45,718 bases of DNA from a virus, in the IMG/VR virus record IMGVR_UViG_3300023116_000085, positions 1 through 45,718 of that record; one strand, given 5' to 3'. Below the pieces are notes generated by a model. That model worked only from the letters and a program-made list of their open reading frames with translations. It had not been told where the DNA came from and did not search any database. This document shows positions 1 through 45,718 of the stretch, piece by piece. A program made the position numbers and the translations under genes. Every line of letters starts with the position of its first letter. Position 1 is the stretch's first letter.

Positions 1-71
1 TGGAGGACAGGCTCACCAAGCTGCCTCTTACAATAAGTGATAAGATCAGCCCTAGAACTTGGAGATGCCAT
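1..71 (-). CDS. N-terminal start of a probable neck protein (gp13-like), partial
   Basis: The ATG at 69-71 opens a frame that leaves the window after 23 residues (MASPSSRADLITYCKRQLG...). This N-terminus resembles the gp13 neck or head-completion proteins of T4-like cyanophages as I recall them, and T4 gene 13 also follows the fibre genes. With so few residues the call rests partly on gene order. Other structural proteins with a similar opening cannot be excluded. The frame is open to the window edge and follows a terminator hairpin. Confidence 0.6.
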   Translation of the reverse strand, partial: MASPSSRADLITYCKRQLGEPVL

Positions 72-77
72 TACACA

Positions 78-116
78 CAAAAAATCCCTTCTTACCTATT
101 TAGGAAGAAGGGATTT
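78..116 (-). terminator. Intrinsic terminator-like hairpin before the gp13-like gene
   Basis: A 12-bp perfect stem (AAATCCCTTCTT / AAGAAGGGATTT, arms 105-116 and 82-93) closes an 11-base loop and runs into six T residues on the minus strand. It begins five bases after the stop codon of the 61-residue gene. Confidence 0.9.
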
Positions 117-118
117 AG

Positions 119-126
119 TATTTATT
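119..126 (-). promoter_or_regulatory. Late promoter-like octamer before the gp13-like gene (AATAAATA)
   Basis: AATAAATA contains the TAA stop (122-124) of the 61-residue gene and lies 47 bases before the next start. Unlike the others, a terminator-like hairpin lies between it and the gene, two bases downstream. Confidence 0.5.
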
Positions 127-307
127 CTGCTGGTGCTTCTGCTTCTGCTTCTGGTTCTTGTTCTAGAAGTCCGAGAGTTTCAAGACCACCTTGTAGTTTG
201 ATCTTATACTCTTTTGCCTTGACTAGATTTTCTTCTAGTTCTTTGATTTGCTTTTCGGTAGTAGCAATTTGTTCTTCGAAATTTGCTTTTAGTGTTGAAG
301 GGTCCAT
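122..307 (-). CDS. 61-residue acidic coiled-coil protein
   Basis: I chose the ATG at 305-307 (61 residues); a GTG three codons earlier is also open but has no better ribosome-binding site. Residues ~8-45 form a charged helix with heptad-like leucine and isoleucine spacing. The phrase AKEYKIKLQGGLETLGLLEQ recalls a small protein common in T4-like cyanophages, with no function I can name. The C-terminal tail is acidic and repetitive (EPEAEAEAPAE), encoded by a GCTTCT-type hexanucleotide repeat. It has its own late promoter and is followed by a terminator-like hairpin. Confidence 0.75.
   Translation of the reverse strand: MDPSTLKANFEEQIATTEKQIKELEENLVKAKEYKIKLQGGLETLGLLEQEPEAEAEAPAE
135..152. 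repeat. Hexanucleotide microsatellite (GCTTCT x3)
   Basis: Three perfect copies of GCTTCT encode the EAEAEA part of the acidic tail of the 61-residue protein. Slippage here would change tail length in frame. Confidence 0.7.
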
Positions 308-335
308 AGTTATCACTGAAAATGGTGTGTATGAT

Positions 336-343
336 TATTTATT
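336..343 (-). promoter_or_regulatory. Late promoter abutting a stop codon (AATAAATA)
   Basis: AATAAATA starts on the last base of the oxygenase TAA stop (343-345), forming TAAATAAATA. It lies 28 bases before the ATG of the 61-residue gene. Confidence 0.7.
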
Positions 344-927
344 TACATGTCACATAGATTGAATGAGATAGATATTCGGTTCCCCTCACAGTAATGAGGA
401 TCTACAAAATGATCTAACCAGTTTGGAAAAACGTATCCATGTCCAATTTTTGGAGTAATTCTGTGGAATACATGATGATCGTAGTATCTTCCAACTCTTG
501 TTTGAGCACGAGGATCTACAAATACTAACTGACCTTCTTTTTCTCCGAGATTTTGTGGCACATCTAAGTATAGCACACCACTAAACAAAGCAGAGGGGTG
601 GTTATGAAAAGATGAAAAGTCTCCTTTACGCATTACCATTCCCCAACAATTGATTCTGGAAATTTCTGGTGGTGGGATTGCTCTGTCTTGAGAAACAGCA
701 TGTTCCTGAATCATTGTATGAAGAAGCAACTTTAGATCTTTGGACCACTGTTCTTTTCTATTACACAAGTCATCCCTAGAATGATATCCAGTTTCCCCTC
801 TCATTGAATAAGAACGGTGCTCTTCTGGTATAGTTTCTTCTTGTAGAATATGGTTGATAATATCAAATCGAAGGGTATCAATATCTTTGATAATAAAATC
901 AGATACCCTAGTTACAAATAAATCCAT
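343..927 (-). CDS. 2OG-Fe(II) oxygenase-like protein (TIGR02466-type), copy 3
   Basis: The 194-residue product is the most typical of the three oxygenases. NCWGMVMRKGDFSSFHNHPS (His108, His110) is followed by LFSGVLYLDVP and QLVFVDPRAQ. The distal site follows with GHGYVFPNWLDHFV (His173) and NRISISFN (Arg184). These are the iron- and 2-oxoglutarate-binding positions of the family. It starts six bases after the 118-residue gene with no distinct ribosome-binding site. Its TAA stop touches the next late promoter octamer. Family members are frequent in cyanomyoviruses; substrates have not been assigned as far as I know. Confidence 0.92.
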   Translation of the reverse strand: MDLFVTRVSDFIIKDIDTLRFDIINHILQEETIPEEHRSYSMRGETGYHSRDDLCNRKEQWSKDLKLLLHTMIQEHAVSQDRAIPPPEISRINCWGMVMRKGDFSSFHNHPSALFSGVLYLDVPQNLGEKEGQLVFVDPRAQTRVGRYYDHHVFHRITPKIGHGYVFPNWLDHFVDPHYCEGNRISISFNLCDM

Positions 928-933
928 AAAATT

Positions 934-1290
934 TTAAAGTCCGTTTGGTTTTTGAATATTTTCTTTTACTGCGAGGATTGTGTCTAGCATTTCGCCTTCT
1001 GGACCTAGATCAATTCCATTGTCTCTGAGGTGTTTCATAATTTTCCAGATGGAATCAATCTGCTCAACTTCATTTGGATATGCTTCACGTCTTTTTCCAA
1101 TATAAGAAAGGTCAACTTGATCTAGATCTGGATGTCTTCTATGCTCCCAAACCATATCCTCCCATTCTTCACGAGTGTATGGTCTTTGTGTACCATCTGC
1201 TTCTACATGAATGTATTTGTCTGGTCTATCACCTTTATTGTGATAGTATGAGAGTTTCTCTGCTTTTGTAATTTCTCTTAGTTTTTTCAT
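934..1290 (-). CDS. 118-residue unrecognised protein, possibly fibre-associated
   Basis: It starts three bases after the adhesin-like gene, with AGGA in the last codons as ribosome-binding site. The protein is charged, with KYIHVEADGTQRPYTREEWE in the first half and RREAYPNEVEQIDSIWKIMK in the second. The YP-x4-QID-x-W pattern resembles the YPSxxxQLDxL motif of small proteins encoded next to phage tail-fibre genes, often assembly-related. That resemblance is weak evidence for a fibre assembly or attachment role. No membrane segment is seen. Confidence 0.7.
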   Translation of the reverse strand: MKKLREITKAEKLSYYHNKGDRPDKYIHVEADGTQRPYTREEWEDMVWEHRRHPDLDQVDLSYIGKRREAYPNEVEQIDSIWKIMKHLRDNGIDLGPEGEMLDTILAVKENIQKPNGL

Positions 1291-1293
1291 GGA

Positions 1294-2202
1294 TCAATAT
1301 CCTGTGTATGGTCCTGCTAATGGATAATCTCTAATAGATGGTTGGGTAGCATAAACAGCACAAGCAAAGTTGCAACCACTACTAACACTTCTCATCCCTT
1401 GATTATTATAAATTCTAAGTCCACCCATTGGATAAGCAGTGCTTTGATATTGAGAAGCACCTCTCCAAACTCCACCACCATAGTATGCACCACCATTTTG
1501 CTCTGTGGCACCTCCACCGTGATAGTAGAATGCCCAGTAGTTTGCAGTGCTGTTATTTGGCGTGTTTGAGAACCATAGGGTAGTTCCCCATGATGCTTCA
1601 CCGTTTGACTGCAATTCATAACTATCGTTTAGGGTAGTGATCTGGAAGTATGATCTACCACCAGTACCAGATGCATCTCTAGGACGACCATCATTTGCGT
1701 GCCAACCAGAACCCATGTGGAAATAGTTGTTGCCCGTATCTACACTACCATCTGCTTTGATAAAACGACAGTAATACTCACCATTACCACCACCTTGCTC
1801 ATAGAAGTTCATGATAACTTCATATGAGTTATAATATTGCTTGATTGGTGATCCAGTTCCAGGACCCCAAAAAATATCTAAACTAGAAAAAGGATCACTT
1901 CTTTCAACCCAAGCAACTAATTTTCTACCACCAACAGGAACCCAAAGACTATCAGATGGAGCTCCTGCAGGATTTTCATAATAATGCTCTAATTGTGCAT
2001 CATCAGTATTATATCTGATAGTTTCTGCAGTAGCAGTAGATCTTTCTGCTCTGGTTCCCCTTTCGATAGCGTTTGCAGCAAAGGGGTCAATTCCATTGAT
2101 AGTCATACCTTGTGGATAATTGACTGTTCCCGTGGAATCAATCTCCATAGCGACGTTACCACCCGACGCTCGAATTTGCCCAACTTCCAGAATACTAGCC
2201 AT
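1294..2202 (-). CDS. 302-residue glycine-rich adhesin-like protein
   Basis: The N-terminus MASILEVGQIRASGG, with a following MEIDSTGTVNYP, resembles the start of the 380-residue protein and of phage fibre tips. The segment IRYNTDDAQLEHYYENP followed by LWVPVGG is a fibre repeat of the kind also seen in the 1,790-residue protein. The C-terminal 120 residues are rich in Gly, Tyr, Asn and Ser (GGGATEQNGGAYYGGGVWRG) and end GPYTGY. Short phage adhesins often have such glycine-rich ends. It has no signal peptide or enzyme motif. It starts a new unit under its own late promoter, and a third oxygenase gene follows. Adhesin is the most likely role, but nothing proves receptor binding. Confidence 0.75.
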   Translation of the reverse strand: MASILEVGQIRASGGNVAMEIDSTGTVNYPQGMTINGIDPFAANAIERGTRAERSTATAETIRYNTDDAQLEHYYENPAGAPSDSLWVPVGGRKLVAWVERSDPFSSLDIFWGPGTGSPIKQYYNSYEVIMNFYEQGGGNGEYYCRFIKADGSVDTGNNYFHMGSGWHANDGRPRDASGTGGRSYFQITTLNDSYELQSNGEASWGTTLWFSNTPNNSTANYWAFYYHGGGATEQNGGAYYGGGVWRGASQYQSTAYPMGGLRIYNNQGMRSVSSGCNFACAVYATQPSIRDYPLAGPYTGY

Positions 2203-2231
2203 GAAAAGGCACTCAAATCTACTTTACATGT

Positions 2232-2882
2232 TTATTTATGTAGAGGAACTACCCTATAGGAATACTTGTCGTTATTAACAATTTCTGGCATAAAGTTCAT
2301 TGATATGGAAATTCTGCCATCTAATTGATTATCGCTGTATCCATGAGTTAGGTTAGACTGCCACAAAATCAATTCACCCTCTTCTGGAAAAACAAAAACA
2401 TCTGAGTTATATTTGTTTGGATTTGATTTATCACATTGCAGTGTGATAGTTGGGAAATGTGAATGTGTTGAATTTTCTGGATGCCTAAAACATAGTGGAG
2501 AATGTCCTTGTTTAAAGTTAACATAGTAAGTACCAGAAATATAAGCATTGCCATGAAAGTGTGGATATTGTCCACCACCTTTATCGCATAAGTTTAACCA
2601 GCTATCAGTAATAATCATATTACCACTGATATTATATCCCAAAGTATTTTTTACAAAATCCGTACAAGTTTTTTCCATCCATTCTCTGAATTCTAAGAAA
2701 CATTCTTTGTGTAAAAATGACTTATTAGTTTCATTATCAAAATGATATAAAGATGAATCCTTTGCATTCGGTTCCATCTCAGTTCCTTCCATAAGATCTA
2801 ATATAGTTTTTTTAGTTGGTTCTGATTTATCGTAAATGATTCTCCCAATTGCATTTGGGAAAATATCGAAGGTTTCAATCAT
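2232..2882 (-). CDS. 2OG-Fe(II) oxygenase-like protein (TIGR02466-type), copy 2
   Basis: The ATG at 2880-2882 overlaps the upstream TGA as ATGA, giving 216 residues; an upstream in-frame start (222 residues) would overlap by 22 bases and is less likely. Motifs: TDSWLNL, then YPHFHGNAYISGTYYV (His108, His110), LILWQSNLTHGY (His180) and GRISISMNF (Arg190). This is the double-stranded beta-helix layout of the 2-oxoglutarate oxygenases. It has an extra loop between the halves (PENSTHSHFP). The last codons with the TAA stop form the CATAAATA promoter octamer of the next unit. Its substrate is unknown. Confidence 0.88.
   Translation of the reverse strand: MIETFDIFPNAIGRIIYDKSEPTKKTILDLMEGTEMEPNAKDSSLYHFDNETNKSFLHKECFLEFREWMEKTCTDFVKNTLGYNISGNMIITDSWLNLCDKGGGQYPHFHGNAYISGTYYVNFKQGHSPLCFRHPENSTHSHFPTITLQCDKSNPNKYNSDVFVFPEEGELILWQSNLTHGYSDNQLDGRISISMNFMPEIVNNDKYSYRVVPLHK
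2233..2240 (-). promoter_or_regulatory. Late promoter on a stop codon (CATAAATA)
   Basis: CATAAATA overlaps the His-Lys codons and TAA stop of the oxygenase and lies 30 bases before the 302-residue gene. It differs from the T4 consensus only at the first base. Confidence 0.7.
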
Positions 2883-3433
2883 AATATTTTTACGTTCCAA
2901 GCAATACTAATTCTATCGTCATTTGATTTATTTTCCAATACTCTATGAAGTATGTTTGATGGAAAAATTAATACCCTTCCTTCCACTGGAGTAATAGAAA
3001 CTGATGGTGAAAGATTTGCTTCTTGAGAAACAGAACTAAGCAGATTGAAAGATTCAATATATGCTGGGTTTGTTAACTCAATGTCTCCAGAATTTTCTAA
3101 AGACTTCACATACATCACAACAGAAAGATCTGATCCTGGGTGTGTATGTCTTTCATTAAAAGTTTTTGGTGGATTGATATTTATCCACGGCATACTGAAA
3201 GCAAAATTTGATGTCAGATATTTTGAAAGACAATCTGAAATTTCTTTGTATACATCTTCAAGTAAATCAATCTGTTTGTGTTCAGATTGCCATCCTCCGA
3301 TATTTGATATTGTAACTCCTGCACTTTCTTTTTGATCTTGATAGCAATACCTAACCAATTTATTTCTATAATCTAGATAATTTTCTAGATCATGTGCGAT
3401 TAATTGAATTGGAAATAATGGGAATAGTTTCAT
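2879..3433 (-). CDS. 2OG-Fe(II) oxygenase-like protein (TIGR02466-type), copy 1
   Basis: The ATG at 3431-3433 forms an ATGA overlap with the upstream stop, giving 184 residues; an upstream in-frame ATG (195 residues) would overlap by 37 bases and adds cysteine-containing residues not expected in the family. Expected residues are present: ERHTHPGSD (His96, His98), FPSNILHRV (His163) and RISIAWN (Arg174). These fit the non-haem iron and 2-oxoglutarate sites of small phage oxygenases, which hydroxylate an unknown substrate. The copies differ greatly in sequence, so they are not recent duplicates. The stop overlaps the next gene's ATG. Confidence 0.85.
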   Translation of the reverse strand: MKLFPLFPIQLIAHDLENYLDYRNKLVRYCYQDQKESAGVTISNIGGWQSEHKQIDLLEDVYKEISDCLSKYLTSNFAFSMPWININPPKTFNERHTHPGSDLSVVMYVKSLENSGDIELTNPAYIESFNLLSSVSQEANLSPSVSITPVEGRVLIFPSNILHRVLENKSNDDRISIAWNVKIL

Positions 3434-5127
3434 TTCTTCAGTACAAAAATTACAATACCATTCCACCAGGAGTTAGAGTCTTCCAACTCATCTGTAAGAA
3501 TGATTCTCTCATACAAAATGTCTAGTTTATTTTCGGATGCAAACTCCTTTGCAGATTCTACCACATCTTTAAAATTTGCATCGTCTACAATAAGGATAAA
3601 CTCATCCTCTGTGTAATTAAGAATATGATTTAAACAAGACTTCTGGACGGATCCATCATGGTCTGCATCATAAAAAATAGTGTTGACTTTCTTATCCAAG
3701 TTTTCTTCCGTAGCAATACGAATATCACCATTTAGAATAGCGATGTTGCTGTTGTCAGTCCATGTAGTTTTGACGTTTTCAATAAACTTTTCAATAGATC
3801 CTTCTTCACCAGACCACTTGATATCATCTCTTACTGGTCTGATGTTCTTATCTTCCCAATGATCAGCAGCGTATGCAGTGAGATCGTTGCCTTGGATAGC
3901 AGCACAGAATGTACTTCCATTGTATACACCAACTTCTAGATACTTGGTGTCGTCATAGGAACAGATATTATTGAGGAAGTGCCTGACAGTATTAGATGAC
4001 AGACCTTCGATGTCATGATTAAACTTAGATTCTTTCTTTGTTGCTTTTTCTATAGAATCTAAACAACGTTGAATATATGGGTGCAACTCACGATCTTGTT
4101 TTTTAAGGTGTGCGTCAACGACAGACTCACAGTAATTACAGTCCCAGCAATCAAACTTACATGTTTTGATCTTGTCTCTCCAAATATCAATAGGACGATC
4201 TTTCATATCAAGATCTTCCATATATGGATCAAGTTGTGGGAAGAGTAGTTCTTCTTCTCTGTCCCATCTCTCAATGATATCCATAGACTCTTTCAGACGC
4301 ATCATACTCTCGCGTCCGTGCATCTTGAATACATCAATACCTAGATCAAGGAATTCTTGCCAGTCTTCTCTCCAAGGTGGAATGTTTGCTGCTTTTAATG
4401 ATACAGCAGCATCCTCATACTGCCAGGTAGAGCAAGAGACTCTACTAATAGAATCATTAAAATATTGTGGACCATCTCCACATCTTGTAGCATTGAATTG
4501 ATAATGCTCTGGCATGATAGGACAACCGCCCCAGCATCCTTCATTAGCAAGTAGAGAAAGCTTTACTGGTTTGTCAATAGAAGCACAATATTCTTTAGCA
4601 TCAATAATACGCTCTAGTTGCTCCCTATCACGCATCAGGTCTCTGTCTAGATTGACATAATGAAATCCTGCCTTGGCTGCAGCAACTACTTCATTGGGTC
4701 TAGTAACCTCGCGTAGAATAGTATTCTTAATATACAGTTCAGGAAATTCTTTCTGAATCTGTCCTGTAGATACCCATGTTGTATGTGGTAGAGTTACAAT
4801 ACGAATACCTTTATGGTATAGTGGTTTAAAGTTCTCTATCCACAAATCTAGATTTTTCTGATCTGGTCTTACCCACATATTATTGAAAGTGGCAGAAAGG
4901 GGAATTCCAGTCTGATCCGCAATCCATAAAGCATTGATAGTTGTTCCCCTTACTGGATCTTTTACAAAGATATCTCCCATCGCATCTTGACCAAATGGTT
5001 CGATGCGACATGTAAAATATAGATCATAGATCAAATCTTTATTCTTTTTCAAGAAAGGAATAAAGTGGTCTTGTGTAAACTTCCAATCAGATTTCGGGTT
5101 GATCGGTAGACTGAAGATACTTCGCAT
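3430..5127 (-). CDS. U32-peptidase-like domain fused to a class I methyltransferase
   Basis: I chose the ATG at 5125-5127 (565 residues) because AAGGA lies eight bases upstream; an ATG nine bases earlier has the same AAGG with no spacing. Residues below count from that earlier ATG. Residues ~5-340 look like a U32-family barrel: FSLPINP near the start, ANEGCWGGCP (Cys201, Cys205), GIDVFKMHGR (~266-275), which matches the U32 FKIEGR signature, and a cysteine cluster C326-x3-C330-x2-C333-x2-C336 that could hold an iron-sulfur cluster. Residues ~380-568 look like an SAM-dependent methyltransferase: YLEVGVYNGST (motif I), then IFYDADHDGS and LIVDD. Known U32 enzymes hydroxylate tRNA, rRNA or ubiquinone precursors rather than cut proteins. 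The substrate here is unknown. The stop TGA overlaps the next start as ATGA. Confidence 0.75.
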   Translation of the reverse strand: MRSIFSLPINPKSDWKFTQDHFIPFLKKNKDLIYDLYFTCRIEPFGQDAMGDIFVKDPVRGTTINALWIADQTGIPLSATFNNMWVRPDQKNLDLWIENFKPLYHKGIRIVTLPHTTWVSTGQIQKEFPELYIKNTILREVTRPNEVVAAAKAGFHYVNLDRDLMRDREQLERIIDAKEYCASIDKPVKLSLLANEGCWGGCPIMPEHYQFNATRCGDGPQYFNDSISRVSCSTWQYEDAAVSLKAANIPPWREDWQEFLDLGIDVFKMHGRESMMRLKESMDIIERWDREEELLFPQLDPYMEDLDMKDRPIDIWRDKIKTCKFDCWDCNYCESVVDAHLKKQDRELHPYIQRCLDSIEKATKKESKFNHDIEGLSSNTVRHFLNNICSYDDTKYLEVGVYNGSTFCAAIQGNDLTAYAADHWEDKNIRPVRDDIKWSGEEGSIEKFIENVKTTWTDNSNIAILNGDIRIATEENLDKKVNTIFYDADHDGSVQKSCLNHILNYTEDEFILIVDDANFKDVVESAKEFASENKLDILYERIILTDELEDSNSWWNGIVIFVLKK

Positions 5128-5842
5128 TAATTTCATCCTTAATTTGATCTAGTAGAGGTACGTTCATTGTTTCCTCAATTCCGTGGAATGTAGGAATGTT
5201 TACATCAGGAGACTCTGCATATGCCTTGAAGTATTTTTCCGTTCTTCCAGTAATCTTATCCATGGAAAGTTTCATAAGACATGAATACTGGGAAGCGACA
5301 TCGAGGATTGCAATCTGATCTTCTTGCTTCATCATAGCAATAGAATCTAAATTACCAGTACCTACTCTACCATGAGCCATAAGATCTAAAGCAGCTTGTT
5401 TGCCCATTCTAGCAATCCAATACTTTCTTTCTTCCTCTTCATTCCACTCTGATGCTTTTTCAAGTTCTTCTTTAGTGGTAATATGTTTTTGAATATGTTC
5501 CACAAAAACATTTAGTTCATAAGATAACTGGGACTTTCTTCTTTCCCACATCTCTAGATCTAACTTGGCATCATCTACTTCAATCTCCGCTTCTTCTTTT
5601 TCAAAAGCGGTTTCTGCATTATCTAATCTATCTTGAGCAATCTTAACGGCGAGAGCACTTCTTCTCTCACCAATTTTCATTTTCTCAAAGTTATGCAATC
5701 TATTTTCAATTTCAAGCATAACCTGTTTTAGTTGCCTATCTCCAGTTACATGAGACTTAATTACATAGTCATCTATTTGATTTTTTGACATGCCAATAGC
5801 AACCTTTTTGGCAAGTTCAAATATTTCTTCTGTTGTGATCAT
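5087..5842 (-). CDS. Unrecognised 251-residue coiled-coil protein
   Basis: Residues ~30-130 are strongly charged and helical with heptad-like spacing (AVKIAQDRLDNAETAFEKEE, then LDLEMWERRKSQLSYEL), indicating a long coiled coil. The following segment KYWIARMGKQAALDLMAHGR and TGNLDSIAMM looks like a small globular helical domain. It starts 21 bases after the previous gene with a weak ribosome-binding site and no promoter motif. Its 3' end overlaps the next gene by 41 bases. It may be an assembly chaperone or scaffold for the neighbouring adhesin; I recall no named family. Confidence 0.7.
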   Translation of the reverse strand: MITTEEIFELAKKVAIGMSKNQIDDYVIKSHVTGDRQLKQVMLEIENRLHNFEKMKIGERRSALAVKIAQDRLDNAETAFEKEEAEIEVDDAKLDLEMWERRKSQLSYELNVFVEHIQKHITTKEELEKASEWNEEEERKYWIARMGKQAALDLMAHGRVGTGNLDSIAMMKQEDQIAILDVASQYSCLMKLSMDKITGRTEKYFKAYAESPDVNIPTFHGIEETMNVPLLDQIKDEINAKYLQSTDQPEI

Positions 5843-5863
5843 AACTAAATCAAAAATAATAAC

Positions 5864-6607
5864 TTAGAATTTAATACCAGGAGCGACGGGATTTTGCGAT
5901 CTTGTTTGTTCATCAATTCTCTTTTCATCCTTTGCCTGTTCATAAGGCATTGGGATTCCCATCTTATCCTCATATAGTCTATTTAGTTGCCTAATAGTAG
6001 AGCATCTGTAGAACTGCTGTTTTAAAGAATTCATATTGATAAACAATTCTTTAGTTGCTAACCTATATGATTCTTTCTTCTCTAAAATAGAATCCTTCAA
6101 TTTTTCAACTGTGATGCCCTTAGCACCTGCTAATTCAGACAGAATAAAATCAGTTCCATTATTAAGATCTTCTGAAATATAATCCCAGTTTTTCTTTTCT
6201 AATTCAGACACTCCATCATCTAGAGATTTAAATCTTGTTTCAAATGTATCTTCAATGATAACCTTAGCAAACAATTTCATTGTTTTCAAGACAGTATTAT
6301 ATCTTTTATCTGTCATTGGAATAGCAATCTTTGAAGACATTGAAGTGTCATAATATGACAAAACATCAAACTCCGTATTCAATTCCACATCAGCAGAGGA
6401 GATTTTGATGGTTGATCTAATATCTCCCCAACTTCTCATACCAAAGATTGCCATTTCTTTGTCAATCTCTACCGCATACCCTGGTAGTAATTTTGCTTCT
6501 TCCTCTTCAATTGAAAAACAATTCCAATCTAGAATATTGTTGATTGGTGCAAATGATCTCAAGACCGAGGAATCAAATGTATTTTTGCAAATAAAGTATC
6601 TTCTCAT
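5864..6607 (-). CDS. Unrecognised 247-residue protein
   Basis: The ATG lies two bases after the 380-residue gene and has AGGAG (inside that gene's last codons) about seven bases upstream, which fixes the start. The protein has a mixed N-terminal half (RSFAPINNILDWNCF) and a helical, charged C-terminal half (residues ~140-235). It has no signal peptide and no recognisable enzyme motif. Placement directly behind an adhesin-like gene suggests a fibre-associated structural or assembly role, which is only inferred. Confidence 0.7.
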   Translation of the reverse strand: MRRYFICKNTFDSSVLRSFAPINNILDWNCFSIEEEEAKLLPGYAVEIDKEMAIFGMRSWGDIRSTIKISSADVELNTEFDVLSYYDTSMSSKIAIPMTDKRYNTVLKTMKLFAKVIIEDTFETRFKSLDDGVSELEKKNWDYISEDLNNGTDFILSELAGAKGITVEKLKDSILEKKESYRLATKELFINMNSLKQQFYRCSTIRQLNRLYEDKMGIPMPYEQAKDEKRIDEQTRSQNPVAPGIKF

Positions 6608-6609
6608 TT

Positions 6610-7752
6610 TTAGACTCCTGTGTATCCAGTTGCTAGTGTACCATATTCCATAGCAGCACCAGATGCTCTACCCCCTGGTCCCGTTGAGTTTAGTGAGGAA
6701 CTGAATGTAAAACTATGAGTAGAGTAGTTAAATGATCCTCCAGTATTGTTCTGAGCGCCATTATACATGCCGTTCATGAAACCATAATCCATACCTGTGT
6801 GGAAAGTTTCTTCTCCTGTATTTCCTGGTTTAGAAACAGATTGAAGGTTAGAACCAGAAGCAGTATCTCTTCTCGTCATAGCAGCGTTGGTTTGATAACC
6901 ACCTGCTTCATTCCAGTAAGAGAATCCTTTTCTACTAGAAACTGTTTTATTAGTTCCATCTGTTCCTGGAGGAGAACCCCAAGAGGTCCATGACTGTGTG
7001 GCGAAGTCAAACAAATATGCATTTCCACCTTGCTTATACATTCCATTATTTTCGCCATAACCACATGCTGGGTTGTTTCCACCAGATCCACCAGATCCAG
7101 CAACTGTAGTCACACCATCATTTGTCAAGTCATATCTATCTGGACGATCTCCATTGTCTCCACAAACATATGCATACTTAAAGTCTCTTTTCATAATTGA
7201 AGTTCTGTTTCTGGCAGTTGCCATAGAAGTAGCAGTTCCTGCATTTGTTTCGGTTGTCATACTGAAAGTCGAAACATTAGTGCTATTGGTGTTCCAGTTA
7301 TCACCTGAACAATATACATATGCTCTCATATTGGCATTCTGAGCACCTGCAGTATATGCATCCGAGTATGTTAAGAGATCGCCTAAATTGGATATTGTAA
7401 ATGTAGAGTGTGCTAATCTATTAACATTTTTCCAAGAAGATGAGGATTGATATCCTGCTGCGGGATATCCTCTAGTGATAGCAAATCCATCTTCAAAATT
7501 AACAATAATTTCCCAATATGCATTGACACCATCAGACTTTAGAACAGCGCCTGCAGTAGTACCTTCTTGTCCCACTGGGATTTGTTCTGGCAATGTGGAG
7601 AATGGTTGACCGTTAACCAACAAATCATTGTTGCCAATGTCAATATCTCCACCAAAGGTACATGAACCATCAGTGTTTAGTGAAATGTTGGGTGTTGTAG
7701 ATTGACCAGCTGCTGTATACTTCAGCTGGTCAACTCTTAATTCGGACGCCAT
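6610..7752 (-). CDS. 380-residue adhesin-like protein, possibly a kelch-type propeller
   Basis: The N-terminus MASELRVDQLKYTAAGQ and the segment to residue ~50 resemble fibre attachment regions; the 302-residue protein downstream starts in a similar way. From about residue 100 there are spaced strands that look like kelch blades: AYVYCSGDN (~144), YAYVCGDN...RYDL (~193-209), YLFDFATQSW (~246) and FNYSTHSF (~341). A glycine-rich linker lies near residue 220. It ends ATGYTGV. A short virion adhesin or fibre tip is the likely role. The propeller is inferred from pattern alone. It is the first gene of a tightly packed unit, and its 3' end carries AGGAG, which serves the next gene. Confidence 0.75.
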   Translation of the reverse strand: MASELRVDQLKYTAAGQSTTPNISLNTDGSCTFGGDIDIGNNDLLVNGQPFSTLPEQIPVGQEGTTAGAVLKSDGVNAYWEIIVNFEDGFAITRGYPAAGYQSSSSWKNVNRLAHSTFTISNLGDLLTYSDAYTAGAQNANMRAYVYCSGDNWNTNSTNVSTFSMTTETNAGTATSMATARNRTSIMKRDFKYAYVCGDNGDRPDRYDLTNDGVTTVAGSGGSGGNNPACGYGENNGMYKQGGNAYLFDFATQSWTSWGSPPGTDGTNKTVSSRKGFSYWNEAGGYQTNAAMTRRDTASGSNLQSVSKPGNTGEETFHTGMDYGFMNGMYNGAQNNTGGSFNYSTHSFTFSSSLNSTGPGGRASGAAMEYGTLATGYTGV

Positions 7753-7777
7753 GGATACTCAATTATCACGCTATGTA

Positions 7778-7785
7778 TATTTAGA
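7778..7785 (-). promoter_or_regulatory. Late promoter-like octamer on the fibre stop codon (TCTAAATA)
   Basis: TCTAAATA contains the TAA stop (7781-7783) of the 2,902-residue gene and lies 25 bases before the 380-residue gene. It is a C variant of the T4 motif. The conserved position supports it. Confidence 0.55.
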
Positions 7786-10700
7786 CAATATTCCAGCTTC
7801 CACCATCCGAAATGGTGATTACAACGTTGTTATTGATTGTTAGTGGTCCAAAACTACCACAATTGTATCCTGAAGGAATTGTGATGTTTTCATCGACAAA
7901 GTTTCTGTTCGCTTTAAATGTTCCATAAGTATCAATCCATTGCTTGATACCGTTAGCATAAAGGACTCTATTATTTGCACCATTAACAAAATCTTGTCCT
8001 TCAATATTTGCAGAACCAAGAACATGTAGTGTGTAAGTTGGATCTTCTTTATTGATACCAACTTTTGAAAGTCTGTAGATATCATCGCCATTAGATGCCT
8101 CGGTCCATCTGGAGGTGACAAACTCAGCGTTGTTCTGGAACAACTGACCATTAAAGTTAACATCACCTTGGACGTTAAACTTATAGTTTCTAACCGTAGA
8201 ACCATCAGTAGGATCAATGCCAGAGGTATCAGTTGTGTTGATAGTTACAGCATTATTTACACCATCAATTCCAAGTGCAGGACTTCCAGTAAATGTAGTT
8301 GTTCCTGCTGAATCAGAAGATTCAAATGTGAAGTAGTTATTTGATTGTGTATTGCTACCAATTCTCCAGTATCTTGTGGCAGTATTGTTGCGGAAGTTAA
8401 TCGCACCGTTGCTAGTATTTTGTAATGTAATAGAATTTGTGTTTGTTTGATTTCTGTTATTATCAAAAATTCTAGTTCCATTAATCTGATAACCAAATGG
8501 TGCATCCACACCACTGTCATCTAGAATTCTAAATTGAATCTTATTTCCATCTTCTGGTTCGATGAAATCAAGACCCTCTGGTGTTGCCTTAATTGCCATA
8601 TCGGCAGTGGCTGGAGTTCCTCCATCAGAAGTTCCATCAAAGTAAATTGTTGGAGTTCCATTTCTGAGGTAGATGTCTCCTCTAACGTCAAGAGATGCTT
8701 GAGGTACAGATGTATTAATACCAACACGATCAGTAGATACATCAACAAATAGTGTATCGGTATCAACTGCAAGATCATCAGTAATACTAACCGTGCTTAG
8801 GAATGTACCAGTTCCAGATACTGATAAATTGGAAGAAGCACCAGTAATTGTTAGCGTACCTGTCATGGTATCGCCTGCCTTGAGTACGTTCAAGGAAGCA
8901 GAACCAGTTAAGTTTGCTGTGATTGTTCCAGCAGAGAAGTTGCCACTCGCATCACGTTGTACAGCAGTGTTGGCAACATTTGCTGATTGGAACTCAATGT
9001 TTCCAGCGTTCCAAACAATGTTTCCATTTACATTCAGACCATCTGCGTTTGCTACGAGAACATTTAGGGTTCCAGAACCATCAGATGCATTACCACCAGT
9101 TGCGATAATAGCAGCATTGTAGTTAGAAGGTACTAATTGAGAACTGGTGAAATAGACAGCAGGCGATGTTGCCTGTCCATCTCTTCTTCCTAATCTTAGA
9201 TTAGCAGTGCCGCTATCACTTTCTAGTTTTGCTACTTCAACTACGTTATCATCATCAATAGCAAAGTCTTGGAATTCTTGCCTATCGCTAGCAGTACCAA
9301 TTGTTAGAGCACCAACAAAATTACCAGTTGTTAGTCTACCAACAATAATTGTGTAATCGTTAATATTGTCTGCAAGATCATCGTTAATGATCAAATTATC
9401 AATCGTGATAGCACCAGTTGCCTGTGAGTTTGCATTATATAAATTGACACTTTGACCAGGGACAAATGGTGTTGTGTTTAGAATTCTACCAGAAATATAA
9501 ATCCTATACTTAGGATCACCGTTAAAGGATTGAACAGTAATTGTATCTCTAACCTTGGTGGCACTGATAAATCCTGGTAGTCTATTATCAGAAAGTGTAC
9601 CGTAGTTAATATTGAGAGCGTTTCTGTACCAAGTTCCTTGAGCACCATCTAACCTATCAGCATCTAGACCAGAACCAATACCATCATTCAGAGAGGTCCA
9701 CATTTTTGCCCATGAACCGAATGCAGTAACACCAGTTCCTGAACCACGCAACCAGATGTTATCGTTGTCGGTAAATGCCATCTGTCTGACACCACCTTCA
9801 GCAGTTAGACCCTGACCCTTGTTTCTAATTGTGAGAACAAGGTGCTGCGATCCACCATCATTCAGTAGGTCTGCGGAATTATTGATCGTGTTAGCAACGA
9901 GACCCTCAACGAAGTTGTTTGGAGTTGGGTTTGAAGTTGGGTTGTTAGTACCAGTTGCAAGTCTTAATGTATTACCAGAAGAACCAGAAACACTGATGTT
10001 ATATGTACCAGCTAGTCTATCTGTTGGCAGAGTACCAGCATTCTGGTTGCTGGAGTTTAGGTAGAATGAACCTTGCTTAGTATCAAGAAGGTCAGCATCT
10101 AAACCTGATCCAGGTCCAGTTTTAATTTCTACCGAACCGTTTCCTGCAGTACCAATATTGAACTGATCTTTTTTGAGTCTTACGACACCAATAGTACCAT
10201 AAAGGTCGGATGAAATCGTAAGATCTGTTACTCTTTGAACATCAATAGAAACATTAGCATATTGTCTGTTAACGGTTGAAATTTTTGCTTCTAGAACTAA
10301 AGAGGATCCTGCACCAATTTCTAGTGGAGATGTTGTAATACTAAAATCGTTGTTATATCCTTGACCACCATCAGTTACAGTAATTGATGTTACAGAATTT
10401 CCAGAAACAACAATGTTTGCTTTTACTCCAGTTCCAGTTCCTCCAGTCAATTCTACATCAAAGTATTGACCGTCTGTATAACCACTACCACCATTAGCGA
10501 TGATGATGTCGTCAACAAAATTACCTTGAGTGTAAGAAGATTCAAATGTGACTGGAGAACCACCACGCTCAAACTCAATGATTGTTCCAGCATTAATTGT
10601 TTGAGTTAGTGGATTATTCAGGGAGATAGTTGTTAGACCTGCAGCGGTAATAACACCAGTGATGTTAGTATTTGCTTGAATTCCTAGGACACTGCTAACA

Positions 10701-13700
10701 ACTTCATGACCAATAAGAACATCAGAGTTTGTTTGGAAAATAAGTTGACTGGAACCAGAACTTGCTGTGCTGTAGAGCTTATCGAAGTATCTAACTTCGG
10801 CACCTTTGATTGATTGAACTGCTAGAGCGAAGTTCTGATCTCCTCTCAAGAATGTAAACGAGTTTGCAGCACCGCCTGATGCAAGTCTGTCTGTCTCAAT
10901 AACACCAGATGTGATGTCAGAAGCAGCAATCTGGTTGGAAGATAGAGATACCCAGTTATTGCTATCTGAAGCAGAAGTGTTTACAATTCTGGTAATATTG
11001 ACCGTTTCTGAAGGAATATCACTACTCTCAATACTGTCAGTATCTTCTAGTGAAACTCTGTTGACAATATCTCCATATAATCTATTTTCAATTAGAGAGA
11101 TTGCCGTTGCTTGAGTGCCAGAACCAGCAGGAGCAGCAATAGTTACAGTTGGAGCTGCAGTATATCCCTTACCACCAATATATCCATTGTATAGAACTAA
11201 TGATAGAGTTACAACCTCACCATTTGCAATCGTAGTCTCCGCTTTTGCTTCTACACCACCAAGTTGCAATGTACCAGAAATAGTTACGTTTGGTGGTTGA
11301 GTATAACCAGAACCACCATCTGTAATATTCAAGCGATATACAACACCCTCTCTGTACTCAGTTGCCTGAATACGTCCACCGCTGAGACTACCAGTGAAGA
11401 TATCTCCGATAGTGAACTGTAGAGTTGGATCTGGTACAAATGCAGCAAACAAACTGTCAAGGTCATTGTTAAGAATGAATGACGTTGATGTATCTGCTTG
11501 AATTGCAATATCACCAGCAAGTGCTCCTTCTAGAGCAAGTCTTTCTGCTTGGTCAGCAACAGTATAAACTTCAAATGGTCTAAGTGCTGGAATTTGATCG
11601 ATAGAGATCTTACCAGAATCTGTAAGTTCGACCAGTGCTCTAGGAACAGCGTTCGTAGAGTATGGTTTGTTAATGTATGGACCGAGGTTGTTGGTGATGT
11701 AGTCTCTAACTGCCTTCTGAGTTGGTAGAACCGAGTTGCTTGTACCAGCACCACCAAGAGTATTATCTGCAGAGAAACCTGTAACAACAACGTCTCCTCC
11801 TTTCAGTTTCAGGAATTCAACTTCAGAGATAGTAACCGTACCTGTAAATGTAATAGCACCAGTTCTGTTTTCAATTCTGGCAAAAGTACCAACCTTAAAG
11901 TCACCAAGTTCGTCAGTACCAGAAACATAAACACGTCCATAGTCTTCAGATACTTGCTCGTTTGCTTCGATCTTAGTACCACCGTTTTCGGGTAGAGCAA
12001 GATAGTTAGTACCAGAACCTGCAAATTCCCAAGTGTGGGAAGAGGAGTTAACAATAGATGGTCTATGTAGTCTGATAGTTTTACCTAAGATATTTCCAGT
12101 AGAAACTGGAAGACCTGTTGAACTATCGGTAAGGTCCATTGGTTGACCTTGACCATCATCAATTGTTAATTGAGCTGTGAATGGTGGACCAGCACCAACA
12201 GCGCCAACAGCATCGATAAAGTATTCGATATCTGGATTAGTGTTTTCATATCCATCAATCTTAACAACGTAATGTTCTAGTGGTTCTCTTCCAAGACCAT
12301 CAACGGTGAGAACTGCTCTACCTGTTGGAGTTGCGGAAACGTTAGCAACAGTTGCAACGTCAAATTCATATGCTTCTCTTCTATATCCAATACCACGAAG
12401 AGCGTAGATACCGAAGTTTGTTGCAGAGTTAGTAATCGAGCAATAGCCACCACTTTCTGCTAGAACACCGTCAGCACAGAAGATAACAAATACCGAAACC
12501 AACTGAGTATATCCATCTTCAATAACCTTGTATCCCGTACCACCAAAGGAAACGATGGTGAATGCCGAAGCAACCATCGACTTACCCTGGTTGGGGTATG
12601 TTGCCGTACCATCGAGTTCTAGACCAGGGAAAGGACAGTTAGGTTGCTTAACCTTAGAACCATCAACCAGGGCACCACTACCACCAAGGAAGGAGATAAC
12701 AGAAGAGTTCTGGGTATATGGTGATGCCTCAATAATTGGATAATCATTATAGAAACCACGAACTGCCATTCTTACATTATTCAGATCATAGATGTAAGAA
12801 TCTGGATATGTAATAATATCAGCAGGATCAAATAAAGTTCCAGTTGTAACCGTTGTTGATCCTGGTTCAATCGCGGTTGGACTTAGTGGATTATCAGCAT
12901 ATTCTAGAATGCCATCCAAAATACTCATTGAAGTATTGATTGCCGCAGCGACATTAGCACAATCTGGAGATGAAGGATCTGCAAGAATTGTATTATCTGT
13001 ATACTGAGGGATTGGTGAAGTTGTGGAGATTGCGTTTCCAGCACCATCAGTCCAATTACGCATTGCTGCGATAGCATATATTTCTACCTGACCATATGCA
13101 TATCTTGTTTCATCCAACTGAGAAGCATCGATGCCAGTTAATGCTGCACCAGAGAAATATGCTTCTGCGTTAGTAACAATACCGCTATTTCCACCAAGAA
13201 CAAGGTCTCTAATAAGACCACTGAGAATATAGTTGATGTCTCTACGGCACTTTCTTTGATGAATATCAGAAAGACCTAGTGATGGATATGTTGTCTCGGT
13301 ATCAATTAGTGCTTGATCTGCAATCAGATCTCTATTTCTTGCAATTAAGTACGCAGCATCTAAGAAAGTGCCAGATGCATTATTAGCAATTACATCTACC
13401 CATAGGTATGATAGTGTGTCAATAGCAGATCTTACATCATCACATGCTTTTCCACTGCCATTTGCTGTACCATCAGCATTTAGTAGAGCAGTGCTTGTAA
13501 TAACACTATCATCAAAATATCTAGGCAGTGATGAATACTGTGGAACATAGACTGGATCGGATCCAGTTCTATTGCCAGTTCTCCAATTACACATTGCGTA
13601 GATTGCTAGTTCTCTAGCATACTCAATGGCACGTACTGTTTGAATAATTTCGTTTTCTACATAATCAACTTTAGCACCTACGATATACTTTTGTGCTGCT

Positions 13701-16489
13701 TCGATAATATTGTGGTTCGAACCAAACTCAAGGTCTCTAACAATAGCATTAATGAAGTGAACAACGTCTTGCTTACACTGCTCATCACTTACTGGAATAT
13801 TGAAACTTGGATATACTTTTGTTCCATTATCACATTCAACTTCGAGATCAGCAAGTCTTACAGTAGAATCTTCTACGAGAGCTGGAATTGTAACAGATGT
13901 TGTTACGGTAGCAACACCAGTTACTGTTGCATCATAAACGAAATCGGTAATACTATAACTATTTCCACCAAATATTACTGTACCCGTTGGATTTAAATTA
14001 TCATAAGTATGCTCAAATCTAGATGTACCTAGATAAATTTTAAAATCGTTGCCACTTACATCATATACAGAGAAGTATTCTTTTTTGAATTCATCATTAA
14101 TTCTTCCAACAACTTCGTCAGCAATAAACTCTCTATTGTTGCGAAGATACACACAAGCATCCTGATATCTTCTCTCTACAGGAGTTGCTAGTGGGAAAGT
14201 ATTTGGTGAGTTTAGAAGAGATAATGTAACACTTTTAGTGTAAGTGCTGACAGTAGCAAACTGTCCTGGATCAAAGTTGGCGTCATTAATTGATGGTGCT
14301 TTTTTTGGAATAACAAATCTTCTTGCACGACCGTCAGCATCTTCAATAACTTTGTAAATTCTCTGCTTTCCATTCAAGAAAGATAGATCTGGTGTTGTGG
14401 TTGGAAGACCAGCAATAATAATTTCTTGACCTTCTTTAAAGTCGTGAATATTAGATCTACCAACTAGTTCGTTAGTGTAAAATACAATACCACCTAGATC
14501 TTCAGAGTTTCCAAACTGCTCATTCTGGAAACCACCTGTAAATCCTCCTTGCTGGGAGAAATCAATTCTTTGAATAGGAAGAGTTGCGGTGATATCATCT
14601 TCTACAGAAACAACTTCACCCTCTGCTCTAATCGATTCCAGTGATGTTGTGTCAAATGTGTATGATACAACACTAGCACTATTAATATTAATTGTTTCTG
14701 CTTGCTGACTATCCCATGATGGTGATCCTAGTAGAGGAGCAACTAAAACGTCCCACTCTGTTGGAGAATCTGGATCATCTGGAGTAGTAGAAACAACTTC
14801 ATAATATCCAGAAGTGAAACTACTATCATCTGTATCATCTAAGAAAATATAAGAACCACCAGCAATAAGTCCTGCTGGATCTGTTGTGGTTACAAATCTA
14901 TTAGCACCAGAAGTTCTGGTAATGGTCAATGCAATAGAAGCATTAGTTGAGGCAGAAGTAATAAATCTAAATTGTTCACCTTCAACGAAAGAACCACTTG
15001 TCAGCTCAATGTCGATCTTACCATTAACATAAGCGTTAGCTCCTGTTGTAGAATCAAATACAAGATCAATTACATTTGCTCTAGCACCAGTGTTAACACC
15101 AACAACCTCAACACCAGTTTGTAGTTGTTGTAGACCAGTGTTTTGCTGGAATCCAACACGGAATTGATCTGGTCCAAAAACTTGATGACCGATGGGGAAT
15201 TCAACACCAAAGTCTCCGTTTGCTTCATAGTCAACCAAGATTCTCTGCTTATCGTCAAAGACCATAGCAAAATCCCAAGTAGCAACTGGGTCGCCATTGG
15301 AATCAATTTGGTCTCGATAAGTAACACCAATAACGTAGTTTTTATCACCAAATTTTACAATATGTTTGCCTGGGTTTTTAGGACGAATGATTACCAAACG
15401 AAGGTTGTCGCCAACGATAGATGCATCGGGTGGCAGTGAAATTGGGTTATCTTCTAGGTAATCACCACCAGAAACAATGATGGTTTCTTTGACACCAGGA
15501 GTTGCCCAAGCAAGTTGTGCTGCCTTTTTAATTGTTCTAACAGGAGCAACAGCAGAACGACCATCGTTTAGGTCCGAACCAATTTGCTCGGAAACATAGA
15601 TACGACCACCAACGTCATTCGTTGCTAGGTTGAGGACGTATTCTGTTGTAGCGATCTTATCCGATCTATCGCCAAGTAGAGGAGTGATAGAACGTGGGAA
15701 GATACCTGACTCTCCCGTTTCATTATATGCATAAGCACTCTGGTCAACTACGCGAAAACCAATGTGCTTGAAGTTTACTTCACCATTAAGTTGAGTGCCA
15801 TCAGAGTGTTCTGGTGCCTCGTTTCCTGTCTGACCAGTGTTTAGTGCTTGATATACATTTGAACCAAAATATCTATATGAATCTTTTTGAATAATAACAT
15901 TACTATCCCAGATAGTACCTGTATTATTCATATAGGTTTTGAAATCTGGACCACGCAACTCCAAGTCTGGAGTAACGAAATTGTCAATATCAAGGTTTAA
16001 GATTCTTGCAGTATCAGAAATGATAGACGTTGAGGTTCTGATAGCACCATTAATATCAAGTTCATAGTCAACAGTATCCAAGAACGCTTCAGCATCAGCA
16101 CCACCGCCATTTCCACCAGTAATTACAACATTAGGAGCAGTGGTATATCCACTACCAGGATTGTTAATAGCAATGTTTACAACACGACCATTAAAAATAA
16201 AAGCAGAAGCAAGTGCTTGTACTCCACCAGCAGTTGCTGGAGGATCGATAGTTACTGAAGGTTCAACAGTATATCCACTACCACCACTAATAATATCAAT
16301 ATTATTAACTCTCTGCCCAGTTCTGTTAATACCAACACGCGGCAACTGCGTGTTTGCATCAAGCTCGGTTCTAAGAATTTCTCTTTCGTTAGAACCTACG
16401 CCTACTCTAACAGTAAGTTCATTATCACCGATGAGCTTAGGTTGAGAACCTCTAATAAACTCTTTGTCGGAATTGATATTAAAACTCAT
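7781..16489 (-). CDS. 2,902-residue tail-fibre protein
   Basis: Module order by residue: a short N-terminal region with two GSGYT repeats (~70-135). Next is a probable beta-helix domain opening with GRIYVSEQIGSDLNDGRS near residue 293 and returning near 1,310-1,390 (GGYCSITNSATNFGIYALRG). Between the two lie two copies of the helical RD/GGN module (~770-1150), the first split by a beta insertion. A GDIAIQAD fibre module lies near 1655. Two GSGLDAD repeats lie near 2125 and 2265, GDTMTGTLTI near 2540, and RVGINTSVPQASLDVRG near 2582. The C-terminal tip ends in ISDGGSWNIV. GTMTG and GLDAD repeats are known phage tail-fibre elements. It sits in the position of T4 genes 11/12 and is the best candidate for the main host-recognition fibre. 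Its stop codon forms part of the next late promoter. Confidence 0.9.
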   Translation of the reverse strand: MSFNINSDKEFIRGSQPKLIGDNELTVRVGVGSNEREILRTELDANTQLPRVGINRTGQRVNNIDIISGGSGYTVEPSVTIDPPATAGGVQALASAFIFNGRVVNIAINNPGSGYTTAPNVVITGGNGGGADAEAFLDTVDYELDINGAIRTSTSIISDTARILNLDIDNFVTPDLELRGPDFKTYMNNTGTIWDSNVIIQKDSYRYFGSNVYQALNTGQTGNEAPEHSDGTQLNGEVNFKHIGFRVVDQSAYAYNETGESGIFPRSITPLLGDRSDKIATTEYVLNLATNDVGGRIYVSEQIGSDLNDGRSAVAPVRTIKKAAQLAWATPGVKETIIVSGGDYLEDNPISLPPDASIVGDNLRLVIIRPKNPGKHIVKFGDKNYVIGVTYRDQIDSNGDPVATWDFAMVFDDKQRILVDYEANGDFGVEFPIGHQVFGPDQFRVGFQQNTGLQQLQTGVEVVGVNTGARANVIDLVFDSTTGANAYVNGKIDIELTSGSFVEGEQFRFITSASTNASIALTITRTSGANRFVTTTDPAGLIAGGSYIFLDDTDDSSFTSGYYEVVSTTPDDPDSPTEWDVLVAPLLGSPSWDSQQAETININSASVVSYTFDTTSLESIRAEGEVVSVEDDITATLPIQRIDFSQQGGFTGGFQNEQFGNSEDLGGIVFYTNELVGRSNIHDFKEGQEIIIAGLPTTTPDLSFLNGKQRIYKVIEDADGRARRFVIPKKAPSINDANFDPGQFATVSTYTKSVTLSLLNSPNTFPLATPVERRYQDACVYLRNNREFIADEVVGRINDEFKKEYFSVYDVSGNDFKIYLGTSRFEHTYDNLNPTGTVIFGGNSYSITDFVYDATVTGVATVTTSVTIPALVEDSTVRLADLEVECDNGTKVYPSFNIPVSDEQCKQDVVHFINAIVRDLEFGSNHNIIEAAQKYIVGAKVDYVENEIIQTVRAIEYARELAIYAMCNWRTGNRTGSDPVYVPQYSSLPRYFDDSVITSTALLNADGTANGSGKACDDVRSAIDTLSYLWVDVIANNASGTFLDAAYLIARNRDLIADQALIDTETTYPSLGLSDIHQRKCRRDINYILSGLIRDLVLGGNSGIVTNAEAYFSGAALTGIDASQLDETRYAYGQVEIYAIAAMRNWTDGAGNAISTTSPIPQYTDNTILADPSSPDCANVAAAINTSMSILDGILEYADNPLSPTAIEPGSTTVTTGTLFDPADIITYPDSYIYDLNNVRMAVRGFYNDYPIIEASPYTQNSSVISFLGGSGALVDGSKVKQPNCPFPGLELDGTATYPNQGKSMVASAFTIVSFGGTGYKVIEDGYTQLVSVFVIFCADGVLAESGGYCSITNSATNFGIYALRGIGYRREAYEFDVATVANVSATPTGRAVLTVDGLGREPLEHYVVKIDGYENTNPDIEYFIDAVGAVGAGPPFTAQLTIDDGQGQPMDLTDSSTGLPVSTGNILGKTIRLHRPSIVNSSSHTWEFAGSGTNYLALPENGGTKIEANEQVSEDYGRVYVSGTDELGDFKVGTFARIENRTGAITFTGTVTISEVEFLKLKGGDVVVTGFSADNTLGGAGTSNSVLPTQKAVRDYITNNLGPYINKPYSTNAVPRALVELTDSGKISIDQIPALRPFEVYTVADQAERLALEGALAGDIAIQADTSTSFILNNDLDSLFAAFVPDPTLQFTIGDIFTGSLSGGRIQATEYREGVVYRLNITDGGSGYTQPPNVTISGTLQLGGVEAKAETTIANGEVVTLSLVLYNGYIGGKGYTAAPTVTIAAPAGSGTQATAISLIENRLYGDIVNRVSLEDTDSIESSDIPSETVNITRIVNTSASDSNNWVSLSSNQIAASDITSGVIETDRLASGGAANSFTFLRGDQNFALAVQSIKGAEVRYFDKLYSTASSGSSQLIFQTNSDVLIGHEVVSSVLGIQANTNITGVITAAGLTTISLNNPLTQTINAGTIIEFERGGSPVTFESSYTQGNFVDDIIIANGGSGYTDGQYFDVELTGGTGTGVKANIVVSGNSVTSITVTDGGQGYNNDFSITTSPLEIGAGSSLVLEAKISTVNRQYANVSIDVQRVTDLTISSDLYGTIGVVRLKKDQFNIGTAGNGSVEIKTGPGSGLDADLLDTKQGSFYLNSSNQNAGTLPTDRLAGTYNISVSGSSGNTLRLATGTNNPTSNPTPNNFVEGLVANTINNSADLLNDGGSQHLVLTIRNKGQGLTAEGGVRQMAFTDNDNIWLRGSGTGVTAFGSWAKMWTSLNDGIGSGLDADRLDGAQGTWYRNALNINYGTLSDNRLPGFISATKVRDTITVQSFNGDPKYRIYISGRILNTTPFVPGQSVNLYNANSQATGAITIDNLIINDDLADNINDYTIIVGRLTTGNFVGALTIGTASDRQEFQDFAIDDDNVVEVAKLESDSGTANLRLGRRDGQATSPAVYFTSSQLVPSNYNAAIIATGGNASDGSGTLNVLVANADGLNVNGNIVWNAGNIEFQSANVANTAVQRDASGNFSAGTITANLTGSASLNVLKAGDTMTGTLTITGASSNLSVSGTGTFLSTVSITDDLAVDTDTLFVDVSTDRVGINTSVPQASLDVRGDIYLRNGTPTIYFDGTSDGGTPATADMAIKATPEGLDFIEPEDGNKIQFRILDDSGVDAPFGYQINGTRIFDNNRNQTNTNSITLQNTSNGAINFRNNTATRYWRIGSNTQSNNYFTFESSDSAGTTTFTGSPALGIDGVNNAVTINTTDTSGIDPTDGSTVRNYKFNVQGDVNFNGQLFQNNAEFVTSRWTEASNGDDIYRLSKVGINKEDPTYTLHVLGSANIEGQDFVNGANNRVLYANGIKQWIDTYGTFKANRNFVDENITIPSGYNCGSFGPLTINNNVVITISDGGSWNIV

Positions 16490-16524
16490 GGTGCTGACTA
16501 GCTCCGCCTACTTTGCCTCAGTTA

Positions 16525-16532
16525 TATTTAGC
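16525..16532 (-). promoter_or_regulatory. Late promoter-like octamer before the 2,902-residue fibre gene (GCTAAATA)
   Basis: GCTAAATA begins one base after the upstream TAA stop and lies 35 bases before the start. A purine-rich GGCGGAG lies between, about 13 bases before the ATG. It has C at the second position instead of the T4-consensus A. Confidence 0.5.
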
Positions 16533-16533
16533 A

Positions 16534-17034
16534 TTACTGCCATAGAATACTTATAACTTGAGTGGAAACCAGCCACTTAATTGTATTAGTAGTACCAGCT
16601 CTCGTAGTTGTATAACTAAATCTATTCGTAGATCCTAGAGGATCGATAGACCAAGATTGTCCAATGGGAATATCATCTTTGATGACTGTTCTTAGTGAAG
16701 AAAGAACCGTTGTGGATCCAGTATTATCACAGGTCATGGTTGTTTCCAATTTAGCAGAATAAACAGTTGCTAAAGGATTAACAGCAATAATATGACCCGT
16801 GATAAAGTTAATAGTGTTATTATCAATTACAATTTGAGTTCCAATATCATCCAATGCTAAAACAGACGTATTTAATCCCCTCAAGATGTAATTAGTAATC
16901 TTACTATCTGAGTAGAAAGAATTTCTAATCTCTAGAGTGTTTAAATCTTTAGCATTTCTAAGTTCATCGACAATAACAGTCTTGTCGATGGAAAATCCAC
17001 CTGTAGAATCAAACTTTTCTTTTGTAGTTGCCAT
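16534..17034 (-). CDS. 166-residue probable virion structural protein
   Basis: The start codon lies two bases after the stop of the 1,790-residue gene, so it is probably translated by reinitiation. The sequence is rich in threonine, serine and beta-prone stretches, with no signal peptide, membrane segment or catalytic motif. The C-terminal part (SWSIDPLGSTNRFSYTTTRA...) resembles a beta-sandwich rather than an enzyme. Lying between two fibre-like giants, it may be an accessory fibre or linker component. I do not recognise a family. Confidence 0.7.
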   Translation of the reverse strand: MATTKEKFDSTGGFSIDKTVIVDELRNAKDLNTLEIRNSFYSDSKITNYILRGLNTSVLALDDIGTQIVIDNNTINFITGHIIAVNPLATVYSAKLETTMTCDNTGSTTVLSSLRTVIKDDIPIGQSWSIDPLGSTNRFSYTTTRAGTTNTIKWLVSTQVISILWQ

Positions 17035-17036
17035 TT

Positions 17037-20000
17037 TTATTTCTTAGTAACGTTTGAAACAACAGTGATATTTACAGTTTCAGTTGGAGCAATATCAGCA
17101 CCTAATTCAATATTTAGTCTAACAACGTTAGATCCAGTTAGTTCTAATGTTGGAACAATTAATTGAACTCCCGTCCTGACATTTCCATATTCTGTATGGT
17201 AAACATCGCTTCCATCATCAAGAATACCAAACTCAATAAATTCCTTCTCACCTGTATTAGTGTTGTGTGCAATAACAGTTGTTTTACAACCATTGTTGCT
17301 GGCATTTTCGTATAGATTAGAAGATCCATTATTGGAAGTCCCTTTTACAAGAGTAAGTTTTTCTGAGATGATTCTAACATCAGCAAGTTCGAACTCTTTC
17401 AATTCGCTGTCAAAAATCTTGATCATGTCTAAAGATCCAGATCCAAATCCAATGTTCAAATAAACATCGCCTTGATCGTCAAGTCTTAAAACTGGATCTG
17501 CAGTTAAACCAGAAGATAATCCAAGGTCAAAATATTGCTTAGTTGTATGAAGGAAAGATCTTGATACAGATGTATTATCTAGATTTGTGGCTCCGTTATC
17601 GATTGTGAGAAGAGCGGATGTAATTTCAAATTCATTACTGATAAGAGATCTGATAGTATCAATAGAGTAAAAATCTAGAGCAGTTGTTGTTACCTGTAAT
17701 GTATTATCGTTATCATTATAGAAGTATAAGATATTCTCGTTTGATCCAGGAGATAATTCTGGGATAATCTTTGTATTTTGATCAACGTCTTTAACTCCAC
17801 CAAGAGATCCCCAGTTTGTACCATCATATCCTTCAAACTGATTTGTAGTTTCACTAAATCTTACAGATCCTCTAATTGCAATTCCTCTGTTGGCATCTGG
17901 TCCAACAGGAAGAACTATTGAAGTCTGAGCATCACAAATAATTTTCTTACCACTATTTGGACGAAGAGAAAGATCATTAATGTCTGTGGAAACAACATTA
18001 TTTTGGAATCTCAAATCATTATTAATGGAGAGTGGAACGGATGAAGTTGGACCAACTTTTACCGATTCAACATCATCAAATGTTAGTGGGGATACTGCTA
18101 GAGAATACCATGTCAGTTCTGCACTTCCATTAGCAACAGTTCCGCTAGTATGAGTTGGTTCATTTCCAGAAGTTGCAGTTGTACCTGCAAGTGTTACTTC
18201 ATATAAATTGTTTCCATACTTTACATACTCACCTAAAGATACTGGTGTATTAGCTCTCCACTCACTGTATGCAGGGGCATTGATATTAGGAGAAGATAGT
18301 GTTTTAACAGATACAAATTCTAGTTTATTTGGAGTAACACGAATGGTGTTGATGTCGTCATTAAAGAACCATAAAGTATTATCATTTGCTCCAACTGTCT
18401 CTTCTGCTAAGATATAAGTGTTTCCATCGAGATCTCGTACACCACCAAGAGAAGACCACGATGAAGTCCCCGAACTATATCCTTCATACTGATTTGTTTC
18501 TGTGTTGAATCTAATAGATCCATCTGTAGCAGATGAAGGACGTTCTCCAGTATTACCAGAAGGAATAGTAAGTGCTGCAAATCCAGAAACTTTTGTTAGT
18601 CTTCCTGTGGGAGCAGTGAGAATTAGATCTGAAGCAGCATCGGTTGAAATTACATTATCTGTAATGAACAACTTATCATTAGCATTAAATCTGTTTAATG
18701 TCTTTATTTCTCCAGATGTCTCAGTATCTCCAGTTGAATGAGATACGTTAAACAAACCAACTGTGAGATCATTGGTTAAAATAATTGAAGTAGCATCTAA
18801 TGTTAAATCTGATGTTGAAATTACTGTTGGTGTAGTTAAACTAGTTGTAAATACTCCTGTTGAATAGTTTACGCTAGTACCAATCAAAGCATCAATTTCT
18901 CCTGTAGGAGAAGATAATTTAACAGCAGTAAAAGTTCCATCTAAAACTTCACTAGTAATAACATCAGACTGTTGAATACTATCGACTCTTAGTAAGAATC
19001 CAGATCCAAATACTTTGGGGTTGTTTGGATCAATAGTAATTGATGCTTCATTTCCATCAGTGCCACCAGCATCTGGGTATAATCCATTATCATAATAGTA
19101 AAGGGTGGGTGTGGTATCTGTAATTCTTACATCTAAAAATCCTACACCAGTAACAACACCATCTACAAACTGCGATCCAGAGAAACTTAAAACTACAGCT
19201 CCACTCGCAGTTGGAGTTTGTGTTAATGTAATTTGAGTAGAACTATCAACACTTTCAACTCTAGTATCAGAATCTAGTTCTCCATCACCACTATCTCTAG
19301 TAACAATCATTCCAGGAAGAATTCCTGCGGTGTTTGAGACCGTAATTTCTCTTGTAGTATTAGATAGTGTTGTTGATAATGAAGATACTAAACTTGGTGA
19401 GTTAAATCCGTCTGGGAATGTACTGAGACTAAATTGTGTTCCAGAAAGTGAAGTATCAGATAAATCAAATCTGTAGGTGCTGCCAACATAAAGAGTTAGA
19501 TCTGGAGTTAATTGTGGTCCATTACCATCGGGATCAATGTAAAATCTTACAGTAATCGATGATGCTGTATCTACCGTGTATTGGGGATTGGTTGTTCCAG
19601 ATCTAACAATAGTTTGTGCAGTATCAAATGGATTTCCTTGATCGGTCTCTACAACTATCGATACAATATTTCCACCAGATTCTATCAATTCAATTACTTC
19701 AGAATCTAGAGATTCAGTTATTCCAGTAACTTCTAGAGAAATATCGTGGGTTGGAGAAGTTCCTCCCGTCAAGTTGCCAGGGATTGTTAATGTATTTGCA
19801 TCACTATATCCATATCCACCATCATTAACAGTGATACTTAAAACTTGACCTTGAGAATCTCTCACTACATCAAAAGTAACACCAATTCCAGATCCTCCAC
19901 TTGCTGCAACTCCTGTATAAGTTGCAGCTTCATCAGAAGTGAAAGTTAGATTAACACTAGCACTTTGTAGAGCAGGAGCACTCATGGTGATTTGAGTACC

Positions 20001-22409
20001 ACTATCAACACTCACAACAGTTGGATCTACGGGAATATTTCCACTTGCATCTTCTGAAATAATATCACCTGGACTAATTCCTGCAGTAGATGATACAGTA
20101 ATCTGAGCAGATCCAGAAACAAGAGTTGCTGCAAGAGGACCAGTTACTGTTGGTGCTCTATCTGGAGCAAGAACAGTATTCGTTCCTGTAACAGCACCAT
20201 CAATAATCTTGATTGTATCACCAACAGAAACCCAACTAGTAGGAACGGTTTCAATAAATGCAATAGACTGTACAAATTTTGCAGTTACTGGAATTGGGAT
20301 TGGTTGTGTTAGATCTGTGGCATTTACAGATAGTTCATCATCAATTGCATATCCATTACCAACATTATTGATAGTAAAGGCATCAATAACTCCAAGTGCA
20401 TTAATAGTGTATACAAAATCATCTGCTGGATTTCCGTATGGAGGACTTACATTGAATACAATAGGTCCAGCAGATGTTGGTTGTGTAGATAATGTAATAA
20501 CGTTTGTAGCAATATCAACATTAGCAACAGTAGTACCAGGAGCAAATGTACCTGCTCCAGAAACTTTTTCAACTACATCATCAATACTAATTCCAGTAGC
20601 ATCTGCTACTGTCATATTAAATAGGTTTTGAGTTGTAAATACAACATTTGCAGCGCCACTACTTAGAGGAGCAATATCAACCGTAACTTGTGTGGGACTA
20701 TCAATACTTAAAATAACAGCAACTGGATCTAGTGTTCCTGTGTCTCCAGCACTGGATGCAGCATACATTCCAGTTTGTAAAGCAGAAGTGTCGGAAATGC
20801 TAAATGAAGCAACTCCTGCTGTTAAAGTTGTTGAATATGGACCACTTTGACCTGGGGCATACGATGAAAGATTTGTAATGCCTTGTTGCAATCCAAGAAC
20901 ATCACCTACTTGATATCCAGTGCCTTTGTCTGCTAAAGCAAATCCTTGAATTATTCCTGGTTGTGATGTAATAGTAAATTGGAATCCATTTCCAGTTCCA
21001 CCATTACCAACATCTGAGTCGTTAACTCCCAATACGTCTCCGTTTACATATCCATTTCCACTATCCGTGATAGTAACTGTCGCTACAACGCCAGTGAATA
21101 CAATTCCAGAAACAGTAAACTCAAAACCAGATCCAGTATTACCAACATCCAAATTGGAAATTGTTAAAACATCACCAGACCTATAACCACTACCATTTTC
21201 ACTGAAAGTAACGTTAGTAACAGAACTTCCAGAAATTGTAATGTCAGCGTATGCTTGTGAACCATACTGTCCTATGGTTCCACTATTAACTGTAATATTT
21301 CCTCCAGCAGGTGCCATGTTTGGATGATTGGCACAATCATATCTAATTACGTTCGTACCAGTTGCTGCCGAGGGTTTAATAATTAGATCTTGGAATGCGC
21401 CAGGGAATCCAGCTGCACCTTTTGTGTAAAATTCAAATTCGGGGTCAACTCCAGATCCGTCTGCCATCTGGAATGTTATTCTATGATTTGCACCAGGATC
21501 TGATCCATTGGATGGATCTAAACTGGTATCAGACATATCAAAACGATATGTGTTCCCAACCTCCATAGTTAATAAAGGTTGTGTATTTCCATCAATCTGA
21601 TAAATGTAATTTGGTTCTCCAGGTTGTCCTGCCTGTGGATTGGGGATAGAAGTAACAACAAATGTCTGTGTTGGTTCGTTAAAAATCTGAACAAAGGGAT
21701 AGTTGCCATCAATGTATCCACTACCAGAAAGTGTAATAGATCCCGAAATGCTCGATGCACCCTGAATTTCAAGTGTAGCTTCTGCTCCAGTTCCGCTACC
21801 ATTAGTCAGAGGAACATTTGTATATGTTCCTGGAACATAAGAATTGCCTCCACTGGTTAAATCACCAGCGATTGGATCTACAGTAAAGTTTGCTGTAGCG
21901 CCAGTTCCACTTCCACCAGTTAATAATACCGTTGAAAAACTACCAGAGTTGTATCCACTTCCAGCATTTGTTATAGTACCATCCCAAGCGGTTACTTGAA
22001 GGTCAATGGTTGCATACTGTCCGCTACCACCAACAATTGGAACCGCAGTGTAAACACCTTCATCATAATTAATACCAGAATTTAGTAGAGACAGTCCAGT
22101 CTGTAAAAGTTGTCTTTGCTGAACAATAATGTCTTGGAATGACGTAATCTTTGAAAGATTAATATCTACAATCTTTTTTTGGTTGGCAGCAAGACCAATT
22201 GTAGAATTTGCTGGTCTGTAAACACCTAAAGTTTCGTCATTGACGAATGCTAGAGATGGTAGAGACAGAGTACCATCACCCAACTTCAAATTGCCAGTAG
22301 ATAGATCACTACCGCCCGAAGTAACATTAAAAAGAGCCGTACTGATCTCATTAATTTTGACCCTTTGCTGTTCAAAGGTATCGGTTCTTGCGACGTTAAT
22401 TGCTGGCAT
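17037..22409 (-). CDS. 1,790-residue fibre-like virion protein with a cupredoxin-like domain
   Basis: The N-terminus (residues 1-110) ends in a heptad-like helix, and the stretch SLAFVNDETLGVYRP is typical of phage fibre proteins. GSGY-type beta repeats follow. Residues ~247-375 form a cupredoxin-like domain with His309, Cys359, His362 and Met365 in the positions of type-1 copper ligands. A second copy near residues 946-1130 has lost them. A ~65-residue beta repeat occurs near residues 525, 598, 758 and 1010. Two fibre repeats (TNQYEGY...SLGG and TNQFEGY...SLGG) lie near residues 1290-1370 and 1510-1580. The gene overlaps the 68-residue gene and ends two bases before the 166-residue gene. A baseplate-attached fibre is the best inference; copper binding is untested. 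Confidence 0.8.
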   Translation of the reverse strand: MPAINVARTDTFEQQRVKINEISTALFNVTSGGSDLSTGNLKLGDGTLSLPSLAFVNDETLGVYRPANSTIGLAANQKKIVDINLSKITSFQDIIVQQRQLLQTGLSLLNSGINYDEGVYTAVPIVGGSGQYATIDLQVTAWDGTITNAGSGYNSGSFSTVLLTGGSGTGATANFTVDPIAGDLTSGGNSYVPGTYTNVPLTNGSGTGAEATLEIQGASSISGSITLSGSGYIDGNYPFVQIFNEPTQTFVVTSIPNPQAGQPGEPNYIYQIDGNTQPLLTMEVGNTYRFDMSDTSLDPSNGSDPGANHRITFQMADGSGVDPEFEFYTKGAAGFPGAFQDLIIKPSAATGTNVIRYDCANHPNMAPAGGNITVNSGTIGQYGSQAYADITISGSSVTNVTFSENGSGYRSGDVLTISNLDVGNTGSGFEFTVSGIVFTGVVATVTITDSGNGYVNGDVLGVNDSDVGNGGTGNGFQFTITSQPGIIQGFALADKGTGYQVGDVLGLQQGITNLSSYAPGQSGPYSTTLTAGVASFSISDTSALQTGMYAASSAGDTGTLDPVAVILSIDSPTQVTVDIAPLSSGAANVVFTTQNLFNMTVADATGISIDDVVEKVSGAGTFAPGTTVANVDIATNVITLSTQPTSAGPIVFNVSPPYGNPADDFVYTINALGVIDAFTINNVGNGYAIDDELSVNATDLTQPIPIPVTAKFVQSIAFIETVPTSWVSVGDTIKIIDGAVTGTNTVLAPDRAPTVTGPLAATLVSGSAQITVSSTAGISPGDIISEDASGNIPVDPTVVSVDSGTQITMSAPALQSASVNLTFTSDEAATYTGVAASGGSGIGVTFDVVRDSQGQVLSITVNDGGYGYSDANTLTIPGNLTGGTSPTHDISLEVTGITESLDSEVIELIESGGNIVSIVVETDQGNPFDTAQTIVRSGTTNPQYTVDTASSITVRFYIDPDGNGPQLTPDLTLYVGSTYRFDLSDTSLSGTQFSLSTFPDGFNSPSLVSSLSTTLSNTTREITVSNTAGILPGMIVTRDSGDGELDSDTRVESVDSSTQITLTQTPTASGAVVLSFSGSQFVDGVVTGVGFLDVRITDTTPTLYYYDNGLYPDAGGTDGNEASITIDPNNPKVFGSGFLLRVDSIQQSDVITSEVLDGTFTAVKLSSPTGEIDALIGTSVNYSTGVFTTSLTTPTVISTSDLTLDATSIILTNDLTVGLFNVSHSTGDTETSGEIKTLNRFNANDKLFITDNVISTDAASDLILTAPTGRLTKVSGFAALTIPSGNTGERPSSATDGSIRFNTETNQYEGYSSGTSSWSSLGGVRDLDGNTYILAEETVGANDNTLWFFNDDINTIRVTPNKLEFVSVKTLSSPNINAPAYSEWRANTPVSLGEYVKYGNNLYEVTLAGTTATSGNEPTHTSGTVANGSAELTWYSLAVSPLTFDDVESVKVGPTSSVPLSINNDLRFQNNVVSTDINDLSLRPNSGKKIICDAQTSIVLPVGPDANRGIAIRGSVRFSETTNQFEGYDGTNWGSLGGVKDVDQNTKIIPELSPGSNENILYFYNDNDNTLQVTTTALDFYSIDTIRSLISNEFEITSALLTIDNGATNLDNTSVSRSFLHTTKQYFDLGLSSGLTADPVLRLDDQGDVYLNIGFGSGSLDMIKIFDSELKEFELADVRIISEKLTLVKGTSNNGSSNLYENASNNGCKTTVIAHNTNTGEKEFIEFGILDDGSDVYHTEYGNVRTGVQLIVPTLELTGSNVVRLNIELGADIAPTETVNITVVSNVTKK
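21285..21671 (-). other. Segment encoding a cupredoxin-like domain
   Basis: Residues ~247-375 of the 1,790-residue protein. MEVGNTYRFDMSD is followed by NHRITFQ and then RYDCANHPNM. This gives a His and a C-x2-H-x2-M set, the type-1 copper ligand arrangement; amicyanin has the same C-x2-H-x2-M spacing. The fold is inferred from this pattern only. Confidence 0.6.
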
Positions 22410-22602
22410 TTTTTACTAACTCTCTAAGTAGGGATTTGATTTCAGAGATTTCATCCTTCAACATATTTATGTCGTCTAACGCGGAACTCAACTGTTTTTG
22501 TTTACGACGAGCTTGTATAGCAGAATCGTTGTGATTCAAGATGGCACCTGTGGTCTCGTCCCTGACAAGACCATCATGCCCTTTAACTTTGATATAACCC
22601 AT
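22396..22602 (-). CDS. Small conserved-looking coiled-coil protein (68 residues)
   Basis: The protein has an N-terminal half, MGYIKVKGHDGLVRDETTGA, that looks like a compact beta hairpin. A charged heptad-like helix follows at about residues 35-65 (LDDINMLKDEISEIKSLLRE). It starts nine bases after the DUF4815 stop and its 3' end overlaps the start of the 1,790-residue gene by 14 bases, which argues for a real, coupled gene. I recall similar small proteins in T4-like cyanophages, but not a named function. A small structural or trimerisation factor for neighbouring fibre proteins is possible. No ribosome-binding site is obvious. Confidence 0.75.
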   Translation of the reverse strand: MGYIKVKGHDGLVRDETTGAILNHNDSAIQARRKQKQLSSALDDINMLKDEISEIKSLLRELVKNASN

Positions 22603-22611
22603 GTGCGGAAA

Positions 22612-25600
22612 TTAGAATGCGGCGACAGCTCTAATATCTTGAATCTTGGGAACATATGCAGGATCAACACCCTTCATAACAACTTTTATTGCAAAGGATG
22701 AGAATTCGGGAAGACCAGCAACGCTATACTTAAGATCTTGATATGCAGACTGCTTTTCAACAATACTTGAAATGCTATTATCAGCGGTAGCAATTTCTAG
22801 AGAATCTGGTTCTCCAGACTCATTGAAGTAGAACCACTCAGCATCTTCAAAGTTCTCCTGACTGGAAGATCTCTTATACTTGTAAAGAACTTGTACATTT
22901 GAGATATCCTTCATGTTTGCAAGTAGATGAACATCAATTGCAGTAGCAGGATTTGTAATGTAGATCTCTTTGGTTACATACTTGGCAGCAGAAGAACTGT
23001 TCTTAGAAGTATCTTCCGCAACAAAGTCAACACCATTAGTATAAGATACTCTTTGAACTTCCATAAACAGTGCTTCATCATCTGGTTGGTTTGGATATGA
23101 AATAATATCACCAACACGGAAGATATCAGCAATCTGATCTGTCACTTCATTTGCTCTAGCATAGAGATTGCTATCAATTACTCTAGCAGTGTAATCATCA
23201 TTGATTGGTTGCTGGTCAGTTCTTAGAGTTAGTTGTCTTGTAGTTCTATTCCAGATAATAGACTTACCAGTGATTCTATTGTCATATGTCTCTAGAATCT
23301 TAGACTCAACAGGATTTCTAGCGACAATTGTGATAGACTCACCTGCTGCTGACTGAGTAGAACTGTTAATGACAGGAGTCACTAGAGATGGAGTAGAACC
23401 AACTGTAATAGTTGGAGCACTCTGAACATTAGTGAACTGTGTCATGTCAAGTTCTTCGTTGATTTCAAAACCTTGCTTGGTTCTGACTCTGACCCAAACA
23501 GTATTTCCATCTACCTTGGAAACGGTTCCTGTAGCAGATGAGGTCTTTCCTTTTACACTCTGGTTGTTTTGATAAGTAACATCTGGAGTTGTAGTAGAAA
23601 GTTGGAAAGTGTATACTGGATAGAACTCTAGAATTTGATCTCTTCTTCCATATCTGTTTTCTTGACCACCAGCATTTTCAATTCTGTTAGAAACAGTCTT
23701 GACAGAAGCACTAGAAAGATCAATGACAGGAGACAAGTAAGACACTGTGGAAGACAATGCCATCTTATAAGTAAGAGATCTGCTTAGATTATTGAGAGTC
23801 TCATTGATCTGAGAAGCAAGAACTTTCTGATTATCAAAGTAGTGTGCTTCATTCAAGAAAGTCTTTTCGTATGCAGACTCGGAGTATGAGGTGTAGTTAG
23901 TTGTTGAAGAATCAACAGGAATAATATTGGTTGTCTTAACAGACGTATCAATCTTGGTTCCAGTTACTGTTAGGTAGTGAACCTGTGGATATAGAACCTC
24001 ATACTTTCTGTTGTAAGTAGCATATACAGAACTACCGCCACCAAACGAGTTTCTAGAAGCACTGGTGATAGTTCTAATGTTATATGAGTCAATACCAGAG
24101 TTAGAAACTTGATACAGGTTGGTGTTGAATACTTCTGAGTTTACACCACCAACATCCTTGACTCCTCTGAAGAAGACATAAGACTTGCCACTATCCTCAA
24201 ATCCATTGTCTCTGTGGTTGAACTTGATAACGCTGTTGTTATTCTTGAACAACTTAGAGGTAGCAATAGACTCAGCAGTTGCGTTAGTCTCAATTGGGTC
24301 TGCATCTAGGAGTTCATAACCAAGATCTTCGTTCTTGACTAACAACTCTGCTGGTCTTGAAATATCAAATTCTGCTCTGTAAAGAGTAAATTTCAGATCT
24401 TCAAAATTATCTTCTGTCCAATTCTCAGTGTTCTGAGACTTATAAACAGATCCAAGTGCTGGTTGAGTAGTAATGACTGTGCTTGTAGCAAGATCAGTCT
24501 CACCAAGACGTGATGCCCACATCTCAAAATCGCTAGAGTCTGTCTCTACAACTAGAGCATACTCGGTATCGTTCTGTAGATATACAGGATATTCGAACTC
24601 AAATCTAGTTGGTGTTGTAGATGCCGTGAGACCCTCAAAATCGGTCGCTACGCCCATTCTAACTGCTGGAGTATCAATCTCTATGAAGGTCTCAACTTCG
24701 CATCCTCCAGCGCCATTTCCGACGCCTTTGACGACAACTGATGGAGCTTCGGTATATCCAAATCCAGAAATTGAAACATCAACGTTATAAATCTTTCCAC
24801 CAGAGACATTAACCTTTGCAGTAGCGACAGAACCACCAGGAAGTTGTGGACTTTCAATTGTTAGAACTGCACTATCATAGTTTGCACCAGGATTCTTAAT
24901 TCTAATGTCAGAAACTCTTCCGCTGTCTTTAGCAATTGTTAGAGCGAGACTTGTGCCATCTTTATCATTTGCCAACTCAACGGATGGAATTTCCAACTCT
25001 TCATTTTGAATGAACGAGCGACCGTTATGGTTGCTTAGGATGAGTGTATAGACTTGCTCATTGGTTAAAGCAAAAACACCTGTGGAAGAAGGAGTTACCT
25101 CAACGCCATTCTTGTCAACAACTCTAGAAATTGGACCAGAAGCAGCAGAACTCTTTCCTACAACATACTCACCTTTACTAATAAGTACGTTTCCATTGCT
25201 GTAGCACTTGAGATAAGTATCTGGAGATAGAGTTCTCTCTGTTCCAGGAACAATGTTCTTGCTTGGTTTATCAAAGTCTACATTAGTGATGTATGCCTTA
25301 ACTGGAATATTGGTGCTCTTCTTACTGAAGAAGAGATCTAGTCCAGTTACAAATAGTCCACCCTCAAAGTTTTCAATCTTGAATGTTTGTGCAAGTGGAT
25401 TTGGTCTGATTGGGTTATCGGTGTTGCTATCTACAAACTGAACACCCTCATTTGACTTGAAGTAAGATGGTCTTGTGGAGACAATGCTTGCAGGATTCTG
25501 TGGTAGAACGCCAGTAGCATAATACTTAACTTCTGCATATGTATCTACAGTCGCCTTATCTGCATTTGTAGCACTGGAAGTAAATCTAAATGTAAGTTCT

Positions 25601-28600
25601 CCAGTCGTGAAACGTACTTCTTCTGCCGAATCATCATACTCCACAGTAGTTGCATCACCTGTCCAAGTAGCATTCTCTGTTGGGGGTTTACCAGCGGGGA
25701 GTAGAATTAGACCACTAGCATTACCGTTCTCATCAGTTACGATCTCACCATTAAAAGCAGACAGTGAGTTTCCAGCAGTTCCAGTAAATCTGAGATCTGG
25801 ATTGACCCAACGACTAATGTCTCTGCCTTCTAAGAATACTGAAATTTTTGTATTTGGTTTTAATCTACCAATTACAAACTTGATTGGTTTTGTTCTAGCA
25901 AAGAACTGTAGTGCTGTAGAAACGACGTTCTCTCCAACAGTCTTAGTTCTTACACCCTTACCAATCTCATTGTTTTGTGGACTAATATTTGAGGAACTTC
26001 CTACAGATGCTGCCTTAACTCCAGCATTTGCCTGAGTAGTATTGAGTTCTCCAAGCGAATTAATCGTTGTGAAAGATGGTGAAGATCCAACCCAGTTGAC
26101 AATGAAGGAATCATGTAAACTGGAGAAACTTTCTTTAACGTTTTCTTTTGCTAAGAAGATATTAAAGATGCTTGTGTTAGTATCTACAACTAGTGGTTCC
26201 ACACTTTGATCATACCACTGATCAATAGCAGGAGAAACTGCACCATCTCCAACATATTGAACTACAACAAATGGATTTGGATTGATTGTTTTAGATGCAA
26301 AGTCGTTGCCAAGTAGACTTAACTTAGAATAAGGTAGTGTGATTACACTTCCAGTTTTCTGATATCCAGCTACTGATCTTTGATCTTGTCTTGTGTAGAC
26401 TTCTTTGAGGGTAAATGAATCTTCTTTTGACTGTGGTCTTAGAACTGATTGTCTGCTATCAATAGAACACTTATAATCTACAGATACGAGATTACCAATG
26501 CTATGTGACTCAAAGTTATCAACAAAGAATCCAGACTTGAATCTGTCAAGACCAACTTCATCCTTAACCTGCATATTAAGAGCCTGTTGCTCTAGAATGC
26601 TGAGAGTGGTGTAATACTCAAGACGCTCAATACGCTTCTCAAGTTTACCAATATCCTTCATTGTATATCTACGATGCTCAACAGGAGTAATTCTTACATC
26701 CTTGCTTGTGTTTGTATAAGCAGGAACATATGCATAGAATAGAGGAATAGCGTCCTTAACAGGATCTGGTTTGGAAGGATTGAGTGATGAGTTGCCTTCT
26801 TTAACAATAAACTCACCATTCTTATTGAGGAAGATTCCGTCAATGCGGTCTAGGTACTGAACTTGACTGAACTTGAAGGTATACTCAAGATTTGAATCTG
26901 GAGCAGGAGTTGCAGCAAATACAGAACCAGAACCAGTAAAGTTGCTGGTGATGACTTCTAGTGAAGAAGTATCTTGGAAACCAGGAACAATGGTAGCAGT
27001 GTTAACTTTAGGTCTAAAGTCAATTACATTCTTGAGTTCTACATTTCCGAGTACAGATGAGTTAAATGATGGAATTTCATCTTCAGGAACACCTGCATCA
27101 TGTAGATAACTATCAATAGTGCAGAAGTCTCCTTGTGATTGCTCAAAGTAATCAAATGCAATTACTAATTGACCAGTTGGTGCTTCATATCCTGGTTTGA
27201 TGACAATTCTAGATACATCATAGATGGTGTCTCTTTGACCATTGTCAAATGTAAATCTATTGGTTACGTCTGATCCAGAAACAAGATTGCCAGCACTATC
27301 AATCTCGGGTGGTTGTGTGCTAGTTCCTTCATAAACGTATCTTAACTTGAATGCATCTGAGTAAGATAGTGTCTCAACAACATCACTATCGTAATCAGTT
27401 CCTCTGAAAGGAATGACTCTATCGCCAGAAGAATCAACTACGATTCTCTTGTTTCTAACAGCCGTCTTGAGTCTTGGTTTAGCGTTCTCAACTTCAAGAG
27501 TTGCAGTTAGTTTTAATTCAGGAGCAGTGTAATTTGCAATTCCTTCAATAGAACCAGTGTTAAAATATGAACTTGGTAGATTGAACTGAATGCTTCCAGA
27601 TACTAATCCACTGGCAGTATCGGTTGCAGATGTGATCTCTACATTATCTTCGTCAATGTATACAATATCTCCAGTTTCTACCTTGTCTGCATCATTCTTA
27701 TTAAGAACAGTAATTACATAGTTCTTCTCGTTGAATGTTGTAAATCTTTGAGTACCGAATGGCAACTGAGCAGCAAAAGTAATAAGTCCGCCACCAGTAG
27801 AACCAGCAGTTACAAAGTCTCTACGGAAGTAGTATACAATCTTGCTATCATCTGGACCAGCGGATACACTTTGTACAGATCTGCTTCCAGTTGGGAATAG
27901 TAAGGTTCCTGAGTTTGCATTCTGAATTACAGGACGGAATCTTACTACGCTTGTGCTAGCAACATCATCATATAGAGTTTCGTCTAGATAGATTCTTGTT
28001 TTTGATGATCCTTTCTGAATTGTTGCATATTGCACAACCGCTCTAATAACATTATTAGAATCATCGGAGAATTGAATTAGGTCCCCCTGTTGAACTACGG
28101 AACTTGCATCTGCACTGAAGCTAGTAGACTCAAGGAACTTAGTTCCTTTCTTTCCGAAGAAAGTAAAGTCGGTTACATCGTATAGATCAGCATAATTTCT
28201 GTCATCAACTAGGACATCTGCTGTGAAAGTATTTGCTCCACCAGAACCATATGAAGTTCCAATGGACTTAACATTTTGAGGTGTGTATGTAATAACAGTG
28301 TTTCTGTTGAGAACAGGAATGATTACAGCAGCAGTAGTTGGAGTTGCTTCTCCCGCATCAATTGATACTACTGGTGGTCTGGAGTAAGTATTAGATACCG
28401 CAGTTCTGTCAAGAATATCTACTCTATAGATACCCTGACCTAAGAATCCTAATTCAATCTTACCTTGATCAAATAGAACACCATCAATCTTAATTGTTGA
28501 AGTTGTTGGATATCCTAAACCTCTTTCTTGAACAACAAAGTGAGAAATTGTATTCTCTTGAGCAATCTTGACTAGATTTCCACCCTCATCCTTGAGTGTC

Positions 28601-30768
28601 TCTCCTGGTGCAAACTTTCCAGAAAGAGTCTTCACAAACAAGATTCTTCCTGTTGAGTAGACTCCAGATGGACCACCCTCAACAACACCGTATGCTCCAC
28701 TAGTCAAACCATAAACATATGTACCAACGCCATATGATTGTGAAGGTGGTTGAGTTTCTAGTTTGATCTTGGTGAAGAATTGAGGATCAAAATATGAGAG
28801 ACCGAATACAGCATTGTAAGACTGGGTTCCGTCTGCTTCAACACCTTTAGAAAGAACGATGTCGGAGTCAGAGTTGAATCCAGTTCCTCTTTCCTGTAGG
28901 AAGAAGTTGCTTGGTTTTGCAGTACCGATTACTGGAGTAATTGTCTCGCTATAATCGATGATGTTAGCAAATACAGTTGATGAAAGATCTTCTTTCTCAT
29001 CTCCTCTAGCATCTGCTTCTGTTAGGAAGAGCTTTCTCTTTTTACCTTCTTCAGATCCTTCGTCATACTCAATGAAGATATTTTCAAGATCGCTCTTCAA
29101 TCCAGTTACTGTTACTTCTAGGAATCTGGACTCTTCAGTAGTACCAGGATTCTTTGCTGGTTTGAATACTTTACTGTACGATAGAACATCAACGTAATCA
29201 ACTACGTTCGTGCCTGCTCTTGTCTTGACATACCATAGTTTGTTGAATGTATCTGTCAAATCTGATGCAACAATTGATGCAATTGGAATATTGACATCAA
29301 CTACCTCAAGAGTGATCGTTCTAACACCTTTATTAGAATCTAAGAACTGACCTCTTCTTGTAATTGTTTGACGATAGTTGTTGCTTGCCTCTGTGTTGTT
29401 AAGACCAACATATCCATCATTGAACAAAGATGAGAGATATAAAGTTGGATATGCTGTTAATTGTGAACCTTCTTTGTTGAGAGGAACACTACCGTAGGTA
29501 TTAGTAATACTGAATGTAGGTAGTCCTCTTGTTTTGAGAGTTACATTGTCGCTGGTGAGACTTTCTCTTGCTTTGTTAATCTCAAGATACTTAGTTTCCT
29601 TATTGACAATTTCATATCCTTTGATATATGCCTTACCAGGACCAACACTGGCAACCATTTTTCTGGCAGCTTCGCCAGCAGTATATCCATTATAAAGACC
29701 AAATTCATCAGCAGAGTAGATACCGCGATTGCTATCCTTCTGTGCAAACTCTCTGATATCAATTGCAAAATCATCTACAACATAATCACCACTCTCGTCA
29801 AATGTTCTTCTTGCAAGTGTTTGCTCAATGATAGAATAGTCAGCAGCAGTTACTTTTCTCTGTACTTGACCTCTTTTGACAGTGATAAGTTGAATAAAAT
29901 TCTTATCTGTAATTGCATCTAGAGCAAACTCTTTTAATTCAAGACTAATTTTTAGTCTATGTGCTCCAGGTGCGGTGTAGTTAGAAGATCCAATTGCATT
30001 ATCGTATAGACTTGAATCTTCTTCTGGACTAATAATTTCTTCCTTAATGGTAAAACCAACTTTTGCAGATGGTTTATCATAGTATTCATCAATGACGAGC
30101 AGAGCTGCTTCATTGCGAACAAAATATCCATTAACAAAATAGATACCTTCTTCTACCTTAACAGCAGAAGCGTATCCCATTGCAGGACTTTCTAGTGATG
30201 TAGTATCTCCAGTATCTGGGTTAGTTACATTGATACTGGTAGGTAATACACTACCATCTGTTCCAACAACCATTAATGGAGTGTTGACACCATCAATAAC
30301 TTCTAAAGTCTCGCCTTGTCTGAATGTGGACTCTGTATTAGAATTACCACTATTGATATAGCTAACGTATAGAGTATCTGCCGTTGCCTCGGTTGACAGA
30401 TTTGCTGCTAGAACATTAGCAATAACGCCAGAAGTTAAACCTCTTAGTTGTTGACCTACTAGTTGAGTAATATCATACTTCTTATAAACGATATCGTTTC
30501 CATCGTTTACTGCAACTTCAGATACAGAAGATAACTTTACATAATCTAATTTGGTATTTAAACCAACCTCTCCAGGAATTACAAGTTCTCCTTGCTTAAA
30601 TGCATATCTACCAAAACTCTCAATCTGGTTTTGGAGGATTGACTGAACTTGTGTTAATTCTCTACCTTGAATGGAGTATCCAGGACGGAATAGAATTTTA
30701 TAAAAATTCTTACTCGCGTCAAAGTCCTCGTAATAAGGATTTACATTTAGGTTCGTCTTCTGAGGCAT
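22612..30768 (-). CDS. Giant 2,718-residue virion structural protein with N-terminal DUF4815
   Basis: The N-terminus reads NPYYEDFDASKNFYKILFRP followed by LTQVQSILQNQIE, the signature of the DUF4815 family found in cyanophage structural proteins. The DUF region covers roughly the first 330 residues. A predicted coiled coil lies near residues 1365-1400 (KLEKRIERLEYYTTLSILE). GSGY-type beta repeats lie near residues 1955-2030 (SGFGYTEAP). No catalytic motif was seen. The start codon has GGAG four bases upstream. The gene follows the gp8 terminator and occupies the place of T4 genes 9 and 10, so a peripheral baseplate or fibre-attachment role is inferred. Its length far exceeds either T4 protein. 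Confidence 0.85.
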   Translation of the reverse strand: MPQKTNLNVNPYYEDFDASKNFYKILFRPGYSIQGRELTQVQSILQNQIESFGRYAFKQGELVIPGEVGLNTKLDYVKLSSVSEVAVNDGNDIVYKKYDITQLVGQQLRGLTSGVIANVLAANLSTEATADTLYVSYINSGNSNTESTFRQGETLEVIDGVNTPLMVVGTDGSVLPTSINVTNPDTGDTTSLESPAMGYASAVKVEEGIYFVNGYFVRNEAALLVIDEYYDKPSAKVGFTIKEEIISPEEDSSLYDNAIGSSNYTAPGAHRLKISLELKEFALDAITDKNFIQLITVKRGQVQRKVTAADYSIIEQTLARRTFDESGDYVVDDFAIDIREFAQKDSNRGIYSADEFGLYNGYTAGEAARKMVASVGPGKAYIKGYEIVNKETKYLEINKARESLTSDNVTLKTRGLPTFSITNTYGSVPLNKEGSQLTAYPTLYLSSLFNDGYVGLNNTEASNNYRQTITRRGQFLDSNKGVRTITLEVVDVNIPIASIVASDLTDTFNKLWYVKTRAGTNVVDYVDVLSYSKVFKPAKNPGTTEESRFLEVTVTGLKSDLENIFIEYDEGSEEGKKRKLFLTEADARGDEKEDLSSTVFANIIDYSETITPVIGTAKPSNFFLQERGTGFNSDSDIVLSKGVEADGTQSYNAVFGLSYFDPQFFTKIKLETQPPSQSYGVGTYVYGLTSGAYGVVEGGPSGVYSTGRILFVKTLSGKFAPGETLKDEGGNLVKIAQENTISHFVVQERGLGYPTTSTIKIDGVLFDQGKIELGFLGQGIYRVDILDRTAVSNTYSRPPVVSIDAGEATPTTAAVIIPVLNRNTVITYTPQNVKSIGTSYGSGGANTFTADVLVDDRNYADLYDVTDFTFFGKKGTKFLESTSFSADASSVVQQGDLIQFSDDSNNVIRAVVQYATIQKGSSKTRIYLDETLYDDVASTSVVRFRPVIQNANSGTLLFPTGSRSVQSVSAGPDDSKIVYYFRRDFVTAGSTGGGLITFAAQLPFGTQRFTTFNEKNYVITVLNKNDADKVETGDIVYIDEDNVEITSATDTASGLVSGSIQFNLPSSYFNTGSIEGIANYTAPELKLTATLEVENAKPRLKTAVRNKRIVVDSSGDRVIPFRGTDYDSDVVETLSYSDAFKLRYVYEGTSTQPPEIDSAGNLVSGSDVTNRFTFDNGQRDTIYDVSRIVIKPGYEAPTGQLVIAFDYFEQSQGDFCTIDSYLHDAGVPEDEIPSFNSSVLGNVELKNVIDFRPKVNTATIVPGFQDTSSLEVITSNFTGSGSVFAATPAPDSNLEYTFKFSQVQYLDRIDGIFLNKNGEFIVKEGNSSLNPSKPDPVKDAIPLFYAYVPAYTNTSKDVRITPVEHRRYTMKDIGKLEKRIERLEYYTTLSILEQQALNMQVKDEVGLDRFKSGFFVDNFESHSIGNLVSVDYKCSIDSRQSVLRPQSKEDSFTLKEVYTRQDQRSVAGYQKTGSVITLPYSKLSLLGNDFASKTINPNPFVVVQYVGDGAVSPAIDQWYDQSVEPLVVDTNTSIFNIFLAKENVKESFSSLHDSFIVNWVGSSPSFTTINSLGELNTTQANAGVKAASVGSSSNISPQNNEIGKGVRTKTVGENVVSTALQFFARTKPIKFVIGRLKPNTKISVFLEGRDISRWVNPDLRFTGTAGNSLSAFNGEIVTDENGNASGLILLPAGKPPTENATWTGDATTVEYDDSAEEVRFTTGELTFRFTSSATNADKATVDTYAEVKYYATGVLPQNPASIVSTRPSYFKSNEGVQFVDSNTDNPIRPNPLAQTFKIENFEGGLFVTGLDLFFSKKSTNIPVKAYITNVDFDKPSKNIVPGTERTLSPDTYLKCYSNGNVLISKGEYVVGKSSAASGPISRVVDKNGVEVTPSSTGVFALTNEQVYTLILSNHNGRSFIQNEELEIPSVELANDKDGTSLALTIAKDSGRVSDIRIKNPGANYDSAVLTIESPQLPGGSVATAKVNVSGGKIYNVDVSISGFGYTEAPSVVVKGVGNGAGGCEVETFIEIDTPAVRMGVATDFEGLTASTTPTRFEFEYPVYLQNDTEYALVVETDSSDFEMWASRLGETDLATSTVITTQPALGSVYKSQNTENWTEDNFEDLKFTLYRAEFDISRPAELLVKNEDLGYELLDADPIETNATAESIATSKLFKNNNSVIKFNHRDNGFEDSGKSYVFFRGVKDVGGVNSEVFNTNLYQVSNSGIDSYNIRTITSASRNSFGGGSSVYATYNRKYEVLYPQVHYLTVTGTKIDTSVKTTNIIPVDSSTTNYTSYSESAYEKTFLNEAHYFDNQKVLASQINETLNNLSRSLTYKMALSSTVSYLSPVIDLSSASVKTVSNRIENAGGQENRYGRRDQILEFYPVYTFQLSTTTPDVTYQNNQSVKGKTSSATGTVSKVDGNTVWVRVRTKQGFEINEELDMTQFTNVQSAPTITVGSTPSLVTPVINSSTQSAAGESITIVARNPVESKILETYDNRITGKSIIWNRTTRQLTLRTDQQPINDDYTARVIDSNLYARANEVTDQIADIFRVGDIISYPNQPDDEALFMEVQRVSYTNGVDFVAEDTSKNSSSAAKYVTKEIYITNPATAIDVHLLANMKDISNVQVLYKYKRSSSQENFEDAEWFYFNESGEPDSLEIATADNSISSIVEKQSAYQDLKYSVAGLPEFSSFAIKVVMKGVDPAYVPKIQDIRAVAAF

Positions 30769-30780
30769 CGTACTCCGCCA

Positions 30781-30806
30781 AATACTAGTATCTAGTCCCT
30801 AGTATT
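30781..30806. repeat. 8-bp inverted repeat in the leader of the DUF4815 gene
   Basis: AATACTAG (30781-30788) is the exact inverse of CTAGTATT (30799-30806), with a 10-base loop. One arm overlaps the late promoter-like octamer; the other lies just before the GGAG ribosome-binding site at about -5. A folded RNA could affect translation start, or the palindrome could bind a regulator. Confidence 0.45.
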
Positions 30807-30810
30807 TAGT
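30803..30810 (-). promoter_or_regulatory. Late promoter-like octamer before the DUF4815 gene (ACTAAATA)
   Basis: ACTAAATA lies directly downstream of the gp8 terminator and 34 bases before the next start codon. It carries C at the second position, as do the motifs at 16525-16532 and 7778-7785. Position supports it more than the sequence does. Confidence 0.5.
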
Positions 30811-30815
30811 AAGGA

Positions 30816-30846
30816 TAAAAAAAATCCCCCGATCTCTCGGGGGATT
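30816..30846 (-). terminator. Intrinsic terminator after gp8
   Basis: On the minus strand a 10-bp perfect stem (AATCCCCCGA / TCGGGGGATT, arms 30837-30846 and 30823-30832) closes a GAGA loop and runs into eight T residues. It begins 17 bases after the gp8 stop. The run of T residues lies only on the minus-strand side, which fixes the direction. Confidence 0.93.
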
Positions 30847-30863
30847 CTTAGAAGTCTGATAAA

Positions 30864-32693
30864 TCAGAATTCAATTACAAGTTTGATGTCTTCAATCTGG
30901 TCAGGAGCACGGGTGATTAGACGACGGTTCTCAATGTAGATTACATCGCCAGAGTTGTTCTCAATCTCTGGATTTGAAAGACCAGCAGTAAATGAATGAC
31001 CTAGGAGAGGAAGAGTACCACCACCAGTGTTGTAGGTAGTAGCACATGTGCCATCAGCACCAGACTGACCACCAGAAATTACAGCACCAGTGCTTTCAAA
31101 TGCTCTTACAACACCTTGATCGGTGTGTGCATCGTTGGTTTGGATGTACTTGAGAACACCGTCTGTAGTAGAACCAGAATCTAGTACCCAAGAAACAACA
31201 GTTCCATAAGCAGTACCACCAGTTACAGACTGAGTGATTGTCTCATCAGGGATGTAATCTGCTTGTGATCCAGTAATTTTGATAGCTCTTAAACCAGAAA
31301 CGGTATCTTCTGTCAAGAAGTCTGTAGTTCCCCACTCATATGGATCTTTGATAATACCGATACGACGGAAGTCGTTATCAACGGGGAAGTCTCCAGAACC
31401 TTCTGCATATGTTAGGCGAATGTTGGTCATAACACGCTTACCGTTGAGTTCGGTTTCGTGATCTGAACCATGACCACCTTGAGGAGGTAGGATTACTTCT
31501 AGAGCACCTGTCCAACCAGCATTAGTTGTAACTCCGTTGCTTAGACCAGCATCGGAGAAGAGGTTGCCGTTTCCAAGTAGAATATTGCCATATGTGTAAT
31601 CACTACCACGAGATTCAATTACAGCAGTTTGAATTGCTCCAGTACCATCAGTAGTAAACTTAACAACGCCACCAGTGCCATCTCCTTTGATACCAGTGTA
31701 GAGTTCATTGCCAACACCTCTGTTAGCAGGAAGACCGCTACCAGCATCTTCAATTAGAACTACATCAATTGCTCCATCAACAACTTGACCAACAACAGTT
31801 TGACGAGATGCGTTTGAGGGAAGAACAATTGGCATGAAGTCTGAAGAGAGGAACTTCAGAACATCATCAGTTGGGATTGTGTACATGTACTTCCAGATGT
31901 ACTTTCCACCAGTGGTCTCGGTATAGAGACCAGTAGCACCATCATAGTTTGCACCAGTGGTTGTTGGTTCTTCAACTGCATCAACACCAGTTAGGTTAGA
32001 AGGAGATTCGCCGTTATAGAGACACTTGAATACTTCATACTGGGAGTTCATTACATAGAACTTAGCATCAGCAATACTAGTAGAACCAGAAGCAGATTGC
32101 TTACCAATCTGACCACCGCCACCTGGGGTTGCGGAATAATCAGGTTTCCACATGTCGAATCTGGGGTTAGCAACGATGTCCCAATTATAGCGACGAATTA
32201 CTGTTCTTGCAAAAGAATCGGTAATACGCTTTGCAGCGATAATTTCATCGTAAAGGCTAATTTTTTCTCTCTGGTTATCTAGGGGAAGAGGTGGAACATC
32301 TTCTGTAGCGTAGCGATAAACACCAGTCTTAGCAGTAACACCAGTTGTCGTGGATCCACCATCTGCAGTCTCTTGTAGGGTGCTTCCTAGAGGAGGAGCA
32401 GAGTTAACACCATTGCTGCCAAAAACGTCGGTTAAAAGAATGGCACTATCATATACGGCAGCAACAGTAGCACGGAAAGTATTATATGCACCAGCATACA
32501 CTTCATTACCAACAGTGAAATTACCACCGTCTTTGGAATATACTTCTAAGTATGCTCTCCATGGTTGTGGGCGACCCACAAAGAAATACATCCTAGTTTT
32601 GTCGGGGCTATCATCGGTAGCACCCTCAGTTAGCGATTCAAGGAATTGCTTCGCATTAAAAATTCTAAACTTATCAGAGATAATAGCAGCCAT
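30864..32693 (-). CDS. 8: Baseplate wedge subunit gp8
   Basis: The 609-residue product matches the enlarged gp8 found in T4-like cyanophages; T4 gp8 itself is 334 residues. Recognisable stretches are FRIFNAKQFLESL near the N-terminus, AAKRITDSFARTVIRRYNWD near residue 155, and then WKPDYSATP. KFYVMNSQYEVFKCLYNGE, WKYMYTIPTDDVLKFL and SSDFMPIVLP follow. Gp8 is a wedge protein that bridges gp7 and gp10 in T4. The extra length is mostly a C-terminal half rich in glycine and beta-prone sequence. A doubled late promoter lies upstream and a strong terminator follows the TGA stop, so gp8 ends a transcription unit. Confidence 0.9.
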   Translation of the reverse strand: MAAIISDKFRIFNAKQFLESLTEGATDDSPDKTRMYFFVGRPQPWRAYLEVYSKDGGNFTVGNEVYAGAYNTFRATVAAVYDSAILLTDVFGSNGVNSAPPLGSTLQETADGGSTTTGVTAKTGVYRYATEDVPPLPLDNQREKISLYDEIIAAKRITDSFARTVIRRYNWDIVANPRFDMWKPDYSATPGGGGQIGKQSASGSTSIADAKFYVMNSQYEVFKCLYNGESPSNLTGVDAVEEPTTTGANYDGATGLYTETTGGKYIWKYMYTIPTDDVLKFLSSDFMPIVLPSNASRQTVVGQVVDGAIDVVLIEDAGSGLPANRGVGNELYTGIKGDGTGGVVKFTTDGTGAIQTAVIESRGSDYTYGNILLGNGNLFSDAGLSNGVTTNAGWTGALEVILPPQGGHGSDHETELNGKRVMTNIRLTYAEGSGDFPVDNDFRRIGIIKDPYEWGTTDFLTEDTVSGLRAIKITGSQADYIPDETITQSVTGGTAYGTVVSWVLDSGSTTDGVLKYIQTNDAHTDQGVVRAFESTGAVISGGQSGADGTCATTYNTGGGTLPLLGHSFTAGLSNPEIENNSGDVIYIENRRLITRAPDQIEDIKLVIEF

Positions 32694-32725
32694 TGGTTTT
32701 TTCCGACGTAGTGTTGTGCCTGAGT

Positions 32726-32739
32726 TATTTATATTTATG
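32726..32739 (-). promoter_or_regulatory. Double late promoter motif before gp8
   Basis: Two T4-type octamers overlap by two bases on the minus strand: CATAAATA (32732-32739), then TATAAATA (32726-32733). The second is the exact T4 consensus and lies 32 bases before the gp8 start. This is the only doubled motif in the window and implies strong late transcription of gp8. Confidence 0.8.
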
Positions 32740-32746
32740 CAGTTAT

Positions 32747-35700
32747 TTAGTCAATTGTAAATGGAAGTACCTCATCGCCAGTTGATGGGAAACCATCGCC
32801 TCTAATCTTATTCACACCAGTGAATGACGTAGAAGTAATACCAGTGTATTCAAAGACCGAAATAGTACCAGAATACGTTCCACTATTCATTTTGATCATA
32901 ATGTGTCCAGTAGTTGGGAAGTAACTGGTACTATTGACATCCAATTCACCATTGATATCAAGACCACTAGATGTGATGCAAACTGGGTTTTGAATTGATG
33001 GAGGCAAGAGATTAAACTTATCACCCGCAAGTGTATAACTTGAAGATGCTCTTTCTGTAAAATCCCTGACAGTTAATGATGGGAAGTATGTATCAAGTTC
33101 TTCAATGGTTAATCCAGAAACATTTGCAGATCCATCATCAAAAATTCCATCAAAATGACTAATTGTATGTCCCGCATTGGTTCTTTCATAATTTCCAATA
33201 TATTCTGATGATGTACCAAATACAGCGTTAGAAACAAAAATTGTTGTAGTATCACGCTTGATAACTCCATACGAATTATCAAGATCAACAAATCCATTGA
33301 GTCTAGTTCCAATTGGGTCACTAATGAACACACTTTCCTCATAACCATCTACTGCTCCAGATGGAGGAGTAAAGAGAAGAACTTCTAACTGATTCTTCTG
33401 AATTATAAATTCGCTTTGTACTGTTTGAACCTCACATCTTACTGTAGTTGATGCTTCTTGTACTGTAGCAACTGGAGTAATATCAAATGGAACTTCCAAT
33501 TTATAGAATACTCTAGCAACAATTGTTGAAATAGATTCAACATTAAGTTGTGGTTGAATCTCTGCTGTTAATACTCTAGAACTAGTTGTTAGGGATACTG
33601 TGGGAGATTGTACTTGCTGATATCTTACTCTATCCTGACCAGTTCCAGCAACACCAGATGCTGCTTGAACTGTAGAGATACTAGATGCCGACTCAACCTT
33701 AGCAACACCACCGTATGCTACAGATACTGGATCTGGGATTTGTCTGATAAATGTTCCTGCTGTCCAAGATTTAGCAGTAGTTCCCTGCTGTCCTCTTTGA
33801 ACCATTAAGAATCTATCAGATAGTTTACGTAGATATCTTACAACTTCATCGCCAATCAACAAATAACCATTTGTTTTGAATTTGCTTGTATCTGCAATGT
33901 AAATAATGGTATCAGTTGGATCCGCATCAACATCAAGATATGCACCAGTCTGATAGTAATTAACATTAGATAGAGCATCATTCTGTAGTTGAATATTGAC
34001 AGTGTTGGTGAACTGTCTATTTGCCGTAACAACAGAATTTGAAATTACATCAGACAAACGACCAGAAACTTGAGATACATATTGATTTGTTGATGCAAAT
34101 ACGTCAATAATAACAAACTTATCTGGATTTGGTCTGCTAGAACGAATTTCTGATGTAGAAGTAGAGAGGTCTTCTCCAGTATTTTCAATCAATTGAATTT
34201 CAGATTCAATATCAGTTCCAACAGCAACTGGACTTGTTGCAAACTGTGCGGTGATAGAAATAATCTGATCTGCGGCAGGTAGTCTGATAATATCAATACT
34301 AGACTGTGCAATTAAACTGAATTGGTTAACATATGGATTGACACCAAGATTGATTAGTGAAACTCCAATATCTCTATCAGATAGAATATCATATCTTCTA
34401 GCAACCTCTACTCTTGGTGCTTTTGTATAACCAGAACCACCTTCAATTAGATCGACACTAATTACTTGACCCTTACTTACAAGAACGTTTGCTCTTGCAC
34501 CGCCACCATTGCCATCTAAAGGAATAAAGTGGAGAACTGGAGGAGTGTAATACTGATATGCAGTTGGTTGAGTTAATGGTTCATAACTACGCTGATTCCA
34601 CTCTAAACCTACAACAGAACCATTTTCGATGATTGCAACAACTGATAATCCTTCTCCTCTAGTGATACCATTATATCTTTCAACATCAACAGATCCGAAC
34701 AGGGATGACGAAACCTCTTCCCTTGGTCTCTGCTCTTTGCTGGTGGTGGTTCCAGGCAACTTCTTGATTCTTCTGAAATTTTCTTCGCCTTCTACTCTAA
34801 TGTTATCTCCATTGGATAGACTTAAGAATGGATTTCTATAAGTTTTTCCTAAGAATGTTCCAGACCAGATTTGATTATTATCAGAAAGAATCAGTCTTCC
34901 AAATTCATCTTCTGCGTAAGTAATAGTATAATCTGAAATTGATATTGTTGTATTACGAGCATAATCTCCCTTAACAGCAAAAACAATAGGTTTAGATGTA
35001 TCAAGAATACACTTAGATCCAAATACAGCAAATGCAATTTGTGTTGCATATGTAGCAATATTTGATAGTTCTCCTAGTACATTATAAGTATTGTCATCAT
35101 TGACTTGCCATGCATGGATTGGAGATCCAATTTTATCACCCATCCAAGCAAAAGTTTCAAAAGTTGATAGACCAGAAGTAACATCTAATACAACTGATGC
35201 TTTTGCATAGTATTGATTTGGAGCAAAGTCGTAAATATTAAGAACCTGACCGACATCTCTACCATAGAGATATCTCATGTCAATCTTCATTTCCTTTTTA
35301 ATAGGAACATTGAAGTATATGTTTGGACCAGAAATTGTATAACTATATCCTTCTCTCTGTAGGACGCCATCTAGGAAGACATATAAGAACTCTTTGTCTT
35401 CAATACTTTGTACAGTACCGTCTTCTACATCAAGAATCAGAAATGGACCAGTCCTAGAACCATCAACTAAATTCTTATCAATTGTTAATCTCTTATAGTT
35501 ACCAACACCAATACCAACAACTTTTTCAACCGCAGTTGGTTCGCCAATGCTCTTAGCACCAAAATCTTGATCCCAGATAGGAGCAACATCAAATACTAAT
35601 TTGTTTGGAATTGTAGTTCTATCAATGTAGTAAGAATCTTCGCCAGGATAGTCTGCATTATACTTTGGACGTTGAAGTACAGCATTGATAGTCAAGAAGA

Positions 35701-38700
35701 GATCTTCATCCTCTTCAGTATTAACTTCACTGCCATCTTCCCAATACATCTCAAAGATTTTGTTCTCACCATCAACATAATCAGGCAGAGTTCTTACCGC
35801 AGATGAATTATTAAGAATATCAGATACATTGTCATAAAGTGAATTGATAGAAGATACAACATCATCACACTCACCATTATAAGGAAGATCTGAATCTGGA
35901 ATTAGATTATAATCTGTGTATGGTTTTGTATCTGTCCAGTTTCCAGGTTTGCTGGCATTGATGCTAACAGCATCAACCGCTCCTGTTCCATTTGCAATAA
36001 TATCCTTAACAATATCAACGAACGAATCAATCGCAGAAGCAACTTCTGAACACTCTGGAACTTGAGCGTCAGCAGAAACACTTGGATCTGTATATGGAGT
36101 AATAGCAGTGTATGTTCCTGCGCCTAGATTGTTTCTCATTGCAAGAATCATCTTCTCACCTAGTTTCTCCCAAGCATCAATCGCAGCAGTGGTTTCTTCT
36201 GCAGATCTGTTAATGTATGTTAATTCTTCGCCATAAGGATATCCTGCGTTTGTATAGTACAAACGAGCAAATTCCACAACCTGTTGATTACCACCAAGTT
36301 TGAGGTGATAGACGATAGCATCAATTAAATATCCAAGATCTCTGTAGCACTTTGCTTTGTCACCTTGGGGAAGAGTATAAGTATCATAAATGTATTCGCT
36401 AATCTCTTCTTGTAGATAGAGTTTATTGCCAGCAATCAAATTAGCAGCATCATAGAAAGTTCCATTATTGATACCACTAAAGAAGAAAGTTGCAGTATCG
36501 TTTCCAGAGAATGAAATAGGAGCAGTGAATGTATCGCCAGGTTCAATGGCAAATGTGTCTCCTAGATCAATGACAACAGTGTTTGTAGGAGCAGTGATAT
36601 CTCCACCACTAGTTCCACTGTATGATGTTGTTCCTTGCGGAGCACCACCGCCACCACCAGAGTTTGCTAGTGCTGCTCTTGAAAGTGTAATTTCGTTATC
36701 ACTATCAATAGAGACAATCTTAGTTCCTTCTGGATATGCTCTACCAGAACTTACATGCATACCAACAGCAAGTCTGTTGGTATCAGAAACTCTCATAGTT
36801 CTGGAACCTTGAATATAACCTACACCAGTTTCAACAATGTCCCAATTTCTGATAGCAAGATTTGCTAAGTTTGTAGCATACTTAATAATACCCAAAGACT
36901 CTGTTTTATTCTTTGTAATATAATCGTAATCAGAGTCATCACCAAACAAATTAATATAATCAACAGTCTTGACGTTACCGCCAAATCTAATATCATGCTC
37001 ATATGCATCTAGAATATAACCCAGATCTCTCTCATAATCATCTTGTTTTGTGCTCCAATCAAGAGATGGATACTTCTCTCTACCATAACCGATTGTCTCT
37101 TCAACAATAAAAGTTCTGTTTCTTTCAATCTGATTTGCAGAATCTAACCATCTTCCATTTCTTTGGAAAATATTTCTGAGTTTTTTGAAGTATCTTGTGT
37201 TATACTGATTGTCTTTGAAAGCAAAATATCTTCCGTAGAAAATAGTTCCAGAATAATCAGAAAGTTCTGATAGATTATTTCCTGTTAACTTTTGTCCTGG
37301 TCCAAGTGGAGGAGCGGCAAAAGTAATAGTATCACCAGAAACAGTATATGCTACTTCTGGTTCTTGTAAAACTCCATTAAGTGTAATAACCAAATTCTTA
37401 GCACTAGCAGGAGAGAACAATGCTCCATTATTTAACAGTTGGAATCTTGTAGTTCCCTGGAGTATTCCATCATCATCAAAATAACCATCAAAAGGAGCAC
37501 TTAAAGTAACTGTAAACGCTCTTGACTCATTAAAGTTAAATTCGGAAGTAGCAGCAGAACCAAGACCTTTCTTGATTCTCTGATTTTCAATCTTTTGAAC
37601 TGTCTGAGTGATAGTTCTTCTGGTGTTCTCAACTGTAATCTTATTCTTATTAGGATCCCAAAGTTGAACAACAGTAAAATGAGAAGCTTTTGGTGCATCT
37701 GTTGGCATTTCTGCCGCAGCATCAGATTCAACATCTACTTGACCAAATAACTTGAATCCAGCAGGGTGTGTCGTTGACTTGATTAACTCACGCCACTGAT
37801 CAATGGGAGTCTTAGACTTGACAACATAAGAATAGTCTTGATAGAAGAAACTATCAGTAATCTTTTGGTTAGATACACCTAACTTTCCTCTGTCGGAACT
37901 GTAGTAACCAATGTTGTCAAAGAAAGAAGTAATTTTTTCTTTGAATGTTGTAGCATAGATTGCTTTTACAGTTCCTGTTGACTTAGAGATAAGACCTCGG
38001 ACTTCCAAGTTTTCTCTAACGATTCCTGTTACAGACTCTAGTTTTAGGAGATTAGATCCTTGACGCCATTCTGCTACTTTCGCTCTCATTACTTCGGTAG
38101 CACCAACTTTTTGCACTACTGTCTCACCTTTTCTAAATCTTCCTTCTGGAGATAGTAATGCTAACGTGTACTTAGATGTGAAGTTAGATGAAACTGTCTT
38201 ATCTAAGTGGAATGCTCCACCATTTCTAATGATGCTAACGCTTTGTGGAATACCAATAGTTCTACTATCAACATATGCCTCAATGTCAGACTCTATAATT
38301 GCAATTGTGGGAGCATATGTATACCCAGAACCAGGAGAGATAACATTGATTGCAAAGATTTTTCCATCTCTAACAACAACATTAAATTTGGCATCAATAC
38401 CATCTCCGTCAACTATAACAATTTTTGGATTCGAATAATTAGAACCTTCGTTATCAATTTGAACTGATGTAATTATTTGCGATTCTAAATCAAACAAAAC
38501 AGTAGCAGATGCTCTGTAGTTCTGTGTGAGAGCAACTCCAGTGATAATAGGAACTTTCTTATAGTTTAGTCCAAGGTTAGTAATCTTAAAGTCATTAATT
38601 TCGCCAACAGCAAACTGACCTGTGGTGGTATAAGAAATATCACCAGATCCATCCCAGAGAGGTTCCGATGGTACATTATAAACAAATCTATTTGGCGTTA

Positions 38701-41700
38701 CATAAATTACACGTTTTTCGCCCTGTAGAGGATCTTTTACAATTTTGAGGAAAGAACCTTCTGCATTTACAATACCATTCTTATCAAAATAGTAGAAATT
38801 AGTAAAGTCTGTTCCTCTTTCTGTTGAATAGTCATTTGCTGCTATTCTAGAACCAAAACCAAACTTGACTTCCGTAAATGCACCAGCATTTCCAGGAAGA
38901 ATATTAGATGCTAGTTTCTCACCTGTAATAAGATTGAAGTTCTTACTTGGACTTAGATCAAAGTAAGTTCCAGTCAAAGATGGGTGTGATGTATCAAACA
39001 CATAGCGATATAGTTCTTGAATATCAATGTTTGGATTTGGTGTGAAGTTTACGTTATCTTCAGAAAATTCAAACTTGTATGCAATTGGTTCTAATGACTG
39101 GATCGCTACTAGTCTAGAAGGAACACTGCTATCAAAGAAAGATGTGCTGATTGTTACAGATACTGCAGTGTTTAATTCTACTTCATAGTCATAAACAAGC
39201 GTTGCTTCTTGAGTAGAAGGATTATAAGAAGCAATGTATGCAGAGTTTCCAGCACCTAATTGAAAATTATCAACAAAATTGAGTTTTGGTTTGTAGATAT
39301 TTACAGGTTGATTATCATAGTGATCTTTATCAGCAGTTCCCTCTCTTCCTCTCAAGACAGTTAGTGTATTACCACTGATAGATGCAATCTCAATTACTTC
39401 TTCACCAATTAGAACAGTGTCTCCTTCTGCAAGTCCATTTGCACTACTTACATTAAGTCTTGTAGATCCAGAAGCAAAACCAACGTGATCAACATACAAA
39501 GTTAATCTCTGTGTGCTCTGTGAAGCGACAGATCTTGATAGAGACTCATCATCAATTCCTAGATAATCTGCTTTTCTATATCCAGTTCCTTTGTCCTGAA
39601 TGGAAATAGATGATACTACACCAGCATCAGATACTGTAATGATAGCGGTTGCACCAGTTCCAGATCCGCCAGTGAATGGAACATTGGTATATGTACCAGG
39701 AGCATAATCTGCACCACCATTAAGAATTTGGAATCTTCCAACCCCAGTATCAGAAATAGTAGAAGAATATTTTGGTGTCTTGAAGACTACGTTTTGATAT
39801 AAACGCTTTCTTAGATAATAGGTTTTGGTTTTTGTGCTATCATCTGGTAAAATAGTAATATCTACCTTGTCGTCAATTCCTAAACCATGGTTGCCTACAG
39901 TTTCCACCAAAGCAACACTTTGATTAACTTCAAATGGTTCTAGGTTGTCGCTCAGAGAAGTTAGCGTTACTGGTCTAGTACCAGAGGTATTAAAGAAGTT
40001 GTTTGATTGTAAGAAGTATTCTCCTTGGTTGAATTGGAACCAATCGCCAAGATCCCAATCTTGTGGATCATCTTCTGGGTTTAGTGGTACAACTTTGATT
40101 TCAACAACGTTCTGGTTGCTTGTACCATTCAATACTTCACCTTTAGCTACTGTTGGATTGATACCATCAGTTAGACTCAAGATTGCTCCCTCAGAATAAG
40201 AACTGTCTTGATCTAGAAGAATAAAGAATGTCTTGATGTCTGCAGAGAACGTTCCAGTGTTGTCAAACGTTCCAACAACATTTTTCAGAACAATTTCATT
40301 GTCGTTTCTGACATTTCCGACAATCTGACCAGATGCATTAGAAGATGGTTGTCTTAGAATGTCATCTGTAAATAGATAAGCATTTTGAATAGTTGTCAAC
40401 TTGACAACTTTATTCTCATAACTGTCAATATAACTTACAGATTTTCCTTTTACGGAGTTTACAAGTGCTTCTGCTTCCGAACCACTCGTTCCCTTATTGT
40501 CAAAATAAACTTTTGAATTAACAGAGAAGTTACTGGAAGAGTTTTCAATTGTAATATTATCAACGGTTCCAGGTTTTACTTCATTGATCTTGGCAAACAC
40601 GCCAGATCCATTACCCTGCATACCAGGAGTAAATAGTCTCTTGGATGCCTTTGGAATGTCATTCTGATTAATATCGGAATTGTAATTACTATCTACTGGT
40701 AGAGAATAGAAGTTTTCACCTAGAATGTATGGATATTGTGGTACTTGATTGCTATCAATAGTAAGGAAATAAGCATAAACTCCTTCTGGAAATTCGGGGG
40801 TAATGCAAAAACGTCCATTATTTTCGTCTAGTGAACCATTCTTGTGCTTGTAGGTATAATCATTTGTGAATGTACCTAAAGAATAGTCTGAAACAGAAGG
40901 ACCGCCAGATCTAGAAGAGTTGCGAACATAACTAGATGTCATCCTTACAATAGGAGATTGTGAATCTAGTGGGTCTTGATGTGCAAATGGTCCATAGATT
41001 GGATTGCCATCATAAGCAAATCCAAGAATTGGTGAGTGAGTCTTAGTTGATGGTTCTAGACCAGCAGCACTCAAGTTATCATTTAATGCAACCCTCAGTG
41101 CCTTGGGGTTAGCAACTTGACCATAACCATTCTCAAAGGTTATATTGTAATTTGGGAAAAGATATCCATTCTCTGTATCAAGAACGGACTTGAGTTTTTC
41201 ATATCTGTTAAAATTCCATTCTTTTAGTAAAGGTGTTCCAACAGCACCATTACCAACAGCAATAATATCAACTTTAACGGTTCTTTGATCGTAGAAGTTT
41301 CCTTCTGCAATTTTTTCAAAATCAACTAGTCTACCATCAGTATCTACAACAGCATTGTACTCTGCAAATCTTCCCTTACCATTTCTATCTGTAATACGAA
41401 CAATAGGAGGAGAAGAATAATACTCACCTGGGTTTTCAACTACTAAACTAGTAATTTTGTCTCCAGTAACAACAGCACGAACAGATGCTCCTCTACCAGA
41501 AGTCACCTCAACAACAGGTGTTCTTGGGAAAATATTGGTAGTATCTACAATATATCTTTCTACAACAGAACCAGATAGAACTGCTCTTGCTTTGTTTGGA
41601 GCACCATCTAACAAAACAAATGGTGGTTTTGCATAACCACTACCTTGTTTAGCAGGAACAATTTGCTCTAACTTGCCATAACGAATGCTTTCTGTATCTT

Positions 41701-43303
41701 TATATCCATATAGACGAACGCCATTAAGAAGGATACCAACTTCAGTCTTTGGTGTCTTATACTTCTCAGTTGTTCTGGTCGCAAGTCTTCTGATGATACG
41801 AAGGAGTTTCTGATCTTCAACAGTCTGTGAAACACTAGAACCATCTAGAATTTTGTATGAAGGATAACCAGAAGAAGTAATGTAATAGTATTGATCATCT
41901 GCAAAAATAGCAGATACATCTGTTGATGTCTGACCGAGTTGCGTGCCAACATAAGGAACTGTTGGTGCATTGATTGGAAGATTTCTGTTTAAAATCCATC
42001 TTGTCTGGTTTGATCCAGTATTGACAATCTTGGGATCTGCACTTTCAAATCCAGGATTTGAAATTTCAATAGTATCATCTACTGCGGAATATGGATGAGA
42101 ATCATTAATCTCAAAGTTATATACAACACCCAGAGTTAAAAGTTTTACATTAGAACCACTAATAACAACTGGTTTATATACAGAAGCACCTGCTTCGTGA
42201 TTATATGTAATGTTTCCTCTTTTACTAATAGTAAACTGAGTTATATTCTTATCATCAAACTTGATGGTTTCTTCACCAATCAAAACTTCTCCAGTTTTAC
42301 CCCAACCAATAGTAGAGAAAACATTGATTCTCTTACCAACACCATCTGTCTGAGAAAGATTTTTCTCTAAACGAGTTTTTGTAGAGATTGCAAACTCACC
42401 AGTGACAGTTTCTGGAGCAAGGACAATGTTCCAAATTTTCTCACCATCAAATGTACCCTCTGCTCTTGCATTATCTACAGTAGCAGAAACATAACCATAC
42501 TCTTCAGTTTCTGGTTGTACAATCTGCTTACCAATAAGATCTGTTGGGTCTCCAGAGATTACTTTTACTTTTAATGCATAAACATTAATCCAATCAGACT
42601 TAGATACCTTATATGTAAAGTCTTTTGGTTTGTATACTTCTGGTTTATTAGTTACATCTTGAGAAACAATAGTGTTGAAAATGAACTTAATAGAACTGTC
42701 AGTTCCTTTTGACTTATAGAACTTATTGATGTTCTTAATAAGAGTTCTCTTGTCAACTTCACCACGAAGATACTTCTCGGGGAATGAACCGAGATACTGA
42801 GACTCGAAGTTTTTTACAAAAGCATATAAGAAGAGATTGCTAACATTATATACTTTTGAGTTAGCATTATGAGATGCTGCTTCTGTGCTCTTAAAATTGG
42901 ATGCTGTGTATAGATCTCCTAGAGTAGTATTACCACTTACACCTCTAGAACAATCTCTAAATTCTGTATCAGTTCTATCGGAATAGAAGATAATCTCATC
43001 ATTAATTCTAATATAACCATTTTTTGTTGGAAATGAACTCGCATCATTTACAACAATTGTAGTATCTGTATCAGAAATAGATGCAGCAAGAGTGTCATTC
43101 TGTTTGAGAAGATTTTTCTCGTAAAAATCAATATCTACATATTTTTGAAGGTTGTTAATAACATCCAAAGTTCCACCTTGGACTTCCTGTGCTTCATAAT
43201 ACTTTTGTACAAACTTACTAAAGAGTTCATACTCGGTAGAAATGAATTGAGGAAGCTGGGACTCAATTAGAGTTGAAATTCTCTTGGTCTTAACAGCAGC
43301 CAT
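32747..43303 (-). CDS. Giant 3,518-residue virion structural protein (baseplate; position of T4 gp7)
   Basis: This is the largest gene in the window. It sits between gp6 and gp8, exactly where T4 has gp7 (1,032 residues), so a baseplate wedge role is inferred from order, not from a visible gp7 match. The N-terminal ~250 residues look like a structured anchor (LPQFISTEYELFSKFVQKYY near residue 17). The rest is a mosaic. It has five copies of an IGxE/RG beta module (about residues 80-125, 318-375, 1265-1336, 3115-3186 and the extreme C-terminus) and several GSGY-type beta repeats. A YHYH-like domain lies near residues 755-868. Two copies of a helical RD/GGN module lie near residues 2055-2390, each followed by a C-D-V helical hairpin. 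A glycine run lies near residue 2215. No signal peptide or membrane segment was seen. Some of the mosaic may reach outward as a fibre. Confidence 0.85.
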   Translation of the reverse strand: MAAVKTKRISTLIESQLPQFISTEYELFSKFVQKYYEAQEVQGGTLDVINNLQKYVDIDFYEKNLLKQNDTLAASISDTDTTIVVNDASSFPTKNGYIRINDEIIFYSDRTDTEFRDCSRGVSGNTTLGDLYTASNFKSTEAASHNANSKVYNVSNLFLYAFVKNFESQYLGSFPEKYLRGEVDKRTLIKNINKFYKSKGTDSSIKFIFNTIVSQDVTNKPEVYKPKDFTYKVSKSDWINVYALKVKVISGDPTDLIGKQIVQPETEEYGYVSATVDNARAEGTFDGEKIWNIVLAPETVTGEFAISTKTRLEKNLSQTDGVGKRINVFSTIGWGKTGEVLIGEETIKFDDKNITQFTISKRGNITYNHEAGASVYKPVVISGSNVKLLTLGVVYNFEINDSHPYSAVDDTIEISNPGFESADPKIVNTGSNQTRWILNRNLPINAPTVPYVGTQLGQTSTDVSAIFADDQYYYITSSGYPSYKILDGSSVSQTVEDQKLLRIIRRLATRTTEKYKTPKTEVGILLNGVRLYGYKDTESIRYGKLEQIVPAKQGSGYAKPPFVLLDGAPNKARAVLSGSVVERYIVDTTNIFPRTPVVEVTSGRGASVRAVVTGDKITSLVVENPGEYYSSPPIVRITDRNGKGRFAEYNAVVDTDGRLVDFEKIAEGNFYDQRTVKVDIIAVGNGAVGTPLLKEWNFNRYEKLKSVLDTENGYLFPNYNITFENGYGQVANPKALRVALNDNLSAAGLEPSTKTHSPILGFAYDGNPIYGPFAHQDPLDSQSPIVRMTSSYVRNSSRSGGPSVSDYSLGTFTNDYTYKHKNGSLDENNGRFCITPEFPEGVYAYFLTIDSNQVPQYPYILGENFYSLPVDSNYNSDINQNDIPKASKRLFTPGMQGNGSGVFAKINEVKPGTVDNITIENSSSNFSVNSKVYFDNKGTSGSEAEALVNSVKGKSVSYIDSYENKVVKLTTIQNAYLFTDDILRQPSSNASGQIVGNVRNDNEIVLKNVVGTFDNTGTFSADIKTFFILLDQDSSYSEGAILSLTDGINPTVAKGEVLNGTSNQNVVEIKVVPLNPEDDPQDWDLGDWFQFNQGEYFLQSNNFFNTSGTRPVTLTSLSDNLEPFEVNQSVALVETVGNHGLGIDDKVDITILPDDSTKTKTYYLRKRLYQNVVFKTPKYSSTISDTGVGRFQILNGGADYAPGTYTNVPFTGGSGTGATAIITVSDAGVVSSISIQDKGTGYRKADYLGIDDESLSRSVASQSTQRLTLYVDHVGFASGSTRLNVSSANGLAEGDTVLIGEEVIEIASISGNTLTVLRGREGTADKDHYDNQPVNIYKPKLNFVDNFQLGAGNSAYIASYNPSTQEATLVYDYEVELNTAVSVTISTSFFDSSVPSRLVAIQSLEPIAYKFEFSEDNVNFTPNPNIDIQELYRYVFDTSHPSLTGTYFDLSPSKNFNLITGEKLASNILPGNAGAFTEVKFGFGSRIAANDYSTERGTDFTNFYYFDKNGIVNAEGSFLKIVKDPLQGEKRVIYVTPNRFVYNVPSEPLWDGSGDISYTTTGQFAVGEINDFKITNLGLNYKKVPIITGVALTQNYRASATVLFDLESQIITSVQIDNEGSNYSNPKIVIVDGDGIDAKFNVVVRDGKIFAINVISPGSGYTYAPTIAIIESDIEAYVDSRTIGIPQSVSIIRNGGAFHLDKTVSSNFTSKYTLALLSPEGRFRKGETVVQKVGATEVMRAKVAEWRQGSNLLKLESVTGIVRENLEVRGLISKSTGTVKAIYATTFKEKITSFFDNIGYYSSDRGKLGVSNQKITDSFFYQDYSYVVKSKTPIDQWRELIKSTTHPAGFKLFGQVDVESDAAAEMPTDAPKASHFTVVQLWDPNKNKITVENTRRTITQTVQKIENQRIKKGLGSAATSEFNFNESRAFTVTLSAPFDGYFDDDGILQGTTRFQLLNNGALFSPASAKNLVITLNGVLQEPEVAYTVSGDTITFAAPPLGPGQKLTGNNLSELSDYSGTIFYGRYFAFKDNQYNTRYFKKLRNIFQRNGRWLDSANQIERNRTFIVEETIGYGREKYPSLDWSTKQDDYERDLGYILDAYEHDIRFGGNVKTVDYINLFGDDSDYDYITKNKTESLGIIKYATNLANLAIRNWDIVETGVGYIQGSRTMRVSDTNRLAVGMHVSSGRAYPEGTKIVSIDSDNEITLSRAALANSGGGGGAPQGTTSYSGTSGGDITAPTNTVVIDLGDTFAIEPGDTFTAPISFSGNDTATFFFSGINNGTFYDAANLIAGNKLYLQEEISEYIYDTYTLPQGDKAKCYRDLGYLIDAIVYHLKLGGNQQVVEFARLYYTNAGYPYGEELTYINRSAEETTAAIDAWEKLGEKMILAMRNNLGAGTYTAITPYTDPSVSADAQVPECSEVASAIDSFVDIVKDIIANGTGAVDAVSINASKPGNWTDTKPYTDYNLIPDSDLPYNGECDDVVSSINSLYDNVSDILNNSSAVRTLPDYVDGENKIFEMYWEDGSEVNTEEDEDLFLTINAVLQRPKYNADYPGEDSYYIDRTTIPNKLVFDVAPIWDQDFGAKSIGEPTAVEKVVGIGVGNYKRLTIDKNLVDGSRTGPFLILDVEDGTVQSIEDKEFLYVFLDGVLQREGYSYTISGPNIYFNVPIKKEMKIDMRYLYGRDVGQVLNIYDFAPNQYYAKASVVLDVTSGLSTFETFAWMGDKIGSPIHAWQVNDDNTYNVLGELSNIATYATQIAFAVFGSKCILDTSKPIVFAVKGDYARNTTISISDYTITYAEDEFGRLILSDNNQIWSGTFLGKTYRNPFLSLSNGDNIRVEGEENFRRIKKLPGTTTSKEQRPREEVSSSLFGSVDVERYNGITRGEGLSVVAIIENGSVVGLEWNQRSYEPLTQPTAYQYYTPPVLHFIPLDGNGGGARANVLVSKGQVISVDLIEGGSGYTKAPRVEVARRYDILSDRDIGVSLINLGVNPYVNQFSLIAQSSIDIIRLPAADQIISITAQFATSPVAVGTDIESEIQLIENTGEDLSTSTSEIRSSRPNPDKFVIIDVFASTNQYVSQVSGRLSDVISNSVVTANRQFTNTVNIQLQNDALSNVNYYQTGAYLDVDADPTDTIIYIADTSKFKTNGYLLIGDEVVRYLRKLSDRFLMVQRGQQGTTAKSWTAGTFIRQIPDPVSVAYGGVAKVESASSISTVQAASGVAGTGQDRVRYQQVQSPTVSLTTSSRVLTAEIQPQLNVESISTIVARVFYKLEVPFDITPVATVQEASTTVRCEVQTVQSEFIIQKNQLEVLLFTPPSGAVDGYEESVFISDPIGTRLNGFVDLDNSYGVIKRDTTTIFVSNAVFGTSSEYIGNYERTNAGHTISHFDGIFDDGSANVSGLTIEELDTYFPSLTVRDFTERASSSYTLAGDKFNLLPPSIQNPVCITSSGLDINGELDVNSTSYFPTTGHIMIKMNSGTYSGTISVFEYTGITSTSFTGVNKIRGDGFPSTGDEVLPFTID

Positions 43304-43307
43304 TTAC

Positions 43308-45104
43308 TTACTCTTTATATGCGGTGAAACTTGAATTCGCTACATCAACGTCCAGATAAACCTCACGGAGTGCCTGAATATCATTAGACAGTGGTTTTAC
43401 TCTAAATGAGATTCTGTTATCAAAGAAACTACCTTTAATGATAGTCATATTGTATAATCTCAACTCACCTTTTTCATAATCAATGTCCCCAACTTCCTTG
43501 TCGAGAACAACCTTTTCGCCAGTTACGGCGTCTAGTCTATATAGGACAATTTTGTCATCCCTATCTTCAATGTATACATCAAAATTTGGATGCTCAGTCA
43601 CTCTAAATCCAGTTGACGACAGCACTGGTGCATCACAATCAATGTCAAATGCATTCTGGAAACAGATCTCATAATAAAAAGTTGAGTTAAGTTGAGGATA
43701 GAAATCCTTCCTCATAGTAACTTCTGTTAAGTTTGAATTGATTGCTCTGTCCGCATCATCAATTACACCAACCATTTTGCTGTGTCTAAACTTACCTTTG
43801 AACTTTTCAATGTCCGAAGTATCAATGTAAGACTGAACTGCAGCAATTACTTTGTCTCTAATCTGTGATGGTGTCTCGTCAGTGACATTACGATTGTAAT
43901 AAATTTTACTGTTTAACTCAACATATAGAATTGATGGGTCAACAATTTCTGGTTCAACTGAAGCGACGGAGTATTTTTGTAGTTCCTCTACAATAGCATT
44001 CTTCGTTAAAGATGTTAGATATGAAGCATCTTTTGGTTTCAGAACAATGAATACCTTTCCGTACTGTGGTGGGTCTTGATCTTCTCCTCCAAATATAATG
44101 ATGTCGCTTGTGGCAGGATAGATTCTACGGATAATAGTGGAGTAATCATCAGCAGTAACGGCACGATCTTGTGTACCATATGATTTTGGTGCTGTGTATT
44201 TAATTTTCTGCGTAGACTCAATTTCTTCGCCTCCAGCAGAAGCAACTGTGGACGTGATAGTTACGCCAAAAGAGTTAGGAGAGACGCCTTGCGAGTTCTC
44301 CAGAACCCCAGAGAAGACGAATGTGCGTACACCATTGCTCTCGGGACCAGCAGTGGTCAAATATGAGACTTCTACTCTTGCTCCGTTTTCTAATTTCTTT
44401 CCTAGAACACCATCACCAAAAAGCAACTCATATCTTTCATCTTCAATTTCTTCCAGGAAGAAAACTTTTGATTCCCCATCAACGCCAATAATATTGTCAG
44501 AAACTAACCATGGTTCATTGAAAGATCCCCCTGTTGGGAATACTCTTACTCTAATAGTATTAGTATCAATATCCTGGTTGTCAAGAATAAAACGTTGAGA
44601 CTTAAGTGATGTATTAACAGTGTAAGTATTGACTAATTGAGTTCCTTCTTTTACTTCAATATTTTCAAATGTAGCGACACCATTAGATACCTGTGCTGCT
44701 ACATCATCTAATGTCACATATTGGTAAATGTTATTGTCATATGACGCAATAAATCCTGTTCCTTTTTTTAAGATAATTTCTGTATCAGTCGTAGGAGTGT
44801 TATACGTAACGTTAAATGATACATAGGCAGTTGGAGATGTTGCACTCTTGGGTCTGTATCCCAACTGCTTCGCAATTGCCACCACATTGTCCCTCAAGGT
44901 GGCAGAATCAATGAATAGTTCATTAACTACCATATTAGCGTTAAACGCCGTATAGTAGGTGTTATAGGCGAGTGTATCAATCAACGTTGATAGCGCACTG
45001 CCGTCAAAATCATAGTCAGTAAAATCTGACTGTGCTCTGAGATATTCTTTCAGAGCAATCTTAATATCTTCAAAATCTAAGTTAGCAACCTGAGTATAAG
45101 GCAT
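43308..45104 (-). CDS. 6: Baseplate wedge subunit gp6
   Basis: The 598-residue product matches T4 gp6, which is 660 residues and belongs to the baseplate J family. The N-terminal part (residues 1-85) has the conserved stretch VVNELFIDSATLRDNV followed by AKQLGYRP. The middle region has the DRAVTADDYSTIIRRIYP stretch typical of J-like proteins, around residues 335-352. Gp6 forms the inner iris that clamps the baseplate wedges around the hub and rearranges on sheath contraction. It starts with a one-base overlap with the gp25 stop and ends four bases before the giant 3,518-residue gene. No frameshift or missing region was seen. Confidence 0.95.
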   Translation of the reverse strand: MPYTQVANLDFEDIKIALKEYLRAQSDFTDYDFDGSALSTLIDTLAYNTYYTAFNANMVVNELFIDSATLRDNVVAIAKQLGYRPKSATSPTAYVSFNVTYNTPTTDTEIILKKGTGFIASYDNNIYQYVTLDDVAAQVSNGVATFENIEVKEGTQLVNTYTVNTSLKSQRFILDNQDIDTNTIRVRVFPTGGSFNEPWLVSDNIIGVDGESKVFFLEEIEDERYELLFGDGVLGKKLENGARVEVSYLTTAGPESNGVRTFVFSGVLENSQGVSPNSFGVTITSTVASAGGEEIESTQKIKYTAPKSYGTQDRAVTADDYSTIIRRIYPATSDIIIFGGEDQDPPQYGKVFIVLKPKDASYLTSLTKNAIVEELQKYSVASVEPEIVDPSILYVELNSKIYYNRNVTDETPSQIRDKVIAAVQSYIDTSDIEKFKGKFRHSKMVGVIDDADRAINSNLTEVTMRKDFYPQLNSTFYYEICFQNAFDIDCDAPVLSSTGFRVTEHPNFDVYIEDRDDKIVLYRLDAVTGEKVVLDKEVGDIDYEKGELRLYNMTIIKGSFFDNRISFRVKPLSNDIQALREVYLDVDVANSSFTAYKE

Positions 45105-45496
45105 TATCGTGTACGCTCTAAGAAGAAGTCTACAGTTATTGGTGTGTCATCTCTTCCAACAATTGTATATGTCATTTCAACATCATATCCATTATTTCTA
45201 TAATCTGGTACGCAACGAATATAATCAGTAGCGATTCTTGGTTCGTAACGATTCAGAGTATCACGAATTTCAGATTTGATGATAGCAGCACTAGCAAAAT
45301 CTAGAGGTTCAAACAATACATTCTGAATATCACACCCCAAATTAGGTTGAAATGGTCTCTCTCCCTTCCTAGTAAGAAGCAAGGCAGTAATCGCTTGAAC
45401 GATAGCTGCCTTGTCTTTCACTGTAACCAAATCGTCGGAAACAGGATGCTTCTTAAATGTAACACTCAAATCCTTGAATGTCTGAAAGGTCGGCAT
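45104..45496 (-). CDS. 25: Baseplate wedge subunit gp25
   Basis: The 130-residue product matches the GPW/gp25 family, and T4 gp25 is 132 residues. The family signature lies at residues 45-66: GERPFQP, then an LFEPLD stretch. Gp25 is a small baseplate wedge protein near the junction with the sheath, placed with gp6 and gp53 in the T4 wedge. The ATG is preceded by a late promoter but no clear Shine-Dalgarno sequence. Its TAA stop shares one base with the ATG of gp6, so the two genes are probably translationally coupled. Gene 25 directly before gene 6 is the usual cyanomyovirus order. Length and motif make the call secure. Confidence 0.95.
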   Translation of the reverse strand: MPTFQTFKDLSVTFKKHPVSDDLVTVKDKAAIVQAITALLLTRKGERPFQPNLGCDIQNVLFEPLDFASAAIIKSEIRDTLNRYEPRIATDYIRCVPDYRNNGYDVEMTYTIVGRDDTPITVDFFLERTR

Positions 45497-45520
45497 TTAG
45501 ACACAGCAATAGGCTGCTAT

Positions 45521-45528
45521 TATTTATT
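45521..45528 (-). promoter_or_regulatory. T4-type late promoter for gp25 (AATAAATA)
   Basis: On the minus strand the octamer is AATAAATA. Its first base is the last base of the TGA stop of the upstream gene, and it lies 24 bases before the gp25 start. In T4-like phages TATAAATA-type octamers are bound by the late sigma factor gp55. No -35 element is expected. Confidence 0.7.
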
Positions 45529-45718
45529 CACTCGTGCCAACGCTCTACAAAGTCGTCAAAACCACCTGCTCCTCCACAAGGACGCTCAAGGCGGTTTTCA
45601 GGCAATGGGTATAGTTCTTCCTTCATCTTTGACCTACGACGCTTTGCAGCGGCATCTAGAAGGCGATCACTGTCTGTTTCGGTGATCAGTGTCATACCTT
45701 CTTCAATAAACTCTTCAC
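45528..45718 (-). CDS. C-terminal end of an unrecognised phage protein (partial)
   Basis: An open frame enters from the right edge and reads 62 residues before a TGA at 45528-45530; the start lies outside the window. The visible part is charged, with an arginine/lysine cluster (AAAKRRRSKMKEE) followed by PLPENRLERPCGGAGG and a C-terminal FDDFVERWHE. It has no membrane segment and I do not recognise the family. It lies 31 bases upstream of gp25 on the same strand, so it probably belongs to the same structural region. Its stop codon abuts a late promoter motif for gp25. The in-frame reading with proline- and glycine-rich composition makes it a likely real gene, but no function can be given. Confidence 0.6.
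   Translation of the reverse strand, partial: EEFIEEGMTLITETDSDRLLDAAAKRRRSKMKEELYPLPENRLERPCGGAGGFDDFVERWHE

Follow-up and report, generated by a model that had tools for sequence, protein, structure and literature searches.

Co-inherited gene units linking adhesin-like tail proteins to candidate hydroxylating and O-methylating enzymes in cyanobacterial phages

We analyzed a 45,718-nucleotide window (the whole stretch of DNA under study; IMG/VR record IMGVR_UViG_3300023116_000085) from an ocean cyanobacterial virus and found, between the giant tail fiber gene and the neck genes, two units in each of which a gene for an adhesin-like protein is followed by genes for small partner proteins and enzymes. 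Across related phages both units behave as portable blocks: their pairing is obligate, and their members are inherited and moved together. We lean towards each unit being a self-contained adhesin maturation cassette, the enzymes of which would hydroxylate, and in unit 1 also O-methylate, the newly made adhesin. More broadly, we put forward as a tentative proposal that cyanobacterial phages, both marine and freshwater, carry portable cassettes for the post-translational modification of particular adhesins: a fusion of an O2-independent U32 hydroxylase with an O-methyltransferase, along with arrays of different 2OG oxygenases, would hydroxylate and methylate the receptor-binding tip.

All features described here lie on the minus strand. 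Unit 1 runs in the order adh380 (6610..7752; phrog_1417, an orthologue of the 'sericin 1 precursor-like' T4-GC351), p247 (5864..6607; phrog_1604, T4-GC352), p251 (5087..5842; phrog_1409, T4-GC353), U32MT (3430..5136; phrog_1458, T4-GC354), oxyC (2879..3433) and oxyB (2232..2882). Unit 2 comprises adh302 (1294..2202; phrog_2415, T4-GC515), s118 (934..1290; phrog_2504, T4-GC516) and oxyA (343..927; T4-GC101). The gaps are 2 nt between adh380 and p247, 21 nt between p247 and p251, 29 nt between oxyB and adh302, 3 nt between adh302 and s118, and 6 nt between s118 and oxyA. ATGA overlaps join U32MT to oxyC and oxyC to oxyB, while p251 overlaps U32MT by 50 nt. The sequence-only reading had described two parallel units with ATGA and 41-base coupling; all nine ORFs were recovered where it had placed them, and its 41 nt holds when U32MT is started at its second ATG.

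T4-type late elements (xxTAAATA) occur 31 and 36 nt 5' of the two adhesin genes. As that reading had noted, both octamers sit on the upstream stop codon: TCTAAATA (7778..7785), before unit 1, overlaps that of the gene for a 2902-aa fiber, and CATAAATA (2233..2240), before unit 2, overlaps that of oxyB. Such elements also precede most other structural gene starts, and TAAATA is found 23 times on the coding strand against 8 times on the other. None precedes p247, p251, U32MT, oxyC, oxyB, s118 or oxyA. Within the cassettes, the adhesin genes alone are thus preceded by late elements, which fits two late transcription units, each probably expressed as a single transcript.

The pairing within unit 1 is strikingly constant. 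We found p247, p251 and U32MT in every one of the 50 adh380 loci whose downstream sequence exceeds 2.6 kb, and U32MT and p251 each matched 123 phage records with identical organism tallies, as compared to 117 for adh380. Moreover, the divergence of the adhesin correlates with that of p251 (r 0.94), p247 (r 0.90) and U32MT (r 0.87); with U32MT held constant, it does not track the adjacent fiber (partial r −0.15). At least one 2OG-type gene lies near U32MT in 47 of 49 distinct loci (mean 2.5), often in arrays of 3–6, against a background of 31% with at least one (mean 0.49) in random 9.2-kb windows. P-HM2 shows that unit 1 can do without oxygenases, as no 2OG gene lies next to U32MT in this phage.

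Unit 2 is linked as well. All 17 relatives of oxyA scoring above 200 bits follow adh302 and s118 (18 of 18 when one weaker case is counted), as opposed to none of the 17 scoring below 100 bits. Conservation of the adhesin–enzyme pairing, which had been proposed as a check, therefore held in the unit 1 core and in unit 2 alike, the enzyme gene being present only with its own adhesin. In ACG-2014d the adh302–s118–oxyA trio is intact at a psbA-side locus, near purM and psbA. In two sister phages, the same site between homologous flanks is occupied by unit 2 in P-HM1 and by unit 1 in P-HM2.

The products of oxyA, oxyB and oxyC belong to the 2OG-Fe(II) oxygenase family PF13759/TIGR02466 (phrog_81), as their earlier assignment to oxygenase families had anticipated. 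The three PF13759 scores are 69.8, 61.6 and 69.6 bits (cut-off 27), with matches spanning the catalytic half, and all three exceed the TIGR02466 cut-off. The metal-ligand and 2OG-binding residues HxH...H...R are invariant in both oxygenase alignments (A5 and A6), the second motif residue being His as against the classical Asp/Glu. The nearest solved relatives, 3bvc and 2rg4, were deposited as uncharacterised proteins.

Enzymes lying equally often away from adhesins had been named as the observation that would speak against adhesin modification. For PF13759 as a whole, adhesin linkage is indeed ruled out: 29 of 37 members in 8 phages are encoded elsewhere in the genome, indicating that the family has other jobs. 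The adhesin-adjacent members, on the other hand, form separate, nearly exclusive clades (8 label changes against 20.7 when shuffled, with none of 500 shuffles as low). Thus, only particular oxygenase lineages are adhesin-dedicated. Cyanophages encode up to 24 2OG oxygenases per genome (PMC9602691), and the three proteins share the pfam13759 subgroup of published cyanophage 2OG-Fe(II) oxygenases, for which roles in host metabolism or DNA repair were suggested (PMC3037559, PMC9602691). By that account they would be metabolic or repair genes, acting in 2-oxoglutarate and nitrogen signalling or DNA repair, that reached a hypervariable island by chance, and the location of most family members agrees with it. 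Chance, however, yields neither the complete linkage in both units, nor the relocation of an intact trio, nor adhesin-specific clades; for the adhesin-linked lineages this explanation is already disfavoured, and we regard it as very unlikely. Unlike the published roles, the association seen here ties distinct oxygenase lineages to adhesins and offers a concrete, testable role for part of the cyanophage complement.

U32MT (568 aa) appears to combine a U32-like TIM barrel with a class I O-methyltransferase-like domain. Its C-terminal part matches Methyltransf_24 above the Pfam cut-off. The Pfam scan returned no U32 match for the N-terminal part, which is U32-like by profile search: the A2 profile recovered the PF01136-positive proteins L109, L105 and L111 with E-values of 2.5e-9 to 1e-6. 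The earlier designation as a U32-methyltransferase is therefore upheld by Pfam for the methyltransferase part and by profile search alone for the U32 part. In the structure model, the N-terminal part has eight strands alternating with helices, and Foldseek retrieved MTHFR-type barrels with no U32 entry within the top 50. Nine cysteines are invariant across 37 phage sequences. Four of them (C43-Xn-C184-X16-C201-X3-C205) resemble the CXnCX12CX3C motif of UbiV (C39, C180, C193, C197), which together with UbiU represents O2-independent U32 hydroxylases (PMC6747719), the X16 spacing replacing X12. As distinct from UbiU/UbiV and TrhP/RlhA, U32MT has an additional invariant CX3CX2CX2C and a fused O-methyltransferase-like domain, and the type is nearly confined to phages and linked to adhesins. 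The 4Fe-4S cluster of UbiV is air-sensitive (PMC6747719), and a cluster of this type is odd for an oxygenic host, which counts against adhesin maturation as proposed here.

In the C-terminal domain, D490 and D518-D519 are invariant, and the fold and site are those of a class I SAM O-methyltransferase (TylF/NovP/COMT-like). Foldseek matches reach E-values of 1e-7 against class I methyltransferases including SpnH, NovP, MycF and TrmR (8k1f). The last of these raises the prospect that U32MT acts on tRNA, hydroxylating the wobble uridine and O-methylating it to 5-methoxyuridine for better translation of late mRNA. There is precedent in the U32-type RNA hydroxylases TrhP and RlhA and in TrmR, which methylates ho5U34 (PMC6599085); the TrmR/TrhP pathway shares the two-step idea of U32 hydroxylation followed by O-methylation. 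The phage U32 domain, however, comes from another branch: against the 2.5e-9 of its best match there, the TrhP/RlhA-like L103 and L110 gave E-values of about 1, and L106 was absent from the listed matches. U32MT also lacks the TrhP/RlhA motif CX6CX15CX3/4C, and TrmR is one among hundreds of class I methyltransferase matches. Further, the genomic context is an adhesin, not translation, and tRNA modification leaves unexplained both the obligate pairing with one adhesin and the RTX context of a bacterial relative (see below). We reject it as the main explanation on the basis of the U32 branch and the cysteine motif, and hold it to be highly improbable.

The label 'adhesin' draws on four features: the MASxLxV start, the composition, the position, and homology with tail-region proteins from cyanophages. 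For adh380, the AlphaFold model (pLDDT 46) is of too low a quality to establish a fold, and a Kelch fold, weakly hinted at with E-values of 0.04–0.06, is not claimed. Profile searches of both adhesins, p247 and p251 against PDB found no relative. DUF7179, tried as a marker for p247, gave no match, though neither did its control. The 118-residue s118 always lies directly 3' of an adhesin gene and carries a YPxxxEQxDxxW motif; neither 11 members nor distant relatives had a Pfam match that would place it in a named chaperone family. Its position and the YPxxxEQLD motif make it a likely adhesin chaperone, and p247 may be an assembly helper or a targeting factor. A location right after fiber genes is typical of assembly chaperones, and p247 and p251 show no enzymatic signature, so one could view these two, U32MT and s118 as structural or assembly proteins, with catalytically dead enzyme folds serving as chaperones or scaffolds. 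We consider this unlikely: the invariance of the nine U32MT cysteines and of the oxygenase HxH...H...R suggests catalysis.

In the adhesin maturation reading, the adhesin, its helpers (s118; p247 with p251) and the altering enzymes would be made together late in infection, the helpers probably holding or presenting the unfolded or newly trimerised adhesin. The dedicated oxyA product would hydroxylate adh302 in unit 2. In unit 1, the U32 domain would hydroxylate adh380 and the fused methyltransferase domain O-methylate the new hydroxyl, with further hydroxyls added by the oxyC and oxyB enzymes. The modified tip might then bind a host surface receptor or gain stability. The arrangement recalls the bacterial adhesins AIDA-I/Aah and HMW1A/HMW1C, where an adhesin gene shares an operon with its own modifying enzyme; those bacterial systems use glycosylation, whereas the phage cassettes have hydroxylase and methyltransferase families.

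The same tight pairing is predicted if the enzymes instead act on lipopolysaccharide or another glycan of the host surface, each adhesin being matched with enzymes for its own receptor and the altered receptor keeping progeny or competing phages off the infected cell or debris. The likeness of the methyltransferase model to the sugar O-methyltransferases SpnH, NovP and MycF would suit this, as would the glycosyltransferases in the same region of pelagimyophages, which are thought to change the host surface (PMC7029224). Yet no glycosyltransferase was found in either unit, the enzymes appear to be late and co-transcribed, 3' of an adhesin and its small partner, and the bacterial context of the U32 domain has no receptor role. 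Superinfection exclusion, moreover, typically belongs to the early or middle phase of infection. We therefore judge host-surface modification rather unlikely.

The host recognition cluster of cyano- and pelagimyophages, a hypervariable tail-fiber island from VrlC to the neck genes, occupies the same genomic place as the two units and likewise holds fibers and variable enzymes; its description names fibers and glycosyltransferases, but neither enzyme cassettes specific to an adhesin nor their obligate pairing are defined there (PMC7029224). Among the papers searched, none described phage fibers bearing hydroxylation or methylation, or cassettes of this kind. If the broader proposal holds, host recognition would depend on enzyme-made side chains unreadable from the fiber sequence, and the large number of 2OG oxygenases in many cyanophages would be explained as well. 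U32MT would then represent a U32 hydroxylase acting on a novel kind of substrate. With modified fiber tips, both sequence-based host prediction and the production of functional receptor-binding proteins from cloned genes would have to account for the modifying genes.

Finally, among bacteria, the gene neighbors of the U32 branch show no common theme, and the relative L097 has no equivalent of C184. In the genome sample for Desulfobacterota, PF13759 is absent; the standalone U32 domain was found neither on plasmids nor in any further Desulfobacterota genome sampled, occurring in 1 of the 395 genomes in the sample of its phylum, so that the bacterial linkage did not extend beyond one case. In favor of adhesin modification, the U32-domain relative on that single metagenome-assembled contig lies between an RTX adhesin/protein and a C39-type ABC exporter.

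The 45.7-kb virus record belongs to a relative of the T4-like cyanophages and is coded on the minus strand, with gp25- and gp6-like genes at its right end and giant fibre genes in its middle. Two gene units (gene calls in the scripted analyses were ORF-based) lie between a 2902-aa fibre gene and a small gene that in relatives is followed by gp13. Unit 1 comprises, in order, the adhesin-like adh380, the partners p247 and p251, the 568-aa U32-methyltransferase fusion U32MT, and the predicted 2OG-Fe(II) oxygenases oxyC and oxyB; unit 2 comprises the adhesin-like adh302, the partner s118 and the oxygenase oxyA. Genes within this stretch overlap or are separated by 2 to 29 nt. The sequence-only reading had placed a late element before each adhesin, and TAAATA indeed lies 31 and 36 nt upstream of the two, as it does before most other structural gene starts. 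Across positions 1–45,718 it occurs 23 times on the coding (minus) strand versus 8 on the other, with elements 25–60 nt ahead of gp25 and most structural genes, a distribution usable as a late-promoter map of the window. Since it precedes both adhesins and none of the seven accessory genes in the window sequence, the simplest reading would be two late transcripts, one per unit.

Unit 1 showed a tight linkage between the adhesin and its neighbors. Searches of the phage collection recovered U32MT and p251 in 123 records each, with identical organism tallies, and adh380 in 117, many of these records being near-identical isolates. On viral contigs found via U32MT, adh380, p247 and p251 lie upstream as a rule. 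Conversely, loci retrieved via adh380 contained p247, p251 and U32MT in all 50 cases with enough flank among the best 80 matches, a retrieval in which close relatives are consequently over-represented; the adhesin–enzyme pairing, proposed beforehand as a check, thus holds in relatives. Four long-stalked adhesins (L028, L031, L037 and L045) resemble adh380 only downstream of the stalk yet retain the same three partners, and so these belong with the adhesin tip. Pairwise divergence of adh380 tracks that of p251, p247 and U32MT (r = 0.94, 0.90 and 0.87), whereas its correlation with the neighboring fibre vanishes with U32MT held constant (−0.15); these values carry no p-value because pairwise distances are not independent. 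An AlphaFold model of the adhesin gave no usable fold.

The pairing extends to unit 2: among the best 80 matches, adh302 and s118 lie just upstream of all 17 oxyA relatives scoring above 200 bits (34–100% identity) and of none of the 17 below 100 bits, with one relative at 170 bits having a weak adh302. The units are also mobile. P-HM1 and P-HM2 share both flanks of a common site (73–86% identity), which holds unit 2 in the former and the unit 1 core in the latter, and in ACG-2014d an adhesin, small protein and oxygenase trio lies near purM, psbA and psbD, its oxygenase still within the oxyA clade of the tree.

All three oxygenases are members of PF13759/TIGR02466/phrog_81, and their alignments show a conserved HxH where HxD is expected, so the exact iron chemistry of these predicted enzymes may not be the usual one. 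The sequence-only reading would be undermined if such enzymes were as common away from adhesins. This is so family-wide, with 29 of 37 strong PF13759-type oxygenases in eight whole phages located elsewhere in the genome; but the other eight, which have an MxSxLxV adhesin no more than five genes upstream of them, exceed the 2.0 expected (permutation p about 4 × 10−4), and adhesin-adjacent members cluster on the oxygenase tree (8 label changes versus 20.7 in shuffles, 0 of 500 as low), a clustering inflated by near-copies. The oxyA clade is adhesin-adjacent in 11 of 11 members (support 100/99), and oxyB falls within a set with 16 of 17. Moreover, at least one 2OG-type gene is present at 47 of 49 distinct U32MT loci (mean 2.5; P-HM2 and L033 have none), compared to 31% of random 9.2-kb windows from eight phages (mean 0.49), and many U32MT loci (L069, L059, L068, L035) feature tandem arrays of differing 2OG-type enzymes.

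The remaining genes of both units match functionally unassigned phage families already catalogued in cyanophages, GenBank notes on relatives assigning unit 1 to T4-GC351, 352, 353 and 354 and unit 2 to T4-GC515, 516 and 101. The C-terminal part of U32MT is a class I methyltransferase (Methyltransf_24) with Foldseek matches including SpnH, NovP, MycF and TrmR. Pfam recognizes nothing in the N-terminal part; a profile built from that part retrieves bacterial PF01136 proteins, and the U32 assignment is based on such profile matches rather than on Foldseek. The predicted model displays a TIM-barrel-like strand-helix order. Nine cysteines are invariant across 37 sequences (C43, C184, C201, C205, C235, C326, C330, C333 and C336), the first four resembling UbiV C39, C180, C193 and C197, which bind a 4Fe-4S cluster (PMC6747719). 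By analogy with the two-step action of TrhP plus TrmR (PMC6599085), the natural reading of the fusion is that one protein would hydroxylate and then O-methylate its substrate. As the phage U32 lies outside the TrhP/RlhA branch, unlike the RNA-acting U32 proteins, RNA is a less likely substrate.

A bacterial parallel comes from a Desulfocapsa metagenome contig (L097:1-4316), where a standalone U32 relative (about 42% identity, without methyltransferase, with cysteine groups similar to those of U32MT) is flanked, all on one strand, by an RTX protein's C-terminal part on one side and a C39-type ABC exporter on the other, at spacings of about 50 and 130 nt. This row is possibly an adhesin modification operon. 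It is a single case among 395 genomes of the phylum sample, and a plasmid search found no standalone U32 domain. Two readings survive, with either the adhesin itself or the receptor it uses as the target of the enzymes; late operon position, small partners, tip-specific linkage and the RTX-exporter parallel favor the adhesin. The nearest architectural analogue is probably bacterial adhesins with their own glycosyltransferase. The genomic island of both units is already known as a host recognition cluster (PMC7029224), and 2OG oxygenases have already been described from cyanophages, though without an explanation (PMC3037559; PMC9602691). None of the papers searched describes adhesin-dedicated cassettes, nor phage fibres that are hydroxylated or methylated.

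Several annotations in these neighborhoods deserve comment. Genes labeled DNA endonuclease V (denV; phrog_274) directly after U32MT (L082:13698-14198, L085:14377-14886) or near it (L091:3334-3933) resemble 2OG-Fe(II) oxygenases (PF13640, E = 5 × 10−7 in S-CAM4; HxD...H...R), and phrog_274 also matches oxyC; the label is likely a misannotation. Three "minor coat protein" genes (L086:14076-14792, L091:9706-10416, L163:17720-18436) match DUF6445 (PF20043) and adjoin adhesins and oxygenases; one has a weak 2OG-FeII_Oxy_3 match, and they may be oxygenases too. In S-RIM32 (L083:13318-13905), an oxygenase annotated as 96 aa has a full ORF of 195 aa, the annotation seemingly using an internal start. 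Beside adhesins or oxygenases in S-WAM2 (97381), Syn33_048 and S-CAM4 (98313) lie small proteins of varied kinds that carry YPxxxEQLD or a related motif and end in YPKP-like residues; together they form a wide, as yet unnamed candidate family of chaperones. Downstream of U32MT, the tandem arrays L059:2513-4777 and L069:3566-5836 hold three to four oxygenases drawn from different subfamilies, each overlapping the next gene or nearly so. In S-RSM4 (L093/W13, 89.3–95.0 kb), an MSQLNV adhesin and the giant fibre enclose seven 2OG-type genes packed into less than 6 kb.

Follow-up and report, generated by a model that had tools for sequence, protein, structure and literature searches.

Among the proteins of the U32 superfamily, UbiU and UbiV act in ubiquinone synthesis as a pair, together with separate methyltransferases. 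The U32 oxidases form a known class (PMC11574389), for most families of which the cluster motif is given as CX6CX15CX3/4C, while some families do not have all four cysteines (PMC6747719). According to a further paper, TrhP and RlhA need prephenate, residues E162, C170 and C177 of TrhP are essential (E162 in vivo), and the methyltransferase TrmR converts ho5U to mo5U (PMC6599085). The same paper describes a TrhO-TrmR fusion in three eukaryotic microbes (Phytophthora and Phaeodactylum), which carries a hydroxylase and an O-methyltransferase on one chain, as the protein described here may do, but whose TrhO half is rhodanese-type and O2-dependent and not a U32-type barrel (PMC6599085). Hydroxylase-O-methyltransferase fusions and U32 oxidases are therefore known already. 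No U32-type barrel that carries an additional Cys4 motif and is fused to an O-methyltransferase was found for phages in the literature searched (open PMC only); neither 'peptidase U32' together with 'cyanophage' nor the family accessions were found in the open PMC literature.

The fusion gene lies in a stretch of T4-like cyanophage DNA from IMG/VR of 45,718 bases, referred to below as the window, which carries genes for baseplate, tail and fibres (families of gp25, gp6 and gp8) and has all its large genes on the minus strand. The gene and its two domains are located as follows.

3430..5127, minus strand: fusion gene (U32-like barrel, C-terminal Cys4 motif and O-methyltransferase-type domain), PHROG_1458 / T4-GC 354
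4093..5127, minus strand: N-terminal domain, residues 1-345, a (beta/alpha)8-type barrel assigned to the U32 superfamily, plus Cys4 tail (fold model, 5d88 match and stepwise homology)
3433..4032, minus strand: C-terminal SAM-dependent methyltransferase domain (approximately residues 366-565), resembling the cation-dependent O-methyltransferase type (Methyltransf_24 and fold comparison)

From the ATG at 5127 the ORF encodes 565 amino acids followed by a stop, and an in-frame ATG at 5136 gives 568 amino acids. At its 5' side the ORF overlaps the last part of the gene upstream, and at its 3' side the first part of the gene downstream, which encodes a 2OG-Fe(II) oxygenase. The original prediction, that one reading frame joins a barrel to a SAM-dependent methyltransferase, is confirmed, and the motifs quoted for it (GIDVFKMHGR, YLEVGVYNGST, FYDADHDGS and the C-x3-C-x2-C-x2-C motif CKFDCWDCNYC) are all present in the ORF. 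The two cysteines it named as Cys201 and Cys205 exist as well, and are C198 and C202 in the 565-amino-acid count.

Using tblastn, we identified the fusion over its full length in 123 of 50,697 INPHARED records, all with at least 80% query coverage and all from Synechococcus or Prochlorococcus phages. When the halves were searched separately, the first 367 residues matched 152 INPHARED records at E up to 10 (123 covering at least 80% and 29 weak partial matches), and the methyltransferase half matched 123, of which 121 had at least 80% coverage. Each half thus gave the same total (123 and 123) and the same organism breakdown, the totals being compared and not the individual records, and neither half was seen by itself in INPHARED. 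In IMG/VR, 529 candidate stretches encode relatives, and the best 80 of the 529 were kept. The protein matches PHROG_1458 with an E-value of 7e-240 (query residues 50-565, profile positions 1-519 of 519), and the family corresponds to T4-GC 354 in the records of Syn33, Syn19, P-HM2, P-SSM4 and S-BM1, in which it is labelled hypothetical; S-RSM4 does not have the gene in the matching interval. The first 45-50 residues are missing from the PHROG_1458 model and from several public gene models. PHROG_36869 matches residues 5-343 (E 4e-74), so that an N-domain-only phage entry may exist, but none was found in INPHARED. The plasmids searched contained no relatives, and in a scan of genome contigs the only matches were two close copies, on MAG contigs that carry the labels Dehalococcoidia and Euryarchaeota. 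We interpret both as phage DNA that was binned into MAGs, and used them as entry points for an HMM search of whole genomes. That the fusion is a chance read-through, or an artefact of sequencing or annotation, is refuted by its full-length occurrence in the 123 INPHARED records and at least 80 environmental contigs and by 34 translated relatives without a single internal stop, and its probability is negligible. Over 35 sequences the N-terminal domain is more conserved (mean pairwise identity 71%, minimum 65%) than the methyltransferase domain (49%, minimum 34%).

Searched directly, the phage protein did not reach the PF01136 gathering score in Pfam, and a U32 match was absent from the Pfam, NCBIfam and PDB-sequence profile searches. 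Comparison of a phage-only profile with a canonical U32 alignment gave a probability of 1.6%, which is not significant. A match to XRCC4 was dropped (17.4 bits against a cut-off of 26.2), as were matches of the N-terminal domain to 'peptidase' entries of Klebsiella phages (E about 3).

Intermediate sequences provide the link. In 201 Chloroflexota genomes, the phage profile found three cellular relatives from Dehalococcoidia (E 2e-24 to 4e-27; a fourth match was a phage-like contig), and with the Dehalococcoidia rows added it found nine Thermoplasmatota genomes besides the phage-like contig (E 3e-12 to 0.009; 292 searched). All five archaeal relatives tested pass the PF01136 cut-off (E 2e-9 to 1e-11) and all three tested match the TrhP model; the Dehalococcoidia proteins (L089, L090 and L091) do not match PF01136. 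The profile of phage proteins and relatives (A5) matches canonical U32 with an E-value of 4.7e-11. In the reverse direction, three separate cellular profiles, each restricted to one source (the dehalogenase-linked clade, archaea and the other Dehalococcoidia proteins), each recovered 14/14 phage proteins from 274 ORFs at E up to 5e-8, with the next unrelated ORF at E 0.11, 0.23 and 0.54, respectively. Built from E. coli UbiU, UbiV, TrhP and RlhA and from two U32 proteins of Chloroflexota, a further profile places 22 cellular family members ahead of every other ORF among 572, and barely reaches the phage proteins themselves. As judged from this chain of sequence matches, the barrel is a divergent member of the U32 superfamily that shares common descent with the PF01136 members.

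The predicted fold is compatible with this assignment. In VIA-align of the N-terminal domain alone, 5d88 (the U32 protein Mk0906) stands at the top of the best 50 listed (Z 14.4, 216 aligned residues, rmsd 3.9); MTHFR (Z 13.6) lies less than one Z unit away, a tie by the rule of the tool, and Foldseek places MTHFR barrels above the U32 structure. Fold alone therefore does not decide the family, and MTHFR was rejected as the true relative on the sequence chain, in which all 14 phage proteins are recovered by the three cellular profiles. Radical SAM identity was rejected too, as the CX3CX2C string (C323-C330) sits after the barrel and not after the first barrel strand, and PF04055 is not matched. 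The cysteine region of the model has a pLDDT below 50, so that any cluster geometry is tentative. Of the original description of the first domain as U32-like, superfamily membership is upheld, by stepwise homology and by the best VIA-align match; of the profile searches proposed for the two halves, only that of the methyltransferase exceeded its Pfam cut-off. A better match to a non-U32 barrel, which had been named as a possible objection, did not occur, with the caution that Foldseek alone prefers MTHFR.

Conserved features of the N-terminal domain include the following.

4585..4587, minus strand: Cys181, in 86/86 distinct phage rows, not kept in cellular relatives (alignment)
4432..4536, minus strand: barrel cysteine loop C198-x3-C202-P...E207-H208...C232, its three cysteines kept in aligned cellular relatives (alignment)
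4312..4326, minus strand: K268-x2-G271-R272 (KMHGR), counterpart of KIEGR in TrhP, UbiU and RlhA (alignment)
4129..4161, minus strand: C323-x3-C327-x2-C330-x2-C333, candidate second [4Fe-4S] (or Zn) site (alignment)

Eight cysteines (C181, C198, C202, C232, C323, C327, C330 and C333) are invariant in 86/86 distinct phage rows, which were extracted with a pattern that demanded C198, C202 and P203; S-CAM4, the only locus missed by this pattern, was read by eye and has P203S with all eight cysteines kept. The eight would be enough for two putative [4Fe-4S] clusters. Invariant polar residues of the phage barrel are N82, E196, H208, K268 and R272. When 13 rows that include cellular relatives are aligned, all four C-terminal cysteines and C198, C202 and C232 are invariant, as are R41, N82, H208, K268 and R272, so that a loss of cluster cysteines in relatives, the other objection foreseen, is not observed. 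A C-terminal Cx3-4Cx2Cx2C is found in 39/43 cellular relatives, and at least one of the four without it is cut by the contig end.

Neither the canonical CX6CX15CX3/4C spacing nor a UbiU/UbiV variant of it was found in the phage barrel, which has C198-x3-C202-x29-C232 plus C181 instead. In the column of TrhP E162, serine is present in 9/9 phage rows and glutamate in 5/5 archaeal rows and in UbiU, UbiV, TrhP and RlhA. As both the cysteine spacing and this glutamate are missing, the barrel belongs to the U32 superfamily but is not a canonical oxidase; and as Peptidase_U32_C (PF16325), present in E. coli TrhP, is absent too, it is not a TrhP orthologue. C40 was considered as a fourth ligand resembling C39 of UbiV, but this candidate was weakened when a residue present in 35/35 rows at first proved to be T or S in 11/85. 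Because C40 varies, C181 is the better fourth-ligand candidate in phages, although it is absent from the cellular relatives. With TrhP, RlhA and UbiU/UbiV the phage protein shares the barrel fold, a sequence link made in steps, the K-x2-G-R that follows the cysteine region and the location of cysteines in the loop behind the same strand of the barrel. It differs from them by the unmatched PF01136, the C-x3-C plus C arrangement, the missing E162 equivalent, the extra Cys4 and the fused methyltransferase.

The 43 U32-like cellular genes examined come from Dehalococcoidia and Thermoplasmatota, and three genes on both sides are available in only 24/43 loci. Their neighbours include FabG (13), AMP-forming ligases (9), reductive dehalogenases (6), radical SAM proteins (5, with radical-SAM maturases among them), Methyltransf_2 (3) and DAHP synthase (3). 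In the tree, the phage clade is joined with support 100/100 to a six-gene Dehalococcoidia clade linked to reductive dehalogenases, which are found near 6/6 of its genes. At 3/6 of these loci a Methyltransf_2 O-methyltransferase directly adjoins the U32-like gene on the same strand. It has no significant similarity to the phage methyltransferase (best blastp E 0.026). Here a U32-like protein is paired with O-methylation for a second time, separately from the phage fusion; this adjacency is limited to a single small clade and to 3/43 cellular genes in a count made post hoc. DAHP synthase, the entry enzyme of the route to prephenate, is encoded at most three genes away from 3/43 relatives, in two subclades; this was likewise noticed post hoc, and fits prephenate use. 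The cellular proteins thus share with the phage protein C-x3-C-P...H...C in the barrel and the C-terminal Cx3-4Cx2Cx2C, and the dehalogenase-linked clade is sister to the phage clade, but they are single-domain proteins without C181, in which a methyltransferase, if present, is a separate Methyltransf_2 gene.

The second domain was predicted to be a SAM-dependent methyltransferase, and matches Methyltransf_24 with 30.5 bits against a cut-off of 26.3 (E 7e-7). A sequence-profile search of the PDB gave no relevant match for this half. In a fold comparison with the whole model, the neighbours MeT1 (Z 16.0), MycF (15.7), Rv0187 (15.6), TomG (15.5) and TrmR (15.0) all lie within approximately one Z unit, and SpnH and NovP, sugar or natural-product enzymes, are also among the closest methyltransferase matches. 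Identities are 9-19% among the matches listed, TrmR being highest with 18-19% over the aligned part. One feature suggests a metal site.

3580..3669, minus strand: D487 (3667-3669) and D515-D516 (3580-3585), invariant Asp triad, candidate divalent-metal site (84/84 rows with a letter at these positions)

These aspartates are candidate metal ligands by analogy with enzymes of the MycF/TrmR type, and their invariance would be expected of a cation-dependent O-methyltransferase. The domain resembles the class I, cation-dependent O-methyltransferases, with a metal site that is a candidate only. It has in common with TrmR, MycF, MeT1 and the COMT type the class I fold and the SAM motif, and its Asp triad is a possible counterpart of their metal site; unlike TrmR, MycF and MeT1, the phage domain is fused to a putative iron-sulfur barrel.

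The genes that surround the fusion gene include three oxygenases.

2879..3466, minus strand: downstream 2OG-Fe(II) oxygenase (PF13759, E 4e-19), overlapping the end of the fusion gene (Pfam)
2232..2900, minus strand: second 2OG-Fe(II) oxygenase (PF13759; Pfam)
343..927, minus strand: third 2OG-Fe(II) oxygenase (PF13759; Pfam)
5087..5842, minus strand: upstream gene, PHROG_1409

Among the 80 environmental loci, many of which are cut short, homologues of PHROG_1409 are present in 70, of PHROG_1604 in 61, of a PF13759 oxygenase (g4) in 56 and of PHROG_1417 in 51. The fusion gene belongs to a late operon of tail/baseplate genes that also contains 2OG-Fe(II) oxygenases. The sequence CTAAATA, which we take to be the T4-type late promoter, has seven matches, all on the coding strand, where 10.2 are expected by chance; as this total is not above chance, it lends weak support to late expression. 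A second U32 gene was not seen in the window.

We propose that the protein is a two-step modifying enzyme, in which oxidation and then O-methylation take place on one chain, a proposal that we consider evenly balanced between right and wrong. The missing glutamate, the altered cysteine spacing and the low model confidence in the cysteine loops count against it. The four barrel cysteines (C181, C198, C202 and C232) would be placed to hold one active-site [4Fe-4S] cluster, and the C-terminal C-x3-C-x2-C-x2-C may hold a second cluster, probably electron-relaying. By analogy with the known U32 oxidases, the barrel would add a hydroxyl independently of O2, probably drawing the oxygen from prephenate, after which the fused class I domain would move the methyl group of SAM onto the new oxygen, with D487, D515 and D516 holding a divalent metal. 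The target would thereby become methoxylated, in late infection. Given the position of the gene in the late tail/baseplate operon, in the company of 2OG-Fe(II) oxygenases, host tRNA is the less likely target. It is more likely that the enzyme acts on something made late by the phage, be it a virion protein or a glycan attached to one, or else on a small molecule or a lipid; the virion protein or glycan is favoured, and the small molecule or lipid comes next. To our knowledge, no methoxylation of a virion protein or glycan is known as a phage modification. In its most specific form, the reading of a new, two-cluster U32-type oxidase branch that is shared with Dehalococcoidia and archaea, became fused in marine cyanophages and carries out O2-independent methoxylation of a virion component late in infection, the proposal is an unlikely one.

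The original prediction had compared the fusion to tRNA wobble uridine modification by hydroxylation and then methylation, while allowing for other substrates. In such a pathway the U32-like half would make 5-hydroxyuridine-34 with prephenate and a TrmR-like half would convert it to 5-methoxyuridine, allowing the phage to retune decoding. TrhP is indeed a prephenate-dependent U32 protein, TrmR methylates ho5U34 and a TrhO-TrmR fusion exists (PMC6599085), and TrmR has the top identity among the methyltransferase fold neighbours listed. It is, however, tied in that comparison with small-molecule and sugar O-methyltransferases, and the barrel has neither Peptidase_U32_C nor the E162 and cysteine spacing of TrhP. 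We found nothing that points to tRNA: the operon that holds the gene is a late one for structural proteins, tRNA enzymes are absent among the labelled neighbours of the cellular relatives, and those neighbours are dehalogenases, O-methyltransferases, FabG and acyl-ligases, DAHP synthase and radical-SAM maturases. This resemblance therefore finds no support here, and we regard a tRNA-modifying role as decidedly improbable.

The same fold matches (MeT1, MycF, TomG, SpnH and NovP as the closest) and the FabG (13/43), AMP-forming ligase (9/43), Methyltransf_2 (3/43) and DAHP synthase (3/43) neighbours would suit an enzyme that hydroxylates and O-methylates a metabolite or a lipid, or that finishes a host cofactor or glycan precursor. 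Such a role is conceivable but doubtful, as the phage gene has structural and not metabolic genes as its operon partners, and as UbiU and UbiV pair up, yet no second U32 gene was seen in the window. The barrel might also not be a hydroxylase at all, having retained the fold of the U32 proteins and an iron-sulfur cluster while serving another purpose (electron supply, substrate binding or dehydration), with the methyltransferase alone modifying the target. The loss of the essential glutamate and of the canonical cysteine spacing of U32 oxidases would agree with this, as would the report that some U32 families do not have the full set of four cysteines (PMC6747719). Against it, the N-terminal domain is the more conserved half, and its invariant polar residues and cysteines suit an active site, so that we consider a non-hydroxylase barrel rather unlikely.

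If the proposed oxidation and O-methylation by one chain is right, phages would carry an oxygen-independent hydroxylase coupled to their own methyltransferase. As a fusion, the phage protein ties a U32-like enzyme directly to O-methylation, and it provides a handle on the U32 branch of the 43 Dehalococcoidia and Thermoplasmatota genes. The way in which U32 proteins use prephenate would become testable in a different system, and in a family with 123 sequenced phage records and hundreds of environmental contigs.

Public gene models begin the fusion gene some 40-50 residues too late in loci L184 (P-SSM4), L186 (S-RIM14), L250, L251, L252, L254, L256 and L259, opening at the methionine of QDAMGD or just ahead of it. 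Positions in the two named phages are:

L184, 9127 (P-SSM4)
L186, 7148 (S-RIM14)

The N-terminal stretch missing from these models is conserved and holds two strands of the barrel. It is included in the public models of Syn33, Syn19 and P-HM2, and the first position of PHROG_1458 corresponds to residue 50 of the fusion protein. For P-SSM3, public annotation has no gene model over the fusion locus.

The gene that follows the fusion is labelled 'denV / DNA endonuclease V' (phrog_274) in P-SSM4, Syn33 and Syn19. Its positions in the window and in P-SSM4 are:

window 2879-3466, minus strand, PF13759 2OG-Fe(II) oxygenase gene
L184 10689-11198, 'denV'-labelled gene (P-SSM4)

This label looks doubtful, because a Pfam search with the P-SSM4 protein gave no matches and phrog_274 is matched by the oxygenase of the window (1.7e-6).

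All seven CTAAATA late-promoter-like sites of the window lie on the coding strand, and four are followed by a gene start within about 60 bases; their total is no excess over chance (10.2 expected). Coding-strand sites include:

7778-7784
16525-16531
30803-30809
32744-32750

Among cellular relatives of the barrel, Dehalococcoidia operons encode, head to tail, a TAT-signal reductive dehalogenase, a Methyltransf_2 O-methyltransferase and the U32-like protein:

L188 8449-12262
L189 5381-9179
L230 2681-9756

Ribosomal-protein-like and EF-G-like products are encoded near other Dehalococcoidia U32-like genes (L240, L241, L245, L247), with FabG/FabF-like genes also adjoining in L240, L241 and L245. 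In Thermoplasmatota loci L190, L191, L273 and L274, the U32-like gene is overlapped by a metallo-beta-lactamase-fold gene (overlap read in L190 and L191) and adjoined by a radical SAM/SPASM peptide-maturase-like gene; these four loci possibly serve peptide modification.
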